Origin: Paracoccus seriniphilus
GTDB taxonomy: Bacteria > Pseudomonadota > Alphaproteobacteria > Rhodobacterales > Rhodobacteraceae
Assembly: GCF_028553745.1 (NCBI RefSeq)
Contig: NZ_CP067131.1
Coordinates: 248,001-312,000, forward strand
DNA length: 64,000 nt
Direction of reading: 5' to 3'
Part shown: piece after piece, positions 1-64,000 of the stretch
Position numbering within the stretch: position 1 is the stretch's first letter
How the letters are laid out: each line of letters begins with the position of its first letter
Translations under genes and position numbers: made by a program
Notes under the pieces: model-generated
What the model was told of the DNA's origin: nothing
The model's input: only the letters and a program-made list of their open reading frames with translations
Databases searched by the model: none

Positions 1-363
1 GCCGGTGACCTACGCCGATTTCGGCATCATCGGCAGTTCCTGAAGTTCTGCGGCATGGATCTTGCCACCGTGCAGTCCGGCATGTTTCGCGGGCAGAGCC
101 GGATCTCGAAGTACGGCAATGCCCGGCTGCGCCGCACGCTATGGATGGCCGGCCAGACGGCGGTCCAGACAAAGACCAACAGCTTTCGGGACAAGTTCGA
201 ACGCTACATCTCGAAAGACCGACACAACGCTCATCTGCGCCGCAAGGCCTACACCGCGATCGCGGCCAAGATGGCGCGCACCGTACACGCTGTGGTCAAT
301 CACGGCGAACCCTATCGCCCCTTCTTCGAGGGGGTGAGCCCAGGCGGAAGGACCTCTCTCTGA
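1..363 (+). mobile_element. IS110-family transposase, C-terminal part (cut by window start)
   Basis: The reading frame is open from base 1 and ends at 363, so only the C-terminal ~120 residues are visible. The stretch around RFRHHRQFLKFCGMDL and FRGQSRISKYGNARLRR resembles the C-terminal domain of IS116/IS110/IS902 transposases, which use a DEDD-type N-terminal catalytic domain (here beyond the edge) and a serine in the C-terminal domain. The element reads toward a truncated TonB receptor on the other strand. Its right end probably lies near base 600, where the receptor reading frame stops resembling its family. IS110 elements usually lack long terminal inverted repeats, and none is obvious here. 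Confidence 0.85.
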
Positions 364-599
364 CTGAGCCGTGGAGGCAGTCAATCTGACCTCGTAGATA
401 ATGTTCGGGCCTTCTGCTTGGGATTTGGGATCTCGTATTAAGGACGGTGAGGGCCGCCAGCGCGCGTACCCTGTGTTTGCTATGGATGAGATCATTTCTT
501 GACGGCAGAGCCCGTCTGGGCAACCTTATCAGGGTATCCGGACAGCCGGATGCCACACGACCTGCTGACCTAAGCAGCCAGATTTTCCTGACATAGGAC
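364..599 (+). mobile_element. Non-coding 3' end of the IS110-type element
   Basis: This stretch lies between the transposase stop and the point where receptor coding sequence begins. No gene is credible in it. The junction at about 599/600 is inferred from the receptor protein: reading leftward on the minus strand, family-like sequence (QIGAFVQGRFEFDN) changes to an unrelated nine-residue tail ending in a stop at 570. The exact element end and any target duplication cannot be fixed without the other half of the receptor or an empty site. Confidence 0.55.
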
Positions 600-1769
600 G
601 TTGTCGAACTCGAAACGCCCCTGAACGAACGCCCCGATCTGCTGGGTTTCCATGTTGCGCACGCCGGGTTCGAGATCACCGTAATTGTCAATCCGATAAT
701 CAGTGCTGTTGAAATCGACCCCGGCCGTGACGGTGCCCGCCCCCAGCGTAAAGGTGTTCTTCATCGAGCCACCGAAGACATCGGTTTGCAGGTCCATGTC
801 GCCATTGATCGCGCGGCCGCTTGCGACGGTTGCATAGTTGGGACGCCAGTATTCATTGCGGCTGAGATACAGCGCAACCTCGGGATCCCACATGTCCGTG
901 GGCGAGACCTCGGTATATTTCAGGCTCAGCGTATTGCTGGTCACCTTGAGCGGATAGACATCCGTGGCATGGCCCAGATCCATGTTCATCTTGATGACAC
1001 GATCAGCGTCATCCTTGTTGTAGTCATAGGCAAGTTCGATCCGGTGGCCTTCGAATTCATAGCCAAACTTGCTTATGACGCCCTGGGTGGCCGGGGCCGT
1101 GCCGGGCATGGTGTAACCATCGCCGGTTTCGTAATCGTCACCATCGGCTGCATGAAGCATGACAAACCAGTCGAAGCCGTCATAGACGCCATAGCCCGCC
1201 AGACTGGCCGAAACGCCGCGCCCATTGCTTCCATAGGACAGGCCGACCCGGCCACCCTGCGTCTGGCCATCGGTCAACAGATCGCGCGCGCCGACCGTTT
1301 CATAGCGCACCGCACCCGCCGCAGCACCAAAACCGGCATCGGCCGCAGCAGCACCCGCTTCGACCTCGACCGATTTCAGGAAGGCCGGATCGATCACATT
1401 CGAGCCGGTATGGTGCCAGCTGGTAACGCCCTGGGGCACGCCATCAACCGTCACGGCAAGATTGGATTGTTCCATCCCGAAGACATGGATGCGCTTGGAC
1501 GGCCCGGCACCACCGGAGACGGTGATCGCGGAATCCCGGGCAAAGAGTTCGGAAACATCCGCTGGCTGCATGTTCTCGATATCCTCGGATGACACGATGA
1601 CGCCGCCGGTTGCCTCGACATTTTCCTGCCCTTGCGCAACCAGGGTAATCGGATCAAGCGCAATGGTACCCGGCACTTGCGAGATCTGTGTCTCCTGCGC
1701 CAGAAGCGCGGTCGTCATGGCCATCAGCGAAACCCCGGCCAAGGGCATCACGCGTCGTAGCGTCATCAT
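570..1769 (-). pseudogene. TonB-dependent outer-membrane receptor, truncated by IS110-type insertion
   Basis: 399 residues from an ATG at 1769 (a GTG two codons earlier is also possible). The N-terminus has a signal peptide, then a plug domain (about residues 45-170) containing SEDIENMQPADVSELFA, a typical plug pattern, then the first beta-barrel strands. Intact siderophore receptors are about 650-750 residues, so roughly the last 300 are missing. The frame runs past FVQGRFEFDN into sequence from the neighbouring insertion element and stops at 570. Its place beside catecholate siderophore genes suggests it was the ferric-siderophore receptor (inference). The rest of the barrel may lie beyond the left window edge, past the element. 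As it stands the product cannot form a complete barrel. Confidence 0.8.
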
Positions 1770-1888
1770 GGTCACTCACTTTATTGTGTCGATACCGTTT
1801 CCCTAGGCAGCACCCCTCATAATTCCAACAATTTCACTTGGGTATTTACGCGAAGAAGAAGAATCTGTTGCAGGAATATCGCAGTAAA

Positions 1889-2569
1889 CTAGTCGGGAAT
1901 ATCTGCAGTGGCCAATGTCGTCACGCCAAGTGGCGCGTGATGCCACCAGACCATCCGCTCTCCGGCCGGCCCGGACAGCCTGAGACGCTGATCCTCGCAT
2001 GCCATGACGCGGTAATCCTTCATAAGGGTGCCGCATTGCCACTCTGCAGGCAGGGATTTGAAGGCTGCCTCCTTCGCGGAAAACACGAGAGTAAGATAGC
2101 TTTCCCATGAAAGATGGGTCGGGCGCATGGCCTCATCCTGCGGGGAGAGGATATGGCCGGCCAGCAATCGGGCCGTGGCGCTGTTCAGAGAGGTTTCGCA
2201 ATCAACGCCAATCCTGCGGCCACAATCCGAGGCCACGGCGATGGCGCGGCGTCGATCATGGCTGATCGAGCCAAGGATTCCTGTGGGCCAACGGGCATGT
2301 ATTTCACGCAGCCCGGAATGATCTGCAACACCCAGGCTGTTCAAAGCGTGCATCGCACATATCCTGCCTGCCAACCAGTCCCGCCGCCGCCGCCGGCCTG
2401 CGCCCTTCAATTCCGGGGAAAGATCGACCTGCAGATCCTTCTCCTCCCGTGACTGCAACAGCAAATGATCATCGAGATCCGTGTCGCTAAGATCATCGTA
2501 AATCAGTTCTGCCCATGTGATTTCCGCGACAGGAAATGGGGCGCCGGTCCTTATGCTGGCAATTCGCAT
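1889..2569 (-). CDS. entD: 4'-phosphopantetheinyl transferase, EntD/Sfp type
   Basis: 226 residues. The enzyme transfers phosphopantetheine from CoA to a carrier-protein serine. Family motifs are all present: WPTGILGSISHD (about 94-105), the metal-binding GVDCE (121-125, Asp123 and Glu125) and FSAKEAAFK (163-171, Glu167 and Lys171). The ATG at 2569 has AAGGAC just upstream. It sits between the truncated receptor (same strand, 120 bp gap) and the divergent isochorismate synthase gene. Its likely substrate is the stand-alone aryl carrier protein at 5443-5685. EntD-like proteins usually serve catecholate siderophore synthesis, which fits the neighbourhood. Confidence 0.9.
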   Translation of the reverse strand: MRIASIRTGAPFPVAEITWAELIYDDLSDTDLDDHLLLQSREEKDLQVDLSPELKGAGRRRRRDWLAGRICAMHALNSLGVADHSGLREIHARWPTGILGSISHDRRRAIAVASDCGRRIGVDCETSLNSATARLLAGHILSPQDEAMRPTHLSWESYLTLVFSAKEAAFKSLPAEWQCGTLMKDYRVMACEDQRLRLSGPAGERMVWWHHAPLGVTTLATADIPD

Positions 2570-2824
2570 GTCCTTGGGTCCCGTCAGTGTCGTGAAAAGA
2601 AATCGTGATGGGCAATTCTATATCTGACTTTTTTAGTTGACTATAGCGCGGGTTGAATACAAGTTCCGCCGCAAGTCGCAGTTCCCTCTGTGGCCCGGGT
2701 TGCCTGGCTTGTCTTGCGACGGCCTGCAACCCTCTCTGAAATTTCGCTGCGCGGCCTGCGCGGCTTCCGGATCGCCAGTCCGGCGCAACAACCAGATGCG
2801 AAGGTCAAGCTGAAGGGCTTTTCG
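2570..2824. promoter_or_regulatory. Divergent promoter region of entD and entC with AT-rich palindrome
   Basis: 255 bp between two siderophore genes read in opposite directions. At 2632-2645 (TTTAGTTGACTATA) there is an imperfect palindrome with arms TTTAGT and ACTATA, five of six positions paired, in an otherwise GC-rich context. It is a candidate iron-responsive operator, but I cannot assign it to Fur, RirA, Irr or IscR. A TTGACT at 2637-2642 could be a -35 element for entC, but no convincing -10 follows at normal spacing. An upstream in-frame start for entC at 2690 exists but lacks a ribosome site and gives non-conserved N-terminal sequence. Confidence 0.4.
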
Positions 2825-4000
2825 ATGAATTTCTCGCTGTTCGATGGTCGTGGATCCACTGTGGCCGCAGACGCCGGTCATTTCGCGTTCAGCGGCCCGT
2901 CCGGTCATATACGTGCGACAGGCGCCCCGGTCGCGATTGCACGGGGCAGCATTGATTCGCTGGAGACGAGGCTGGAAGGGGCCTTTGCCGATTGCGGTCC
3001 CGAAGCGATCATTGGCGGCGCCATGCCCTTTCATCGGCAGGATCACGACTATTTGTGGCTGTCGCCGCGCTGTACGGGTGTGTTCCAGACGGTAGAGCGT
3101 AGCCCGGCCGAAGCGGTCGCGGATCACGCCCGCGCCGATCCGCCTGTCGAGATTTATACCAATGCGGTGATCACAGCCCTGCGCCAGATGGAGCGAGAGC
3201 GCGATCTGCCCGAGGGATTGAAGAAAATCGTGCTTGCGCGTTCACTGAAGGTGCGCACTCAGGACCCGATTTCGCTGGACGGGCTGATGGCACGTCTGGC
3301 GGATGATCCCACGACCACCGCATTTCGGGTTGCCCTGCCCGATCCCGGGAATCGCCCTCGTGCCTTGATCGGCGCCTCGCCGGAACTGTTGCTGGAGAAG
3401 CGGGGGAACCACATCTGCTCTTACCCGCTGGCGGGTTCGGCACGCCGTTTGCCGGACACGGTCGAGGATGCCGATGCCTGTGCCCGCCTTGCAAGCTCGG
3501 AGAAGGATCGGCGTGAACATGCCATCGTTGTCGAATATATTCTGGATACGCTGGCACCATTTTGCGATCAGCTTGCCTGTCCGGACGGGACGCGGCTGAC
3601 CTGCACGCGCAGCATGTGGCATCTGGGCACGCGCATCACCGGCCAGGTCAAGGACCGGGACATGCCGGCAGCCCTGCTGGCTGCACATCTGCACCCGACA
3701 CCTGCCGTCTGCGGATCGCCGCGCGACCGTGCCGATGAATTGATCCGGCATCTGGAGCCGGTGCCGCGCGGCTTTTACGCGGGAGCCGTGGGCTGGAGCG
3801 CGAAGAATGGCGACGGGGCCTGGCATGTCGCCATACGTTGCGCCGATATCTGCGGTTGCGACGCCCGGCTGTTTGCGGGCGCCGGCATTATCCCCGGATC
3901 CGACCCAATGGCCGAAGCCGTTGAAACCGGCAGCAAGTTCGCGGCACTCTTGCGGGCTCTTGGCATGCCTGCCAGCGCGGCTCTGGCCGGACTGGAATGA
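2825..4000 (+). CDS. entC: Isochorismate synthase (EntC/DhbC)
   Basis: 391 residues. It converts chorismate to isochorismate, the first step toward 2,3-dihydroxybenzoate. Seen motifs: KIVLAR with the probable catalytic Lys134, GASPELL with Glu187, the conserved YPLAGSARR (200-208), HLGTRITG (266-273), LHPTPAVCG (289-297) and GFYAGAVGW (316-324). The C-terminal AGAGIIPGSDP and the following Glu-rich segment bind Mg-chorismate in the family. I chose the ATG at 2825 because GAAGGGC precedes it and the family's N-terminus aligns there. The gene overlaps the frame of the isochorismatase gene only by its last bases and is probably cotranscribed with it and entA. Confidence 0.93.
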   Translation: MNFSLFDGRGSTVAADAGHFAFSGPSGHIRATGAPVAIARGSIDSLETRLEGAFADCGPEAIIGGAMPFHRQDHDYLWLSPRCTGVFQTVERSPAEAVADHARADPPVEIYTNAVITALRQMERERDLPEGLKKIVLARSLKVRTQDPISLDGLMARLADDPTTTAFRVALPDPGNRPRALIGASPELLLEKRGNHICSYPLAGSARRLPDTVEDADACARLASSEKDRREHAIVVEYILDTLAPFCDQLACPDGTRLTCTRSMWHLGTRITGQVKDRDMPAALLAAHLHPTPAVCGSPRDRADELIRHLEPVPRGFYAGAVGWSAKNGDGAWHVAIRCADICGCDARLFAGAGIIPGSDPMAEAVETGSKFAALLRALGMPASAALAGLE

Positions 4001-4020
4001 TACGAACCCAAGGACACAAC

Positions 4021-4665
4021 ATGGCTCTGCCCGGTATTCCATCCTATACTCCACCATCAGAAAATCTGCCGGAAGCCCGCGCAAACTGGGAATTGCACCC
4101 GACCCGCGCGGCGCTGTTGGTCCATGACATGCAACGGTATTTCTGCCGTCCTTTCCCGCAGGAAGGCGCGCCACTGGACACGGTCGTGCGCAATATCGCA
4201 CGCCTGATTTCCGCCGCGCGCGGGGCAGATATTCCGGTCTTCTACACGGCCCAGAAGGGCAATCAGTTCGGGCCCGACCGTGGCTTGCAGGCAGATCTGT
4301 GGGGCCCCGGCATGCAGGCCATCCCTGAACATGAAGAGATCCTGCCCGAACTGGCCCCGCATCACCGGGATATCGTGCTGGTCAAACATCGCTATAGCGC
4401 CTTTCAGCGGTCAAATCTGGAAAGCCTGATGCGGGCCCGGGGACGTGATCAGCTGATCGTGACCGGTATCTATGCCCATATCGGTTGCCTCTGCACCGCT
4501 GCCGAGGCCTTTCAGCGGGACATCCAGCCTTTCGCGATTGCCGATGCGCAGGCAGATTTCGACGAAGCGCGCCACAATATGGCCATGGGCTGGGTGGCCT
4601 CTTGCTGTGGTGGCGTCCTGTCGACGCAAACGGCCCTGAACCGGATGGAGGCGACATGCAACTGA
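4021..4665 (+). CDS. entB: Isochorismatase without carrier domain (EntB N-terminal type)
   Basis: 214 residues. It hydrolyses isochorismate to 2,3-dihydro-2,3-dihydroxybenzoate and pyruvate. Family signatures are LLVHDMQRYF (33-41, Asp36), VLVKHRYSAF (catalytic Lys) and TGIYAHIGCLCTA, where Gly replaces the nicotinamidase nucleophile as in true isochorismatases. The start MALPGIPSY matches EntB N-termini and is preceded by AAGGA. E. coli EntB (about 285 residues) carries a C-terminal aryl carrier domain. Here the protein stops right after the hydrolase fold, and the carrier is a separate gene at 5443-5685. The stop overlaps the entA start by 10 bases. Confidence 0.92.
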   Translation: MALPGIPSYTPPSENLPEARANWELHPTRAALLVHDMQRYFCRPFPQEGAPLDTVVRNIARLISAARGADIPVFYTAQKGNQFGPDRGLQADLWGPGMQAIPEHEEILPELAPHHRDIVLVKHRYSAFQRSNLESLMRARGRDQLIVTGIYAHIGCLCTAAEAFQRDIQPFAIADAQADFDEARHNMAMGWVASCCGGVLSTQTALNRMEATCN

Positions 4666-5423
4666 CAGGATTCGAAGGACAGACCGCCCTTGTGACCGGA
4701 GCCGCAGGGGGCATCGGGCTGGCCATGGTCAGCCTGCTGCGTCAGTCGGGAGCCAATGTCCTTGCCACGGACATGCCACGCATGCTGGAGGGAAAATCCG
4801 ACGAACCCGGACTGATCTGGAAGCCATTGGATGTCCGCGACGAAAACGCGGTGGAACCTGCCTTCGAGGCCGCCGCTGCGGCATTCGGCCCGGTCAGCCT
4901 GGTCGCCCATGCAGCCGGCGTGCTGGCAAACAAGCCAATCCTTGAAACCAGTGCCGACGAATGGGCGCGCGTCACCCAGATCAACGCCGGTGGCACCTTT
5001 CATGTCCTGCGCGCGGCGGGTCGCCACATGGCGCCCCGGCGCAAGGGGGCGATCGTCGTGATCGGATCGAACGCGGGGGGGATTCCGCGCCAGGACATGG
5101 CCAGCTATGCCGCCTCCAAGGCGGCGGCGGCGATGTTGACGCGCTGTGCGGGTCTGGAATTCGCCCAGTTCGGCCTGCGCTGCAATCTGGTGGCACCAGG
5201 ATCGACCCTGACTCCGATGCAGACCGGCATGTGGGCAGATGATCGCGGTGCCGAACGTGTCATTGCGGGCGATCTGGCCACGCATCGCACCGGGATTCCT
5301 CTTGGCAAGCTGGCAACGCCAGAGGATATCGCTCAGGCGGCCATGTTCCTGCTGTCGGAACAGGCCGGCCATATCACCATGGCCGACCTCTATGTGGATG
5401 GAGGAGCGACGCTGCGGGCATGA
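4656..5423 (+). CDS. entA: 2,3-dihydro-2,3-dihydroxybenzoate dehydrogenase (EntA)
   Basis: 255-residue short-chain dehydrogenase that oxidises dihydro-DHB to 2,3-dihydroxybenzoate using NAD. It has TGAAGGIG near residue 15 (cofactor glycine loop), an HAAGV segment in place of NNAG, and the catalytic YAASK with an upstream Ser in VIGSNAG. The ATG at 4656 has GGAGG six bases upstream and overlaps the isochorismatase stop, as in translationally coupled ent operons. The assignment rests on family and on position directly after entC and the isochorismatase gene; the SDR fold alone would not fix the substrate. Confidence 0.9.
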   Translation: MQLTGFEGQTALVTGAAGGIGLAMVSLLRQSGANVLATDMPRMLEGKSDEPGLIWKPLDVRDENAVEPAFEAAAAAFGPVSLVAHAAGVLANKPILETSADEWARVTQINAGGTFHVLRAAGRHMAPRRKGAIVVIGSNAGGIPRQDMASYAASKAAAAMLTRCAGLEFAQFGLRCNLVAPGSTLTPMQTGMWADDRGAERVIAGDLATHRTGIPLGKLATPEDIAQAAMFLLSEQAGHITMADLYVDGGATLRA

Positions 5424-5442
5424 GCCGCAGTTGTCATCAGGC

Positions 5443-5685
5443 CTACAGCCGGGATTCGATCAGCGCCCACCAGGCATCAATCGACGGATTGGCCGCCAAT
5501 TCGTCGAAGCCAATCCTGACGCCGCGCTGTTCAAGTTCGGCGATCAGTTTCATGACGCTGACGGAATCGAGACCATACATCATCAGGTTCTCGTCCGGCA
5601 GGATCTCTTCCTCATCCTCGATCATTTCGGCAACCTTGCCGGCAAGCCATTCCCGATCAGGCGCATTGGGGAACATGTCGTTCAT
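5443..5685 (-). CDS. Stand-alone aryl carrier protein
   Basis: 80 residues, the size of a single carrier domain. The motif GLDSVSVMKL contains Ser41, the expected phosphopantetheine site, and the helix pattern around it matches EntB/VibB carrier domains. AAGGATC precedes the ATG. It follows entE on the minus strand with a 13-base gap, so loader and carrier should be cotranscribed. It is convergent with entA, with 19 bases between. Role: covalent carrier of 2,3-dihydroxybenzoate between EntE and the condensation enzyme at 7471-8814. It replaces the carrier domain missing from the isochorismatase. Confidence 0.88.
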   Translation of the reverse strand: MNDMFPNAPDREWLAGKVAEMIEDEEEILPDENLMMYGLDSVSVMKLIAELEQRGVRIGFDELAANPSIDAWWALIESRL

Positions 5686-5698
5686 TTCTTGATCCTTC

Positions 5699-7303
5699 CT
5701 AAACAGGTGCCGTTTCCAGACTGATCCGCAACTGGCGTTTGTCGGTCTTGCCCACCGCTGTCAGCGGCAGATGTTCCACGAAACGGAAGCGATCGGGCAG
5801 CTTGTAATCGGCGATTCCCATGCTGATCAGATGGCGGCGCAATTCCGAGGCTCGCATTTCTCGACGTGCCACGATGAAGGCACAGCTTTTCTCGCCCAGA
5901 GCCTCATCGGCAAAGCCGACAAGCGCGGCCTGCACAACCTCGGGGTGGCGCATCAGCAGATGTTCGATTTCTTCGGATGCGATCTTCTCTCCGCCGCGAT
6001 TGATCTGATCCTTCAGCCTGCCGACGACGCGCAGATTGCCACGCGGACCGCGCAGGACCAGATCACCACTGTAATAGAAGCCTTCGGCATCGAATGCGCG
6101 ACGGTTCTGTTCGGGGGCCTTGTAATAGCCGCGGAATGTATAGGGGCCGCGCACCGCCAGCTGTCCGGGCATACCGTCGGGCACCGGGTTGCCATTCTCA
6201 TCGAGGATCCTGACCTCGTCGTCGGGGCTGATCGGACGGCCCTGCGTGGTGAAGACGACCTCATCAGGATCGTCCAGCCGGGTATAATTGACCAGACCTT
6301 CGGCCATGCCGAACACCTGCTGCAGGCGACAGCCCAACACCTCTGGCACCTGGCGGGCCAGCGATTCCGCGAAACTGGCACCGCCGACAAGCAGATGCTC
6401 CAGCGGGCGCGGAGCACCCTGCGCGCTGGCCGCCTGCACCCAAAGGGCGACGGCGGCCGGAACCAGTCCCGTCATGGTGACGCCATGGCGCGCGATCAGA
6501 TCAAAGCAGGCGCGCGGTTCGGGGCCTGGGGCCATGACGACCGTGCCGCCGGCATGAAAGACACCAAGCGCACCGGGCGAACTCATCAGGAAGTTATGGG
6601 GCGCGGGCAAGGCGACCAGAAAGCGGGTCGCCTCGGACACGCCGCAGATATCGTTGCTGGCGCGCACACTGTAATCATAGTCATCATGGGTGCGCGGGAT
6701 CAGCTTGGGCGTGCCGGTACTGCCGCCCGACAGCTGAAAGAAAGCGACCTCGTCAGAGGCCGAGGGGCTGGCAGATCCGGGCAACAGGCTGTCTTGCGTG
6801 GTCCAGCTTGTCAGGTCATGCGCGGGATTGTCGTCCCCCAGCATCAGGATTTCCTCGATCCCGCCCAGCAGGGTCAGTTTGCGCAGAAAGGCGTCGTCTC
6901 CGAACAGGGGATGGCCGCGATCCGCAACAAGCAGCCGGGGGCGGATCTGCTCGGCATAAGAGGACAATTCGACCTGCCGATGGCTGTACAGCGCATTGAC
7001 CGGAGCCACGCCGATCTTCATCAGTGCCATGAAGGTGATATAGAATTCGGCGCTGTTGGGCAACTGGACCAGGGCCGTATCACCCTGCCCCAGGCCGACA
7101 TTGGCCAGTCGCGCCGCCAGATTGGTCGCCGCGCGGTCGAATGCGCTATAGGTGATCTGGCGGTTGCCACAGATGATTGCCACAGCCTCGGGACGCAACC
7201 GGGCCTGCCGTTCCACAGCCGCGCAAAGAGGTTTCCCGGCCCAATAGCCCCGCTGCCGGTATAGATCCGCCAATTCTTTGGGCCATTTCGTAAATTCTAT
7301 CAT
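5699..7303 (-). CDS. entE: 2,3-dihydroxybenzoate-AMP ligase (EntE/DhbE)
   Basis: 534 residues, the usual family length. It adenylates 2,3-dihydroxybenzoate and loads it on the carrier thiol. Motifs: ATP loop LSGGSTGTPK (191-200), APHNFLMSSPG (from about 234) with Asn237 at the position that recognises the aryl acid in EntE/DhbE, the GRLKDQINRGGEKI hinge, and the C-terminal catalytic Lys in TAVGKTDKRQL. The gene precedes the stand-alone carrier and diverges from the condensation gene. The start codon has only a weak ribosome site, but it gives the family N-terminus with a WP motif (FTKWP). Confidence 0.94.
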   Translation of the reverse strand: MIEFTKWPKELADLYRQRGYWAGKPLCAAVERQARLRPEAVAIICGNRQITYSAFDRAATNLAARLANVGLGQGDTALVQLPNSAEFYITFMALMKIGVAPVNALYSHRQVELSSYAEQIRPRLLVADRGHPLFGDDAFLRKLTLLGGIEEILMLGDDNPAHDLTSWTTQDSLLPGSASPSASDEVAFFQLSGGSTGTPKLIPRTHDDYDYSVRASNDICGVSEATRFLVALPAPHNFLMSSPGALGVFHAGGTVVMAPGPEPRACFDLIARHGVTMTGLVPAAVALWVQAASAQGAPRPLEHLLVGGASFAESLARQVPEVLGCRLQQVFGMAEGLVNYTRLDDPDEVVFTTQGRPISPDDEVRILDENGNPVPDGMPGQLAVRGPYTFRGYYKAPEQNRRAFDAEGFYYSGDLVLRGPRGNLRVVGRLKDQINRGGEKIASEEIEHLLMRHPEVVQAALVGFADEALGEKSCAFIVARREMRASELRRHLISMGIADYKLPDRFRFVEHLPLTAVGKTDKRQLRISLETAPV

Positions 7304-7470
7304 CTTCGCAAGACCTTGTCCGATTCATTGCCCATGCGCCGCCCTGTGCGAGGCGACGAGCAGGCACCGTGGCATTGACGGCAGGGGATTCTTAAGTATT
7401 TTTGTCGGAAATTGTCAATCCGGTCGCGTAGCCCTGAATGCCAGGCCCCCCAATCCGCAAGGCACAGCAT
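7304..7470. promoter_or_regulatory. Divergent promoter region between entE and the condensation gene
   Basis: 167 bp. Reading right, TTGACG at 7375-7380 and TATTTT at 7397-7402 are separated by 16 bases, a reasonable sigma-70-type promoter for the condensation gene. The flanking sequence (TTCTTAAGTATTTTTG) is much more AT-rich than the surroundings, as expected for an iron-regulated promoter, but I see no clear operator palindrome. Confidence 0.4.
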
Positions 7471-8814
7471 ATGACCACGACCCGTCCGCCCCGCGACTGG
7501 CATGATCTGACGTTGGGACAGCTGGATTTCTGGCAAGAGGCCTGCGCCCATCCGGGAAAATCGGTCTCGACCGTTGCCCATGTCACGCGCCTCACCGATG
7601 TGCTGAACCGAGATGCCTTCACCAAGGCCGTCAATCGGGTCGCTGCTGAAGCCGGGGTCTTGTCTCTGCGTTTCCGGACCTGCAATGACGGGATCGTCCG
7701 CCAGACCGTCGACCCCACCCAGACTCCGAAGCTGCGCCATATCGACCTGCGGCAGGAAACGGACCCCGAGACCACGGCCCTGCACATGATGCAGGAGGAC
7801 ATCGACCTGGCGCTGGACCTGACGCGCGATCCGCTGTCGGCACAATGGCTGATCCAACTCGGGGCGCGGGAATGGCTGTGGTATTGTCGGGGGCATCACA
7901 TCTTTCTGGACGGCTATTCCATGTCGCTGATCGAAGGCCGCGTGGCCCGGCTTTACAATGCCGGCCTGTCGGGAGTTGATTCCGGACCTTCCTTCCTGCC
8001 CTTTGCAGATTATCTGCAGGAAGAGAACAGATACCGTGCCGGTCCGTGCCATGCCAGAGACGGCGAGTTCTGGCGCAATTATCTGGATGGCGCGACCGAT
8101 TTGCAGGTATTGCGCAAGGGCGATGAGGATTACCCACAACACCCATATGAAAGCTGCATCGAGCTTGCGCATCTTGTTCCCGCCCTGCGACAAATGGCCG
8201 AGCAACTGCGCCTTGGCTGGCCCGATCTGCTGACCCTGCTGAGCGGGATCTGGCTGTGGTCCTGTCCGGGCGAGGATCGCCGCAGCCCGCGCCAACCGCA
8301 GACCATCTGGCTGCCATTCATGGGACGAATGGGCAGCGTCAGCGCGTCGATCCCCGCAATGGTTGTGAATATCCTGCCCTTTCGGGTCGATGTGTCCGGC
8401 AGCCTGTCGCTATCCGAGCAGCTGGCCATCATGGCGGAGGATCGGCGCAGATGCAGACGACATGGGCGCTATCGGATCGAACAGATGACTTCAGATCGCC
8501 GGATTGGCGAAGCGAAACGGTTTTTCTTTTCTCCTCTGGTGAATGTGCTGCCCTTTGAAACCTCGGAACTTTCTGGCTGCCGGACCGAACGCAGGGTTCT
8601 GGCCGCCGGACCCGGCGACGGTTTCAATGTCAGCTTTTCGGCACGCAATGACGGCAGCGGGCTGGCACTGATCATTGAAGCCGATCCCGCGCTGACCTCG
8701 GCCACGCTTTTCGTCCGTCAGGTCGAAGAGTTCCCACGTTTTCTTGACAACGCCCTTCGGCAGGTCAGCGAACGTTCAGTCGATGAGCTTTGCGCCTGTC
8801 TTCAACCCTGCTGA
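7471..8814 (+). CDS. Free-standing NRPS condensation enzyme, VibH-like
   Basis: 447 residues, a single condensation (C) domain with no adenylation or carrier domain. The active-site motif HHxxxDG is present as HHIFLDG (142-148). Free-standing C domains such as VibH join carrier-bound 2,3-dihydroxybenzoate to a soluble amine instead of a second carrier, for example norspermidine in vibriobactin synthesis. With EntE and the separate carrier nearby, the expected product is a mono- or bis-DHB amide; the amine is unknown. The ATG at 7471 is preceded by AAGG; an in-frame ATG at 7438 lacks a ribosome site. The 3' end overlaps galM by 13 bases, tail to tail. Confidence 0.87.
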   Translation: MTTTRPPRDWHDLTLGQLDFWQEACAHPGKSVSTVAHVTRLTDVLNRDAFTKAVNRVAAEAGVLSLRFRTCNDGIVRQTVDPTQTPKLRHIDLRQETDPETTALHMMQEDIDLALDLTRDPLSAQWLIQLGAREWLWYCRGHHIFLDGYSMSLIEGRVARLYNAGLSGVDSGPSFLPFADYLQEENRYRAGPCHARDGEFWRNYLDGATDLQVLRKGDEDYPQHPYESCIELAHLVPALRQMAEQLRLGWPDLLTLLSGIWLWSCPGEDRRSPRQPQTIWLPFMGRMGSVSASIPAMVVNILPFRVDVSGSLSLSEQLAIMAEDRRRCRRHGRYRIEQMTSDRRIGEAKRFFFSPLVNVLPFETSELSGCRTERRVLAAGPGDGFNVSFSARNDGSGLALIIEADPALTSATLFVRQVEEFPRFLDNALRQVSERSVDELCACLQPC

Positions 8815-9779
8815 AATCTGTAGGCCACGCGATGTGAATAGACCTGCCCCGGCCGCAGAATGCTGTTTGGGAAATCGGGTCGGTTGGGCGCATCCGGCCA
8901 ATGCTGCGTTTCCAGCGCGACACCGGCGCGGGGGCCATAGACCCGCCCCTGCAATCCACGCAAACCGTCAAAATGCGCGCCATCATAGATTTGCAGCCCC
9001 GGAGCGTCGGTTTCGACCTGCATCCCGAGACCACTCTGGCCCGTCAATTCCGCAACGGGCCGATAGCCCGCAGAAGGGTCCGACAGGCAAAAGTTGTGGT
9101 CATAGCCCTCTGCGCCGATCTGGCGGGGCACACGGAAATCAAAGCGGTTGCCCTCGACCGACGCGGGTGCCGGCAAGGGGATCAGATCATCATCTACCGG
9201 CAGATAGTGATCGGCGGCGATGCGCAGCTTGTGGTCACAGATATCCGCGCTGCCATCCAGATTGAAAAAACCGTGATGGGCCAGACTGCAGGGGGTGGGC
9301 CTGTCACTTGTTGCAGAGATGCGGAACTCCAATGCGTTACCACTCAACGAAACGGTCACGCGAATATCCATGTTTCCCGGAAAGCCCATATGCCCATCCG
9401 CCAGCCTGTCGCGGAATGTCGCGTGAGCCGCTCCGACATCTTCGACCTGCCAGATATGGTGGTCGATTCCGTCCTGCCCGCCATGCAGGATGTGGCGGCC
9501 ACGGAAATTCGCATCAAGGTGGTAACCCTGCCCGTCCAGCGCGAAACGGGCACCGGCGATCCGGTTGGCATACCGCCCGACCATGGCCCCGACATATCGG
9601 CCCGCATCCAGGTAATCGACGATATCGGCACATCCCAGAACCAGTGAATGGTCCACGCCCTTCATGCGCAGATCGCTGACGATCACACCCAGCGTCAGCA
9701 CTGTCGCGCTCAACCCGCCGCCCTGCAACGTGATGGCATGGACAGGGCGACCATCGGGCAGCCTGGCAAATTCCTTCAT
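8802..9779 (-). CDS. galM: Aldose 1-epimerase (galactose mutarotase)
   Basis: 325 residues. It interconverts alpha and beta anomers of aldoses. Conserved family elements seen: GRYANRI near residue 75, HGG (in HILHGGQDG) near 100, the histidine-bearing SLAHHGFFNLDG near 170, and the C-terminal ALETQHWPDAPN with the catalytic Glu segment. The ATG at 9779 has AGAAGGA at proper spacing; a longer frame upstream adds 45 unconserved residues and is rejected. It has no operon partner and is convergent with the condensation gene. It may serve the sugar-uptake system further right (inference). Confidence 0.88.
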   Translation of the reverse strand: MKEFARLPDGRPVHAITLQGGGLSATVLTLGVIVSDLRMKGVDHSLVLGCADIVDYLDAGRYVGAMVGRYANRIAGARFALDGQGYHLDANFRGRHILHGGQDGIDHHIWQVEDVGAAHATFRDRLADGHMGFPGNMDIRVTVSLSGNALEFRISATSDRPTPCSLAHHGFFNLDGSADICDHKLRIAADHYLPVDDDLIPLPAPASVEGNRFDFRVPRQIGAEGYDHNFCLSDPSAGYRPVAELTGQSGLGMQVETDAPGLQIYDGAHFDGLRGLQGRVYGPRAGVALETQHWPDAPNRPDFPNSILRPGQVYSHRVAYRFQQG

Positions 9780-10025
9780 GGTGTCATCCTTCTGGAGCGG
9801 TTTTCCTGCCACGAGATCGGGCTGCTGCATGCGATCACCATCATCGAATGATTGTGCGCAGTTTTCCAGAGTCGCCATCCTTTCCGTTCGACTCAGGGTC
9901 ATTTTTTTGAGCACGAAACCGGACGCGGGATTGGCAAATGTCTGTTTTCATGTCATTTGTTCTTCAGCGAGTAGGAGAGTCACCGGAGCCTGTACGGGCA
10001 TCCGGTCGAAGAAGGAGGGGCAGAA
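9780..10025. promoter_or_regulatory. Divergent region between galM and the sulfite dehydrogenase gene
   Basis: 246 bp, no gene. An inverted repeat CAAATG/CATTTG at 9935-9940 and 9954-9959, with direct ATGTC repeats inside it, is a possible regulator site for the sulfite dehydrogenase operon. A strong ribosome site (GGAGG) precedes the ATG at 10026. Confidence 0.3.
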
Positions 10026-11324
10026 ATGTCAGACGATCAATCAGAAATCCACGTTTCCGAAACGGTTGAAGCCGCATCGCAAGAGGCCGAGGTCTCGAAG
10101 GGCCGGCGCAAGTTCCTGCGCACGACCGGGCTGTCGGCCTTTGGTGCCATGCTGGGCATGACGATTCCCTTCGAGAAGAATCTGCCCGATGGTCTGGTGC
10201 CCGTCGCGCTGGCTCAGGATACCGGACAGGACATGATGGCCGACAAGAACGGGCTGATCGTTCTGAACGACCGTCCGCTGAATGCCGAAACCCCGGCCCA
10301 TCTGCTGGATGATGACATCACGCCCTACGAACGGCTGTTCGTGCGCCTGAACGGTCTGGTGCCGCAGACCGCACTGGATGCCGATGCCGAGGGTTGGACC
10401 CTGACCATCGATGGCGAAGTCGACCAGCCGCTGACGCTGACCATCGCCGACCTCAAGTCGAAATACGAACATGTCACCCGCCGCATGGTCCTGGAATGCG
10501 GTGGCAACGGGCGCGCCTTCTTCAATCCCGGCGCCTCGGGCAACCAATGGGGCCTGGGTGCGGTCGGCTGCCCCGAATGGACGGGCGTGCGTCTGGCCGA
10601 TGTCCTGAAAGATGCGGGTGTTCGCGATACTGCGGTCTATACGGCCCATTACGGCAATGACGTCCATCTGTCCGGCGACGAGGAAAAGGACACCATCTCG
10701 CGCGGCGTTCCGATTGAAAAAGCCATGGAAGATGATGCGATCATCGCCTGGGCAATGAACGGTCAGCCGATCCCGGCGCTGCACGGCTTTCCGCTGCGCC
10801 TCGTGATCCCCGGTTATCCCGGTTCGGTCTGCCAGAAATATCTGACGCGCATCTGGATCCGCGACCAGCAGCATGATGGCGCGAAAATGACCGGCTATTC
10901 CTATCGCCTGCCGGCCTATCCGGTTGCGCCGGGCACCGAAGTGCCGGAATCCGACATGGTCGTGATGACCGAAATGCCGGTCAAATCGCTGATCACCTTC
11001 CCGGAAACCGGCGCCGAGGTCACCGCGGGCGAAGCCACCGAAGTGCGCGGACATGCCTGGGCGGGCAATGGTGATGTCGCGGCAATGCATGTCTCGACCG
11101 ATTTCGGCCAGACCTGGCAGGAGGCCACGCTGGAACCTGCGGTCAACCGCTTTGCCTGGCAAAGATGGCGGGCCAATGTCACCTTGCCGCAAAGCGGCTA
11201 TTACGAGGTATGGGCGCGCGCGACCGACAAGAATGGCGTCAGCCAGCCGGTAACGACACCGGGCTGGAACCCGCGCGGCTATGGCAACAACATGCAGCAT
11301 CGCATTGCGCTGATCGCTGCCTGA
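10026..11324 (+). CDS. Periplasmic sulfite dehydrogenase, molybdopterin subunit (SorA/SorT/SoxC-like)
   Basis: 432 residues. It oxidises sulfite to sulfate in the periplasm and passes electrons to cytochrome c. A twin-arginine-type signal (GRRKFLRTTG, 26-35) marks export of a folded cofactor protein. The sulfite-oxidase Mo-pterin domain contains the Mo-ligating Cys158 in VLECGGNGR; a C-terminal dimerisation domain (from about residue 300) follows, ending in GWNPRGYGNN, typical of the family. The next gene, 65 bases on, is a small monoheme cytochrome, so the pair resembles SorAB. Sulfite could come from organosulfonate degradation, for example taurine (see 24905-26284). Confidence 0.88.
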   Translation: MSDDQSEIHVSETVEAASQEAEVSKGRRKFLRTTGLSAFGAMLGMTIPFEKNLPDGLVPVALAQDTGQDMMADKNGLIVLNDRPLNAETPAHLLDDDITPYERLFVRLNGLVPQTALDADAEGWTLTIDGEVDQPLTLTIADLKSKYEHVTRRMVLECGGNGRAFFNPGASGNQWGLGAVGCPEWTGVRLADVLKDAGVRDTAVYTAHYGNDVHLSGDEEKDTISRGVPIEKAMEDDAIIAWAMNGQPIPALHGFPLRLVIPGYPGSVCQKYLTRIWIRDQQHDGAKMTGYSYRLPAYPVAPGTEVPESDMVVMTEMPVKSLITFPETGAEVTAGEATEVRGHAWAGNGDVAAMHVSTDFGQTWQEATLEPAVNRFAWQRWRANVTLPQSGYYEVWARATDKNGVSQPVTTPGWNPRGYGNNMQHRIALIAA

Positions 11325-11389
11325 TGCCGTCCAATTCCGCGACCGTCGATGATGGTCGCGGGCCCATCACCATGAACTGAGAGGATGCC

Positions 11390-11806
11390 ATGCGCGGTAT
11401 CACGACGGGACTCACCCTTGGTCTGCTTGGCCTGTTTGCGGCATTTCCCGCTGCAGCCCAAAGCGACACTGATCCGATGCGCGCCCTGCGCACTCAAAGC
11501 GCGGTGCCTGCACCCGAAAACCCGATGTTCGCCCTTCGCGCGTCCAGCCAGCGCGACGACAGTGACGGCCCGGCCGGAAACGAGGAATTCGGCGGACTTC
11601 CCGACGCTCCGGGTGCCGAGGAAACCTATTACCAATGCGTTGCCTGCCATTCGACCGACATCATCAAGCAACAGCGCATCACCGATGCCCGCTGGGATGA
11701 TCTGTGGGACTGGATGGTCAAGAAACAGGGCATGTTCGAGCCGGAACCGGAAACCAAGGAGGTCATCCTTGGCTATCTGAAAACCCATTTCTCCTCGGAG
11801 CGCTGA
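11390..11806 (+). CDS. Monoheme cytochrome c, electron acceptor of sulfite dehydrogenase (SorB-like)
   Basis: 138 residues with a cleavable signal peptide (about residues 1-23, ending AAAQ). It has one heme-binding CVACH (Cys83, Cys86, His87), and Met115 is the likely axial ligand. About 55 residues between signal and heme are low-complexity and acidic. The gene follows the molybdopterin subunit on the same strand with GAGAGGATG before its ATG, so it should be the heme partner of a SorAB-like complex. A stem-loop terminator follows at 11815-11848. Confidence 0.82.
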   Translation: MRGITTGLTLGLLGLFAAFPAAAQSDTDPMRALRTQSAVPAPENPMFALRASSQRDDSDGPAGNEEFGGLPDAPGAEETYYQCVACHSTDIIKQQRITDARWDDLWDWMVKKQGMFEPEPETKEVILGYLKTHFSSER

Positions 11807-11814
11807 TCCTGTTC

Positions 11815-11848
11815 ATCCGCCGTCAGCCGATCTCCGGTGACGGCGGAT
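11815..11848. terminator. Stem-loop between convergent cytochrome and TRAP permease genes
   Basis: A perfect 11-bp inverted repeat, ATCCGCCGTCA and TGACGGCGGAT, with a 12-base loop, lies in the 52-bp gap between two genes that read toward each other. The T-tract is weak on both strands. Position and symmetry suggest a bidirectional terminator. Confidence 0.7.
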
Positions 11849-11858
11849 CTTCCTCTGA

Positions 11859-13136
11859 TCAGCGATACAGCTGCTGGGGCAGCCACAGCGACAGCTGCGG
11901 AATGAAAGCCACCATGATCAGCACGACCAGCAGCGGAATCAGGAACGGGACCGTTGCCTTGACGCAGCGTTCGAAGCTGACGCCAGACACGCCTGCCAGC
12001 ACGTAAAGCACCAGCCCCACCGGCGGCGTCAGCAGACCGATCATCAGTGCCAGCACCACCACGATGCCCAGATGCACAGGGTCAATTCCTGCCTGCGTGG
12101 CCACGGGCAGCAGAACCGGGACGAGGATGGTGATCGCAGCGACCGTTTCCATGAACAGGCCCAGCACCAGCACGATCACCAGAATTGCCAGCATGACGAA
12201 CATCGGGTCGCTTGAAATCCCCAGCAGCCCACTGGCAAGATGGGCGGCGATCTGGTTGGAAATCAGGATCCAGGCAAAGATCGAGGAGGCCGCCACGATC
12301 AGCAGGATCGAAGCCGTCGTTTCGACCGTATCGAAAAGAACCCGCACCAGGTGACGCCAGGTCAGTGAGCGATAGACGAACATTCCCAGAATCAACGTCC
12401 AGATCACGGCCGCAACGGCTGCCTCGGTGGGCGTGAATGCCCCTGTCATGATGCCCCCGATAATGATGGCCGGGGTCAGCAGAGGCAGAAAGGCACGCAT
12501 GAAGCTTTGACTTACATGGGGCAGGGCCAGTGCACCGTCACGCGGATAGCCACGCTTGTGCGAATACCAGGCAACCATGGTCATCAGCGCAAGGGCCATC
12601 AACATGCCCGGCAGCAATCCGGCGACGAAAAGTTCGCCAATCGAGGCGGATGCCATGACGCCATAAACGATCAGCGGCAACGAAGGCGGAATGATCGGAC
12701 CGATTGTCGAAGAGGACGCCGTCACGCCCACCGCGAAATCGGTGTCATATCCGGCCTGCCGCATGGCGCGGATCTCGACACTTCCCAGCCCGCCCGCATC
12801 GGCCACCGCGGCCCCGGACATGCCGGCAAACATCACGCTGGCGCCGACATTCACATAACCCAGCCCACCGGGCAACCAGCCGATCAAGGCGCGGGCAAAG
12901 CCGAAGATCCTTTCGGTAATGCCCCCGGTATTCATCAGATGACCGGCCAGGATGAAGAAAGGCACCGCGAGCAGCGGAAAGCTGTCCACGCCGCCAACCA
13001 TCCGGTGCAGGACCACCGCATCAGGCAGACCAGCCAGAGAGACATAGGCCAATGAGGCCAGGCCAAGCGCGACCCCGACCGGCAATCCCGCGATCAGAGT
13101 CACCGCCAGCACGGCAAACAAGACATATAGATCCAT
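11859..13136 (-). CDS. dctM: TRAP transporter large permease (DctM-type)
   Basis: 425 residues, almost entirely hydrophobic with about 12 membrane segments. Family-typical stretches are FFILAGHLMNTGGI, the GMSGAAVADAGGLG loop, and SSSTIGPIIPPS. It is the ion-coupled channel subunit of a TRAP importer. The start at 13136 leaves four bases after the small-permease stop, with GGGGG upstream; a longer frame with non-membrane N-terminal sequence is rejected. It is the last gene of the run that also carries dctP, dctQ and the sugar ABC transporter. Confidence 0.93.
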   Translation of the reverse strand: MDLYVLFAVLAVTLIAGLPVGVALGLASLAYVSLAGLPDAVVLHRMVGGVDSFPLLAVPFFILAGHLMNTGGITERIFGFARALIGWLPGGLGYVNVGASVMFAGMSGAAVADAGGLGSVEIRAMRQAGYDTDFAVGVTASSSTIGPIIPPSLPLIVYGVMASASIGELFVAGLLPGMLMALALMTMVAWYSHKRGYPRDGALALPHVSQSFMRAFLPLLTPAIIIGGIMTGAFTPTEAAVAAVIWTLILGMFVYRSLTWRHLVRVLFDTVETTASILLIVAASSIFAWILISNQIAAHLASGLLGISSDPMFVMLAILVIVLVLGLFMETVAAITILVPVLLPVATQAGIDPVHLGIVVVLALMIGLLTPPVGLVLYVLAGVSGVSFERCVKATVPFLIPLLVVLIMVAFIPQLSLWLPQQLYR

Positions 13137-13140
13137 GATG

Positions 13141-13668
13141 TCAGACGGCCCCCAGCCGGGACATGGCGATCTGATCGGGGCTTTGCCGCGCGATACGCAA
13201 GAGATTGATTGCACAGTAAAGGGCGGTCAGCGCGCAGGACAGGGTGATCACCGTGTAGAGCGCCGATTTCGGGACCGGGACCGATATCATCATCTGCGCG
13301 GCAGTACGTTTCATCATATGCGTGCCGATAAGAGTCAGCCAGATGAAGAAACCGCAGGTCAGCGCCTCGGTGATCAATGCAAGCGGCTTGACGGCACCTG
13401 CGGGCACATGGCGATAGACCAGCCCCAGCGCCAGATGCGTGCCTCGACGCGAACAGATCGCGGTGCCCAGAAATGTCAGGGCAATCAGACAATAGCGGGC
13501 GACCTCTTCGGTCCAGCTGATACTGTCATTGAGCACGTAGCGCGTCACGAACTGCAGCGCGACGATCACGATCAGAAAGGTGAACAAGGCAAGCGCCGGT
13601 AGATCCTCGGGCCTGACCACCGAGATGTCGTCGGTAATTTCTTCGAAATCGATATTTTCGCCGGACAT
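13141..13668 (-). CDS. dctQ: TRAP transporter small permease (DctQ-type)
   Basis: 175 residues with four predicted membrane helices. The segment LNDSISWTEEVARYCLI is the hallmark of DctQ proteins. It partners the large permease encoded four bases downstream. CAGGAGCGG precedes its ATG. A GC-rich stem-loop separates it from dctP. Confidence 0.92.
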   Translation of the reverse strand: MSGENIDFEEITDDISVVRPEDLPALALFTFLIVIVALQFVTRYVLNDSISWTEEVARYCLIALTFLGTAICSRRGTHLALGLVYRHVPAGAVKPLALITEALTCGFFIWLTLIGTHMMKRTAAQMMISVPVPKSALYTVITLSCALTALYCAINLLRIARQSPDQIAMSRLGAV

Positions 13669-13686
13669 ATCCGCTCCTGTTGAAAA

Positions 13687-13710
13687 CGGGCCACCCCTGC
13701 GGGCGACCCG
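13687..13710 (-). terminator. Intra-operon stem-loop after dctP
   Basis: On the minus-strand transcript a 10-bp stem (two G-U pairs) with a GCAG loop forms just after the dctP stop and before dctQ. There is no T-tract. Such hairpins behind binding-protein genes often stabilise the upstream mRNA so that the binding protein outnumbers the permeases (known for transporter operons; inferred here). Confidence 0.5.
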
Positions 13711-13718
13711 GGATCACA

Positions 13719-14702
13719 TCACTCGTTGCCCGGCAGCGCCTGCAGGCGCTCGAATTGTTCCTTGGTGAAAGGCACATCAGCAGCCAGCAAAGCCGGTTGG
13801 ACCACATCGATAAAGGCACCGCGGTCAACCTCATGAACATTCGTTCCCTGCTCGATGAACCAGTCGGCCAGTTCGCCTTCGGCCTTTTCGATTTCAGCGG
13901 TCACTTGTTCGGCATTCCTGACCAGGGCCGCGCGCAGGATGTCCGCATCCTCCTCGCCAATCTTCGAGACCGTCATCGGCGACAACAGTGTCAGCGTGCT
14001 GTTCATGATATGGCCGGTCAGGCTGATATCGCTTTGCACCTCATACAGCTTCTTGGCCTGGATCGTGGTCAGCGGATTTTCCTGCGCATCGACAACCCCC
14101 TGTTGCAGCCCCAGATAGACCTCCGAAAAGGCCATCGGCGTGGGGTTGGCCCCCGTCGCCTGAGGGAAGATCATATAGGCTGGAGCATTCGGCACGCGGA
14201 TCTTCAGACCTTCCATATCGGCGGGCTTGGTGACGGGTTTGTTGGCGGTGACATGGCGCGCGCCGTAATAGCTGACAGCGGCAACTTCGACGCCATCCAT
14301 GTTGTTGGACAGTTCTTGCTTCATTTCCGCCAGCAAATCGCTGTCACGGAAAGCGCGCCAGTGATCCATGCCCCGCAGCGTGAAGGGGTAATCCGTCATG
14401 CCGATGGGTGCATAGTAAGACGACACGAAACCGATGCCGGTATAGATGATATCCAGCGTGCCAAGGGTCAGACCTTCGCTCAGCGCCAGTTCCTCGCCCA
14501 GTTGCGAGGCCGGATAGACCTCGATGGTGACGCGCCCATCCGTGGCCATCTCGACCTCTTCAGCGACGCGCAATGCACCCTTATGCAGGGGATGCCCGGT
14601 TTCATAAACATGGGCGAATTTCAGTGTCTCGGCCAGACCGGGAATGGCGGTCAGAACCGTTGTCGCAATGGCAAGCGCCGTCGATGCCAGTATGGTTTTC
14701 AT
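13719..14702 (-). CDS. dctP: TRAP transporter solute-binding protein (DctP-type)
   Basis: 327 residues with a signal peptide ending at about residue 24. It has the DctP pattern: KFAHV near the mature N-terminus, VEVYP-like IEVYPASQLG, and LKIRVPNAPAY, where the Arg normally binds the substrate carboxylate. The substrate is therefore an organic or sugar acid, but it cannot be named from sequence. The gene starts only 37 bases after the stop of the upstream ABC permease gene, so both transport systems may share a transcript. Confidence 0.92.
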   Translation of the reverse strand: MKTILASTALAIATTVLTAIPGLAETLKFAHVYETGHPLHKGALRVAEEVEMATDGRVTIEVYPASQLGEELALSEGLTLGTLDIIYTGIGFVSSYYAPIGMTDYPFTLRGMDHWRAFRDSDLLAEMKQELSNNMDGVEVAAVSYYGARHVTANKPVTKPADMEGLKIRVPNAPAYMIFPQATGANPTPMAFSEVYLGLQQGVVDAQENPLTTIQAKKLYEVQSDISLTGHIMNSTLTLLSPMTVSKIGEEDADILRAALVRNAEQVTAEIEKAEGELADWFIEQGTNVHEVDRGAFIDVVQPALLAADVPFTKEQFERLQALPGNE

Positions 14703-14739
14703 GGATATGCTCCGTTGGACCAGTTTGTTGTGATGGAAT

Positions 14740-15732
14740 TCATTTGGCGCGTTCCGCGCTCTTGCTCATGCGGGCCTGAAGCAGGATCACCGCGAACAGC
14801 ACGCCGCCCCGGATCACCATCTGCCAATAGGCCGACAAGGAAATCGTGCCGCGTCCGTTCTCGAAATTCAGCAGGTTGAAGACCAGTCCCAGCAGCAGCG
14901 CCCCGCCCACCGTCGCCGGGATCGAACCCAGCCCGCCGGTCAGCAATGTGCCGCCAACCACGACCGAGGCGATGGCCGTCAGTTCCCAGCCCGTGCCCTC
15001 CAATGGCTGGCCGGCACCAAATCCGCTGGCCAGGAACACTCCTGCCAGCCCCGCACAGCCGCCGCTGAGCAGATAGACAAAGACCTTGGCCCGCGTGACC
15101 TTCAGCCCCATCAGGCCCGAGGCTTCCTCGCTGCCGCCTACGGCCAATACGGTTCGCCCCAGAGGCGTGCGCTCCAGCACGACCCACAGGATGACTGCCG
15201 CGATGGCCACCAGAACGATGGTCCAGGGAATCGGGCCAAAGGCCTTGTCCATGCCCAGCTTGGTGAAATTGGAATCCCAATCCACCGCCACGGTCTGATT
15301 GCCTGAAATCACCAGTGATCCGCCCTTGGCCGCCAGCATGGTGGACAGCGTGGCGATAAAGGGCGGCAGGCGCATCGGCACGATCAGGATTGCGTTCACT
15401 GCCCCGAAGGCCACCCCCGCGGCGACTCCGCCGATCAGCGCGGGCACAATGCCCCAGGGTGAAAGATAGGCTGCAACAATCGACGTGAAGGCAGCAACAT
15501 AGCCAACCGACAGGTCAATTCCGCCGGTCATGATGACAAAGCACATCCCCAGCGAAATGATGATGAACATCGAGTTGTAGTTCAGAAACGATCCCAGGTT
15601 GTAGGCGCTGCCGAAATTGTCATAGCGCAGCAGGCCAAAGATGATCATCGCGGCCAGTGCCACCCAGACCCCCGACATCTGGGCGTGCCGCCCCATCAAT
15701 CCGCGCAAGTCGAACATCTCCGCATTTGCCAT
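14740..15732 (-). CDS. Sugar ABC transporter permease 1 (RbsC/YtfT-like)
   Basis: 330 residues of the branched RbsC-type permease family, with about 8-10 membrane segments. Typical pieces are GGIDLSVG in the middle, NGVAF-like AAGVAFGAVNA, and VVVGGTLLTGGLGS near the C-terminus. It follows permease 2 with a three-base gap. Two different permeases with one ATPase is the arrangement of the YtfQRT-YjfF (galactofuranose) system, so the pair probably forms a heterodimeric channel. Confidence 0.92.
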   Translation of the reverse strand: MANAEMFDLRGLMGRHAQMSGVWVALAAMIIFGLLRYDNFGSAYNLGSFLNYNSMFIIISLGMCFVIMTGGIDLSVGYVAAFTSIVAAYLSPWGIVPALIGGVAAGVAFGAVNAILIVPMRLPPFIATLSTMLAAKGGSLVISGNQTVAVDWDSNFTKLGMDKAFGPIPWTIVLVAIAAVILWVVLERTPLGRTVLAVGGSEEASGLMGLKVTRAKVFVYLLSGGCAGLAGVFLASGFGAGQPLEGTGWELTAIASVVVGGTLLTGGLGSIPATVGGALLLGLVFNLLNFENGRGTISLSAYWQMVIRGGVLFAVILLQARMSKSAERAK

Positions 15733-15735
15733 GGT

Positions 15736-16710
15736 TCAACCCTTTCTCATTTGTTGCGCATAGACGGCGGCAACAATGATGCCCGCCTTCGCAATCAGCG
15801 CGACTTCATCCGCGACGCCATTGGCCAGCAGCGTGTATTTCACCAACTGGATCACCACGGCGCCAAGGATCGCCCCCCAGATCGGCGCCCGCCCCCCTGA
15901 CAGGACCGCGCCGCCAACCACCGCCGCGGCAATGGCGTCCAGTTCCATCAGATTGCCGATCCGCGCCGCATCCGAGGCCGAGTTGATCGCCACGACGATC
16001 AGCCCCGAGATCCCGGCCAGAACCGAACAGGTCGCATAGGCCATGATCTTGACCCGCGTCACCGGCACACCCGACATGCGGGCCGCGCGCTCGTTTCCGC
16101 CCACGGCCAGCAGATAGCGCCCGCTGGCGCAGTAGCGCACGACATACCAGATGGCTGCCGCGATCACGATCACCAGCCAGCCCTGCACGGGAATCCCGAA
16201 CAGCCGGGCGGTGCCGATGAAGCTGAAGGAAGGGTTGCTGAAGGTTTGCAGGTTGCCATTGGTCAGCACCTGCGCCACGCCTCGACCCGAAATGAAGAAT
16301 ATCAATGTCGCGATGATCGGCTGCACACCCAGGATCGCGACCAGCGCGCCATTGAAAATGCCGCAACAGAGGGCCGCGATCAGGGGCAGGACAAAGGCTG
16401 CCCCCAATCCCAGAACCGGATAGCTTTGAGCAAGATCAGAGGTAAAGATGATCGGGGCCATGGCGCCCGACAGGGCCATGACAGCGCCGACACTCAGATC
16501 GATACCGCCTGTTGCGATCACCAGTGTCATCCCTACAGCCACCAGCGCGATCGTCGCGACCTGGCTGACATTCACGGCCAAGGTCTGGGCGTGCAGGAAG
16601 TTCGGTGTGATCAGGATGTTGAAGATCAGCAGCACCGCAAGAGCCGCCAAGCCGCCATGGCGACTGATACTGACCAGAGACAGGCGCTCTTTGCGGGCGG
16701 GATTGTTCAT
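15736..16710 (-). CDS. Sugar ABC transporter permease 2 (RbsC/YjfF-like)
   Basis: 324 residues from the ATG at 16710, which has AAGGA six bases upstream. An earlier ATG at 16731 would overlap the ATPase stop as ATGA, and one at 16716 also exists. RbsC-family signatures are GGIDLSVGAVMALSGAMA and VVGGAVLSGG. About 9-10 membrane helices are visible. It is distinct in sequence from permease 1. Confidence 0.92.
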   Translation of the reverse strand: MNNPARKERLSLVSISRHGGLAALAVLLIFNILITPNFLHAQTLAVNVSQVATIALVAVGMTLVIATGGIDLSVGAVMALSGAMAPIIFTSDLAQSYPVLGLGAAFVLPLIAALCCGIFNGALVAILGVQPIIATLIFFISGRGVAQVLTNGNLQTFSNPSFSFIGTARLFGIPVQGWLVIVIAAAIWYVVRYCASGRYLLAVGGNERAARMSGVPVTRVKIMAYATCSVLAGISGLIVVAINSASDAARIGNLMELDAIAAAVVGGAVLSGGRAPIWGAILGAVVIQLVKYTLLANGVADEVALIAKAGIIVAAVYAQQMRKG

Positions 16711-16727
16711 GATCATTCCTTCATCAC

Positions 16728-18251
16728 TCATGCCATGACCTCATCGGGAACGTGGGCGATGGCGGCGATCAGCGCCGATTCCGTCAGGCCTTCACCCGGC
16801 AGTTCAGCGACCGAGCGCCCCTCCTGCATGACGACGACGCGATCCGCGCCCTCGACGATTTCCTCAAATTCGGAACTGATCAGCAAAACCGCCCCGCCAT
16901 CGGCGACAAAATCGCGGATGATGGCCTGAATTTCGCGCTTCGCGCCAACATCGACGCCTCTTGTCGGCTCGTCCAAAATCAGCAGATCCGGGCGCGTGGC
17001 CAACCAACGCGCCAACAGGACCTTTTGCTGGTTGCCGCCGGACAATTGCCGGATCGGTTGATCCGCACTGGCCAGCTTGATCCCCAAAGCGGCGATGTAA
17101 TGATCGACGATCTCGCGTTCGCGATGGGTGTCAATGCCGCCGGCGCGGCGCAGCTTTGGCAAAAGCGCCAGGGTCAGGTTTTCGCGCACGCTCATATCGG
17201 GCACGATGCCCTCGGCCTTGCGATCCTCGGCCAGAAATCCGATCCCGGCGCCGATCGCATCTGCGGGCGAACGCGGCGCCCCACGCCCCCCCGGCAGGCT
17301 GATCGCGCCGCCGGTCAATCCGTCAAGTCCGAAGATCGCGCGGGCCGTTTCGGTGCGGCCCGAGCCCAACAGCCCGCCCAGCCCGACAATCTCACCCTTT
17401 CGCACCGTCAATGAGGCCTTGCGCAAGGCACGCCCTGTCGAGACATCCTTCAGCGAGAGGATTTCGGGCCCCACTTCGCCGCGCGGACCATCAAGTGCCG
17501 TCATCCCCGATGCGGCGATCTCGTTCCGGTCACGCCCCAGCATATCGGCGATCAGGCCCAGCTTGTCGGTCTGCGCGATATCGCGCACCGCAACGGTACA
17601 GCCATCGCGCATGACCGTGACGCGGTCGCAGATGCGGAACAATTCGTCCAGAAAATGCGAGACATAGAGAACCGATATGCCCTCCGCACGCAGGTTGCGC
17701 ACCACCGAAAACAGGGTTTCGATTTCGCGATCGTCCAGCGATGATGTCGGCTCATCCATGATCACCAGTTGCGCATCCAGCGAAACGGCGCGGGCAATCG
17801 CTACCAACTGCTGGATCGCGGCAGGATAGAGGCCCAATCTCTGGCGCACGTCGATGTCGATTCCGAACCGTGACAGCATTTCGGTCGCGCGACGATGGGC
17901 TGCGGACCAGTCGATCAGGCCCAGACGGTTCTTCGGTTCAGCCCCCATGACGATATTCTCGGTCACACTGCGCAGAGGAACCAGGTTCAGCTCCTGATAG
18001 ATGGTCGCAATGCCAGAGTTCTGCGCATCGCGCGGACTGTCGGCGTGAAAGTCGGACCCTGCCATCATGACCTGGCCACCATCGCGCTGGTGCACCCCAG
18101 TCAGGCATTTGATCAGCGTGGATTTCCCTGCGCCGTTCTGCCCGATCAGGGCATGAACCTCGCCCGGCGCGATCTCAAGCGAGGCATCGCGCAACGCGGG
18201 AACCCCCGCAAAGGATTTGCGGACCTGCCGCATGGACACAAGCTGTTGCAC
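16728..18251 (-). CDS. Sugar ABC transporter ATPase with two ATP-binding domains (RbsA/YtfR-like)
   Basis: About 507 residues. Domain 1 has Walker A GQNGAGKST and Walker B LVIMDEPTSSLD. Domain 2 has the degenerate Walker A GLLGSGRTE usual for this family, signature LSGGNQQK, and Walker B LLILDEPTRGVD. It powers sugar import through the two permeases. I prefer a GTG start at 18251 because GGGGGTGAC lies just upstream; a TTG at 18263 is also open. It follows the binding-protein gene after a short stem-loop. Confidence 0.93.
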   Translation of the reverse strand: MQQLVSMRQVRKSFAGVPALRDASLEIAPGEVHALIGQNGAGKSTLIKCLTGVHQRDGGQVMMAGSDFHADSPRDAQNSGIATIYQELNLVPLRSVTENIVMGAEPKNRLGLIDWSAAHRRATEMLSRFGIDIDVRQRLGLYPAAIQQLVAIARAVSLDAQLVIMDEPTSSLDDREIETLFSVVRNLRAEGISVLYVSHFLDELFRICDRVTVMRDGCTVAVRDIAQTDKLGLIADMLGRDRNEIAASGMTALDGPRGEVGPEILSLKDVSTGRALRKASLTVRKGEIVGLGGLLGSGRTETARAIFGLDGLTGGAISLPGGRGAPRSPADAIGAGIGFLAEDRKAEGIVPDMSVRENLTLALLPKLRRAGGIDTHREREIVDHYIAALGIKLASADQPIRQLSGGNQQKVLLARWLATRPDLLILDEPTRGVDVGAKREIQAIIRDFVADGGAVLLISSEFEEIVEGADRVVVMQEGRSVAELPGEGLTESALIAAIAHVPDEVMA

Positions 18252-18274
18252 GTCACCCCCCAATGTCGTGAATT

Positions 18275-18297
18275 CGCCGGGACAAGCTGCCCCGGCG
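18275..18297 (-). terminator. Intra-operon stem-loop after the sugar-binding protein gene
   Basis: A perfect 7-bp GC stem, CGCCGGG and CCCGGCG, with a nine-base loop lies in the gap between the binding-protein stop and the ATPase start. There is no T-tract. It parallels the hairpin behind dctP and probably stabilises or partly terminates the transcript so that more binding protein is made. Confidence 0.5.
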
Positions 18298-18305
18298 CGA
18301 CAGCC

Positions 18306-19280
18306 TCAATAGGCTTCGTCGATGTGGTCGGCCGCATTTTCAGCGGTAAAGATGCGGTCCTCGACCTGCACCCAGGGCTCGATTTCCTCACCAGCGGCAT
18401 AGCGGTTCATCACTTCGCAGGCCAACGGCCCGAAGAAGGGCGAGCTTTCGACCGTGACGCCCATCTTGCCATCGATGATGGCCTGCAAGGCATCGCGGGT
18501 GCCGTCGATGGAAACGATGGTGATATCTTCACCAGGCTTGCGCCCGGCCAGTTCAAGCGCCTGAATCGCGCCGATGGCCATTTCGTCGTTATGCGCATAG
18601 ACGACATTCACATCAGGATGCGCCTGCAACAGGGTCTCCATGACCTGACGACCCAGATCGCGGGCGAAATCACCCGACTGCGAGGCGACGATCTCGAAGC
18701 GGTCATCCTGCAGGATCCGGTCGTCAAAACCCTTCTTGCGATCATTGGCGGGCGAGGAGCCGGTCGTCCCCTCCAGCTCCACGATCACACCCTTGTCGCC
18801 GTCGAAATTCTCGATCAGCCATTCCGCCGCGCGTTGCCCCTGCTTGACAAAATCCGATCCCAGAAAGGCAACGAAATCCTCGCCGGGCTTGGCCGAATTG
18901 GGATCAACCGAGCGATCAACCAGAAAGGTCGGTATGCCGGCAGCCTTGGCCTTCTTGACGGCCGGTATCAGCGGCTTTTCCTCGCGCGGGGGCAGGAAAA
19001 GAACATCAATGCCCTGCGCGATCATTGAATCGACATCGGCCACCTGCTTTGCGGCCGAACCCGCCGCGTCAGTGGCGATCAGGTCCCAGTTGCAGCTTTC
19101 AGCAGTGTCCTTGAAGGACTTGGTTTCGGCAATCCGCCAGGGATTGTTGCTCTCCATCTGGGAAAAACCGACCTTGTAGCGGTCTTTCTGCTCAAGCTTG
19201 GGCAGATCGGCAAGCGATGGCATGGCCATCATTGCCATTGCCGCCGCCAATGCGAGGCTGATCGTCTTGTATTTCGTCAT
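18306..19280 (-). CDS. Periplasmic sugar-binding protein, YtfQ-like
   Basis: 324 residues with a signal peptide (cut after about residue 24). It is a periplasmic-binding-protein type 1 fold. Segments YKVGFSQMESNNPWRIAET, FLVDRSVDP, VELEGTTGSSPANDRKKGF, QSGDFARDLG and VVYAHNDEMAIGAIQAL match the E. coli galactofuranose-binding protein YtfQ closely by eye. The cognate sugar is probably a pentose or hexose furanose, but this is inference. A strong GGAGGAAAG site precedes the ATG. It is the first gene of the transporter run and diverges from the GntR regulator gene. Confidence 0.9.
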   Translation of the reverse strand: MTKYKTISLALAAAMAMMAMPSLADLPKLEQKDRYKVGFSQMESNNPWRIAETKSFKDTAESCNWDLIATDAAGSAAKQVADVDSMIAQGIDVLFLPPREEKPLIPAVKKAKAAGIPTFLVDRSVDPNSAKPGEDFVAFLGSDFVKQGQRAAEWLIENFDGDKGVIVELEGTTGSSPANDRKKGFDDRILQDDRFEIVASQSGDFARDLGRQVMETLLQAHPDVNVVYAHNDEMAIGAIQALELAGRKPGEDITIVSIDGTRDALQAIIDGKMGVTVESSPFFGPLACEVMNRYAAGEEIEPWVQVEDRIFTAENAADHIDEAY

Positions 19281-19587
19281 GGCTTTCCTCCCCCCAAGAT
19301 GACTGTCGCTTCCTCCTGCGTGTCATCTTTTGTATGACTAAACATAATGCAATGGACGGCAGACCGACCTAAATGTCAACAAAAAACGCATCAGACCATG
19401 AGGTTCAGAATTTATTGACATACCAAACAGGAATGTCCGATAGTGAATTCGCGACATGAAGGCATCGCGCCGGTCAGAAGGGCCATGACCTTGCCGCCCC
19501 GGGCGATGATTCTCGGGCATTCAAATATCCGGCAGGCAGTGCTACAGGCCGATCCGGACGACAGCAGCTTCAGCAGGACGCATTCCC
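19281..19587. promoter_or_regulatory. Divergent promoter region of the sugar transporter and gntR-type gene, with candidate operators
   Basis: 307 bp without a credible gene. TTGTATGACTA at 19330-19340 fits the FadR-subfamily half-site pattern TNGTNNNACNA exactly. TTGACATACCAA at 19415-19426 reads TTGGTATGTCAA on the other strand, one base off the same pattern. Two similar sites precede the catabolic operon at 24748-24758 and 24822-24832. These are good candidates for the operator of the adjacent GntR regulator. Confidence 0.55.
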
Positions 19588-20316
19588 ATGGATCCAGAAG
19601 AAAATACCAAGAAATCCGTCCGTGCCGCTGATGCCATCGTCACCGCGATCGAAAACCGCATCGCTTCGGGAAAACTGAAAGACGGTGCCCCCCTGCCGGC
19701 CGAGCGCGCGCTGATGGAGGAATTCGGTGCCAGCCGGACCGTCGTGCGCGAGGCGATCACGGCGCTGTCCAACCGTGGCCTGATCGAGGCGCGCCCGCGC
19801 TTTCGTCCCGTCGTGCGCCATATCGGCTATGACTCGGTCATTGACACGACCAGCCCGGTGATCCGGCGGCTGCTGCATGACCCCCAGGGCGTCAAGAACC
19901 TGTACAAGGCCAGAGTTTTTGTCGAACGCCTGCTTGTGCGCGACGCGGCCACCGGTGCAAACCGCGAGGACATCCGCCGCCTCAAGGAAAAACTGGCCGA
20001 AAATGCAGCGGCCATCGACGATTCCGAACGATTCTATCAGACCGATGTGGCCTTTCATCGCGTGCTGTATGAAATCGCCGACAATCCGGTCTTTACCGCG
20101 ACGCATGAGGGCTTTGTCGCCTGGCTGGCCCCGCAATGGGAGCAGATGGAGCGACTGCCCGAGCGCAACCGCCGCAATTATGCCGCGCATGAACGGATCT
20201 ATACGGCAATCCTGGAACGCGACCCCGACGCCGCCGAAGCAGCCATCGTGCAGCATCTGGACGCGGCATGGGATTTCGTCAGCACCACCTTCTTCCCCGA
20301 CCTGCCCGGTACATAG
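19588..20316 (+). CDS. GntR-family transcriptional regulator (FadR subfamily, FCD domain)
   Basis: 242 residues. The winged helix (about 10-78) contains ALMEEFGASRTVVREAITAL, which is typical of GntR proteins. The C-terminal FCD domain (about 95-235) has the expected metal-binding residues, for example His in DVAFHRVLYEIADNP and His in HERIYTAIL. Such regulators usually repress sugar-acid genes and release DNA on binding an acid intermediate. It diverges from the sugar transporter operon and faces the catabolic operon. AGGA precedes the ATG. Confidence 0.9.
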   Translation: MDPEENTKKSVRAADAIVTAIENRIASGKLKDGAPLPAERALMEEFGASRTVVREAITALSNRGLIEARPRFRPVVRHIGYDSVIDTTSPVIRRLLHDPQGVKNLYKARVFVERLLVRDAATGANREDIRRLKEKLAENAAAIDDSERFYQTDVAFHRVLYEIADNPVFTATHEGFVAWLAPQWEQMERLPERNRRNYAAHERIYTAILERDPDAAEAAIVQHLDAAWDFVSTTFFPDLPGT

Positions 20317-20360
20317 GAACACCGCCCGCGCTGCAGCGGGCGGCCCCTGTCACAGGGTGG

Positions 20361-21131
20361 TCAGCGTCCCATCCAGCCGCCATCAACGGTCAGGATCGTG
20401 CCATGCACATAGCTTGCCGCATCGGACGCAAGAAACACCACCGGACCGCCAAAATCATCGGGCGTACCCCAGCGGCCAGCGGGAATCCGTCCCAGAATTG
20501 CGTCATGGCGATCAGGATCGTTGCGTAGTGCATCGGTATTGTCGGTGGCGATATAGCCCGGCGCGATGGCGTTGACATTGACGCCCTTGCCTGCCCATTC
20601 ATTCGCGAATGCCATCGTCAGCTGACCAATCCCGCCCTTTGACGCCGCATAGCCCGGCACGGTGATCCCTCCCTGGAATGTCAGCAGCGAGGCAGTGAAG
20701 ATCACCTTGCCGCTGCCGCGCTGCACCATGCCCCGGCCGATCTCGCGGGTCAGGACGAATTGGGCGGACAGATTCACCTCGATCACCTCATCCCAGATGT
20801 CATCCCCGTGCTCGACGGCCGGAGCACGGCGGATCGTCCCGGCATTGTTGATCAGGATATCGATCGCGGGATGGTCCGCCTGCACCTGTTCAGCAAAGGC
20901 GTGAACCGCCTTGCGGTCGGAAAAGTCGCAGGCATAGGCGCTGAACTTGCGGCCCATTCCTGTCACCGCCCGCCCCAATTCGCCTCCATCCCCTGGCATG
21001 GATGCGCTGACGCCAATGATATCGGCCCCCGCAGCAGCCAAGGCTTCGGCCATGCCACGTCCGATACCACGCCTTGCGCCGGTAACAAGAGCAGTCTTGC
21101 CTGTCAGATCAAATGCGTTCGGGTCAAACAT
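20361..21131 (-). CDS. Short-chain dehydrogenase, KduD-like
   Basis: 256 residues. The NAD(P) loop is TGARRGIG (about 17-24), with NNAG near residue 95 and the catalytic YAASK in VPGYAASKGG. Overall it resembles 2-dehydro-3-deoxy-gluconate 5-dehydrogenase (KduD) and gluconate 5-dehydrogenase. The start overlaps the stop of the zinc dehydrogenase gene as TGATG, so the two are translationally coupled. It probably oxidises a 2-keto-3-deoxy sugar acid made by the dehydratase two genes upstream. Confidence 0.82.
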   Translation of the reverse strand: MFDPNAFDLTGKTALVTGARRGIGRGMAEALAAAGADIIGVSASMPGDGGELGRAVTGMGRKFSAYACDFSDRKAVHAFAEQVQADHPAIDILINNAGTIRRAPAVEHGDDIWDEVIEVNLSAQFVLTREIGRGMVQRGSGKVIFTASLLTFQGGITVPGYAASKGGIGQLTMAFANEWAGKGVNVNAIAPGYIATDNTDALRNDPDRHDAILGRIPAGRWGTPDDFGGPVVFLASDAASYVHGTILTVDGGWMGR

Positions 21132-22162
21132 CAGGCGGCCTCCTCGCTGACGCGGATCAGGGTTTTCATCGAATTGGGATTCTCGGTCAGTGCCTTGAAC
21201 GCCTGCGGCAGCTCTGCCAGTGGCCGGATTTCGGTGATCAGGGTCTCGACCCCGATGCCATCGGACAGCATGGCAATAGCCGCATCAAAATCGGTAATCT
21301 CATAGGTTCTTGCGCCGATCAGTTCGATCTCGCGCCAGAAAAATCGGAACATGTCGATCTGCGGCTTCTGGGCGTGAATGGCCACCATGCAGATCCGACC
21401 CCGCGTGGCGGTGACGGCGGTCATCAGGTCAACGCCCGGCTGCGTGCCAGAGACCTCGAACACCACATCGGCCCCCTTGTTGCCCGTCTCGGCCATGACG
21501 CGCGCGGCGACGTCTTCGCGTTTAGGGTTCGCCGTCGCAAAACCCATGTCCTCCGCCAGCTTCAAGCGGTTTTCATTGACCTCGGAAACCGTCACCCGTG
21601 CCCCGGCATGGCGTGCGACCAGAGCCACAAGCATCCCGATGGGGCCACCGCCGATGACCAACACATCCTCGCCAACCGCAACCCGTGCGCGACGCACGTC
21701 ATGGACGGCAACAGCCAGAGGCTCGACCAGCGCGGCATGATCCAGCGCCATCCCGGCGGGCAGCTTGTGCAGCACATGCGCGGGCACGGTCCATCTGTTC
21801 TGGAAGGCACCATCCGTATCCAGACCAAGGAATTTCAGATTGTGGCAGACATGAATATGCCCCGCCTTGCAAGCCGGACATGCGCCGCAATGAGCCAGCG
21901 GCCGCACAACGACAGGCTCGCCAACGGCAAATCCCTCGACGCCTTCGCCAATGGCCGAGACCCGGCCCGACATCTCATGTCCGATCACGCGATTGTCGCC
22001 GATCCGGGCCTCCATATGGCCCAGATAGACATGCAGATCCGTACCGCAAATACCGCAATATGCGGTCTCTACCTGCACTTCACCCGGTCCGGGCGGCACA
22101 TCTTCGACCTGACGCAGTTCGAAACTGCCATTTCCGGTATAATAGGCTGCATCAATCTTCAT
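21131..22162 (-). CDS. Zinc-dependent medium-chain sugar/polyol dehydrogenase
   Basis: 343 residues from an ATG with GGAGGA upstream. Catalytic zinc ligands are in CGICGTDLH and GHE. The structural-zinc loop is CGACPACKAGHIHVC, and the NAD-binding loop is VIGGGPIGML. It resembles L-idonate, sorbitol or galactonate-type dehydrogenases; the substrate cannot be fixed from sequence. It lies between the enolase-superfamily dehydratase (12-base gap) and the SDR (overlap), so it belongs to the same sugar-acid pathway. Confidence 0.85.
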   Translation of the reverse strand: MKIDAAYYTGNGSFELRQVEDVPPGPGEVQVETAYCGICGTDLHVYLGHMEARIGDNRVIGHEMSGRVSAIGEGVEGFAVGEPVVVRPLAHCGACPACKAGHIHVCHNLKFLGLDTDGAFQNRWTVPAHVLHKLPAGMALDHAALVEPLAVAVHDVRRARVAVGEDVLVIGGGPIGMLVALVARHAGARVTVSEVNENRLKLAEDMGFATANPKREDVAARVMAETGNKGADVVFEVSGTQPGVDLMTAVTATRGRICMVAIHAQKPQIDMFRFFWREIELIGARTYEITDFDAAIAMLSDGIGVETLITEIRPLAELPQAFKALTENPNSMKTLIRVSEEAA

Positions 22163-22173
22163 ATTGTCCTCCG

Positions 22174-23271
22174 TCAGGCTGCGCGATCGCAGCATTGTTT
22201 CAGCATGTCCCAATTGAACGCCACGCCGGTGCCGGGCAGATCCGGCGCGACAGCGCGACCATTGCGCAGGACCAGCGGATGGGTTGTGTAGCGATCTATC
22301 GGGAAGGAATGCACTTCGATCCAACCGGGATTGGGCTGGGCCGAAACCAGACTGACATGCAATTCCTGCATGCCGTGGCTGCACACCGGGATACCGGCTT
22401 TCGCAGCCATACGCGCCACGCGCAGCCAGCCGGTGATACCGCCACAGTTCGAGGCATCCGGTTGAATATAGGACAGCTTCGACTGCGCCAGCGCATAGCC
22501 GAATTCATGTTCGGTATGCAGGTTCTCGCCCATTGCCAGCGGCATGCCCGTGGCATCTGCGATGCAGGCATATCCCATATAGTCGTCGGGAATGATCGGC
22601 TCTTCAAACCAGGTGATATCATAAGGGGCAAAGGCCCGTGCCGCCGCGATCGCGCCATCAACGTCCATCGAATAATTGGCATCGACCATGAAGGTCACAT
22701 CGGAACCGATCAGCTCGCGCACGGCCCTGACACGGGCGACATCCTCGGCCAGGGTAGGCTGCCCGACCTTGATCTTGACCGCGTCAAAGCCCTGCTCCAG
22801 ATAGCCCGAAATCGTTTCCAGCAGTTTTGGCAACGGAAAGTTCAGATCAATGCCGCCGCGATAGGCCCTGCAGTCTGCAGCTGTCCCGCCCGCCATCTGC
22901 CACAGCGGCGCGCCCTCGGCATGACCGCGCAGATCCCACAATGCAATATCTGCCGCCGAAATGGCGAATGACGCTATGCCGCCTCGCGCGACATAATGCA
23001 CATGCCATTGCATGCCGTCATAAAGCTGGTCGATCCGGCGGGAATCCTGACCCATCAGAAAGGGCGCAATGTCGTCCTGCAACATGGCGACAATGGCGCT
23101 GCCGCCCTTGCCGCCGGTATAGGTGTATCCGGTGCCCGACTGCCCGTCTGCATCGGTAATCGTACAGGTGATCAGTTCGAAATGCGTATGGGCACCATGT
23201 TTGGCATCGACCAGAACCTCGTCCAGTGGCACCTGGAAATAGCGCACCGCGACATCGGTGATTGCAGCCAT
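22174..23271 (-). CDS. Enolase-superfamily sugar-acid dehydratase (mandelate racemase group)
   Basis: 365 residues. Catalytic elements are the KxK pair Lys166/Lys168 in VKIKVG, metal ligands Asp197 (in VDAN), Glu223 (in WFEEP) and Glu249 (in MGEN), Asp272, and His299 in CSHG. The set is that of mandelate-racemase-type acid-sugar dehydratases. The text around YTYTGGKGG and [12 protein letters not shown] resembles L-talarate/galactarate dehydratase, but related enzymes act on several aldonates and aldarates. It would form a 2-keto-3-deoxy acid for the adjacent dehydrogenases. Confidence 0.85.
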
Positions 23272-23288
23272 ATTCTATCCTCCCCGGA

Positions 23289-24731
23289 TCAGGACCAGTT
23301 CACATACATGGTCTGTTTCTTCAGATAGCCATCGAAGCCGTATTTTCCGTCTTCGCCGCCGATCCCCGACTGGTTCCATCCCGCGTGATAGCCCTGAACC
23401 TGCTCGCCATTGGCCCGGTTGAAATAGATTTCCGCAAAGTTCAGCTCGCGGCTGACGCGCATCATGCGCCTGATATCCTGCGTGAACAGATAGGCGGACA
23501 GCCCGTAGTCGCTGTCATTCGCCTTTTGCACGGCGTCCTCAAAACTGGCGACGCGCAGGAACGGCACCACCGGCCCAAAGACTTCGGATCTGATGATCGG
23601 ATTGTCATTGCCGTGCAATTCCAGAACCGAGGGCGACATCCAATGCCCCTTGGAGAACTCTCCGTCGCGCAGCCGACCGCCTTGCAGGATCGGCTCGGCC
23701 CCTGCCGAGATGGCTGCAGCAATCAGTTCCTCGATCTTGTCGATCTCGACACTGCTGACCTTGGGGCCAAGATCGGGATCGCTCATCGGATCGCCAATCC
23801 GCAAGGACAGCACGCGATCCAGAAATTTCCGCATGAACAGGTCGGCAATGTCCTGATGCAGATACATGCGTTCATTGCAGGTGCAGACCTGCCCGCAATT
23901 GGTGAAACGGGCGATGACGGCCGCCTCGACCGCCTTGTCCAGATCGGCATCCTCCATGACGATGAAAGGGGCCTTGCCACCCAGCTCCAGGCTCAGCACC
24001 TTCAGTTGATCTGCGGCCGATCGGAATATCTCGCGCCCTGCGCGCGTGCTGCCAGTCATGGTCACCATGTCCGAAAGCGGGCTTTCCACCAGCGCACGTC
24101 CAGCTACGGCTCCGCGACCGGTGATCACATTGAACACGCCAGCAGGAATGCCGGCCTGTTGCGCCAGAGCCGCCAGATTCAACCCGGCCAGCGGCGTGAT
24201 CTCATGGCTCATCAGGACAAAGCTGTTTCCCGATACCAGCGCCGGACCAAGCTTGCGCGCCGCAAGGGCCAGCGGATAATTCCATGCCGTCAGACCGACG
24301 ATCACGCCACGGGGCACGCGACGGATCATGATTTCCTCGTCAGGATTGTCCGAAGGCATGATATCGCCTTCGATCCGGCGGGCATTTTCAGCGGCATAGG
24401 TCAGGAAATTCGCGGCAGCCTGAACTTCGCCGCGCGCCTGGCTGATCGGCTTTCCCTGTTCAGCCACCAGTGACACGGCAAGGGATTCCGCGTTCTCAAG
24501 CACCAATGCGGACAGCGCGTGAACCACCCTTGCACGTTCGATGGCTGGCAGTCCGGCCCAGTCGGATTGCGCCTTTTTCGCGGCGGTCAAGGCGGTCTGG
24601 GCCGTGGCTGCATCGCAATCGGGAATGGTGGCGATGACCTGCTCGTTGGCAGGGTTTTCGACCTCGATCTGATCGACCCCGGACGGAGTCAGCCATTCCC
24701 CGTCAATAAAGACTTCGCGCTGATCCACCAT
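23289..24731 (-). CDS. Aldehyde dehydrogenase, AldA-like (lactaldehyde/glycolaldehyde type)
   Basis: 480 residues. Catalytic Glu249 lies in LELGGK and the nucleophile Cys283 in NCGQVC. The C-terminal segment QGYHAGWNQSGIGGEDGK is close to the same region of E. coli lactaldehyde dehydrogenase AldA, which points to small hydroxyaldehydes. It is the first gene of the catabolic operon with the dehydratase 17 bases downstream. The upstream region carries two candidate GntR operators. Its job may be to oxidise the aldehyde produced at the end of the sugar-acid route (inference). Confidence 0.87.
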   Translation of the reverse strand: MVDQREVFIDGEWLTPSGVDQIEVENPANEQVIATIPDCDAATAQTALTAAKKAQSDWAGLPAIERARVVHALSALVLENAESLAVSLVAEQGKPISQARGEVQAAANFLTYAAENARRIEGDIMPSDNPDEEIMIRRVPRGVIVGLTAWNYPLALAARKLGPALVSGNSFVLMSHEITPLAGLNLAALAQQAGIPAGVFNVITGRGAVAGRALVESPLSDMVTMTGSTRAGREIFRSAADQLKVLSLELGGKAPFIVMEDADLDKAVEAAVIARFTNCGQVCTCNERMYLHQDIADLFMRKFLDRVLSLRIGDPMSDPDLGPKVSSVEIDKIEELIAAAISAGAEPILQGGRLRDGEFSKGHWMSPSVLELHGNDNPIIRSEVFGPVVPFLRVASFEDAVQKANDSDYGLSAYLFTQDIRRMMRVSRELNFAEIYFNRANGEQVQGYHAGWNQSGIGGEDGKYGFDGYLKKQTMYVNWS

Positions 24732-24904
24732 TTCGCCCTCGCAATTTTGGTCATACCATATATGACTTCATGGCGAGGGATTAGCTGAATGTCAAAGAAA
24801 AATAGCGACATTGCGCCGCTATTGTATGACATTCAAATTTTCAGAACGCTCCAGAGACGGCTGCGATCACTCCACCGGGGCGGAACAATCGCAGCCCATG
24901 CGCC
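24732..24904. promoter_or_regulatory. Promoter region of the AldA-like operon with candidate GntR operators
   Basis: TGGTCATACCA at 24748-24758 is a near-palindrome fitting TNGTNNNACNA on both strands. TTGTATGACAT at 24822-24832 misses the pattern by one base and shares nine bases with the site at 19330 near the regulator gene. The region also contains the end of the convergently placed transcription from the aminotransferase side, but no clear terminator. Confidence 0.55.
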
Positions 24905-26284
24905 TCAGCCGATCACGCGGGTCAGCGCCGTGTCGATGGCCGCGGTGATCCGGTCGATGTCCTCGGCCGTGGCGATCAGCGCGGGCGACAGGCACAGCGT
25001 ATTGTTCATCCCGTGCAGCGAGCGGTTCGTAGCTCCGATGATGACACCCTGACCCATGCAGTCCGCAACAATCGCCTGCACCAGCTTTTCGTCCAGCGGC
25101 TCTTTGCTGTCGCGATCCTTGACCAGCTCCGCACCGCAAAAGAGCCCCTTGCCACGCACATCACCAATGACGCTGTGACGCCCCATCAGTTCGTTCAGAT
25201 TGCCAAGCAGACGCTCACCCATGATCCGGGTGTTCTCGAGCAGGCCCTCATCCTCGATGATGCGCATGTTTTCCAGCGCGGCAACCGGACCGGCGGTGCA
25301 GCCGCCAAATGTCGAGATATCACGGAAATAGCTCATGCCGTCTTCCGGTGCATCCTTGAACATCTCGAAGACGCGCTCGGTGGTTACGGCGCAGGAAATT
25401 GCCGCATAGCCCGAGGCGACGCCCTTGGCCATGGTCACGAAATCGGGCTCGATACCATAGTGCTGATAGCCAAACCATTTTCCGGTGCGCCCCAGACCGC
25501 ATACGACCTCGTCGATATGCAGCAGGATGTCATACTTGCGGCAGATTTCCTGGACACGAGGCCAATAACCTTCGGGCGGGGTGATGACGCCGCCGCCTGC
25601 CGTCACGGGTTCCAGCACAATGGCACCCACGGTATCGGGGCCTTCGCGCAGAATTACCTCTTCGATGGCGTCAGCAGCACGTTCGCCATAATTCTCGACA
25701 TCCCACTGCTTGCGATACTCAAGACAATGGGGAACCATGACGAAACCGTCCGGAAAGGGACCATATTGCTCGGCCCGCTGCGCCTGGCCCGAAGTGGCCA
25801 GCGTCCCGATGGTGGTGCCGTGATAGTCACGGTCGCGATACAGGATCTTGTTTTTCTTGCCGCCGTAATGACGCGCCGAGATCTGGCGCACCATCTTGTA
25901 GACCTTCTCATTGGCCTCGGACCCAGAATTCGCGAAATAGACGCGGCTCAGCCCCGGCATCTTCTCGATCAGCTTTTCGGCAAAGCGCGCACCGGGCACG
26001 CTGCCGGCCGAGCCTGCGAAATAGTTCAACCGCACCAGTTGATCGCGAACGGCATCCGCAATGCTTTCCCGTCCATAGCCGACATTGACGGTCCAGACGC
26101 CCCCGGACACCGCGTCCAGATATTCCTTGCCCGTCGCATCCCAGACGCGCATGCCCTTGCCTTCGACAAAGACACGGGGATCGGTCGTTTCATAGGGTTT
26201 GTGCTGGCTGAGATGGTGCCATACATGGGCGCGATCAGCCGCGACCACATCCGAGATATCATTTTGCGTCAAATCCAGGGTCAT
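24905..26284 (-). CDS. tpa: Class III aminotransferase, taurine-pyruvate type
   Basis: 459 residues. PLP-binding Lys287 lies in TMAKGVASGY and the pyridine-contacting Asp258 in HIDEV. The N-terminal ADRAHVWHHLSQHKPYE and the following text match, from memory, taurine-pyruvate aminotransferases of Rhodobacteraceae (taurine + pyruvate to sulfoacetaldehyde + alanine). Start chosen at 26284 because GGAGG sits six bases upstream; two earlier in-frame starts lack this. The usual partners (sulfoacetaldehyde acetyltransferase, taurine importer) are absent from this window, so another omega-amino acid substrate is possible. Confidence 0.75.
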   Translation of the reverse strand: MTLDLTQNDISDVVAADRAHVWHHLSQHKPYETTDPRVFVEGKGMRVWDATGKEYLDAVSGGVWTVNVGYGRESIADAVRDQLVRLNYFAGSAGSVPGARFAEKLIEKMPGLSRVYFANSGSEANEKVYKMVRQISARHYGGKKNKILYRDRDYHGTTIGTLATSGQAQRAEQYGPFPDGFVMVPHCLEYRKQWDVENYGERAADAIEEVILREGPDTVGAIVLEPVTAGGGVITPPEGYWPRVQEICRKYDILLHIDEVVCGLGRTGKWFGYQHYGIEPDFVTMAKGVASGYAAISCAVTTERVFEMFKDAPEDGMSYFRDISTFGGCTAGPVAALENMRIIEDEGLLENTRIMGERLLGNLNELMGRHSVIGDVRGKGLFCGAELVKDRDSKEPLDEKLVQAIVADCMGQGVIIGATNRSLHGMNNTLCLSPALIATAEDIDRITAAIDTALTRVIG

Positions 26285-26426
26285 CGTCGCCTCCGTCACC
26301 ATATTGCCTGATTCTGCGGACACATTAGGCGCATCCAAGGCCCTTGGACAATCACCTCACGACGGGATAATCACGCCCCGGGCGGATGTTATGGCCCGGA
26401 GCATGGAAAACCGTTCATCCGTAACG

Positions 26427-27062
26427 CTAGTCGATCACGACCGGGCCCCTGGGGCTGTCCAGTTCGAATGCAATGGCGGGATCACCCGTCTGAACACGGG
26501 CCAGATGATCGACGCCCAGGGCCGCCAGAGTCTCGGTCAGGCGCTCGGGTTGGGGATGGGTCAGGACGATCGATGTCAGCCGCACGCCCAGATCCTGCTG
26601 CCCTTCCGAGGGATGCGGACCCGGCGACCATTCGATGAAGGCAGGCAGCAGCCCGCCCTCGGGCAGATGCCCGTCCCGCGGCACGGTGAGACGCCATGTG
26701 CGCCCGCCACGGCTGAGTTCCAGAACTTCGCCCAGATCAACCGGGCTGGCTGCCACCACCGCGTCCAGATCATCGGTGCCCACCACCCAGCACAGGGCGC
26801 GGGGACGTTCTGCCAAGCGCTGTTGCGTTTCGGCCTCATCCATCGAGAACCAGCGCACCCGGCCTGGCGCGGGCGCATCGGGATCGATGGACAGGATTTC
26901 CAGAAAGGTCCTGTTGCCCGATTGCATGACACAGTTATGGGTGCTCATGGCATCATGCTTGCCGCCGCGCGGCACCGTCACGCCCAACAACTTCTGCAGA
27001 GCCTCTTCTCCCTGCTCAAGGCTGTCGGCGCCAATGACAAAGTGATCAATTACGTTTTTCAT
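26427..27062 (-). CDS. VOC-superfamily (glyoxalase-like) protein
   Basis: 211 residues from an ATG with GAGGACG upstream. The opening KNVIDHFVIGADSLE and the repeated beta-alpha-beta pattern are those of glyoxalase-like domains; the His of DHFV is a plausible metal ligand. The C-terminal part includes LTSIVLTHPQPE, a second VOC half. No specific reaction can be assigned. It is 11 bases after the cystathionine beta-lyase-like gene, which suggests a common transcript; a 142-bp gap separates it from the aminotransferase gene. Confidence 0.7.
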   Translation of the reverse strand: MKNVIDHFVIGADSLEQGEEALQKLLGVTVPRGGKHDAMSTHNCVMQSGNRTFLEILSIDPDAPAPGRVRWFSMDEAETQQRLAERPRALCWVVGTDDLDAVVAASPVDLGEVLELSRGGRTWRLTVPRDGHLPEGGLLPAFIEWSPGPHPSEGQQDLGVRLTSIVLTHPQPERLTETLAALGVDHLARVQTGDPAIAFELDSPRGPVVID

Positions 27063-27073
27063 TCTTTTCGTCC

Positions 27074-28237
27074 TCAGTCCAAAAGGGGCAAAGCGCGGGC
27101 CAGATCGGCACACAGGCTGTCAGGATTTTCGAAACCTATATTGAAGCGGATCAGATGTCCTTCCTCTTGCCAGCGTGTCGCGGTACGCAGCGGCTGGACG
27201 GGCAGGACAAGGCTTTCAAAGCCGCCCCAGCTGACGCCGATGCCGAACATCTCCAGCCCGTCAACAAAGGCGTGCAGCTTCTCGGTCGAGGTCTTGCGCG
27301 TCACAACGCCAAACAGACCGGCCGCGCCAGTGAAATCGCGTTTCCAGAATTCATGGCCGGGGCATTGCGGCAGGGCCGGATGCAGCACACGGGTGATCTG
27401 GGGTTGCCCGGCCAGCCAGGTGGCCAGCTTCAGGCCTGCGGCCTCGGCTGCCTTCATGCGCATTTCCAGCGTGCGCAGGCCACGCAGCGACAGGAAGACA
27501 TCCTGCGCGCCTGCCTTGTCTCCGAAGGCCAGCGCCATCTTTCGCATCTGCGGATAGGTCGCCTCGTTGCAGACAATGAACCCGATCATGCTGTCGGCAT
27601 GGCCACCAATGTATTTCGACCCCGAATGGACGACCACATCCGCGCCCAGGCGCAACGGCTGGCAAAAGACCGGCGTGGCCCATGTGCCATCGATGATCGA
27701 CAAGGCGCCATGGCGTCGGGCAGCGGCAGAAATGGCCGGGATATCGGGAACTTCGAATGTACCGGAACCGGGGGCCTCGAACATCACGGCGGCGGTATTG
27801 GGGCGCAGGCAGGGGGTGATGTCCTGCATCGGATCGAAATAGGAGATCTCGACACCATAGCGCGCCAGAACCGTGTCACAAAATCCGCGTGTCGGCGCAT
27901 AGACGTTGTCCGCGACCAGCAGGTGATCACCCGCCTTTGCAGCCCCCATGAGGGCCAGAGTAACCGCCGTCAGACCGGCCGATACGCTGATGCAACCCGC
28001 TCCGCCCTCCAACGTCGCAATCGCATGTTCCAGTTCGAAACTGGCCGGGTTGCCATAGCGACCGTAATACAGGGTGCCGGGTTCATGGCGCGCCTCGCGG
28101 GCGGCCTCGAATTCCGACAGGCTGTTGAACAGCATTGTCGAGCCCTGCGAGATCGGCAGATTGACCGGGCGCCCGTTTTCGTCCGGCCCCCGCCCCAAAT
28201 GCACCAGCGCATCAGAAATGGAAGAAACTTCAGCCAT
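27074..28237 (-). CDS. Cystathionine beta-lyase-like PLP enzyme
   Basis: 387 residues of the Cys/Met-metabolism PLP family. The PLP lysine is Lys208 in HSGSKYIGGH. YYGRYGNPA near residue 58 binds PLP from the neighbouring subunit, and SAGLTAVTLAL is the usual cofactor-phosphate region. Cystathionine beta-lyase releases homocysteine, pyruvate and ammonia, but relatives act on other C-S substrates. With the VOC gene it forms a pair read away from an IclR regulator, so it could be part of an inducible sulfur-amino-acid route instead of basal methionine synthesis (inference). Confidence 0.82.
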   Translation of the reverse strand: MAEVSSISDALVHLGRGPDENGRPVNLPISQGSTMLFNSLSEFEAAREARHEPGTLYYGRYGNPASFELEHAIATLEGGAGCISVSAGLTAVTLALMGAAKAGDHLLVADNVYAPTRGFCDTVLARYGVEISYFDPMQDITPCLRPNTAAVMFEAPGSGTFEVPDIPAISAAARRHGALSIIDGTWATPVFCQPLRLGADVVVHSGSKYIGGHADSMIGFIVCNEATYPQMRKMALAFGDKAGAQDVFLSLRGLRTLEMRMKAAEAAGLKLATWLAGQPQITRVLHPALPQCPGHEFWKRDFTGAAGLFGVVTRKTSTEKLHAFVDGLEMFGIGVSWGGFESLVLPVQPLRTATRWQEEGHLIRFNIGFENPDSLCADLARALPLLD

Positions 28238-28422
28238 GGCCCCACTTTCCAGATGAATATCACGGGAACAGTGGCGAATTGCCCTTTTCGTGTCAATATA
28301 TGTGATATATGTTTCTTATACCGGCACATATTCCCTTTTGACATGCGCCCGCCGGAATGATTGCCCCCTTACAGGCCGCATGTCCTGCAATCACATTCAC
28401 TTCTTGGGAAAACTGGGGGATT
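28238..28422. promoter_or_regulatory. Divergent promoter region of the lyase gene and iclR-type gene
   Basis: 185 bp. A markedly AT-rich patch contains two direct copies of ATATATG at 28296-28302 and 28305-28311, nine bases apart, in the middle of the divergent region. They may be part of the IclR binding site or the promoter -10 region. No other gene fits here. Confidence 0.35.
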
Positions 28423-29247
28423 ATGATGGACAAACACAACATGGAAGACAGGAGCACGCGGTTGGACCAGAAGGACGCGACCCCAGAGCCGAAAAAGGCA
28501 CCGAAAGTGGACAGCACCCTGGCAAAGGGCCTGCAGATACTGGAGACGCTGGCGCAGTCGAACGGCCCGCGTGGCGTGTCAGAACTGTCACGCGAGTTGG
28601 AACTGACCAAGTCGAATGTCTTCCGGCTACTGCAGACCCTGTCCACTTTGGGATATGCCCGCCCGACCGAGGACAAGCGCTATACGGCAACGCTGAAGAC
28701 ATGGCAGGTCGGGCGCGCGGTCGTCGAACATTTCAACCTGCGCGAACTCTGCGCCCCCGCGCTGCAGATGCTGGCGAACAAGACGGGTGAAACGGTCTAT
28801 CTCGCCGTACCCGAGGGACTGAATGTGATCTATATCGACAAGATCGAGTCGACCCAGCCCATTCGATCATGGAACCCGATCTCCGGTTCTGCGCCGATCC
28901 ATTGCGTCGGCACCGGCAAGGCGATTCTGGCGGCAAACTACAGCAGGATGCGGGATCTTCTGATCGGCAATCTGAGCAAATACACCGAACGCAGCATCAC
29001 CTCGATCAAGGCCATGGATGATGAAATCATCCGTATCCGCGCCAAGGGTTTCGCCATCGATACGGGCGAATTCCGTGATCAGATCCGCAGTTATGGCGCG
29101 GCGATCTGCATGCCCGACGGCGCAGCCATCGGGGCCCTGGGCGTCTCCGTCCCCGAGATCAACCTCAAGGACGGCGATGAAGACATGATCTGCCAGCTTG
29201 TCAGGCTGGCAGCGGAATCAGTGTCGCAACGGCTCAGCCGCAGCTGA
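28423..29247 (+). CDS. IclR-family transcriptional regulator
   Basis: 274 residues. A charged 30-residue N-terminus precedes the winged helix (about 32-95), with LSRELELTKSNVFRLLQTL as the DNA-reading segment. The IclR effector domain follows, including HCVGTGKAILA and the C-terminal GAAICMPDGAAIGALGVSVP. The ATG at 28423 follows GGGGGA. It diverges from the lyase/VOC genes and is convergent with a rhodanese gene six bases away. It may control either flanking set. Confidence 0.88.
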   Translation: MMDKHNMEDRSTRLDQKDATPEPKKAPKVDSTLAKGLQILETLAQSNGPRGVSELSRELELTKSNVFRLLQTLSTLGYARPTEDKRYTATLKTWQVGRAVVEHFNLRELCAPALQMLANKTGETVYLAVPEGLNVIYIDKIESTQPIRSWNPISGSAPIHCVGTGKAILAANYSRMRDLLIGNLSKYTERSITSIKAMDDEIIRIRAKGFAIDTGEFRDQIRSYGAAICMPDGAAIGALGVSVPEINLKDGDEDMICQLVRLAAESVSQRLSRS

Positions 29248-29253
29248 CCCCGA

Positions 29254-29655
29254 TCACGACTTGGGGGCGGGATATTCGACTGGCCCGCCCTGTTTCTCCC
29301 AGGTCGAAAATCCCTCTTTCAGATGGGCGGCCTGAAAGCCCATGTCCTGCAGCAGGGCGACCGACAGTGCCGAGCGCCAGCCGCTGGCACAGTGGAAGAC
29401 GAATTTCTTGTCCTCTGCAAAGATCTCCTTGAAATACGGGCTTTCGGGATCCACCCAGAATTCCAGCATTCCGCGCGGGCAATGAAAGCTGCCCGGAATA
29501 AAGCCCGAGCGCTGCCGTTCCCTGACATCGCGCAGATCCACGATCACGACCTCGGGGTCATCGACCATCTTGATCGCATCCCGGGTTTCCACCTCTTCGA
29601 TGCGCGCGCGCGCTTGTTCGACCATCTTCTTGACCGATGTGTTCAGGCTGGGCAT
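29254..29655 (-). CDS. Single-domain rhodanese-like protein
   Basis: 133 residues, one rhodanese domain. The catalytic Cys89 is in HCASGWRS, a six-residue active-site loop typical of sulfurtransferases acting on thiosulfate or persulfides. VVIVDLRDVRERQRSGFIPG is the conserved CH2A-type region. No signal peptide is seen, so it is cytoplasmic. GGAGG precedes the ATG at 29655. It lies among several sulfur-related genes (lyase, taurine-type aminotransferase), though a shared pathway is not proved. Confidence 0.85.
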   Translation of the reverse strand: MPSLNTSVKKMVEQARARIEEVETRDAIKMVDDPEVVIVDLRDVRERQRSGFIPGSFHCPRGMLEFWVDPESPYFKEIFAEDKKFVFHCASGWRSALSVALLQDMGFQAAHLKEGFSTWEKQGGPVEYPAPKS

Positions 29656-29789
29656 GTGGCCTCCTAGTGTTTCAGCATATAGAACGACTATAATGTATGT
29701 TGACACAGTCGTTGCGCTGTATCAAGCTTTGTCCATAACGCCGGAGCAAAAGCGAACAACCGGCCCCAATGACCAACCAGGAGAGAGCC
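29656..29789. promoter_or_regulatory. Divergent promoter region of the rhodanese and FAD oxidoreductase genes with inverted repeat
   Basis: 134 bp. A perfect 7-bp inverted repeat, AACGACT at 29683-29689 and AGTCGTT at 29707-29713, has centres 24 bases apart and encloses an AT-rich TATAATGTATG stretch. It is a plausible regulator-binding dyad controlling one or both genes. Confidence 0.4.
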
Positions 29790-31061
29790 ATGCCCGCGAA
29801 CAAGCCTATATCCTTGTGGGACATGTCAGCAGCCGAACGACCCCATGAATGCCCGATGGACGGCGATTCGACCTGCGATGTCGCCATCGTCGGTGGAGGT
29901 TTCACGGGCCTGTCGACGGCATTGCACGCCGCCAATCTGGGATTGGATTGTCACGTTCTGGAAGCCAGGCACATCGGTTATGGCGGCTCGGGTCGCAATG
30001 TCGGACTGGTCAATGCGGGCGTCTGGCTGCCCCCGCAGGATGTCGAGAAAAACCTCGGCAAAGAAGCCGGATCACGGTTGGTCCAGCGGTTGGGTGAATT
30101 GCCTGATTACGTCTTCTCGTTGATCGAGAAATACCAGATCCGCTGCGAAGCAACGCGCAGCGGCACGATTCACGCCGCTCATTCGCCCAGGGGCTTCCAG
30201 GACCTGCAGCGTCGTGCCGAAGGCTGGCACCGGCGCGGAGTCGATGTCGAACTTCTGGATGCGGCGGAAACCGCGAAGAAGACCGGCACGACCAGGTTTT
30301 TCGGCGGCCTTCTGGACCGCCGCGCCGGGACGATCAACCCGATGGGATATGCGCGCGGCCTTGCACGGGCGGCGACATCCGCAGGTGCCAGGATTTCGAC
30401 CGGAGTCACAGTGACAAAGATCACCAGGGCGGGCGACCGCTGGCAGCTTCGCACCGCGCGCGGCACCGTCAGCGCGAAATACGTGGTCCTGGGCACCAAT
30501 GCCTATTCGGACGATCTGTGGCCCGGCCTGCGTCAGAGTTTTACCAAGATCCATTTCTTCCAGCTGTCGACGGAACCTCTCGGAAAGAGAGGCGAACATA
30601 TCCTGCCCGAACGGCAGGGCCTGTGGGATACCAACCAGATCATGTTCTCATTGCGCCGGGATGAGTTCGGTCGGCTGATCATCGGCTCCATGGGGTCGGT
30701 GCTTGGCGGCAGGAAGGGCCTGTCACGGCGATGGGCACAGGCCAATCTGAAGCGACTGTTCCCCGAATTGGGCAAGGTCGAATTCGACAATGCCTGGCAT
30801 GGACAGATCGCCATGACCCCCGACCATCTGTTCCGCATTCATCGGCTGGCCGAAGGGGTATTCACACCCATCGGTTATAACGGGCGGGGCATCACCACCG
30901 GCACCATGTTCGGCAAGGCGCTGGCCGAACTGATGACGGGCGCAACGGAAGACACTCTGCCGATTCCGGTGACCGGGCTCAAACCGGCCGCCAACCGCAC
31001 GCTGAAGGCTGGCATCTATGAAACCGCCTTCACGATGAACCAACTGATGAAAAGTTTCTGA
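29790..31061 (+). CDS. FAD-dependent amine oxidoreductase (DAO family, PuuB/OrdL-like)
   Basis: 423 residues. The FAD-binding loop GGGFTG (35-40) begins a DAO-type fold. RHIGYGGSGRNVGLVNAG is the second conserved region and resembles gamma-glutamylputrescine oxidase and related amine oxidases. A C-terminal GYNGRGITTGTMFGKALAEL closes the FAD site. The ATG at 29790 follows GGAGAG; an upstream ATG at 29769 lacks a ribosome site. It is the first gene of a tightly packed five-gene operon with hydantoinase-like subunits, an SDR and an acyl-CoA ligase. Substrate unknown; a secondary amine or amino acid is likely by family. Confidence 0.8.
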   Translation: MPANKPISLWDMSAAERPHECPMDGDSTCDVAIVGGGFTGLSTALHAANLGLDCHVLEARHIGYGGSGRNVGLVNAGVWLPPQDVEKNLGKEAGSRLVQRLGELPDYVFSLIEKYQIRCEATRSGTIHAAHSPRGFQDLQRRAEGWHRRGVDVELLDAAETAKKTGTTRFFGGLLDRRAGTINPMGYARGLARAATSAGARISTGVTVTKITRAGDRWQLRTARGTVSAKYVVLGTNAYSDDLWPGLRQSFTKIHFFQLSTEPLGKRGEHILPERQGLWDTNQIMFSLRRDEFGRLIIGSMGSVLGGRKGLSRRWAQANLKRLFPELGKVEFDNAWHGQIAMTPDHLFRIHRLAEGVFTPIGYNGRGITTGTMFGKALAELMTGATEDTLPIPVTGLKPAANRTLKAGIYETAFTMNQLMKSF

Positions 31062-31073
31062 ACCGAGGCTTGC

Positions 31074-33161
31074 ATGATGAATCCCAATATCCGTGTCGGC
31101 GTTGATATCGGCGGAACATTTACCGATGTCGCGCTACAATATCCGGGCGGCCTTGCGACGGCCAAGGTCCTGACGAATTACAGCAAACCCGAACAGGCCA
31201 TTCTTGATGGCATTCTCAAGGCAGCCGATGCTGCCGGGGTCGGACCTGCCGAGATCGGCCAGGTGATCCATGGCACCACGCTGGTAACCAATTCGCTGAT
31301 CGAAAGGCGGGGGGCCAAGCTGGCCTTCATCACCACCGAGGGCTTTCGCGACGTGGTCGAAATGCGCTCGGAAAACCGCTTCGAGCAATATGACCTGAAC
31401 CTGACGCTGCCCAAGCCGCTGGTGGCACGCAAAGACCGATTTACCATGAAGGAACGCGTGGCGGCGGACGGCTCGGTTCTGCTGGCACTGGAGCGCGCAG
31501 AGATCGAGGCGATGGTGCAGACCATTCTCGACGGCGGTTACGAATCCGTCGCCATCGGCTTCATGCATGCCTATGCCAATCCGGCCCACGAGCAGATGAT
31601 GGCCGAGGCCCTGAAGGCCGCCGCGCCCGATCTGTCGGTCTCGATTTCATCGGTGATTTCACCCCAGATGCGCGAATTCGAGCGGTTCAATACCGTGATC
31701 GCCAATGCCTATGTACAGCCGCAGGTCGCGGATTATCTGGGACGGCTGGTCGCAAGGCTTCGCGATACGGAAATTGCCGCACCGGTCTTCATGATGCATT
31801 CCGGAGGCGGGCTGATCTCGGTCGAGACCGCCAGCGCCGAACCCGTCCGCCTGTTGGAATCCGGCCCTGCCGGAGGTGCCATCTTCGCCGCGGAATTTGC
31901 ACGTGCACATGGGTTGGACAAGGTGCTCAGCTTTGACATGGGCGGCACCACGGCCAAGATCTGCCTGATCGAGGACGGCCGCCCGAAGACCGCGAATACC
32001 TTCGAGGTGGCGCGCACCTATCGCTTCAAGAAGGGCTCGGGGATGCCGGTCTCTACTCCGGTCGTCGAAATGGTCGAGATCGGGGCCGGGGGCGGATCGA
32101 TCGCCTCGATCGACGCCATGGGTCGCATTCAGGTCGGACCGCGCTCCGCGGCATCCGAGCCCGGACCGGCCTGTTATCAGCGCGGCGGCAACGAACCGAC
32201 GGTGACGGATGCCAACCTGACGCTGGGGCGGCTGGATGCCGACAATTTTGCAGGTGGTGCGATTCCACTGTCGCGCGAGTTGGCACTTGCTGCGTTGGAT
32301 GAACAGCTGGCGCGCAAGCTGGACATGCCTGCGGCGGATGCGGCATTCGGCGTGACCGAAATGGTCGATGAAAACATGGCCAATGCCGCCCGTGTCCACA
32401 CGGTCGAAAACGGGCGAGACATCGAACATTTCACCATGATCGCTTTTGGCGGCGGTGCGCCGCTGCATGCCTGCCGTCTGTGTGAAAAACTGGGCATCGA
32501 CAGCCTGATCATCCCGCCCGGCGCGGGTGTGGGCTCGGCCATCGGCTTCCTCAAGGCCCCCTTCAGCTACGAGGCGACGCGCGGGTTGTTTCAGCGATTG
32601 GACGCCTTTGATCCGGCTATGGTCAATGCCGCGCTGACCGAACTGGAGGCCGAGGCTCGCGCATTCGTCAAGGAAGGGGCCGGAGATGCCGAAACAACGA
32701 TCCGCCTGACTGCCTTCATGCGCTATACCGGACAGGGCTGGGAAATCCCCGTGGTGCTGCCCTACACCCCGTTCAATGACGGTGATCAGACCATGCTTTT
32801 GCAGGCCTTCGAGGAAGCCTATCGCAACCTCTTCGGCCGCATCATCGACGATCTGCCGGTCGAGGTCACGAACTGGTCGCTGACCGTCGCCTCGGTCCTG
32901 CCCGACATGGACAAGGCACAACGCTTCCTGACCGGCGCGTCAATGGACAGCGACCGCAGCCGCGAGTTCTTTGACTCGGCCCTGCGCAAGACGGTCACCG
33001 CGCGCGAGGTCGATCGCCAGGCAATCACAGCCGGTGCCGTTGTCGAAGGCCCGGCGGTCATCACGGAAAGCGAAACCTCGACCATCGTGACCTCGGGCTA
33101 TTCGGTGATCGGACAAGGAGATGGCAGCCTGTTGCTGCTGCGGAAAGGGGCAATGAAATGA
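31074..33161 (+). CDS. hyuA: Hydantoinase/oxoprolinase family subunit A (HyuA-like)
   Basis: 695 residues, the usual length. It contains the N-terminal VGVDIGGTFTD (8-18) and a second actin-like ATP-binding segment FDMGGTTAKICLI, as in N-methylhydantoinase, 5-oxoprolinase and acetone carboxylase large subunits. These enzymes use ATP to open cyclic amides or activate ketones. The gene is 12 bases after the FAD oxidoreductase and overlaps hyuB as ATGA. There is no third small subunit, which argues against acetone carboxylase. Confidence 0.88.
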   Translation: MMNPNIRVGVDIGGTFTDVALQYPGGLATAKVLTNYSKPEQAILDGILKAADAAGVGPAEIGQVIHGTTLVTNSLIERRGAKLAFITTEGFRDVVEMRSENRFEQYDLNLTLPKPLVARKDRFTMKERVAADGSVLLALERAEIEAMVQTILDGGYESVAIGFMHAYANPAHEQMMAEALKAAAPDLSVSISSVISPQMREFERFNTVIANAYVQPQVADYLGRLVARLRDTEIAAPVFMMHSGGGLISVETASAEPVRLLESGPAGGAIFAAEFARAHGLDKVLSFDMGGTTAKICLIEDGRPKTANTFEVARTYRFKKGSGMPVSTPVVEMVEIGAGGGSIASIDAMGRIQVGPRSAASEPGPACYQRGGNEPTVTDANLTLGRLDADNFAGGAIPLSRELALAALDEQLARKLDMPAADAAFGVTEMVDENMANAARVHTVENGRDIEHFTMIAFGGGAPLHACRLCEKLGIDSLIIPPGAGVGSAIGFLKAPFSYEATRGLFQRLDAFDPAMVNAALTELEAEARAFVKEGAGDAETTIRLTAFMRYTGQGWEIPVVLPYTPFNDGDQTMLLQAFEEAYRNLFGRIIDDLPVEVTNWSLTVASVLPDMDKAQRFLTGASMDSDRSREFFDSALRKTVTAREVDRQAITAGAVVEGPAVITESETSTIVTSGYSVIGQGDGSLLLLRKGAMK

Positions 33162-34804
33162 GCATGTCTTCGATTGATCTGCAAATCATGTGGAACCGGC
33201 TGATTGCGGTGGTCGAAGAACAGGCGACCACCCTGATCCGCACAGCCTTTTCCACCAGCGTGCGTGAAGCCGGAGACCTTTCCGCAGGGCTGTTCGACAG
33301 GCAGGGGCGCATGATGGCCCAGGCCGTGACCGGCACCCCCGGCCATGTCAACGCCATGGCCGAAAGCGTGACCCATTTCACCCGTGAAATCGGCGCGCAG
33401 AACATCTTTGAAGGCGATGTCTTCATCACCAACGACCCCTGGAAGGGCACCGGCCATCTGCATGACATCACGGTCGTGACGCCGGTCTTTCGCAAGGGCG
33501 TGCATATCGGCTTTTTCGCCTGCACGGCACATGTTGTCGATATCGGCGGTCGCGGCTTTGGTCCCGATGCGGGCGAGGTCTATGAGGAAGGCCTGCTGAT
33601 CCCGATCACCAAATTCGCGGAAAAAGGTCAGGTCAGCTCCCTGCTGGTTCAGATGATCCGCGCCAATGTCCGCACGCCCGACCAGACGGTCGGCGACATG
33701 TATTCCCTGGCCGCCTGCAACGAAGCCGGCAATCGCAGGCTGCAGGACATGATGGATGAATTTTCCATCGACGATCTGGACATGCTGTCCGATTTCATCA
33801 TCGACAGCAGCCGCAAGGCGACGCTGAACGCCATCGCGAAGGTGCCCTCGGGCAGCTATGATTCAACGATGACCGTCGATGGCTATGAAGCACCGGTTCA
33901 CATGCAGGTGCGTCTGACCATCGAAGGCGACAGGCTGCTGGCGGATTTCGACGGCACAAGCGGCATGTCCAAATTCGGCGTGAACTGCCCCGAGGTCTAT
34001 ACAAGGGCCTATGCCTGCTATGCGCTGAAATGCGCGATTGCACCGGACGTTCCCAACAATACCGGCTCTCTGGAGCCATTCCACATCACCGCGCCCGAAG
34101 GCTGCATTCTTGCGGCCAGACGCCCTGCCCCGGTCTCGGTCCGCCATGTTCTGGGCCATCTGGTCCCCGATGTCGTATTGGGCGCATTGCATCAGGCCAT
34201 GGGGGGCACTGTGCCTGCCGAAGGGGCCTCGGCGCTGTGGAACATCCAGATCTCTGCAAGGCCCTCGGACCCCGACAGCAATCTGCCCGGTCGCGAGGTC
34301 CTGATGTTCAACTCAGGCGGCACCGGGGCGCGACCGACGCTGGATGGCATGTCCGCCACCGCCTTCCCCTCGGGCGTTTCGACAATGTCGGTCGAAGTGA
34401 CAGAACAGGTCGGCCCGATCACCGTCTGGCGCAAGGATCTGCGCGAAGGTTCAGGTGGTGCGGGAACCTGGCGCGGCGGGCTGGGCCAGGTGATCGAGAT
34501 CGAACCGCGTCACGGCTATGACCTGTTTTTCAACGCGATGTTTGACCGGATCGACAATCCCGCGCGTGGTCGTGACGGCGGCGGATGCGGCGGCAATGGC
34601 CGTGTCGAACTGGCTGACGGCACGAAACTGCGCGGCAAGGGCCGCCAGAAAATCGCCAGCGGCCAGCGGCTTGTCCTCAGCCTGCCCGGCGGGGGCGGCT
34701 ATGGCGACCCGGCCCGCCGTGACCCCGAACTTGTCCGCGCCGATCTGGCTGCGGGCTATATCACCCCCGAACAGGCCCGTAACGATTACGGTTTGGAAGA
34801 CTGA
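33158..34804 (+). CDS. hyuB: Hydantoinase/oxoprolinase family subunit B (HyuB-like)
   Basis: 548 residues. Conserved stretches include ITNDPWKGTGHLHDI and the C-terminal SLPGGGGYGDPARRDPE, both marks of HyuB/oxoprolinase B proteins. It forms the catalytic partner of HyuA. The start overlaps the hyuA stop by four bases, indicating coupled translation. The following SDR gene begins 14 bases later with its own GGAG site. Confidence 0.9.
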   Translation: MSMSSIDLQIMWNRLIAVVEEQATTLIRTAFSTSVREAGDLSAGLFDRQGRMMAQAVTGTPGHVNAMAESVTHFTREIGAQNIFEGDVFITNDPWKGTGHLHDITVVTPVFRKGVHIGFFACTAHVVDIGGRGFGPDAGEVYEEGLLIPITKFAEKGQVSSLLVQMIRANVRTPDQTVGDMYSLAACNEAGNRRLQDMMDEFSIDDLDMLSDFIIDSSRKATLNAIAKVPSGSYDSTMTVDGYEAPVHMQVRLTIEGDRLLADFDGTSGMSKFGVNCPEVYTRAYACYALKCAIAPDVPNNTGSLEPFHITAPEGCILAARRPAPVSVRHVLGHLVPDVVLGALHQAMGGTVPAEGASALWNIQISARPSDPDSNLPGREVLMFNSGGTGARPTLDGMSATAFPSGVSTMSVEVTEQVGPITVWRKDLREGSGGAGTWRGGLGQVIEIEPRHGYDLFFNAMFDRIDNPARGRDGGGCGGNGRVELADGTKLRGKGRQKIASGQRLVLSLPGGGGYGDPARRDPELVRADLAAGYITPEQARNDYGLED

Positions 34805-34818
34805 AGGAGATTGAACTC

Positions 34819-35568
34819 ATGACACGCAATATCGCATTGGTGACCGGCGCTGCCCAGGGTATCGGATATGCCTGCGCCGAGGCGCTTGCCGAAGACGGCT
34901 TCCAGCTGGTTCTGGCCGATATCAACGCCGAAGGCGTCGAGGAAGCCGCGCGAAAGCTGGGCAATGGCGCTGTCGGCATCGCCTGCGATCTCGGCAATGT
35001 CGAGCAGATCGACGCCATGTTCGCGAAGATCGAAGCCGAACTGGGTTTCGTGCACACATTGGTCAACAATGCCGGTGTCGCCCTTCCGGGGAACTTCCTC
35101 GACTATTCCCTGGATGACTTCCGCAAGGTGATCGACGTGAACCTGACGGGACTGTTCTATGCTTCGCAACGGGCCTCCAAAGCCATGGTGGCGCAAGAGA
35201 TCAACGGTTCGATCGTCAATATGTCCTCGATCAATGCCGTTGTCGCCATTCCGGCCATTCCGGCCTATTGCGCCTCGAAGGGCGGCGTCATGCAGTTGAC
35301 GAAATCCATGTCGCTGGCGCTGGCCCCGCATGGCATCCGCGTGAACGCGGTTGGTCCCGGCTCGATCGACACGGAAATGATGGCTGGCGTGAATGCCAAT
35401 CCCGAAGCCATGAAGATGGCCATGTCGCGCACGCCTTTGCAACGCATGGGCACGGCGCGTGAGATCGGCGATGTCGTGGCGTTCCTCGCCTCGAAAAAGG
35501 CCAGCTATATCACCGGTGAAACCATCTATGTCGATGGCGGCCGCCTTGGCCTGAACTATGTCTGCTGA
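34819..35568 (+). CDS. Short-chain dehydrogenase/reductase
   Basis: 249 residues. TGAAQGIG near the N-terminus is the cofactor loop, NNAG lies near residue 82, and the active site is Ser in MSSINAV plus YCASK. It belongs to the FabG-like classical SDR group; the substrate is not evident. Position inside the FAD oxidoreductase-HyuAB-PrpE operon suggests it reduces or oxidises an intermediate of that pathway. Downstream gap to the ligase is 10 bases. Confidence 0.87.
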   Translation: MTRNIALVTGAAQGIGYACAEALAEDGFQLVLADINAEGVEEAARKLGNGAVGIACDLGNVEQIDAMFAKIEAELGFVHTLVNNAGVALPGNFLDYSLDDFRKVIDVNLTGLFYASQRASKAMVAQEINGSIVNMSSINAVVAIPAIPAYCASKGGVMQLTKSMSLALAPHGIRVNAVGPGSIDTEMMAGVNANPEAMKMAMSRTPLQRMGTAREIGDVVAFLASKKASYITGETIYVDGGRLGLNYVC

Positions 35569-35578
35569 GGGCCGTCCC

Positions 35579-37492
35579 ATGTCCGGATATGAGCAGAGCT
35601 ATGCCGCATGGCGGGCCGACCCCGAGGCCTATTGGGCACGGGCGGCCCAGGCCATCGACTGGATCAGACCTGCCGACAAGGTCTTTGATCCTGAGATGGG
35701 CAAATTCGGGCGCTGGTTTGCCGGCGCTCAATGCAACACCTGCTGGAACTGCGTGGACCGCCATGTGCAGAACGGTCGTGGCGATCAGACCGCGCTGATC
35801 TGGGACAGCCCGGTGACAAAATCCGTGCGGCGCTACAGCTTTGCGCAACTGCTGGACGAAGTCGGTGCACTGGCCGCCGTGATGCAGGATCAGGGTGTCA
35901 CCAGAGGCGACCGCGTGATCATCTATATGCCCATGGTTGCCGAGGCGGTTTTTGCCATGCTGGCCTGTGCCCGTCTGGGCGCGGTGCATTCGGTTGTCTT
36001 CGGGGGTTTTGCCGCGCATGAATTGTCGGCACGCATAGATGACGCCACCCCCAAGCTGGTCATCTCGGCCTCATGCGGTTTGGAAAACACCCGCATCGTC
36101 GAATACAAGCCGCTGCTGGACCAGGCCATCGCCGATGCCACGCACAAACCCGCCTCCTGCGTCATTCTGCAGCGCGAGGCACATCGCTGCGAGATGGTCA
36201 CCGGGCGCGATGTCGATATGGCTGAAGCCGTCGCGCAGGCGAAAGAACAGGGGCGCCGTCCCGATTGCGTCCCGGTCGAGGCCACGGATCCGCTGTATAT
36301 CCTGTATACATCCGGCACAACCGGGCAACCCAAGGGCGTGGTCCGCGACAATGGCAGCCATATGGTCGCGCTGCATTGGGCCATGGAAAACCATTACGGC
36401 ACCCGCCCGGGCGATGTGTTCTGGGCGGCCTCGGATGTGGGCTGGGTCGTCGGTCATTCCTACATCTGCTATGGTCCCCTGCTGCAGGGCTGTGCCACCG
36501 TGGTCTTCGAAGGCAAGCCGGTCGGATGCCCCGATGCGGGTGTGTTCTGGCGGGTCATTCAGGATCACAAGGTCAATGCCCTGTTCGCCGCCCCGACGGC
36601 CTTTCGCGCCATCCGCAAGGAAGACCCACAGGGCGAGCAGATCGGAAAATATGACCTGTCGCAGTTCCGCACGCTGTTTCTGGCGGGGGAACGCTCGGAC
36701 CCCGATACGGTCAAATGGGCGCAAAGCAAGCTGGACCGCCCGGTCATCGACCATTGGTGGCAAACCGAGACCGGCTGGGCCATCTCGGGCAACCCTGTCG
36801 GGCTGGGTGCCTTCCCAATCCGCCTGGGCAGCCCCGGCAAACCCATGCCCGGATATGATGTGCAGGTGCTTGACGATGACGGCCACCCCGTCGCGCCGGG
36901 AACGCTTGGCAACATCGTGCTGAAATTGCCACTGCCGCCCAGTTGCTTTCCGACATTGTGGAACGCGCCGGAACGCTATCAAAGCGCCTATTTTGACGAA
37001 TTTCCGGGCTATTATGCCACTTCGGATGCCGGGATTATTGACGAAGACGGCTATGTCTTCATCATGGCGCGCACTGACGACATCATCAATGTCGCCGGGC
37101 ACCGCCTGTCGACCGGTGCAATGGAAGAGGTGATCACCAGCCATCCCGACATTGCCGAATGCGCGGTGGTTGGCGTGGCCGATGCGCTGAAGGGGCAAAT
37201 GCCCGTCGGTTTCTATGTCACCAATTCCGGTGTGCAGCCCGACCCCGAGCGACTTGAACGGGAACTGGTCGCGCTGGTGCGACAGGAAATCGGGCCGGTC
37301 GCGGCCTTCAAGACCGCCATCGAGGTCGAACGCCTGCCCAAGACACGTTCAGGCAAGGTGCTGCGCGGCACGATCCAGAAAATTGCCGATGACCAGCCCT
37401 GGAAGATGCCGGCGGCGATCGACGACCCTGCGATCCTGCAAGAGATCAAGGCCGTCCTGCAAAATCGAGGCTATGCGCATCAGCCCGCATGA
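35579..37492 (+). CDS. prpE: Propionyl-CoA synthetase-like acyl-CoA ligase (PrpE)
   Basis: 637 residues, matching PrpE (about 630). The ATP loop is LYTSGTTGQPKG, WWQTETGW is the acetate/propionate-ligase signature, and the catalytic Lys is in KTRSGKVLRGT. It makes propionyl-CoA from propionate, ATP and CoA; short-chain relatives are possible. GAGGGCC precedes the ATG at 35579, while an earlier ATG at 35558 overlaps the SDR end without a ribosome site. As last gene of the operon it suggests the pathway ends in a short acid. Confidence 0.88.
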   Translation: MSGYEQSYAAWRADPEAYWARAAQAIDWIRPADKVFDPEMGKFGRWFAGAQCNTCWNCVDRHVQNGRGDQTALIWDSPVTKSVRRYSFAQLLDEVGALAAVMQDQGVTRGDRVIIYMPMVAEAVFAMLACARLGAVHSVVFGGFAAHELSARIDDATPKLVISASCGLENTRIVEYKPLLDQAIADATHKPASCVILQREAHRCEMVTGRDVDMAEAVAQAKEQGRRPDCVPVEATDPLYILYTSGTTGQPKGVVRDNGSHMVALHWAMENHYGTRPGDVFWAASDVGWVVGHSYICYGPLLQGCATVVFEGKPVGCPDAGVFWRVIQDHKVNALFAAPTAFRAIRKEDPQGEQIGKYDLSQFRTLFLAGERSDPDTVKWAQSKLDRPVIDHWWQTETGWAISGNPVGLGAFPIRLGSPGKPMPGYDVQVLDDDGHPVAPGTLGNIVLKLPLPPSCFPTLWNAPERYQSAYFDEFPGYYATSDAGIIDEDGYVFIMARTDDIINVAGHRLSTGAMEEVITSHPDIAECAVVGVADALKGQMPVGFYVTNSGVQPDPERLERELVALVRQEIGPVAAFKTAIEVERLPKTRSGKVLRGTIQKIADDQPWKMPAAIDDPAILQEIKAVLQNRGYAHQPA

Positions 37493-37508
37493 TCCGGCCC
37501 GACATGAA

Positions 37509-37544
37509 ATGCCCCCGCCCAAGGTTTGCCTTGCGGCGGGGCAT
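37509..37544. terminator. Stem-loop between convergent prpE and glycosyltransferase-like genes
   Basis: ATGCCCCCGCC pairs with GGCGGGGCAT (one bulged C), and the loop can pair further (CAAGG with CCTTG). It lies in the 77-bp gap between converging genes. There is no T-run. Probably a bidirectional terminator. Confidence 0.6.
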
Positions 37545-37569
37545 ACGCCCGGGTCACCCCGGCGTCCGA

Positions 37570-39816
37570 TCACCCCGCCGAACCGACGCGCGAGGAAAAC
37601 TTGCCGCAGGAACGGTTCCATGCCTTGAACCGCGCGACGATCTGGTCCGCCTGCTGCTTATGGCCTGTCTGTTCCAGAACCTTTCTGTGGATCTGCGCGG
37701 TCCGCAATCCACCGGGCACCATGTCATCGACATGAGCGGCAACCTTCAGCGCCAGATCACGGGTCTTGCCCTGACGCCGCAACACGTCGGCCGTCGTGAT
37801 GTGAATTTCGACGAAATCATGGTCCCGTTCGGAAATACGCTTGAACACATCTATGGCCTGCCCCTTCTTGCCCGCACGCACCAGTGCCACCCCCTGTTCG
37901 GCCATATGGCAGATATGCTGCCCTGAAAGCTCGGCGGCCTCGGCAAACCCCTTGAGCGCGGCGCCTTGACGACCTTCGGCCCACATCATCCGCGCCCGGC
38001 GAATGGCAATCAGTGAATCGCCGCGGCTTTCATCATAGGCCTCTTCGATCAGGCGTTTGCCGACCTCTTGATCCTCGGCCTGAAAATGCAATTGTCCCAG
38101 AAGCGACCTGACCTGCGGTAGCTCCAACTGCCGCCGATAGGTGCTGCGGAAAAACCCGATCATCTTGTGCTGGTTGGGGACATTCCAGAACGCCGATGGC
38201 AGGCGCAAAGACTGGATGTCACGCCAATCGCGAATATCCAGTTCAAATGGGATGAAGGACAGCATGCGCCTGTTGGATACCGTCGTGTCGGAGTTCGAGA
38301 GTCGCTCGGCTATTGCTGCAAAGCGCGCCACCATCGACCGCTTCAGCAAGACCAGTTCCGGCGCCACCGGATAGAGGCACGCCGGATCGACCTTGGCACC
38401 GACAAGCCCCCCGATCAGGATACGTGCAATGGGCAGATTGGGTTGCAGCCATTGGGCGATATGCGCCATGCGCGTCGCCTCTTTGGTCCGGTTGTCGGCA
38501 AGCGCAGCCAACCCGGCCCATGCGTAGACCTGCGCATTGCCCAGATCGGTCAGGATCGGCCGCTCTTTCAAGGAACGCGCCAGATTCAGCGCCGCCTCTG
38601 AATCTCCTGCCCAGAAATGCTGTTCAGCCAGAAGATCATGGATATAGGACTGGCGAAAGCCGCGATCATGATGCTTTTGCAGAATGGCGCGCGCGACGTG
38701 AGGCGTCTTGCGCGCGTTGTGGAATGCGATCAGCTCAGGGAAATTCTGCCCGAGATCGGCGTCACCGGCAAAGACTTCCGGTGACTGGTCCAGTTGCTGC
38801 GTCAGACGGTTCAGTGCATGCTCGCGCTCTTGCGCTGTCAGATCAGAGGTGATCGGGATCACCTGACTGTTGCCCAGCAGGGCTGCAAGGCGGGAAAAGG
38901 CACTGGCCCCCGGCGCGAAGATCCGCTTGCACAGCGACATCGTGTAAAGCTCGAGAAAATCTCGCTGAAGCGGGGCCAGATCTTCGTCGTCAATCAGCCT
39001 TGCGGCCGGGATCACCCGCGGCGACAGCGCACAAAAGGCGTCAATCTCATGCGGGGCGTCGGAAAAGATGACGATTCTCGCATCGGGATCCTGCGCCAAA
39101 ACGCGGCCAATATGTTCTTCATAGAAGACACGGGGAATGTATTTCGTGGGCCACAACACATTGGAGGGCCGTGCCGCCGGATCAATGATATCACCACGGC
39201 GCAGGTGATAGGCCACCAACGCCACATCGCCCAGGCTGTCGCGGATCCGTTCCATCGCCTGCTTGACAACGGGATTGAACTGGATGCTGCCAAGCGTCTG
39301 GACAAGGCGTTCGGCCACCTCGCCCTGATCTTCCCATGGCAGCCGCACGACCTGCATGGCCTCGGAACAACGCAGGTTCCGTTCGGCCAGCTGGCGGGTC
39401 AACCAATCGCGGTCGCAGCCCGCCGGAAGGTTCTCGACAGCCAGAGCACTTTCCTGCAATTCTCCGAAACCCAGCCGCGTTTCACGATATTCTTCAAGAA
39501 AATCCTTTGAAAACAGCTCTTCCGGTTTCTGCAATTCGGGGCTGACGGCTTCGTGGCTGGACCAGGTAAAGGCAAAGCCCGCAGAGTAATCATCGGCGAT
39601 GCGCTTGGCATTCAACAGCGCCCCTAGCCGGCCGCCCAAACGATCATTGCGAACCGCGATGACCCTGCCCTGTTCTTGAATCGCCATCTCTTGAAAGTAT
39701 CTCCGCTTATCGTTGTGTCGGTCTAACCACATTCGCGCAGTGTTTTCCAGCAATTGCCCGGCTGGGTGCTTTGCAATATCAACCAAAGGTTGAATTGCCA
39801 CGTGATACCTTGCCAT
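37570..39816 (-). CDS. Fucosyltransferase-like domain fused to TPR-like repeats
   Basis: 748 residues, no signal peptide. The N-terminal half (about 50-320) has RNDRLGGRLGALLNA, then HLRRGD (204-209), IFSDAP (250-255) and MSLCKRIFAPGASAFSRLAALL-like sequence (from 293). These are in the order of the conserved motifs of GT11-type and related fucosyltransferases (HxRRGD donor-binding motif, FSDD, and the STFSWW-like region). The C-terminal ~350 residues are helical repeats with TPR-like spacing, for example near 420-480 and 610-730. It likely glycosylates a surface glycan or protein; acceptor unknown. It stands alone, between prpE and a chromate transporter. GGAGG lies 13 bases before the ATG. 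Confidence 0.6.
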   Translation of the reverse strand: MARYHVAIQPLVDIAKHPAGQLLENTARMWLDRHNDKRRYFQEMAIQEQGRVIAVRNDRLGGRLGALLNAKRIADDYSAGFAFTWSSHEAVSPELQKPEELFSKDFLEEYRETRLGFGELQESALAVENLPAGCDRDWLTRQLAERNLRCSEAMQVVRLPWEDQGEVAERLVQTLGSIQFNPVVKQAMERIRDSLGDVALVAYHLRRGDIIDPAARPSNVLWPTKYIPRVFYEEHIGRVLAQDPDARIVIFSDAPHEIDAFCALSPRVIPAARLIDDEDLAPLQRDFLELYTMSLCKRIFAPGASAFSRLAALLGNSQVIPITSDLTAQEREHALNRLTQQLDQSPEVFAGDADLGQNFPELIAFHNARKTPHVARAILQKHHDRGFRQSYIHDLLAEQHFWAGDSEAALNLARSLKERPILTDLGNAQVYAWAGLAALADNRTKEATRMAHIAQWLQPNLPIARILIGGLVGAKVDPACLYPVAPELVLLKRSMVARFAAIAERLSNSDTTVSNRRMLSFIPFELDIRDWRDIQSLRLPSAFWNVPNQHKMIGFFRSTYRRQLELPQVRSLLGQLHFQAEDQEVGKRLIEEAYDESRGDSLIAIRRARMMWAEGRQGAALKGFAEAAELSGQHICHMAEQGVALVRAGKKGQAIDVFKRISERDHDFVEIHITTADVLRRQGKTRDLALKVAAHVDDMVPGGLRTAQIHRKVLEQTGHKQQADQIVARFKAWNRSCGKFSSRVGSAG

Positions 39817-39843
39817 TTGCCCAAGGCTGCCTCCTTTTCCGGC

Positions 39844-41205
39844 TTAGACGAAACCCGCCAGATGCAGCAGCAAGCCCAGACAGGCCGCACTGGCCAGCAG
39901 GGCCGTCATGCCCATTCGCAACAAGAAAACGCCGATCAAGGCCAAGACCGACAGCGTGGCTGCGGCCGGGTCCAGAGATGACAGGACGGGCAACTCGACA
40001 TGCAGCAGCCCAACATCCAGCGGCATCGTTTCGCGCCAGACCGTATGCACGGCAAACCAGACCGCAAGGTTCAGGATCACACCCACGACCGCAGCAGTCA
40101 CCGCAGACAGCGCCGCTGACAGCCTGCGATTGTGGCGCAGCGACTCCATGTAGGGTGCCCCGAAAAAGATCCAGGCAAAACATGGGGCAAAGGTCACCCA
40201 TGTCGCGATCAGACCGCCAATCGTGCCCGCCAGCAGCGGCATCGGCCATCCGGATTCCCTCAGCGCAGCCAGGAACCCGACAAATTGCAGCACCATGATC
40301 AGCGGCCCGGGCGTCGTCTCGGCCATTCCAAGCCCATCCAGCATCTCTGCCGGCTGCAGCCAGCCGTAGCTGCCCACCGCCTCCTGAGCCACCCATGCCA
40401 GCGCGGCATAGGCTCCGCCAAAGGTCAGCAGCGCCAGTTTTGAAAAGAAGGTTGCGATATCGGTGAAGACGCCGCCCGGTGACACCAACATCAACAAGGC
40501 AACCGGGACCAGCCAAAGCGCCAATGCCGCAAATCCCGCACGATGCGCGGTTCTGCGATCAGGACCATCTTCAGCGCTTTCCTGTCCCAACAGGCTGTCG
40601 CTATCCGAGATATGGCCGTCGGGCGCCGAGGCATCCCGGTTGCGGACCTGAAAGGCAGCCACGTCCATCGCCGCCCCTGCCCAGCCGATCAATGCGGCAA
40701 GCGCAACGATCAGGGGAAATGGCGCGGCAAAGGCAAACAGCGCGACAAAGGCCGAGATCGCAAGGAAGCGCATGGCATTGTTGCGCAGCGCCTTGCCCGC
40801 CACACGTATCACCGCCTGCACCACAATGGCCAGAACCGCAGCCTTCAATCCAAAGAACAGCGCCGCGACAAAACGGATATCGCCATAGGCCGCGTAAATC
40901 CAGCTGAGCACCATGATCGCGCTGACACCGGGCAGGATGAACAGCAATCCGGCAACCAGCGCACCGCGCACACCATGCATCAACCAGCCGACATAAGTGG
41001 CCAGCTGCTGCGCCTCGGGGCCCGGCAGCAACATGCAGAAATTCAGTGCATGCAGAAAGCGATCATCTCCGATCCAGCGTTTTTCCTGTACCAGGATGCG
41101 ATGCATGACCGCCATCTGACCGGCCGGGCCGCCAAAGCTCAGCGCCGCGATTCTTGCCCAGACCTTGGTGGCCTCGGCAAGGCCTGGATAGGAATTCTGT
41201 TTCAT
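39844..41205 (-). CDS. chrA: Chromate transporter (ChrA, long-chain CHR family)
   Basis: 453 residues, two homologous halves, each with an FGG motif: ALSFGGPAGQMA near residue 25 and LLTFGGAYAALA near 250. About 10-12 membrane helices flank a charged cytoplasmic linker (about 188-225). ChrA exports chromate and confers resistance. No chrB-like regulator is adjacent. It lies 27 bases upstream of the glycosyltransferase-like gene, same direction, but no functional link is apparent. Confidence 0.9.
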   Translation of the reverse strand: MKQNSYPGLAEATKVWARIAALSFGGPAGQMAVMHRILVQEKRWIGDDRFLHALNFCMLLPGPEAQQLATYVGWLMHGVRGALVAGLLFILPGVSAIMVLSWIYAAYGDIRFVAALFFGLKAAVLAIVVQAVIRVAGKALRNNAMRFLAISAFVALFAFAAPFPLIVALAALIGWAGAAMDVAAFQVRNRDASAPDGHISDSDSLLGQESAEDGPDRRTAHRAGFAALALWLVPVALLMLVSPGGVFTDIATFFSKLALLTFGGAYAALAWVAQEAVGSYGWLQPAEMLDGLGMAETTPGPLIMVLQFVGFLAALRESGWPMPLLAGTIGGLIATWVTFAPCFAWIFFGAPYMESLRHNRRLSAALSAVTAAVVGVILNLAVWFAVHTVWRETMPLDVGLLHVELPVLSSLDPAAATLSVLALIGVFLLRMGMTALLASAACLGLLLHLAGFV

Positions 41206-41280
41206 TTCAATGCCCCGCCCATGTTCAGACGGTCATCACAGCGAGCAGGGCAAAGGTCAAGCCCGCGCCAGTCGCTTGGG

Positions 41281-42267
41281 TCAGTCGTTGGCGAACCCAC
41301 GGACGGTGCCATCGACCCAGGCCTGCAGCATCACCTGCGCGACCGCGCCCTTGCGGGCCGGGGAAATGCGATCATGCTGGCCTGCCAGCGCCTGCGCAAC
41401 CTCGGAACGGGAAACCCAGATCGCATCCTCCAGCTCATGCTGATCAATGGTGATCTCGGTCGTCTCGGCCTTGCCGACACAGCCGATCATCAATGACGCG
41501 GGAAAGGGCCAGGGCTGCGAGGTCACATAGCGAACCTCTCCCACGACCACGCTGGATTCCTCTTCGACCTCGCGACGGACGGCCTCTTCCACGGTTTCGC
41601 CCGGCTCCATGAAACCGGCCAACAGGGAATACATCCGCTCGGGCCAAACCGATTGACGCCCCAACAGAACCCGGTCGCCATCCAGAACCAGCATGATCAC
41701 AACGGGATCGGTGCGGGGGAAATGCTGTCGTCCGCAGCCGGGGCAGTCAAAGCGCCAGCCAGCGTGACAGACACGGTTTTCATGCCCGCAGTTGGAACAG
41801 AAGCGATGGGTGTTGCGCCATTCGAAAATGCCCTTGGCGGCAGCGGCGATCCCGGCATCCCGATGGTCGATTTCGCCCATGATCGTGCGCAGGTCGATGA
41901 ACTTGCGGGACTGGGACAGATCAAGCGTCCGCTCGTCGATGAAATCTGCCGGTTCCTGATCGGGCGGCGCGATATAGGATACGTCGGCCGCGAAATGGGA
42001 AATGCCGTTCTGGTCCAATCCCATGAAGATGGGTGCCTCGGGGCAATCGGCAATCAGCGCATCACCGCTGGACAACCACGCCAGCCGCGGCCCTTCCGGG
42101 GTTTCGTCGAACAGCGGCTTGCCTCGCCAGAACGGCGATACCATGCTGGATGGATCGGCCAGACGTGCGGCCATGCCAGCTTCGTCGCTGCGCAACCTGT
42201 CGGCGCGGTCCAGAAAGCTGCCTGCGAATGTTACTGCTGTCTCGGGAATCATGGCGCGACATTGCAT
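41281..42267 (-). CDS. nudC: NADH pyrophosphatase / NAD-RNA decapping Nudix hydrolase (NudC)
   Basis: 328 residues (or 323 from an in-frame ATG at 42252; neither start has a good ribosome site). Zinc ligands Cys157, Cys160, Cys175 and Cys178 lie in CSNC and CPGC. The Nudix box spans 218-240, with GETVEEAVRREVEEE as its core. The NudC-specific SQPWPFPAS follows. The enzyme splits NADH to NMNH and AMP and removes NAD caps from RNA. This housekeeping-type gene has no operon partner here. Confidence 0.92.
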   Translation of the reverse strand: MQCRAMIPETAVTFAGSFLDRADRLRSDEAGMAARLADPSSMVSPFWRGKPLFDETPEGPRLAWLSSGDALIADCPEAPIFMGLDQNGISHFAADVSYIAPPDQEPADFIDERTLDLSQSRKFIDLRTIMGEIDHRDAGIAAAAKGIFEWRNTHRFCSNCGHENRVCHAGWRFDCPGCGRQHFPRTDPVVIMLVLDGDRVLLGRQSVWPERMYSLLAGFMEPGETVEEAVRREVEEESSVVVGEVRYVTSQPWPFPASLMIGCVGKAETTEITIDQHELEDAIWVSRSEVAQALAGQHDRISPARKGAVAQVMLQAWVDGTVRGFAND

Positions 42268-42291
42268 TTCGACAGGGGGACAGGCAAGGCC

Positions 42292-43296
42292 TCAACCCCG
42301 CTTTTCTGCCCGCTGGCGTGTCTGCCGGTAACTGGCAGGGGTCACGCCCGACCATTTCTGGAAGGCACGATAAAAGGCGCTGGGTTCACGATAGCCCAGG
42401 GCCGCGGCAATATCGGCCACCGACAGTTCGGTTCGTGTCAGCATTGCCTCGGCCTGGCGATGGCGGATCTCGTCACGAATGGCCGAGAAGCTCTGCCCCT
42501 CGCTTCTGAGCCTGCGACGCAAAGTGGCCGTGGACAGACCCAGATCGCGGGCCAGGGTATCGAAATCGGGCCAGTCATCGGAGGCACAGGCCCGCAAGCG
42601 CGCCCTGATGCGGGTCGTCAGATCCTGATCATGGCGATAGCGCAGCAGGATATTTCCGGGGGCCGCCCGCAGAAACGTCTTCAAGGCCTTTTCATCGCGA
42701 ATGGTCGGAAGGGACAGATATCTTGCCGCAAAAACCAGTCGGCTGTGGGGCTGCCCGAATGTGACCGGGGCGCCGAAGAATTGATGATAATCCGCCCGAT
42801 CAGGCGGTGCCGATCCCGCGAAATCCACCCGGATCAGCGGCAACCGACGCCCGACCAGCCAGCACAGCACCCCCATCAGGATCAGCCAATAGGTCCGATA
42901 GGCAAAGGCCGGACGCGGACCATCGCGATCCGTCAACAGGATCTCGGCCTCGCCATCATGCAGCCGCAGCGTGGCGCGGGGATCATCGAGCACCACGTTC
43001 ATGAATCGCAGCGCACGGCGCAGGGCGCGTTCCAGCGTCGGCGCATGCAGGATCGCATGGCACATCAGGCTGAAGCTGCCCGGTCGCATCGGTTGTGCCG
43101 CAAGGCCGAAGAACTCGTCACCGATCCTTTCGCTGATGATCAGCCACAACCGCCCGTATTGAACATGTGACACAGGCTGGGTCAGGTCAGGATCAATCCC
43201 CGCCTCGGCCAGCACCGGCCCGACATCCATGCCCCTGTCCAGCAACGGGCCAAGCGCATCACGGACAAAGCCCGGAAAGATCACTGTCCGTGACAT
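42292..43296 (-). CDS. AraC-family regulator (OruR/arabinose-binding-like N-domain)
   Basis: 334 residues. The N-terminal ~200 residues match the effector domain of AraC regulators that control acid or alcohol catabolism. The C-terminal HTH pair has LARDLGLSTATLRRRLRSEG and SVADIAAALGYREPSAFYRAFQKWSG. It reads away from the beta-oxidation operon across a 130-bp region and is the likely regulator of that operon. The ATG at 43296 follows AGGGGGT. An upstream in-frame start adds six unconserved residues. Confidence 0.88.
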   Translation of the reverse strand: MSRTVIFPGFVRDALGPLLDRGMDVGPVLAEAGIDPDLTQPVSHVQYGRLWLIISERIGDEFFGLAAQPMRPGSFSLMCHAILHAPTLERALRRALRFMNVVLDDPRATLRLHDGEAEILLTDRDGPRPAFAYRTYWLILMGVLCWLVGRRLPLIRVDFAGSAPPDRADYHQFFGAPVTFGQPHSRLVFAARYLSLPTIRDEKALKTFLRAAPGNILLRYRHDQDLTTRIRARLRACASDDWPDFDTLARDLGLSTATLRRRLRSEGQSFSAIRDEIRHRQAEAMLTRTELSVADIAAALGYREPSAFYRAFQKWSGVTPASYRQTRQRAEKRG

Positions 43297-43426
43297 CCCA
43301 CCCCCTAATGGCAAATTCGATCACTAATTTTGGCCGCTGATGTCATTGTTTGCAATGCTGCAGATGGTCATACTCTTGCCAAGATGAGGACCACTGGTCT
43401 CTTCGAGACTTGGCAGGGAGGAGCCA
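43297..43426. promoter_or_regulatory. Divergent promoter region of araC-type gene and beta-oxidation operon
   Basis: 130 bp, AT-richer than its flanks around 43310-43360. No operator can be assigned with confidence. A GGGAGGAG ribosome site precedes the ATG at 43427. Confidence 0.35.
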
Positions 43427-45094
43427 ATGACCGTATCCGCAACAGCGCGCACGCGCCCCGCATATCATCAGGCCGCCGGAAATTTCCGCATCGAGGACGC
43501 CCTGGCCAAGCTGGAGGGCGACCTGACGGGGGGCGTGAATGCCTGCATCGAATGCTGCGACCGCCACACCGGCAGCAACCGCACCGCCTTGCGTTGTCTG
43601 AGCGCGGATGAAACCCTGACCGAATACAGTTTCGAGCAATTGCGGGACATGTCCGCAAGGATTGCCAATCTGTTCGACAGTCTGGGTGTTAAGCCGGGCG
43701 ATGTCGTCTCGGGCCTGTTGCCGCGCAAGGTGGAACTGGTTGCCGTCGTGCTGGGCGCCTGGCGGCTTGGGGCGGTCTATCAGCCGCTTTTCACCGCATT
43801 CGGCCCCAAGGCCATCGAACAGCGACTGAACACCAGCCAGGCCAAACTGATCATTACCGACAGCATCAACCGCGCCAAGCTGGATGACATTCCCGCCTGC
43901 CCCCCCGTCGTTACCGTCCGTAGCGAGGGCGACAGCCTGGCAGACGGCGACACCGACTTTCACGCCGCGCTAGCAACGCAGTCCTCGGTGTTTGCGCCGG
44001 TCATACGGCGGGGCAATGATCTGATGATGATGATGTCGACATCGGGCACCACCGGCCTGCCCAAGGGTGTTCCGGTGCCGATCCGTGCCCTGCTGTCCTT
44101 TGGCGCCTATATGCGCGACGCGGTCGATTTGCTGGATGACGATGTATTCTGGAATATCGCCGATCCTGGCTGGGCCTATGGTCTGTATTATGCCGTGACC
44201 GGCCCGCTGCTGCTGGGGCAGGCGACCACGCTGTTCGAAGGCGGCTTCAGCGCCGAAAGCACCTATCGCATCATTCGCAAGCTGGGCGTGACAAGCCTGG
44301 CAGGATCCCCGACCGCCTTTCGCCTGCTGCTCGCTGCCGATCCTGAACTGGCCTGCGATGTCAAAGGCCAGCTGCGCGTGGTCAGCAGCGCGGGAGAACC
44401 GCTGAATCCCGAGATCATTCGCTGGTTCGACGACTGCCTTGGCGTGCCGGTCCATGACCATTATGGCCAGACCGAACTGGGCATGTGCGTCAACAACCAC
44501 CACGGTCTGGATCATCCCGTGCGCCCCGGCTCGGCCGGTCTGGCGATGCCCGGATATCGCGTCGCGGTGCTGGATGATGACGGAAATGAGCTTGGCCCGA
44601 ACCAGCCCGGGACATTGGCCATCGATATCGCCAATTCCCCGCTGCTTTGGTTCAGCGGATATCACAACAAACCGACACCGGCGATTTCGGGCGGCTATTA
44701 CCGCACCGGCGACAATGTGGAATTCGAACCGGATGGCTCGATCAGTTTTATCGGGCGTTCCGATGACGTGATCACATCTTCGGGCTACCGGATCGGACCG
44801 TTCGATGTCGAAAGCGCCCTGATCGAACATCCCGCCGTGACCGAGGCTGCGGTGGTTGGCGTTCCCGATCCCTCACGCACCGAGATCGTCAAGGCTTTCG
44901 TGATACTGGCCAAGGGGCACGAGCCGACGGTTGATCTGGCCGAGGAACTGCAACAACATGTCCGCAACCGGCTTTCGGCCCATGCTTATCCGCGCGCGAT
45001 CGAATTCGTCGCGGAATTGCCCAAGACCCCCAGTGGCAAGATTCAACGATTTCTTCTGCGCAAGGCGGAAATCGCCAAACAGCAAAACGCATAA
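43427..45094 (+). CDS. Acyl-CoA synthetase (AMP-forming, acetyl-CoA synthetase-like)
   Basis: 555 residues. ATP loop MMSTSGTTGLPKG, GQTE in DHYGQTELG, and the catalytic Lys in KTPSGKIQRF are clear. It activates a carboxylic acid to its CoA ester. Sequence type is that of medium/short-chain ligases, not long-chain FadD. As first gene of a ligase-SDR-thiolase-acyl-CoA dehydrogenase operon, it feeds a beta-oxidation cycle. A short or branched acid is likely, for example butyrate or isobutyrate (inference). Confidence 0.87.
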   Translation: MTVSATARTRPAYHQAAGNFRIEDALAKLEGDLTGGVNACIECCDRHTGSNRTALRCLSADETLTEYSFEQLRDMSARIANLFDSLGVKPGDVVSGLLPRKVELVAVVLGAWRLGAVYQPLFTAFGPKAIEQRLNTSQAKLIITDSINRAKLDDIPACPPVVTVRSEGDSLADGDTDFHAALATQSSVFAPVIRRGNDLMMMMSTSGTTGLPKGVPVPIRALLSFGAYMRDAVDLLDDDVFWNIADPGWAYGLYYAVTGPLLLGQATTLFEGGFSAESTYRIIRKLGVTSLAGSPTAFRLLLAADPELACDVKGQLRVVSSAGEPLNPEIIRWFDDCLGVPVHDHYGQTELGMCVNNHHGLDHPVRPGSAGLAMPGYRVAVLDDDGNELGPNQPGTLAIDIANSPLLWFSGYHNKPTPAISGGYYRTGDNVEFEPDGSISFIGRSDDVITSSGYRIGPFDVESALIEHPAVTEAAVVGVPDPSRTEIVKAFVILAKGHEPTVDLAEELQQHVRNRLSAHAYPRAIEFVAELPKTPSGKIQRFLLRKAEIAKQQNA

Positions 45095-45105
45095 GGAGCC
45101 CGGAT

Positions 45106-45873
45106 ATGCAGCTTGAGAACAAGGTTTTCCTGATCACCGGCGCCGGATCGGGTTTGGGCGCAGCCGTTGCCGACATGGCGGTGCAGGCAGGCGCGAAAGC
45201 GGTCCTGCTGGACATCAATGTCGAGTCCGGACAGGCCAAGGCCGATGCGCTTGGCGATGCCGCGCGCTTTTGCCGGACCGATGTGACCCGCGCCGAGGAC
45301 GGCCTTGCCGCGATTGCGCAGGCACAGCTGGATTTCGGCAGGATTGACGTGCTGATCAATTGCGCGGGTGTCGCACCGGGCGAAAAGATCGTCGGCCGCG
45401 ACGGTCCGCATGATCTGGACCGCTTTTCCCGCGCCGTCACGATCAACCTGATCGGCACCTTCAATATGCTGCGCCTCGGCGCCGAGGCCATGACGCAGAA
45501 TACGCCCGATGATGGCGGCGAGCGGGGCGTGATTGTCAACACCGCCTCGATTGCCGCCTATGACGGCCAGATCGGTCAGGCGGCCTATGCGGCATCCAAG
45601 GGAGGTGTGGCGGCACTGACCCTGCCCGCCGCGCGCGAACTGGCCCGCCATGGCATCCGGGTCGTGACCATCGCGCCGGGCATCTTCAGCACCCCGATGA
45701 TGGCGGGATTGCCGCAGGATGTGCAGGACAGTCTGGGCAAGACAGTGCCCTTCCCCCCGCGTCTGGGCAGACCCGAGGAATATGCCTCGATGGTGCGCCA
45801 TATCATCGAGAACACGATGCTCAATGGTGAAGTGATCCGCCTTGATGGCGCATTGCGCATGGCACCGCGCTGA
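45106..45873 (+). CDS. SDR, 3-hydroxyacyl-CoA dehydrogenase type II-like
   Basis: 255 residues. TGAGSGLG is the cofactor loop, NCAGVA replaces NNAG, and the catalytic YAASKGG follows. GERGVIVNTASIAAYDGQIGQ and PRLGRPEEYA resemble mitochondrial HSD17B10, which oxidises short-chain and 2-methyl 3-hydroxyacyl-CoAs. It would carry out the second oxidation of the cycle set by the neighbouring acyl-CoA dehydrogenase and thiolase. An enoyl-CoA hydratase gene is not in the operon. Spacing from the ligase gene is 11 bases, with AAGGAG upstream. Confidence 0.86.
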   Translation: MQLENKVFLITGAGSGLGAAVADMAVQAGAKAVLLDINVESGQAKADALGDAARFCRTDVTRAEDGLAAIAQAQLDFGRIDVLINCAGVAPGEKIVGRDGPHDLDRFSRAVTINLIGTFNMLRLGAEAMTQNTPDDGGERGVIVNTASIAAYDGQIGQAAYAASKGGVAALTLPAARELARHGIRVVTIAPGIFSTPMMAGLPQDVQDSLGKTVPFPPRLGRPEEYASMVRHIIENTMLNGEVIRLDGALRMAPR

Positions 45874-45892
45874 ACCCGAAGGGATAATAGCT

Positions 45893-47086
45893 ATGGAACA
45901 TTCGAAAGATCCAATCGTGATTGTCGGCGCAGCACGCACCCCGATGGGCGGTTTTCAGGGCGATCTGGCCGGGGTAGCCGCCGCCGATCTGGGCGCTGCG
46001 GCCATTGGTGGGGCGCTGACGGCTGCCGGGCTGGACGCCGCAAGGGTCCAGGAAATCGTCATGGGCTGCGTTCTGCCCGCTGGTCAGGGGCAGGCCCCGG
46101 CACGGCAGGCCGCGCTGAAGGCGGGCCTGCCGCTGGATGCCGGGGCGACGACGGTCAACAAGATGTGCGGCTCGGGCATGAAGGCAGCGATGCTGGTGCA
46201 TGACATGATCCTTGCCGGAAGCACCGAAATTGCCGTCGCGGGCGGAATGGAAAGCATGTCGAACGCTCCCTACCTGCTGCCCAAGGCGCGTGGCGGATAC
46301 AGGATGGGACATGGGCAGGTCATGGATCACATGTTCCTCGATGGCCTTGAAGACGCCTATGACAGGGGCCGCCTGATGGGAACCTTCGCCGAGGACTGTG
46401 CCGAAGCCTACCAGTTCACCCGCGAGCAACAGGACGATTATGCCATCTCCTCGCTGACCCGTGCCCAGCAGGCGATCGAAAGCGGAGCCTTCGCCGCCGA
46501 GGTCACCCCGGTCACCGTCAGATCGCGCAAGGGTGAGTCTCAGGTTACCATCGACGAACAGCCCGGCAAGGCACGTCCAGACAAGATCCCGACCCTGCGC
46601 CCCGCCTTTCGCGAAGGCGGCACGGTGACAGCGGCGAACTCCAGCTCGATCTCGGATGGTGCGGCGGCGCTGGTGATGATGCGCGCCTCGCAGGCCGAAG
46701 CATTGGGCCTGACCCCGCGCGCGCGCATCCTTGGCCATGCGACGCATGCGGACAAACCCAGCCTGTTCCCCACCGCGCCCATCGGTGCCATCCGCAAGCT
46801 GATGACACGCACGGGGCTGGATCTGGGACAAATCGACCTCTTCGAGGTGAACGAGGCCTTTGCCGTTGTCGCCATGGCCGCCATGCACGATCTGGGCCTG
46901 CCCCATGACATCGTGAACATTCACGGTGGCGCCTGTGCGCTGGGACATCCCATCGGCGCATCCGGCGCAAGGGTTATGGTCACCCTGCTGGCAGCACTGG
47001 AGACCCACGGGCTGGAGCGCGGCGTCGCCTCGCTGTGCATCGGTGGCGGTGAGGCGACAGCCATCGCCATCGAGAGGCTGAGCTGA
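45893..47086 (+). CDS. Acetyl-CoA acyltransferase (thiolase)
   Basis: 397 residues, standard size. The acyl-accepting Cys lies in [27 protein letters not shown] and the C-terminal [16 protein letters not shown] and CIGGGEA are the other thiolase signatures. It cleaves 3-ketoacyl-CoA with CoA. The ATG at 45893 is preceded by GAAGGG. The stop overlaps the acyl-CoA dehydrogenase start as TGATG, so the two are translationally coupled. Confidence 0.92.
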
Positions 47087-48213
47087 TGCAACTGACCGAA
47101 GAACAGGAACAGATCCGCGAGGCCGCACGAGATTTCGCCGTCAATGCGCTGGCCCCTGGCGCGGCACAGCGCGACCGCGATCACGCATTTCCCCGCAACG
47201 AGCTGACCCAGATGGGTGAGCTTGGCTTCCTGGGCATGCTGGTTCCCGAAGCCCATGGTGGCGTTGAAACCGGGATGATCGCCTATGCGTTGGCGCTGGA
47301 AGAGATTGCGGCAGCAGATGGTGCCTGTTCGACCATCATGTCGGTGCATTCCTCGGTCGGCTGCGTGCCAATCCTGCGCTTTGGCACCGATGATCAGAAA
47401 TCGCGTTTCCTGCCTCGCATGGCCTCGGGCGAATGGATCGGCGGCTTTGCCCTGACCGAACCGCAGGCCGGATCGGATGCCTCTGCGCTGCGGACGCGGG
47501 CGCGGCGCGATGGCGACCATTACGTGCTGAACGGATCAAAACAGTTCATCACCTCGGGCAAGAACGGGCAGGTGATCATCGCCTTTGCCGTGACCGACCC
47601 CGATGCCGGGAAAAAGGGCATCTCGGCCTTCATCGTCCCGACCGACACGCCGGGGTATGAAGTTGTCTCGATCGAACACAAACTGGGTCAGCATTCCTCG
47701 GACACCTGCTCGCTGGCCTTCAACGAGATGCGGATTCCTGCTGAAAACCTGCTGGGAAAAGAGGGCGAGGGCTACAAGATCGCGCTGGCCAATCTGGAGG
47801 GTGGCCGGATCGGCATTGCCGCTCAGGCGGTAGGCATGGCGCGCGCGGCCTATCAGGCGGCGCTGGACTACGCCAAGGAACGGATCACCTTTGGCAAGCC
47901 CATCGCCACTCATCAGGCAATCGCCTTCAAGCTGGCAGATATGGCAACGCGGATCGATGCCGCCCGGTTGCTGGTGCTGAGGGCGGCGGCGCTGCGCGAA
48001 GCCGGGAGGCCCTGTCTGACCGAAGCCTCGATGGCCAAGCTTTTCGCCTCGGAAATGGCCGAGAAGACCTGTTCGGACGCCATCCAGATCCATGGCGGAT
48101 ATGGCTATCTTGCCGATTACCCGGTCGAAAGGATCTATCGTGATGTCCGGGTCTGCCAGATCTACGAAGGCACCAGCGAGGTGCAACGACTGGTGATCGC
48201 GCGCGGCCTGTAG
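47086..48213 (+). CDS. Acyl-CoA dehydrogenase (short-chain type)
   Basis: 375 residues. [12 protein letters not shown] near residue 123 binds FAD/substrate. The catalytic base is the Glu of [10 protein letters not shown] near the C-terminus, the position used by short- and branched short-chain enzymes. QIHGGYGYL precedes it. It makes the first oxidation of the beta-oxidation cycle. Last gene of the operon; a strong stem-loop follows at 48235-48262. Chain-length specificity is inferred from resemblance only. Confidence 0.9.
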
Positions 48214-48234
48214 GGCATCACATGACGATCAGAT

Positions 48235-48262
48235 GCGGGGCATGGAGAGATCCATGCCCCGC
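48235..48262. terminator. Perfect hairpin terminator between acyl-CoA dehydrogenase and aldehyde dehydrogenase genes
   Basis: A perfect 12-bp stem, GCGGGGCATGGA with TCCATGCCCCGC, and a GAGA tetraloop lies between converging genes. A short TTTGCTTG follows on the plus strand. Strong candidate for a bidirectional terminator. Confidence 0.85.
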
Positions 48263-48273
48263 TTTGCTTGCGA

Positions 48274-49677
48274 TCAGCGCGCTTCATTGACGATGCGGAT
48301 CTGCGTGAACTCGGCCAGACCTTCCTCGGCGAATTCGACGCCCAGCCCCGATTGCTTGACCCCGCCAAAGGGGATGTTGGGACCGAATTCAAGATGCTTG
48401 TTGATCCAGACCGTGCCGCTTTCCATGCGTTCGGCCACATGACGGTTCAGATCGCGATCGCTACCCCAGACCGATCCGCCCAGCCCAAGATCCAGACCAT
48501 TGGCACTGGCCAAGGCAGACTCGACATCGTCGAACCGGATGACCGGCAGGATCGGCCCGAACTGTTCCTCATCGACGATCTGATCGCCATCATTCACATC
48601 GGCCACGATGGTCGGCTGGATGAAGTAGCCGCGCCCTTCGACAACCTCGCCGCCCGCCACGACCCGGCCATCGCGCCGTGCCTGATCAAGGAATCCCTTG
48701 ACCTTGTCGAACTGCATCCTGTTCTGCAGCGGCCCGATCGTGGTGCCCTGTTGCAGACCATCCCCCACAACGGCCTCACGCGCCAATGTTGCCAGACGGT
48801 CGCAAACCTCTTCATAGATCGAGTCATGCACATAGGCGCGTTTGATCGCCAGACAGACCTGCCCGGCATTCATGAAGGCCCCGGCAAAAAGCCCCGGCGC
48901 CACCTTTTCCGGATCGGCCCCTGGCAGCACGATGGCGGCGTCATTGCCGCCCAGTTCCAGCGTCAGGCGCTTGATCGTCGACGCCGCGCTGGCCATGATC
49001 TTCTGCCCGGTCGCGGTCGAGCCGGTAAAGGAAATCTTGGCCACATCCGGATGGGCGGTCAGCAGCGCGCCCAGATCATTCTGATCGGTGATGACATTCA
49101 CGACGCCAGCGGGCAGCAGATCGGCCAGGATGGTCCCCAGACGCAGGGTGGTCAACGGCGTGGTCGGCGATGGTTTCACCACCACGGTGTTGCCCGCCAA
49201 CAGCGCAAGCGGCAGTTTGAAGGCAACGATCAGCAACGGGAAATTCCAGGGAATGATCGCCCCGACAACCCCCAGAGGACGGCGATACTGCTGGACCAGA
49301 CGGGCGTCATTGTCCTCGATGACCTTCACGGGCAGGTCATAGCTGGCCAGATGCCGGATGAAGGCACAGGTATAGGCGACTTCGGCAGTGGACTCGGCCA
49401 ACGGCTTGCCCTGTTCCTGTGTCAGAAGGCGCGCGAATGCCTCGGCATCGGCTTCAAGACGATCCGCGATCTGCAGGATCAGCGCGCGCCTTTCGGTGAT
49501 CGGCCTTTCGGCCCATGCGGGGAAGGCCACCTTGGCAGCGGCAACCGCCTGATCCAGTTGGGCGGCCGATGCACGGGGCGCCCGCGCCAGCACCTCTTCG
49601 GTTGCGGGGTTCACCACCTCCATGCTGTCATCGCCCTCGACCATCCGGCCATCGATCAGCAATCTGTAATCGGTCAT
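48274..49677 (-). CDS. NAD-dependent aldehyde dehydrogenase
   Basis: 467 residues. The catalytic Cys lies in MNAGQVC and the Glu in LELGGNDAA; IIPWNFPLL and FTGSTATGQKI are the NAD-binding stretches. It is a broad aliphatic/semialdehyde-type ALDH. GGGAGAG precedes the ATG at 49677. It is divergent from the qhpR-like regulator gene and sits between the qhp amine-dehydrogenase locus and the beta-oxidation operon. Its probable role is to oxidise the aldehyde released by amine oxidation (inference from context). Confidence 0.88.
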   Translation of the reverse strand: MTDYRLLIDGRMVEGDDSMEVVNPATEEVLARAPRASAAQLDQAVAAAKVAFPAWAERPITERRALILQIADRLEADAEAFARLLTQEQGKPLAESTAEVAYTCAFIRHLASYDLPVKVIEDNDARLVQQYRRPLGVVGAIIPWNFPLLIVAFKLPLALLAGNTVVVKPSPTTPLTTLRLGTILADLLPAGVVNVITDQNDLGALLTAHPDVAKISFTGSTATGQKIMASAASTIKRLTLELGGNDAAIVLPGADPEKVAPGLFAGAFMNAGQVCLAIKRAYVHDSIYEEVCDRLATLAREAVVGDGLQQGTTIGPLQNRMQFDKVKGFLDQARRDGRVVAGGEVVEGRGYFIQPTIVADVNDGDQIVDEEQFGPILPVIRFDDVESALASANGLDLGLGGSVWGSDRDLNRHVAERMESGTVWINKHLEFGPNIPFGGVKQSGLGVEFAEEGLAEFTQIRIVNEAR

Positions 49678-49989
49678 CTCATCTCTCCCTAGGATTGACC
49701 GATCTTCGCTGCACCCCCGTCGCGATTCTTGCCAAATGCGGCCAATCGCCACGGCGCTGCCGGTCCATGGGAATAACTGGCCGGAAATGTCAAACGCCGT
49801 TTTGCCAAATTTGCGGGCAGAATGGCGATAGATTGTTGAAATTATGGTGTTTCACAACTGCCCACAGGACTGGCGCCAATTCTGCCTGACGCTGGGTCGG
49901 ATCGCCGCAATATGGTAAGCATACTGCATCAGGGAATTGCCGGGCCAAGACGCAATAGGTTGTCACCCGGTTCAGCCACGGGGAACACC
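49678..49989. promoter_or_regulatory. Divergent region of aldehyde dehydrogenase and qhpR-like gene with repeated TTGCCAAAT
   Basis: 312 bp upstream of both starts. The nine-base TTGCCAAAT occurs at 49729-49737 and 49802-49810, on the same strand, 73 bases apart (about seven helical turns), each followed within a few bases by GCGG. A looser relative, TTGCC then GCGG, occurs at 57879-57894 in the qhpA-qhpG region. These may be half-sites for the AraC-type regulator. The area 49912-49989 is an open N-terminal extension of the regulator frame that I consider non-coding. Confidence 0.4.
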
Positions 49990-50985
49990 ATGCAAAAGTC
50001 ATGGATTCGCGGAGCCGTCGTTTCAATGTTGCTGGGCACGGATGGTGGTTCCGTTGCCGCCAACACCTCTGCTCCGCTGCCAGCAGGGATGCCGCTCGAG
50101 GCATTTGTCGCCCATCTTGAACATAATCGCGCGCAGACGCCGGATGGTTCGATGTCCTGGCGGACCGGCGAAGAGATCAGGCTGCGCGATATCGGCATTG
50201 CGGGTCATGCAACCAGGGCCCGGAACTGTCTTGGGGATGCCCTGCGTGTCTTTGCCCGCGGCTTTCCCACCGTGCAATCCAACAGCAATGTCTGCGTGGA
50301 CGTCACCAACGATGAGGTGCATGTCTCGTATCGCGTTCTGGATCCCCGCATCTGGCCGCGCCGCGCCGATGCCGAACTGACCCTTGGCCTGATCCACGGA
50401 ATCTGCTCGCGCTATGGCGTCACCCGTGATGCGTTCCTCGACCTCAGTTTCGAGCATGAAACCGACAGCGCCATGCGCGCGCTGGCCCACCACCTGGGTT
50501 TGACCCCGCGTTTCGGAGCGGAGACCAACCGCATCATCCTGCCTGCCAGCGTGCTCTGGAATACGCGCCGCGATCCCGCCCGTGATGACGATGTCACGGC
50601 CTATGGCAAAAGGCTGGACCACGCGCTGGTCGAACTGCGAAACACCACCCCGGTCTCGCAACGGGTCTGCGAACTCATCCTGACCGGGATGGATCGCGGC
50701 ATGGTCAGTCAGGCGATGGTCGCCGGTGAGATGGGCATGTCGGAACGCTCATTGCGGCGCGCCTTGGCGCAGGAGGGCCAGCCATTCCATGACCTGTTGG
50801 GCGAATGCCGCCGCAGTGTCGGATTGGCCCAATTGGTCCGCAGCAGGCGGCAGTTCGGCGAGATCGCCCTGTCGCTGGGATACTCCGATCAAACCGCCTT
50901 TTCCCGGGCCTTTTCGCGCTGGTATGGCATGTCCCCGCGCGAGTTGCGCAAGATGGGCAGCGAAGCGCTCAAGGTGATCACCTGA
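49990..50985 (+). CDS. qhpR: AraC-family regulator of the amine dehydrogenase locus (QhpR-like)
   Basis: 331 residues from an ATG with GGGGAA upstream. The N-terminal domain is an arabinose-binding-like AraC effector domain. The C-terminal HTH region includes MVAGEMGMSERSLRRALAQEG and FGEIALSLGYSDQTAFSRAFSRW. Known qhp loci carry an AraC activator of amine-induced expression, and position fits. Its last 97 bases overlap, antisense, with the end of the ABC transporter gene. Confidence 0.8.
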   Translation: MQKSWIRGAVVSMLLGTDGGSVAANTSAPLPAGMPLEAFVAHLEHNRAQTPDGSMSWRTGEEIRLRDIGIAGHATRARNCLGDALRVFARGFPTVQSNSNVCVDVTNDEVHVSYRVLDPRIWPRRADAELTLGLIHGICSRYGVTRDAFLDLSFEHETDSAMRALAHHLGLTPRFGAETNRIILPASVLWNTRRDPARDDDVTAYGKRLDHALVELRNTTPVSQRVCELILTGMDRGMVSQAMVAGEMGMSERSLRRALAQEGQPFHDLLGECRRSVGLAQLVRSRRQFGEIALSLGYSDQTAFSRAFSRWYGMSPRELRKMGSEALKVIT

Positions 50986-52616
50986 TCGAAAGGCCCGTCG
51001 CGAACCGGACCGCTATGGGCAATGAATATCCGGGTCACGGCGGTGCATTCACGGTCTATTGCTGTCAGAATGCGGTGACAGGCCCGATCATCAATCTCGG
51101 AAAATGCCTCGTCAAAGATCAGCACATCTGCCGGTCGCAACAGCGCCCGCGCAATCGCGACCCGCTGTCTCAGGCCGCCTGACAGATTTGCCGCCGTCTC
51201 GGTCAAGACGGTATCCAGCCCCTTTTCACCCCGCGCCCATAGGGCCAGATCGGCCCAGTCCAGAACCTGCCACAGACGCGCATCATCGGCATCCGGATCA
51301 GCCAGCACAAGATTGTCGCGCAGCCGCCCGCGCAGCAGCGCGGGACGCTGTGCCAGATGGGTGATGCGCGAGGTCAAGGCTGTCGGACGCAGGTCTGAAA
51401 CGGGTTCTCCATTCAATTTCACGCTCCCTTCGGCCAGCGGCGCATCGCGTGTCAACACCGCCATCAACCGGGATTTTCCGATGCCTGATGGTCCATCCAG
51501 CAAGACCTTGCTGCCTGGCGCGAACCGGGCGCTGACCGCATCATGCAGGGCATTGTCAGCCCTTGCGTCTTTCAGGTCGATCACCAGCGGCCCTGCGGGA
51601 ATGGGCGATCCGCCATCCATGCGTTGTGCCGACATCACCCCATCAAGACGCTGCGCGGCAACCTTGGCGCGGGCCTGCGCGTGATACAGACCCAGCAGAT
51701 TGCGCAGCGGTCCCGACATCATGCCTGCATAGGCAAGAAAGGCAACCAGAGTGCCGATCTGCCAGCTTCCGGCAATCACCTGCCAGCCACCGACCAGCAG
51801 AATGATCCCGCGCAGGCTCGCCGTGATGGTCTGGCTGACCGCGCCGACCGTCTCGGACCACAGGCGTTGCTGCATCAGCGCGCTCAACTGCCCCTGCTGG
51901 GCCTGGGCGAAATTTTCCTCGCCCTGATCCAGGGCATTCAGACCGCGCAATGTCGCGCGCGAGGACACGGTTTCCGCCATCTGCGACGAGAGATTGCCGC
52001 GCCACTGCCGGACTGTCTGGGCCAGGCGTGTGGTGCGCGGACGCGCCCTGCTGAGGAACCACAGTTCGAAGGGTGCAGCCAGCAAAGGCAACAGCGCCAT
52101 GCGCCAATCCAGCGCGACCATCAGCACGATGCCTCCGGTCAGACGGAAGACGGCCCCAACAGCAACCAGAACGGTATCGAAGGCAAAACTCTGAATCTCG
52201 GCGCAATCACCGTCCAGACGCGCCATGGCTTCGCCCAAAGGCGGATCCGGCAGAAACGGGTCTCGGGCCAGGGTCGCGCGAAACAGCCGACCGCGCAGAT
52301 CGACCAGCATTCGCGCCGAGGCCCGCAGATGCAACATGGCATTGACCATCCCAAGCCCGACAGTCCCCAGCCCGACGGCAAATGACATCAACGCCCAGAA
52401 GACCAGCGCCGGCATGTCCCCGGCCATGATCCCCGCATCGATCACTTGCCGGGTCAGCATTGGCAGGGCCAGCCCCAGACTGGCCGCCGTCAATGAAAAG
52501 CCCAGCACGACCAGCGCCCCCGGCATGGCGCGGCGCATGATGGGTGTGATCCAGGTGGCCGTCTCCGCCCCAAACAGCAGCCGCGCGATCCGCCCTGTCA
52601 GAGCAGCATCAGCCAT
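50889..52616 (-). CDS. qhpF: ABC transporter of quinohemoprotein amine dehydrogenase biogenesis (QhpF)
   Basis: 575 residues, an exporter half-transporter: about six membrane helices in residues 30-320, then an ATPase domain with Walker A GPSGIGKS, signature NLSGGLRQRVAIARA and Walker B VLIFDEAFSEID. In known qhp operons QhpF is required to make the mature enzyme and is thought to export the crosslinked gamma subunit. The ATG at 52616 overlaps the protease gene's end by eight bases. The 3' end overlaps qhpR in antisense. Confidence 0.88.
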   Translation of the reverse strand: MADAALTGRIARLLFGAETATWITPIMRRAMPGALVVLGFSLTAASLGLALPMLTRQVIDAGIMAGDMPALVFWALMSFAVGLGTVGLGMVNAMLHLRASARMLVDLRGRLFRATLARDPFLPDPPLGEAMARLDGDCAEIQSFAFDTVLVAVGAVFRLTGGIVLMVALDWRMALLPLLAAPFELWFLSRARPRTTRLAQTVRQWRGNLSSQMAETVSSRATLRGLNALDQGEENFAQAQQGQLSALMQQRLWSETVGAVSQTITASLRGIILLVGGWQVIAGSWQIGTLVAFLAYAGMMSGPLRNLLGLYHAQARAKVAAQRLDGVMSAQRMDGGSPIPAGPLVIDLKDARADNALHDAVSARFAPGSKVLLDGPSGIGKSRLMAVLTRDAPLAEGSVKLNGEPVSDLRPTALTSRITHLAQRPALLRGRLRDNLVLADPDADDARLWQVLDWADLALWARGEKGLDTVLTETAANLSGGLRQRVAIARALLRPADVLIFDEAFSEIDDRACHRILTAIDRECTAVTRIFIAHSGPVRDGPFDQVITLSASLPILRNSRGDMPYQREKAREKAV

Positions 52617-53292
52617 GGGACGCCCGCCTCTGTTCGGGGCCGATATGGCGACAGCGCCCGCGCAGCACATGCCATGCCTGATCCCCGGCCATCACGCCTT
52701 GCCGGGCCATGATCGCTGCAAGATGACCGGCGACGCGGGCCGTGCCGATGCTGGCTCCGCCCATCCCCGCCTGCCCCCGTTCAGGAGAATTGCACCACGC
52801 CCCCAGAACATCGGGACGCGGCAGGGACAAATCATCCCAGCCGCAGCGCGCATCGCCCGTTGCCGCGATGACATGGGGATATCCGGCGGGATAGCAGCCT
52901 TTGCCCTGCGCGGGATGGGCCGAAACCAATGGGATCTGCGCCCCTGCCAATCGCGTGCAGGCGTCGCGCAGGGTCCTGCGGTCAGCAGCAAGGCCAAGGC
53001 TGAGACAGATCAGATGCGGGCGCAGTTCTGGTGCCAGACCACCCAGCCAGTCCAACGCCGCCGCAACCCGCGCCGCACTGGTGACGGGACGATCCTCGAA
53101 CACCTGGGCATGCCGGATCAGAACATCGGGGCAGGCACGCCGGATCACGCTGTCGACGGCACTGCCGTGGCCAAGCCGGTCAGGCCCGGCAGGCGCGCAA
53201 AGACCATCTGCACGGAAGGCCCGATGCCCCTGCCCATCATCCAGATGATCACGGACCGGGCCGCCGCTGTCTATGACGCCGACCCGGATCAT
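52609..53292 (-). CDS. qhpE: Subtilisin-like protease processing the gamma subunit (QhpE)
   Basis: 227 residues, small for the S8 family and without signal peptide, hence cytoplasmic. The catalytic triad is visible: Asp8 in VGVIDSG, His42 in GHGSAV, Ser181 in GASIGTARVAGH. Known QhpE removes the 28-residue leader of QhpC after crosslinking. GAGGAGTAGG precedes the ATG, which overlaps the stop of the beta-subunit gene. A longer upstream frame lacks conserved sequence. Confidence 0.9.
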   Translation of the reverse strand: MIRVGVIDSGGPVRDHLDDGQGHRAFRADGLCAPAGPDRLGHGSAVDSVIRRACPDVLIRHAQVFEDRPVTSAARVAAALDWLGGLAPELRPHLICLSLGLAADRRTLRDACTRLAGAQIPLVSAHPAQGKGCYPAGYPHVIAATGDARCGWDDLSLPRPDVLGAWCNSPERGQAGMGGASIGTARVAGHLAAIMARQGVMAGDQAWHVLRGRCRHIGPEQRRASHG

Positions 53293-53293
53293 C

Positions 53294-54370
53294 CTACTCC
53301 TCGCGGGTAAAGAGGCGCACGCTGGCCAGCGACATCGACGCATTGCCCGGCAGATCGACCTGACCCTTCTTTTCCAGAGTCTGCGCATCATAGGCCGCCA
53401 GATCTCCAAGCGCCCCACCCAGCCAGACCGTGCTGCCGTCGGTCGAGACATTCACCGAGTAATAGCTGTGAGGCAGTGACACCCGCTTGATCGACTGATT
53501 GCTTTCCAGATCAAAGCTTTCCAGCACGTTATAGGCACCATAAGCTCGGGTCTTGTCCGGGCTGACGGCGGTCGAGAAGTAGAAGACATCCATGATCCGC
53601 ACTTCGCGCATGCTCATCTGGCCGCTGTCCAGATCCATTGTCAGCATACCGGTCCGATAGGCCTCGGGATCGGCCGGATCCTTCGCCGTCAGCGCCGTAT
53701 AGAAAGGCACCGACATGACATGCGAGGATTCATATTGGCTCCAGACCGCCAGAACATCGGGCTGTGTATAGGTTTCCGGTCGCCAGCTTTGAATCGGCAG
53801 GTCCTCGATCAATTCACCCGTGGTTGCATCCATGACATGCATGTTGCGTCCCAGACCATAGATCCGGGTGCCATCGGTGGAATAGGCCAGAACCGTGATC
53901 TGGCGCGGTGCCTCGAAGCGGGCGGTCTCCTGCATGGTTTCTGTATCGAACAGTGCGATACGCGTAGGCTGAACCTCGTAATGGGTCAGATCCAGCTTGA
54001 CCGGGCTTTCATAGACGGCCAGCGTCTTGCCATCGGGGGACAATGCGAAACCGAACAGCGACTTGACCCGCTCTTCCGGGCTGCTCAGATCGACACGGGC
54101 CACGGTTTCGCCCGTCTCCAGATCAATCTTCACGAAGCTTTCTGTCTTGTTGATCGTCGAATAGGCGTATTTCCCGTCGGGCGCCACGATGGGCACCATT
54201 GGCGTCGGGCCGGCATCCTCGACGGTGATCGTATTGACGACCTTCATGTCCTGGGCATCGACGACGATCAGCTTGTCAGGGCGCGCGGGGGCCAGAATGA
54301 AATCACGTGCGATCGCAGGCGTGGCCAGCATCGCAACCGAGGCCAAAAGCGGCAAAAGAGACTTGCGCAT
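53294..54370 (-). CDS. qhpB: Quinohemoprotein amine dehydrogenase beta subunit (QhpB)
   Basis: 358 residues with a signal peptide ending AIA (about residue 21). The rest is a seven-bladed beta-propeller of repeated strands, for example VAPDGKYAYS, LSPDGKTLAV and VSPDKTRAYG. It provides part of the active-site pocket in the periplasmic heterotrimer. It lies four bases after qhpC. No catalytic residue is assigned. Confidence 0.92.
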   Translation of the reverse strand: MRKSLLPLLASVAMLATPAIARDFILAPARPDKLIVVDAQDMKVVNTITVEDAGPTPMVPIVAPDGKYAYSTINKTESFVKIDLETGETVARVDLSSPEERVKSLFGFALSPDGKTLAVYESPVKLDLTHYEVQPTRIALFDTETMQETARFEAPRQITVLAYSTDGTRIYGLGRNMHVMDATTGELIEDLPIQSWRPETYTQPDVLAVWSQYESSHVMSVPFYTALTAKDPADPEAYRTGMLTMDLDSGQMSMREVRIMDVFYFSTAVSPDKTRAYGAYNVLESFDLESNQSIKRVSLPHSYYSVNVSTDGSTVWLGGALGDLAAYDAQTLEKKGQVDLPGNASMSLASVRLFTREE

Positions 54371-54374
54371 CAGA

Positions 54375-54701
54375 TCAGCCTTTCTTCTCGGGGAAGACGG
54401 ATTGCAGCTTGCGCCAGTCCTGCATGACATCATCGGCACCCGCGGCCCAGTCGGGATAGGTGTTCAGCGTATCGGCAACCTGTGCAGGCCACCAGCAGGG
54501 GTCCGCGCAGCCGTAAAGATCGGCCTCCATCGGCTGACACAGGTTGGAAACGGCGCCAAAGGCGTCCACTTCCCATCCGGGATCGAAAGATGTCGTGCAA
54601 CCCACCAGGGCGTTCATCGCGACGACCTCGTCCTCGCGGCCTTCAGCCTCGGCTTCGACAAAGGCCTTGGCCTTGGCGTTTGCGGGGGTCAGATGTTTCA
54701 T
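54375..54701 (-). CDS. qhpC: Quinohemoprotein amine dehydrogenase gamma subunit precursor (QhpC)
   Basis: 108-residue precursor of the catalytic subunit that carries cysteine tryptophylquinone. If the first 28 residues are the leader, mature numbering puts every crosslink residue known from Paracoccus/Pseudomonas enzymes in place: Cys7-Glu16, Cys27-Asp33 and Cys41-Asp49 thioethers, and Cys37-Trp43 of the quinone cofactor. The leader (through VVA) has no signal peptide. The start overlaps the qhpD stop by four bases. Mature size is 80 residues. Confidence 0.95.
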
Positions 54702-56158
54702 TGCGGAAGAACCTCCTTGGCGGGGCCGGATCGCGTGATCCGGGGTTCAAGCTGGCTACGGAAGAAATCGGGATTGGCGCGCATGATGCGGACATAGGAT
54801 TCAATGCCGAAATCGACCCATTCCCGCATCAGATCGCAATAGTGATAGACCGGCGCAAAGGCATCGCCCTGGCGCGAATAGCTTTCGTGATAGCACCCGC
54901 CCGCACAGATCGAACGGATGCGACAGGTCTTGCATCCATAGGCGCTGCGATCCTGAGCCTTTTCGATGAAGGCAGCCAGCTTCGGCACGTCGATACCCTT
55001 GTCGACATTGCCATATGTCGGCTCGTCCGATCCGACGAAACGGTGACACAGATGCAGATCGCCCTCCAGATCCACTGCCAGCATGCCCAGCCCCGCTCCA
55101 CATGGCACCTGTTTCTTGGTGCCCTGGGCAATATCGGTCAGCAGCTGGTGCATATTGGAGAAGCCGATGTTCTCACCCCGGCAGGCCGCGTCGACATAGC
55201 GTTGACCCAGTGCCATCATGTCGTCAAAGACCCGCTTCAGGGCAGTTTCATCCAGATTGAACACCGCAATGGGGCCGGATGTCGCCGGTCCGAAGCCGAC
55301 CTCGGCAAATCCCAGGTCGTTCTTGAGGTGATCATGGATCCCGATGACATCGGTCACGCCGCGCGTCAACGTCACCCGCACTCCGACCGGCCGTGCCCGA
55401 TAGCGCGACAGCAGCATCCGTACCTTGCGCGACACAAGGTCATAGGTGCCCTTCCCGCCCACGGTCTTGCGGTTCATGTCATGCAGGGCCTTGGGACCAT
55501 CCATCGACACGGTCAGCGCAAAGCGATGTTCGTTGAACCAGTCGACCATTTCCTCGGTCAGCAACGTCGCATTGGTCGTCAGCGAGAAATCGACCGTCTT
55601 GCCGACTTCGCGGGCACGCGGCGTGGCATAGGCCACGACCTCGCGGATCAGCGGCATGTTCGACAGCGGCTCGCCACCAAAGAAGACCACATTGACCCGG
55701 TCGCGATCCACGGCCTGTTTCAGCAACAGCTCAAATGAGGCACGTGCCGTTTCAAAGGCCATTTTCTGGCCCTTGGCCGGCGTGGTCAGATCCTCCTTGT
55801 AGCAATAGGTGCAGGCCAGATTGCATCCCGTATTGACGTTCAGGATGATCGTGGACAGCGGTATTTCCTCGACCTTGACAATCGGGCGGGGAATCTCGGC
55901 CGCTTCGGCATCGCGCAGAATGTCCAGCGCCATGAAGCTTTGCAGGCATTCACCCAGATCATCCGGGCTGTGACGATCGCCCAGACGGGCCTTGAGCACC
56001 TCGGCATCGACGGCGGGGGTTTCAGAGAACAGATCATAGACGTCCTGCGCAACGGCATCCAGTTCGAACAGGCTGGTTGTGGGCGGATGCATCAGCATCG
56101 CATAGCCATCAACATCGACGCGATGGGCGTTGTGGCGGATCAGTGTCAAAGCAGACAT
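54698..56158 (-). CDS. qhpD: Radical SAM enzyme forming QhpC thioether crosslinks (QhpD)
   Basis: 486 residues. The radical-SAM cluster is bound by Cys112, Cys116 and Cys119 (CxxxCxxC in [10 protein letters not shown]). A SPASM-like C-terminal region has many further cysteines, for example [23 protein letters not shown] and YHYCD, for two auxiliary clusters. The N-terminal ~90 residues resemble a leader-recognition domain. Known QhpD makes the Cys to Asp/Glu thioethers in QhpC in the cytoplasm. It is next to qhpA (nine-base gap). Confidence 0.95.
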
Positions 56159-56167
56159 GGCAGAACC

Positions 56168-57718
56168 TCAGCGAATTGGCGCATCGACAAAGCGCTGCAC
56201 GGTTGCGTAAAGATGCGCCTCGGCGGTCAGCGGTGCTTCACCGGCATCGACCGTTGCGATCACTTTCAGATTGCCCGCATTGTTGGTTTTCATGGGACGT
56301 TCGGGATTGGGGCCCGCATCCGCAGGCATGAACAGGCCGTGCTCGTCGATTTTGCCGGCGAATTTGGCATCCTCCATGGCGGCTGCGGCCTCGTCGAAAT
56401 TGTCGGTCTGCCAACTGGCGTCAAAGACGCCTAGCGCGATGTCATCCTCGGTCGCGGGTTCCTTGTCTGGGCCATTCAACCAGCCCCATGCCTCGAACTG
56501 GGCCGGAGCCTTGGGGATGGCGCCCCCGCCCCCGCCGATCCGCGCCATGGCCATATCGGGCACGACGGAGATCCGGTCGGGCTGGGTATAGGCCACCAGT
56601 TCAATCGTCTGGTCGCCCAGTTTCAGCGCGAACGGCCCGGGCTCTGTTGTCGCAGTAACGGTCACTTCGGTGACGCCATCGCCCATCGGCGTAACCGTGG
56701 CCTGAACGCCCGCGGGCAGGGTCAGTTGATCGCCCAGCCCGGGTCCGGCCACGCGGATCACCGTTTCCTGACCGATCTTTACCCGCGTGGGCGTTGCCGC
56801 CAGAACCTCGGGGGTGCCATCGGCGGGAACCGCCGTGATACGTCCGCCGATCATGTCGCGATCGGTTTCATACCAGCGCCCGCTGATCCGCCCATCTTCA
56901 GTGATCGCAAAGACCTGACGAATGGAGGTCGTGCCATCCGAAAGTGTAGCGCGCCATTCGCCCTCACCCAGAATGCGCCCCGTGCCCGTGAAGGTCCGAC
57001 TGCCATCGGCAAAGTTCAGGACCATGGTCACATCATAGTCACCCTCTGCCGCCGCAAGGACAAGCGTTCCGGTGTAATCGCCCCGACCGGGCTGGCGACC
57101 GGCAAGCAGGTAATCCCCCGATGCATCGCCAGCAAAGGCTGCGGGCGCGTCACCCAGGGGATAGGTCTTGGCCAGGAAGGGGATGATTTCCGCCTTGGCG
57201 ATCCCCCACCAGTCTCGGTCACGTGCCAGAGCCTGATATTCCAGCGTCGGGAACTGACCCAGATGGAAATTGACCAGATGTTGCCAGTCCTCGGCACTGC
57301 GTCGCTGCAGGGCAACACGCGCATAGGAATGACAGCGCCCGCAGGTCTGGGTCATCAGATCATCCGGGCCGGTGTCAAAAGCGACCGGCTCTCGTTCCAG
57401 AATATAGCGTCGCTCGGCAGTTTCCTGCAGGGTCAGGCCGCGCGTGTCGGAGAGATAGCGGACAATGGCATCGCGCTCATCCGCTTCAAGATGGACATCG
57501 TGATTGCGCATCATACGCGCCACGGTCATGTCCCAGCCTTCAGGCGTCTTGCGCACGGCATCGATACGCTCATAGCCGCCGTCTTCGCTCGCGGCATGGC
57601 AGGCGGCGCAGGTGTTTTCCAACACCTCTTCACCGGTGACCGCCATTGCCGGATTCGCGACACTCAGCGCGCCAAGGGCGCAGCTTGTCACCAAGGCTGA
57701 TCGGATAAGTGGCTTCAT
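56168..57718 (-). CDS. qhpA: Quinohemoprotein amine dehydrogenase alpha subunit, diheme (QhpA)
   Basis: 516 residues with a signal peptide (cut about residue 26, ending AMA). Two c-type heme sites: CAACH (37-41) and CGRCH (126-130). The C-terminal ~330 residues are beta-rich domains of the alpha subunit. It transfers electrons from the quinone cofactor to periplasmic cytochromes or azurin. First gene of the minus-strand operon qhpA-D-C-B-E-F. It diverges from qhpG across 212 bp. Confidence 0.94.
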   Translation of the reverse strand: MKPLIRSALVTSCALGALSVANPAMAVTGEEVLENTCAACHAASEDGGYERIDAVRKTPEGWDMTVARMMRNHDVHLEADERDAIVRYLSDTRGLTLQETAERRYILEREPVAFDTGPDDLMTQTCGRCHSYARVALQRRSAEDWQHLVNFHLGQFPTLEYQALARDRDWWGIAKAEIIPFLAKTYPLGDAPAAFAGDASGDYLLAGRQPGRGDYTGTLVLAAAEGDYDVTMVLNFADGSRTFTGTGRILGEGEWRATLSDGTTSIRQVFAITEDGRISGRWYETDRDMIGGRITAVPADGTPEVLAATPTRVKIGQETVIRVAGPGLGDQLTLPAGVQATVTPMGDGVTEVTVTATTEPGPFALKLGDQTIELVAYTQPDRISVVPDMAMARIGGGGGAIPKAPAQFEAWGWLNGPDKEPATEDDIALGVFDASWQTDNFDEAAAAMEDAKFAGKIDEHGLFMPADAGPNPERPMKTNNAGNLKVIATVDAGEAPLTAEAHLYATVQRFVDAPIR

Positions 57719-57930
57719 CTTGCTGCTTCCTCTGGCTCGGCTGGCGATCCGGCGCAGGGCCGGACCCGATTTGATGCCCCTCAGAAAAACGTGGGTTCCT
57801 CATCCATACTTGTCATTCCCGGCCACAGTTGCGACGCTTTGACGCGCGGCAGGGCTTTGGCCGACATTGTCAAGTTGTTTGCCTGCATATGCGGCGAAGC
57901 TGCCAATGAGCTGAACAGTTGTGGAAGATC
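57719..57930. promoter_or_regulatory. Divergent promoter region of qhpA and qhpG
   Basis: 212 bp, expected target of the AraC-type regulator. A TTTGCC at 57878 followed by GCGG at 57891 weakly echoes the TTGCCAAAT-GCGG repeats upstream of qhpR. No clear -35/-10 pair stands out. GGAAGATC precedes the qhpG start. Confidence 0.35.
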
Positions 57931-59184
57931 ATGACGCAAGGGGACGATCTGATTGTTCTTGGCGGAGGCCCGGCAGGCGCCATTTCCGCGCTGCTGGCTG
58001 CGCGCGACGGCCTGCGGGTCAGATTGATCGATCCCTGCAACACCCCCCCGCGCCTTGAAGGGCTGAGCCCGCGGCTGAGACATTGGCTGTCAGGACAGGG
58101 TTTGCTGAAAGGCTTTGACAAGATACATGGCCCGCTGCGCCGAACCGTGGATTGGGCCGGCATCAGTGACAGCAATTCCGAATTCGTCATCTTCCGCGAC
58201 GCTCTGGACCAGCATTTGCGCCGGGCGGCCCGTGATGCCGGGGCGACCCTGATCCGCGACAGCGGCAGCCCCGAAAGCGGCGGCGTCATCCTGTCCTCTG
58301 GCGGACATCTGCCCGCGGCAATGGTGATAGATGCACGCGGACGCAAGGCCGGGCGCGCGGGAGCACAGGGCGCGGCGACATTGGCCTTCAGCGGCTGGCT
58401 GCAAGGTCCGGGGTTGACAGCCGGGGTCAGCCTGACCGCGATTGCAACCGGCTGGGTCTGGCGCGTGGCCCTGGCTGACGGTCGCATCTGGGCGCAGACG
58501 GTAATGGATGCCGCAGGTCATGGCGATCCGGCCGAGCGGTTTCTGAACGGCGTCGCGCTGGCGGATCCCGAACTTCGCCAAGCACGCCTCGAAGGCGCCG
58601 TGTCCGTCCGCGCCGCGCAACCCCGCCTGCCCGTTGCGGTCGAGGATCTCTCGGTTCTGCCGGTCGGTGACGCGCTGGCGTCAATGGATCCGTTGTCGGG
58701 GCATGGGCAATTCTGGGCCGTGTCCAGCGCGCTGGCCGTGGCGGCCGTGCGCCGCAGCCTTGCCGCCTGCCCCGGCCCCGAAACCGAAGACCTTTGCCGC
58801 AAGTTCCTGAACCGTCGCGCCGTAGGGACCGGCCTGCATCAAGCGCGGGTGGGGCGCGACTTCATCCGGTCCGAGCAACGCTTTGCCGATCAGCCGTTCT
58901 GGAAACGCCGCGCCGCTTTTCCGGATTCCCTTGCCAGCAGCACCCCCAAGGCAGAAATCGGGATTGATGAGGCCATCGTGGTCGAAAAAGGGCTGCTGAC
59001 GCGGCGCGAGGTCTTGAGAACTCCACGTTCACCGGAAGGGGTCGCCTGGTTCGGCCCGGTTCCCGCTGTCGAGGCCTGGCAGGTCTATCAGCAGGGCGGT
59101 TTGCATGGGCTGAATGCGAGATGGGGAAACTGGGCCCGCCGTATCGAACAGGCGCTGGCGCAGGAAGGCCGGCCTTCGAACTGA
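57931..59184 (+). CDS. qhpG: Flavin monooxygenase of tryptophylquinone biogenesis (QhpG)
   Basis: 417 residues. The FAD-binding GGGPAG near residue 10 follows LIVLGG, as in tryptophan-halogenase/FAD-monooxygenase relatives; VGDALASMDPLSGHGQ is the second flavin-contact region. Known QhpG dihydroxylates the tryptophan of QhpC that becomes the quinone. It is divergent from qhpA, as in other qhp loci. An upstream in-frame ATG at 57919 is less likely. Confidence 0.88.
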   Translation: MTQGDDLIVLGGGPAGAISALLAARDGLRVRLIDPCNTPPRLEGLSPRLRHWLSGQGLLKGFDKIHGPLRRTVDWAGISDSNSEFVIFRDALDQHLRRAARDAGATLIRDSGSPESGGVILSSGGHLPAAMVIDARGRKAGRAGAQGAATLAFSGWLQGPGLTAGVSLTAIATGWVWRVALADGRIWAQTVMDAAGHGDPAERFLNGVALADPELRQARLEGAVSVRAAQPRLPVAVEDLSVLPVGDALASMDPLSGHGQFWAVSSALAVAAVRRSLAACPGPETEDLCRKFLNRRAVGTGLHQARVGRDFIRSEQRFADQPFWKRRAAFPDSLASSTPKAEIGIDEAIVVEKGLLTRREVLRTPRSPEGVAWFGPVPAVEAWQVYQQGGLHGLNARWGNWARRIEQALAQEGRPSN

Positions 59185-59297
59185 TCCGAAATCTGCCCAC
59201 AGGCAAGGCACCGCTCACGGTGTGAAAGCCGCGCCACGCTTGACAACCAACCGCGCCAAAGGGCTTTACAAGGAAAGGTTCTACGAGACTGGCAGGG

Positions 59298-60296
59298 ATG
59301 AAACGCAAGAAGGTTACACTTGAACAGGTTGCCCGCGCGGCCGGAGTTTCGCGCGCGACAGTGTCATTGGTCGTGCGAAAATCTCCGCTTGTCGCCGAAA
59401 AGACCCGTGAAAAGGTCGAAGAGGTGATGGCCCGGATGGACTATGTCCGCGATCTGGGGGCGGCGCGGATGCGCAGCAATCTCAGCCGGACGGTCGGGGT
59501 CATCGTCCCCAATCTGATCAACAGTTTCTTCACCGAGTTTCTCTCGGGCGTCGAAACCGTCATGGGCGAGGAGGACCGGGTTGTCCTGCTGGCCAACAGC
59601 CAGGACGATGCGGCCCGCCAGGACGATATTCTGCAGCGCTTCCGGGGGCATGGTGTTGATGGCGTCATCCTGTGCCCCGCCGTCGGCACGCCGAACGACC
59701 TGCCCCGGCGGATGCGCAACTGGGGCCTGCCATTGGTTCAGTCCCTGCGTGAAATCGGCTCGGGCAGCAGCGACTATGCAGGTGCCGACTACATCGCGGG
59801 CACGCAGCTTGCCGTTGAACATCTGGTCGCGCGGGGGCACCGCCGCATTGCCTTTCTTTCGGACCAGACAGCAACCTCGGCCCGCCGGGAAAGGCTGGCT
59901 GGATTCAATGCCGCTCTGACCCGCTTCGGCGCAGACAATGCCGGCACTGTCGAGACCGAACTAAGCTGGAGCGGTGCGATGCAGGCCGCCCGAGAGATCA
60001 TCGCCCTGCCCGGTTCGCCAAGCGCCGTGTTGTGTTTCAATGACATTCTGGCCGCCGGGCTGATGTCGGGGCTGCGCCAGAACGGCGTTGCGCCAGGACC
60101 CGATCTGGCGGTCATGGGGTTGGACGATCTGCCTCTGGCACAGTTGACGCATCCCGCACTCAGCAGCGTCGCGATGAGGCCCGACCGTATTGGCGCTGCC
60201 GCCGCGCGGCAACTGGCCCGACGCATTGCCGAGCCTGATGCCGAAATCACCCGCAGCATCATCGCCCCCCAGCTTGTCATCCGCGACAGCACCTGA
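59298..60296 (+). CDS. LacI-family transcriptional regulator
   Basis: 332 residues. The HTH (about 5-25) is VTLEQVARAAGVSRATVSLV. The hinge helix is near residue 50, and a periplasmic-binding-like effector domain follows with VGVIVPNLINSFFTE, GHRRIAFLSD and CFNDILAAG. It probably senses a sugar or sugar acid. A 20-bp palindrome lies directly downstream (60317-60336), in front of the dehydrogenase/kinase operon it likely controls. Confidence 0.92.
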   Translation: MKRKKVTLEQVARAAGVSRATVSLVVRKSPLVAEKTREKVEEVMARMDYVRDLGAARMRSNLSRTVGVIVPNLINSFFTEFLSGVETVMGEEDRVVLLANSQDDAARQDDILQRFRGHGVDGVILCPAVGTPNDLPRRMRNWGLPLVQSLREIGSGSSDYAGADYIAGTQLAVEHLVARGHRRIAFLSDQTATSARRERLAGFNAALTRFGADNAGTVETELSWSGAMQAAREIIALPGSPSAVLCFNDILAAGLMSGLRQNGVAPGPDLAVMGLDDLPLAQLTHPALSSVAMRPDRIGAAAARQLARRIAEPDAEITRSIIAPQLVIRDST

Positions 60297-60297
60297 G

Positions 60298-60347
60298 TTG
60301 ACTTGACCCTGCTGCCAATTTAGAACGTTCCAAATTCATCAGTCCGG
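60298..60347 (+). promoter_or_regulatory. Promoter with LacI-type operator palindrome
   Basis: TTGACT (60298-60303) and TAGAAC (60321-60326) are 17 bases apart. The -10 lies inside a 20-bp palindrome, 60317-60336, AATTTAGAAC and GTTCCAAATT, with one mismatch and the central CG typical of LacI-family operators. Binding there would block the promoter of the 2-hydroxyacid dehydrogenase-kinase operon. The adjacent LacI protein is the obvious candidate. Confidence 0.75.
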
Positions 60348-61280
60348 ATGTCGAAGACCATGAACCGCCCGACAGTCTTTCAGCTTGCCATCCTCGAACC
60401 ACCCGAGATGCAGGCGCAACTGGAAAACCTGTATGAGGTGGTCAGCGATATCGACGCCGCCTCGCATGCCGAGATTGTCGTGACGGCGGGAAATGTTGGT
60501 CTGTCGGGCGCCCAGATGACCGCCCTGCCGGCGCTGAAGCTGATCGCCGTCAATGGCGTCGGAGTCGATGCCGTTGATCTGCACGAGGCCGCACGGCGCG
60601 GCATTGCCGTGACGACGCCCCCCGACGTTCTGTCCCTTGCGGTTGCAGAGATGGCGCTGGCACTGGCGCTGGATGCGGGCCGTCGCATGTCCGAAGGCGA
60701 CCGCTTTATCCGCCGTGGCGGATGGGTCAGCGAAGGCAAGCTGGGCCTTGGTCGATCGGTGCTGACGAAACATGCCGGTATTCTTGGTTATGGCCGCATT
60801 GGTCGTTGCCTCGCCGACCTGTTGCGCGGCATGGGGATGCAGGTCAGCTATACCGCGCGCGGCGAGAAAGCCGACAGCCCCGACCGGTTTTTTGCGGATG
60901 CACAAAGTCTTGCCACTGAATGCGATCTGCTTTTCGTGACGGCAGCGGGCGGCGCGGGCACGAAAGCTCTGGTCGATGGAAATGTGCTGCGGGCACTGGG
61001 ACCGGACGGAATTCTAGTCAATGTCGCACGCGGCCCGGTGGTCGACAGTCAGGCACTGGCTGACGCCCTGTGCAAAGGCATGATTGGTGCCGCCGGGCTG
61101 GATGTCTTTGACGATGAACCCAATGTCCCGCAATGCTTGCTGGATGCGCCCCATTGCGTTCTCACGCCGCATATCGCCTCGGCCACCACCCAGGCACGAC
61201 GCGCCATGGCGCAGCTGGTTCTGGACAATGTTGCCGCGCATGTCGCCGGCCGTCCCCTGCCGACCCCATACAAGGATTGA
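60348..61280 (+). CDS. D-isomer-specific 2-hydroxyacid dehydrogenase (GhrB-like)
   Basis: 310 residues (306 from an ATG at 60360, with weak GAAGA upstream). The NAD loop is LGYGRIGR with NVARGP and the catalytic His of APHCVLTPHIAS. It reduces glyoxylate, hydroxypyruvate or 2-keto sugar acids in the family. It is followed directly by a KDG-type kinase gene, so 2-ketogluconate-type reduction is the favoured role (inference). Confidence 0.88.
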   Translation: MSKTMNRPTVFQLAILEPPEMQAQLENLYEVVSDIDAASHAEIVVTAGNVGLSGAQMTALPALKLIAVNGVGVDAVDLHEAARRGIAVTTPPDVLSLAVAEMALALALDAGRRMSEGDRFIRRGGWVSEGKLGLGRSVLTKHAGILGYGRIGRCLADLLRGMGMQVSYTARGEKADSPDRFFADAQSLATECDLLFVTAAGGAGTKALVDGNVLRALGPDGILVNVARGPVVDSQALADALCKGMIGAAGLDVFDDEPNVPQCLLDAPHCVLTPHIASATTQARRAMAQLVLDNVAAHVAGRPLPTPYKD

Positions 61281-61282
61281 GA

Positions 61283-62206
61283 ATGCGCTACCTATCCATT
61301 GGTGAACCTCTGGTCGAATTCACTGCCCGCCCCGACGCCGAGTCAACCTTTGAGCGTCGCGCGGGTGGCGACACGCTGAATACGGCGATCTATCTGTCTC
61401 GCCTGATGGGGCCGGGCACGGTCGGCTATCAATCCTGCCTGGGCGATGATCCGCAAAGCATCTGGCTGCGCGACCTGATCGAAGCCGAAGGCATCGACGT
61501 CACCCCGCTGGCGATGCGCCAGGGCGCGCGCCCCGGTCTGTATTTCATCACCACCGATGAACAGGGCGAGCGCAGCTTTACCTATTGGCGCAGCCAGTCC
61601 CCGTTCCGCGATCATTTCACCGATCCGGCCTCGCTGGAGATTCTGGAATCGGCCGAAATCCTGTTCCTGTCTGCAATCACACTTGCCGTCTTGCGCCCGG
61701 ATGGCCGCGCCAATCTTCTGGCCGCGCTGCAGCGGCGCCGCGATGCCGGCGCTCAGGTGATCTTTGACACCAATTACCGCCCCGTCCTTTGGGAAAATGC
61801 CGAAACAGCCGGTGAATTCATCATGCAGGCAGCCCGGATCGCAAGCTTGCTTCTGCCCTCATGCGATGATCTGGAGGCCTGTTTCAAGGCTGCCGATCCC
61901 GAGGACGCCATGCGCCGGCTGATGGCCGAGACCGAGGCCGAGATCGTCATGACAACTGGCGGCGATGCCGTGTTGCGTCGTGCGCCAAGGGCGGATCATT
62001 TCGAGCGCCACCCTCTTCCACCCGCGGTCAAGGCCGTGGATACGACCGGCGCCGGGGACAGCTTCAACGCCGCCTATATCGCAGCGCGCGACAAGGGGCT
62101 GACACCCGAGGATGCCATTGCAAAGGCGGCCGAACTGGCCTCGGTCGTCGTTCGCCACAAGGGGGCAACCATTCCCCGCAGCGCCATGCCGCAACTGTTC
62201 GACTGA
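61283..62206 (+). CDS. PfkB-family sugar kinase, 2-keto-3-deoxygluconate kinase-like
   Basis: 307 residues from an ATG with AAGGA upstream, overlapping nothing but only two bases after the dehydrogenase stop. GGDTLNTAIYLSRL near residue 28 and the catalytic DTTGAGDSFNAAY near 255 are PfkB signatures. The N-terminal IGEPLVEF is as in KdgK. It would phosphorylate KDG or a related keto sugar acid. A terminator follows at 62231-62262. Confidence 0.88.
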   Translation: MRYLSIGEPLVEFTARPDAESTFERRAGGDTLNTAIYLSRLMGPGTVGYQSCLGDDPQSIWLRDLIEAEGIDVTPLAMRQGARPGLYFITTDEQGERSFTYWRSQSPFRDHFTDPASLEILESAEILFLSAITLAVLRPDGRANLLAALQRRRDAGAQVIFDTNYRPVLWENAETAGEFIMQAARIASLLLPSCDDLEACFKAADPEDAMRRLMAETEAEIVMTTGGDAVLRRAPRADHFERHPLPPAVKAVDTTGAGDSFNAAYIAARDKGLTPEDAIAKAAELASVVVRHKGATIPRSAMPQLFD

Positions 62207-62230
62207 CGTTTGTAAAAGGCCTGATCGGTC

Positions 62231-62262
62231 GCCCCCGTCCCGATGCGGAACGGGGGCTTTTC
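62231..62262 (+). terminator. Rho-independent terminator after the sugar kinase gene
   Basis: GCCCCCGT pairs with ACGGGGGC (8 bp, a few more pairs possible) and is followed by TTTTTCC on the plus strand. It separates the kinase from the convergent binding-protein gene. Confidence 0.85.
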
Positions 62263-62269
62263 CTTGAGA

Positions 62270-63214
62270 TCAGAAAGGGCTGTCGGGGAAATAGAAGTCT
62301 TCCGCATTCTCGGGCGTCACCAGGACCGAACCGATGATGAAATCACCCGATACCGGCGCATTCGAGACCAGCCCGACCGCGGTGACCTCGATCGCGGTGG
62401 CGATCATCGAGGGCGGATAGGTGACATCGGCAGGGATCATGCTGTCATTGTCCATGACGCGCTTGATCATCTCTTTCATGCCGGCACCGCCCAGAACGAA
62501 TTTGACATCATCGCGTCCCGCCGCGTCGATTGCCCCCAGCACGCCAACCGCCATGTCATCATCCGAGGCCCAGACCGCGTCGATCTGCGGATATTTGGAC
62601 AGGAAATCCTGCATGACCGTAAAGGCATCATCGCGGTTCCAGTTGCCATGCTCCATGCCAAGGACCTCGATCCCCGAGCCTTCGATGGCCTGCTGAAACC
62701 CCTCGACCCGTTCATTGTCGATCGAAGTCGGAATACCGCGCAGCACGACAATCTTGCCGCCATCGGGCAGAGCCTGCGCCATGAACTCACCCGAGACACG
62801 CCCGAAGCCCGGGTTGTCACCCGCCACATAGAGATCCTCGATGCCATCGACGGACAGGCCACGGTCAACCACCGTCACCCATGCACCGGATTGCTTGACG
62901 TTCTGCACCGGGCCGGTCAGCGGCTCGGATTCAAAAGGCAGCACGACCAGCGCGTCGATATCGCGGGTGGCGACCATATCCTCGATGTCATTGACCTGCT
63001 TCGAAGGATCCGAGGCTGTCGCCAGCACGAAATCAAGCTGGGGATAGACCTCTTCCAGACGCTCCACGGCCTCTTGTGCAAAATAGTTCATGCCCCCGGC
63101 CCAGCCATGTGTCGCGGCTGGAATGGACACGCCGATCACCTTGGTGTCGTCCTGGGCGAATGCCGGGGCCGCAAGGGCCGCCGCCACCGCAAGTCCGGAT
63201 ACAAAATGTTTCAT
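62270..63214 (-). CDS. Sugar-binding protein of ABC transporter (RbsB/type 1 family)
   Basis: 314 residues with a signal peptide ending AFA (about residue 20). A periplasmic-binding type 1 fold: VIGVSIPAATHGWAGG near the start, DALVVLPFES, TVVDRGLS and WASDDDMAVGVLGA. The sugar is unknown; ribose, xylose and other aldoses are bound by relatives. It is the second such protein in this window and is 27 bases after a permease gene. It may import the substrate of the adjacent kinase/dehydrogenase set. Confidence 0.88.
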   Translation of the reverse strand: MKHFVSGLAVAAALAAPAFAQDDTKVIGVSIPAATHGWAGGMNYFAQEAVERLEEVYPQLDFVLATASDPSKQVNDIEDMVATRDIDALVVLPFESEPLTGPVQNVKQSGAWVTVVDRGLSVDGIEDLYVAGDNPGFGRVSGEFMAQALPDGGKIVVLRGIPTSIDNERVEGFQQAIEGSGIEVLGMEHGNWNRDDAFTVMQDFLSKYPQIDAVWASDDDMAVGVLGAIDAAGRDDVKFVLGGAGMKEMIKRVMDNDSMIPADVTYPPSMIATAIEVTAVGLVSNAPVSGDFIIGSVLVTPENAEDFYFPDSPF

Positions 63215-63241
63215 GATTACCTCCCGTTTGATGGTGCCGGT

Positions 63242-64000
63242 CTAGCCGGCAGCCTTGCTTTCGCGCTGCAATACAACAGCGAGAACGATGATGGCCCCCT
63301 GAATTGCGCCATTCAGATAGGGCGATACGAAATCGGTCAGATTCAGAAGATTGCCGATCAGCGACAGGATCAGAACCCCGATCACCGTCCCCCAGACGCG
63401 CCCGAAACCACCCTTCAGGACCGTGCCGCCAATGATCACGGCAGCAATGGCCTCAAGCTCCCAGAGAACGCCGGTTGCCGATGATGCCGAACCCAGCCGG
63501 GGCACATACATGATGGTCGCCACCCCCACCAGAACCCCAAGGGCCGCATAGGTCATCAGGCGCACATGGCCCACGCGCACGCTGGAATAGCGCGCCACCT
63601 GATCATTCGAACCGATGGCCGCGCAATGGCGCCCAAAGGCGGTGGAGCGCATCACGACCTCGCCCACGACCACGACCAGCGCAAAGACAATGATAGGCCA
63701 GCTGATGCCCATGATGCCGCCATAATAGACCGGCTGATAGAAACTGCGCAGCGTGAAATCCAGCGACAGCGTCCCGCCATCGGCCAACCATGTCACCAGG
63801 CTGCGATAGATCCCCATGGATCCCAGCGTGACAATGAATGGCTCGATCCCCAATCGGGTGATCAGCAGGCCGTTCAGCAATCCCGCCGCCAGCCCGGCAA
63901 TCAACGCCGTCGCCATGCCCAGCAAGACCACCGGAATGCCGACCCCCAGCGCAGGCAGGGCGGTGTTCATCATCAGGATCATCAGTCCCGCGATGAAGGC
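63242..64000 (-). CDS. Sugar ABC transporter permease (RbsC family), cut by window end
   Basis: The frame stays open to base 64000, so the N-terminus is outside. Visible ~252 residues have about six membrane segments and end with VIIGGTVLKGGFGRVWGT, the typical RbsC C-terminal region. With the binding protein just downstream it belongs to a second sugar importer; the ATPase and any second permease should lie beyond the edge. Confidence 0.88.
   Translation of the reverse strand, partial: AFIAGLMILMMNTALPALGVGIPVVLLGMATALIAGLAAGLLNGLLITRLGIEPFIVTLGSMGIYRSLVTWLADGGTLSLDFTLRSFYQPVYYGGIMGISWPIIVFALVVVVGEVVMRSTAFGRHCAAIGSNDQVARYSSVRVGHVRLMTYAALGVLVGVATIMYVPRLGSASSATGVLWELEAIAAVIIGGTVLKGGFGRVWGTVIGVLILSLIGNLLNLTDFVSPYLNGAIQGAIIVLAVVLQRESKAAG

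Follow-up and report, generated by a model that had tools for sequence, protein, structure and literature searches.

Dihydroxybenzoate locus of Paracoccus seriniphilus with a VibH-like condensation enzyme, predicted to supply two release enzymes

Which siderophore can be made by a locus that encodes the formation and loading of 2,3-dihydroxybenzoate (DHB) and a single free-standing condensation domain, with no nonribosomal peptide synthetase (NRPS) linked to it? Such a locus lies in a stretch of 64,000 nucleotides of Paracoccus seriniphilus (the window; assembly GCF_028553745.1, contig NZ_CP067131.1, positions 248,001 to 312,000, here C3). In the preferred reading, to which a probability of about 0.7 is given, the locus makes and loads DHB for two release enzymes: its own VibH-like enzyme, yielding a bis-DHB-polyamine, and an EntF-like synthetase on contig C1, yielding enterobactin. 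The features at the start of the window are:

1..363, plus strand: IS110-family transposase gene, 3' end (NF033542, 227 bits, cut-off 140 exceeded)
570..1775, minus strand: TonB-dependent receptor gene, N-terminal part, interrupted (Plug, 4.3e-16)
1889..2569, minus strand: 4'-phosphopantetheinyl transferase (PPTase), EntD-like, 226 aa (Pfam 4PPT_N 6.7e-14, ACPS 6.5e-6)
2825..4000, plus strand: isochorismate synthase EntC/DhbC, 391 aa (Chorismate_bind 7.2e-63; TIGR00543 isochor_syn 240 bits, cut-off 225 exceeded)
3997..4665, plus strand: isochorismatase, 222 aa (Isochorismatase 1.2e-39, sole Pfam match)
4656..5423, plus strand: EntA, a short-chain dehydrogenase/reductase (SDR), 255 aa (TIGR04316 dhbA 284.6 bits, best of 218 families)
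5443..5685, minus strand: free-standing aryl carrier, 80 aa (PP-binding 7.2e-13; serine site GLDSVSVMK)
5699..7303, minus strand: 2,3-dihydroxybenzoate-AMP ligase EntE, 534 aa (NF008192 836.9 bits, cut-off 783; TIGR02275 774.6 bits, cut-off 723.55)
7438..8814, plus strand: VibH-like free-standing condensation enzyme (amide synthase), 458 aa (Condensation 4.1e-39; motif HHIFLDG)

The DHB genes named in the initial annotation (entC, isochorismatase and entA) are present, each with the correct domain. The likelier starts are ATG 2825 for entC, rather than GTG 2690 that opens the reading frame, and ATG 4656 for entA. The score of EntA is somewhat below the TIGR04316 cut-off of 300 bits, and that of the PPTase is below the cut-off of the NCBIfam EntD model (98 against 169 bits). 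The isochorismatase is without an EntB-type C-terminal aryl carrier. The separate 80-residue carrier and EntE had also been named rightly: the carrier has the PP-binding domain, with EntB chain 2fq1 (aryl carrier of EntB) as its top PDB relative (1.9e-9); EntE contains Pfam AMP-binding, exceeds both NCBIfam cut-offs for (2,3-dihydroxybenzoyl)adenylate synthase and has 3o82, 'Peptide arylation enzyme', as its top PDB relative (5.3e-213). The entCBA genes are on the plus strand, carrier and entE on the minus strand, the VibH-like gene on the plus strand. Order and orientation of these six genes are identical in 36 of 38 loci fetched from relatives, so the arrangement is not due to chance. The six-gene order is a genus trait of Paracoccus.

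The last gene encodes a single VibH-like condensation domain, as annotated. Condensation is its sole Pfam match, with no adenylation, carrier or thioesterase domain fused to it. The best solved relative is VibH (PDB 1l5a, E 2e-62), followed by EntF (1.4e-35); bit scores of 215 for VibH, 131 for ObiF1 and 126 for EntF place it closer to VibH than to condensation domains of modular NRPS. The three NCBIfam matches are all modular NRPS models, the best being MxcG with 228 bits, well short of the 2300 set as its cut-off. Both His, the Asp and the Gly of HHxxxDG are identical in 42 of 42 aligned sequences, as is the Asn aligned with VibH N335, the conserved Asn of VibH-type amide synthases. Isoleucine follows the two His in 37 of the 42; HHIFLDG and the Asn both occur in the window enzyme. 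HHIxxDG is the form of the motif in amide synthases according to the available text of PMC7962358, where W264 of VibH is proposed to be important for carrier contact. The position counted as W264 is Met in the window enzyme, a difference from VibH; Met is found in 30 and Trp in two of the 42. Three pairwise comparisons of relatives' loci, drawn from genomes that lack both EntF and a tandem-Cy synthetase, give a dN/dS of 0.16-0.17 for VibH. A decayed remnant is rejected for the VibH-like gene: it is intact here, conserved, and under low dN/dS in relatives.

The genome was searched with the Condensation family; four candidates were obtained, all were scored, and three were matches, namely the VibH-like enzyme and two C-A-T-TE synthetases on contig C1. 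The assembly is rated 100% complete (five contigs). Contig C3 has no Condensation match other than the VibH-like enzyme, which rules out an overlooked multidomain NRPS right beside the window, the finding named beforehand as refuting. None of the genome's three matches is a tandem-Cy synthetase of parabactin/vibriobactin type, in agreement with the earlier remark that the locus shows no sign of the larger NRPS required for parabactin. The statement that EntF, VibF and DhbF are all lacking held in part: no NRPS is linked and the genome search gave no tandem-Cy synthetase, but a full-length EntF relative is encoded on C1.

The EntF-like protein has the order C-A-T-TE, and 466 of 1245 aligned residues (37%) are identical to E. 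coli EntF. Residues around the serine pocket, in the segments with the code positions, are the same as in E. coli EntF. The NCBIfam EntF model gives only 826 bits against a cut-off of 2400; the sequence-based assignment as EntF rests on length, domain order and pocket. The second C-A-T-TE protein (C1, L005:2244-6479) is rejected as a missing partner: its pocket residues resemble a glycine code, and its motif is HHxxxD, not the Cy-like one. Genes for a beta-propeller-like protein and an alcohol dehydrogenase are among its neighbours. Good genome matches for EntC, EntE and the carrier are the window copies only; other EntC matches reach 30-33% identity and cover under half of the length, and the carrier is the sole genome match at E ≤ 0.1. 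With EntF on C1 and the sole good DHB genes in the window, enterobactin is expected as a second product. E. coli EntF uses an MbtH-type protein. No PF03621 match was found in the genome by a search that did detect the family in E. coli and B. subtilis, which served as controls; enterobactin output may therefore be weak.

The proposed pathway would run as follows. DHB would be formed by EntC, isochorismatase and EntA; the PPTase would arm the carrier, and EntE would then load it. The VibH-like amide synthase would transfer DHB from the carrier to a free polyamine, acylating its primary amines, probably two of them; spermidine is the most likely substrate. The predicted product is a brucebactin-like bis-catecholate, equivalent to the bis-DHB-spermidine core within parabactin. 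With no tandem-Cy synthetase among the genome's matches, the chain would stop there, short of parabactin. The same DHB-loaded carrier would also supply the EntF-like serine synthetase. A DHB amide of a free amine, annotated as the minimal product, is retained as the best reading of the sequence because of the VibH-type active site, the locus's own carrier and EntE, and the absence of a linked NRPS.

The amine of the VibH-like enzyme cannot be read from sequence. Use of an unusual amine, such as homospermidine, putrescine or diaminopropane, to give a new mono- or bis-catecholate is unlikely. That reading draws on the VibH identity of only 60% to the nearest relative and on the available text of PMC7962358, in which donor-site residues have no clear correlation with the amine used and SchH, a VibH homologue, accepts more than one. 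Spermidine is favoured over these by the spermidine catecholates described for P. denitrificans in the accessible parts of PMC13251462 and PMC11999265, and by homologues, in the window genome, of the carboxyspermidine route by which P. denitrificans forms spermidine. The CASDC homologue scores just above its cut-off; the adjoining CASDH-family homologue, at 412 bits, is below its cut-off of 800.

The locus could instead serve only as DHB and carrier supply for the C1 EntF, the VibH-like gene being a useless leftover of a lost parabactin-type pathway. EntF is indeed present, and the window genes are the only good DHB supply found; the tandem-Cy synthetase that stands by VibH in three loci of outgroups and in four of Paracoccus was not found in the window genome; EntF and VibH co-occur in the genus above chance (18 genomes with both, 21 with VibH only, 18 with EntF only, 68 with neither; p 0.006, kinship uncorrected). 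Such a role is nevertheless quite improbable, given the intact VibH, its invariant active site and its low dN/dS in relatives, and given that, of the 39 Paracoccus genomes with a VibH-like gene, 12 yielded no other condensation domain and have no EntF to feed. The full six-gene locus is present in 11 of these 12, with G035 as the exception; the VibH match of one of the 11, G078, contains an in-frame TGA. A parabactin-like oxazoline, made by an NRPS missed in the assembly, is very improbable. In five Paracoccus genomes with VibH, a tandem-Cy match and VibH lie on separate contigs, although G020, G026 and G118 among these are drafts of 100-270 contigs with linkage unproven; the window assembly, however, is complete by its rating and holds only the three Condensation matches, and the Condensation family does pick up the tandem-Cy proteins of relatives.

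Brucebactin-type loci without modular NRPS are already known. The Brucella locus (vibH/entF, dhbE, dhbB, dhbA, entD) likewise combines DHB genes with one VibH-like enzyme, and the window locus has this Type II NRPS composition, with no modular NRPS in it. In the available portions of the sources, brucebactin is variously of unclear structure and probably a monocatechol (PMC12279742), spermidine-based (PMC11999265) or a parabactin intermediate (PMC13251462). P. denitrificans PD1222 is of the same genus and has its DHB genes apart from a distant entF; production of enterobactin, parabactin and brucebactin by P. denitrificans, with entF unlinked from the dhb genes, is described in the accessible part of PMC13251462, a part that does not mention VibH. 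PD1222 differs in making parabactin; in the window genome, the search gave no tandem-Cy synthetase. The vibriobactin locus of Vibrio cholerae (VibH) and the serratiochelin enzyme SchH share the free-standing condensation domain and the transfer of carrier-bound DHB to a polyamine, as predicted here; a VibF-type tandem-Cy synthetase was found neither in the window locus nor elsewhere in the genome. VibB is an isochorismatase with a fused carrier, whereas the window carrier is separate. The locus on plasmid pRSMBA of Rhodovulum sp. MB263 agrees in the order of its DHB genes, separate carrier, EntE and VibH. It differs by a 1455-aa synthetase, composed of two Cy-like domains and an A domain, that stands between EntE and VibH, and by a protein with carrier and condensation domain after the transport genes. 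The window locus is a family trait of known kind, not a new system.

The tandem-Cy synthetase lies between EntE and VibH in Rhodovulum and in four of 36 Paracoccus loci, and directly upstream of VibH in Roseibium and Agrobacterium, so that it adjoins VibH in three outgroup loci. With the best four candidates scored per genome, at least 10 of the 125 genomes of the genus have matches of 44-100% identity, which in two cases are fragmented. The NRPS-free locus probably arose through loss of the synthetase, which is preferred because the synthetase is also directly upstream of VibH in outgroups. A single event behind the absence of a linked NRPS is rejected: about four losses, or about three changes if gains are admitted, are counted by eye on the tree. 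Support is low at several deep nodes (0.05, 0.21, 0.24, 0.53), which makes both the count of changes and their direction uncertain. It is possible, and is proposed tentatively at somewhat under even odds, that the vibriobactin/parabactin-type pathway was shortened several times in Paracoccus by loss of the synthetase between EntE and VibH, leaving about 11 genomes with one free-standing condensation domain as the only condensation enzyme found, while in the window strain the free carrier feeds VibH on C3 and EntF on C1.

The receptor gene beside the locus is interrupted. Residues 1-392 of a relative's 669-aa receptor match 570..1775, and residues 372-669 match L006:11038-10142 (window coordinate = L006 coordinate minus 12001); the whole transposase gene, L006:11042-12364, lies between the two parts. 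The intact relative scores higher with heme-receptor models than with those for siderophores, though it reaches none of the cut-offs. The broken gene and its heme-leaning relative therefore lend no support to catechol uptake.

A locus that looks incomplete thus leads to a clear, testable prediction, and an NRPS-free locus tells little about the NRPS content of its genome. Strains with VibH as sole condensation domain would produce DHB-polyamines and nothing longer, strains with VibH and EntF enterobactin in addition, and strains with VibH and a tandem-Cy synthetase parabactin-like compounds. The genus is a natural series for the loss or gain of an assembly-line step in a siderophore pathway, and is also suited to the study of one loaded carrier common to several enzymes.

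The siderophore locus is real and had been described correctly. It belongs to a known kind, the VibH-dependent catecholate locus without a modular NRPS, and the genome also carries an unlinked EntF. The statement of the initial annotation that no NRPS is present holds for the locus, to which none is linked, and fails for the genome. Condensation family matches in the genome search comprise three proteins, the VibH-like enzyme and two on contig C1, both with C-A-T-TE architecture.

Features outside the locus (L004 and L005 are other stretches of the same genome; L006 overlaps the window, L006 coordinates minus 12001 giving window coordinates)
L004:8580-12464 (C1): EntF-like protein, 1294 aa, full-length alignment with E. 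coli EntF
Beside it: TonB receptor, above the TIGR01783 siderophore-receptor cut-off, under that of the Fiu model
Beside it: PKHD oxygenase, FMN dehydrogenase, esterase
Beside it: transport genes, periplasmic-binding and FecCD
L005:2244-6479 (C1), minus strand: second C-A-T-TE synthetase; the EntF gene lies some 6 kb away
Window 1-1775 and L006:10139-13776: interrupted TonB receptor region with an IS110-family element inside

The EntF-like protein is identical to E. coli EntF at 466 of 1245 aligned residues and scores under NCBIfam's strict EntF cut-off. Segments FDVSVW, HFVPSML, FCSGE and NLYGPTEAAVDV, which contain the residues of the serine pocket, are common to both. No DHB genes occur among the ORFs scanned beside it. 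A genome search for MbtH-type proteins, with working controls, gave no match, though an EntF-like synthetase is present. EntE, EntC and the carrier of the window are the sole good copies in the genome (next best matches: EntE, 30% identical; EntC, 33% identical across less than half its length; second carrier, no match). The C1 EntF-like protein therefore either needs the window locus or is idle. Pocket residues of the second synthetase resemble a glycine code; a beta-propeller-like protein and an alcohol dehydrogenase are encoded nearby, and a PPTase-like match, under cut-off, lies at its upstream end.

The separation of the DHB locus (C3) from EntF (C1) resembles that in P. denitrificans PD1222, with dhb genes and entF far away (Robes et al. 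2026, PMC13251462, excerpts). Enterobactin, parabactin and brucebactin are all made by that strain, brucebactin being regarded as an intermediate of parabactin; the paper's text does not name VibH. Excerpts of PMC12279742 and PMC11999265 give conflicting brucebactin structures.

VibH-like matches of at least 43% identity are present in 39 of 125 genus genomes, the window's among them; EntF without VibH occurs in 18 further genomes. The order and strands of the window, EntC, EntB, EntA (+), carrier, EntE (-), VibH (+), are kept in 36 of the loci of the 38 other VibH genomes. EntE and VibH matches are spaced by 100-228 bases in 30/36 and by 4362-4537 bases in 4/36; frameshifts distort the spacing in 2/36.

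Table. Classes of the 39 VibH genomes (tandem-Cy search: top four candidates scored per genome)
EntF orthologue, without tandem-Cy match (class of the window strain): 13
EntF orthologue and tandem-Cy match: 5
Tandem-Cy match only: 4
Single condensation match genome-wide: 12
Without EntF and tandem-Cy, more than one condensation match: 5

The 12 single-match genomes are rated 99-100% complete, and 11 have the full six-gene locus. The exception is G035, with a VibH-like gene and none of the other locus genes in the 19.9 kb fetched. In another of the 12, G078, a TGA lies within the VibH match. Extra condensation matches in G023, of the last class, are perhaps pieces of VibH itself. In G017, at a contig start, EntC alone accompanies the VibH-like gene, and the DHB locus is incomplete in the 19.9 kb fetched. 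G053 has EntF and a tandem-Cy match; its sole VibH-query match is the EntF condensation domain. An E. coli plasmid typed as conjugative (NZ_CP146684.1) carries a VibH-like gene (41% identity) adjoining genes for an adenylation-domain synthetase, FepB, a permease and a TonB receptor.

In the alignment of 42 VibH sequences (window, 38 relatives, three outgroups), the active-site residues of the HHxxxDG motif (both His, Asp and Gly), together with the Asn at the position of VibH N335, are identical in 42/42. The position counted as VibH W264 is Met in 30/42, the window included, and Trp in 2/42. At the third motif position 37/42 have Ile, in agreement with the amide synthases of PMC7962358 (excerpts); the amide synthase tree of that paper takes in Paracoccus, and its authors describe the parabactin cluster as still unidentified. 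Three pairs drawn from genomes with neither EntF nor a tandem-Cy synthetase give VibH dN/dS values of 0.171, 0.173 and 0.159; the window against its nearest relative locus, L038, gives 0.184 (dS saturated, 1.75). Three other pairs give 0.144, 0.179 and 0.313, and one further pair yielded no value. EntE and EntA range over 0.08-0.17 in the first four pairs. These values fit purifying selection rather than decay.

A carboxynorspermidine/carboxyspermidine decarboxylase of the window genome is barely above its family cut-off, and the adjoining dehydrogenase of the carboxynorspermidine-synthase family is under cut-off (412 of 800 bits). According to excerpts of PMC11999265, the P. denitrificans pair in E. 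coli yields spermine, less than spermidine, and parabactin is spermidine-containing. On these grounds, spermidine is the best guess for the amine of the VibH-like enzyme.

The four long EntE-VibH gaps (L046, L048, L052, L070) contain a synthetase of about 1400 aa; full-length tandem-Cy matches occur in genomes G052, G056, G057 and G099. By Pfam, these synthetases have an A domain with Condensation matches N-terminal of it (two stretches in L046, one each in L070 and Rhodovulum). In the five aligned synthetases (L046, L048, L070, Rhodovulum L078 and the unlinked, 1906-aa L082), DxxxxD is present and HHxxxDG absent in both N-terminal domains, so they are tandem Cy-like; DxxxxDxxS of the second domain is complete only in L046 and L048. 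The synthetase occupies the same gap in Rhodovulum and lies immediately upstream of VibH in Roseibium and Agrobacterium. The separate carrier is common to Paracoccus and Rhodovulum; the gene table used omits the Rhodovulum one. The isochorismatase gene itself holds the carrier match in Roseibium and Agrobacterium.

On the EntE plus VibH tree (42 taxa, 950 columns), the window and L038 group with support 1.00 within a clade whose loci showed no linked synthetase. VibH-adjacent tandem-Cy synthetases fall in the outgroups, in the Paracoccus clade that branches first (L046, L048, L052), in Rhodovulum and in L070. Repeated loss of the synthetase would be the simplest mechanism, but several deep nodes are weak.

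In L038 the TonB receptor gene adjoining the PPTase is whole and encodes 669 aa; heme-receptor models fit it best, all models being under cut-off. In the window strain the gene is split in two by an IS110-family transposase gene: window 1775-600 corresponds to residues 1-392 of the L038 protein, and L006:11038-10142 to residues 372-669. If this receptor served the locus siderophore, its uptake function is presumably lost in the window strain, and the receptor beside the C1 EntF may substitute.

The new points are the genus-wide class table, the 12 genomes whose sole condensation domain found is VibH, a tandem-Cy synthetase that has likely been lost, and the receptor gene interrupted by IS110.
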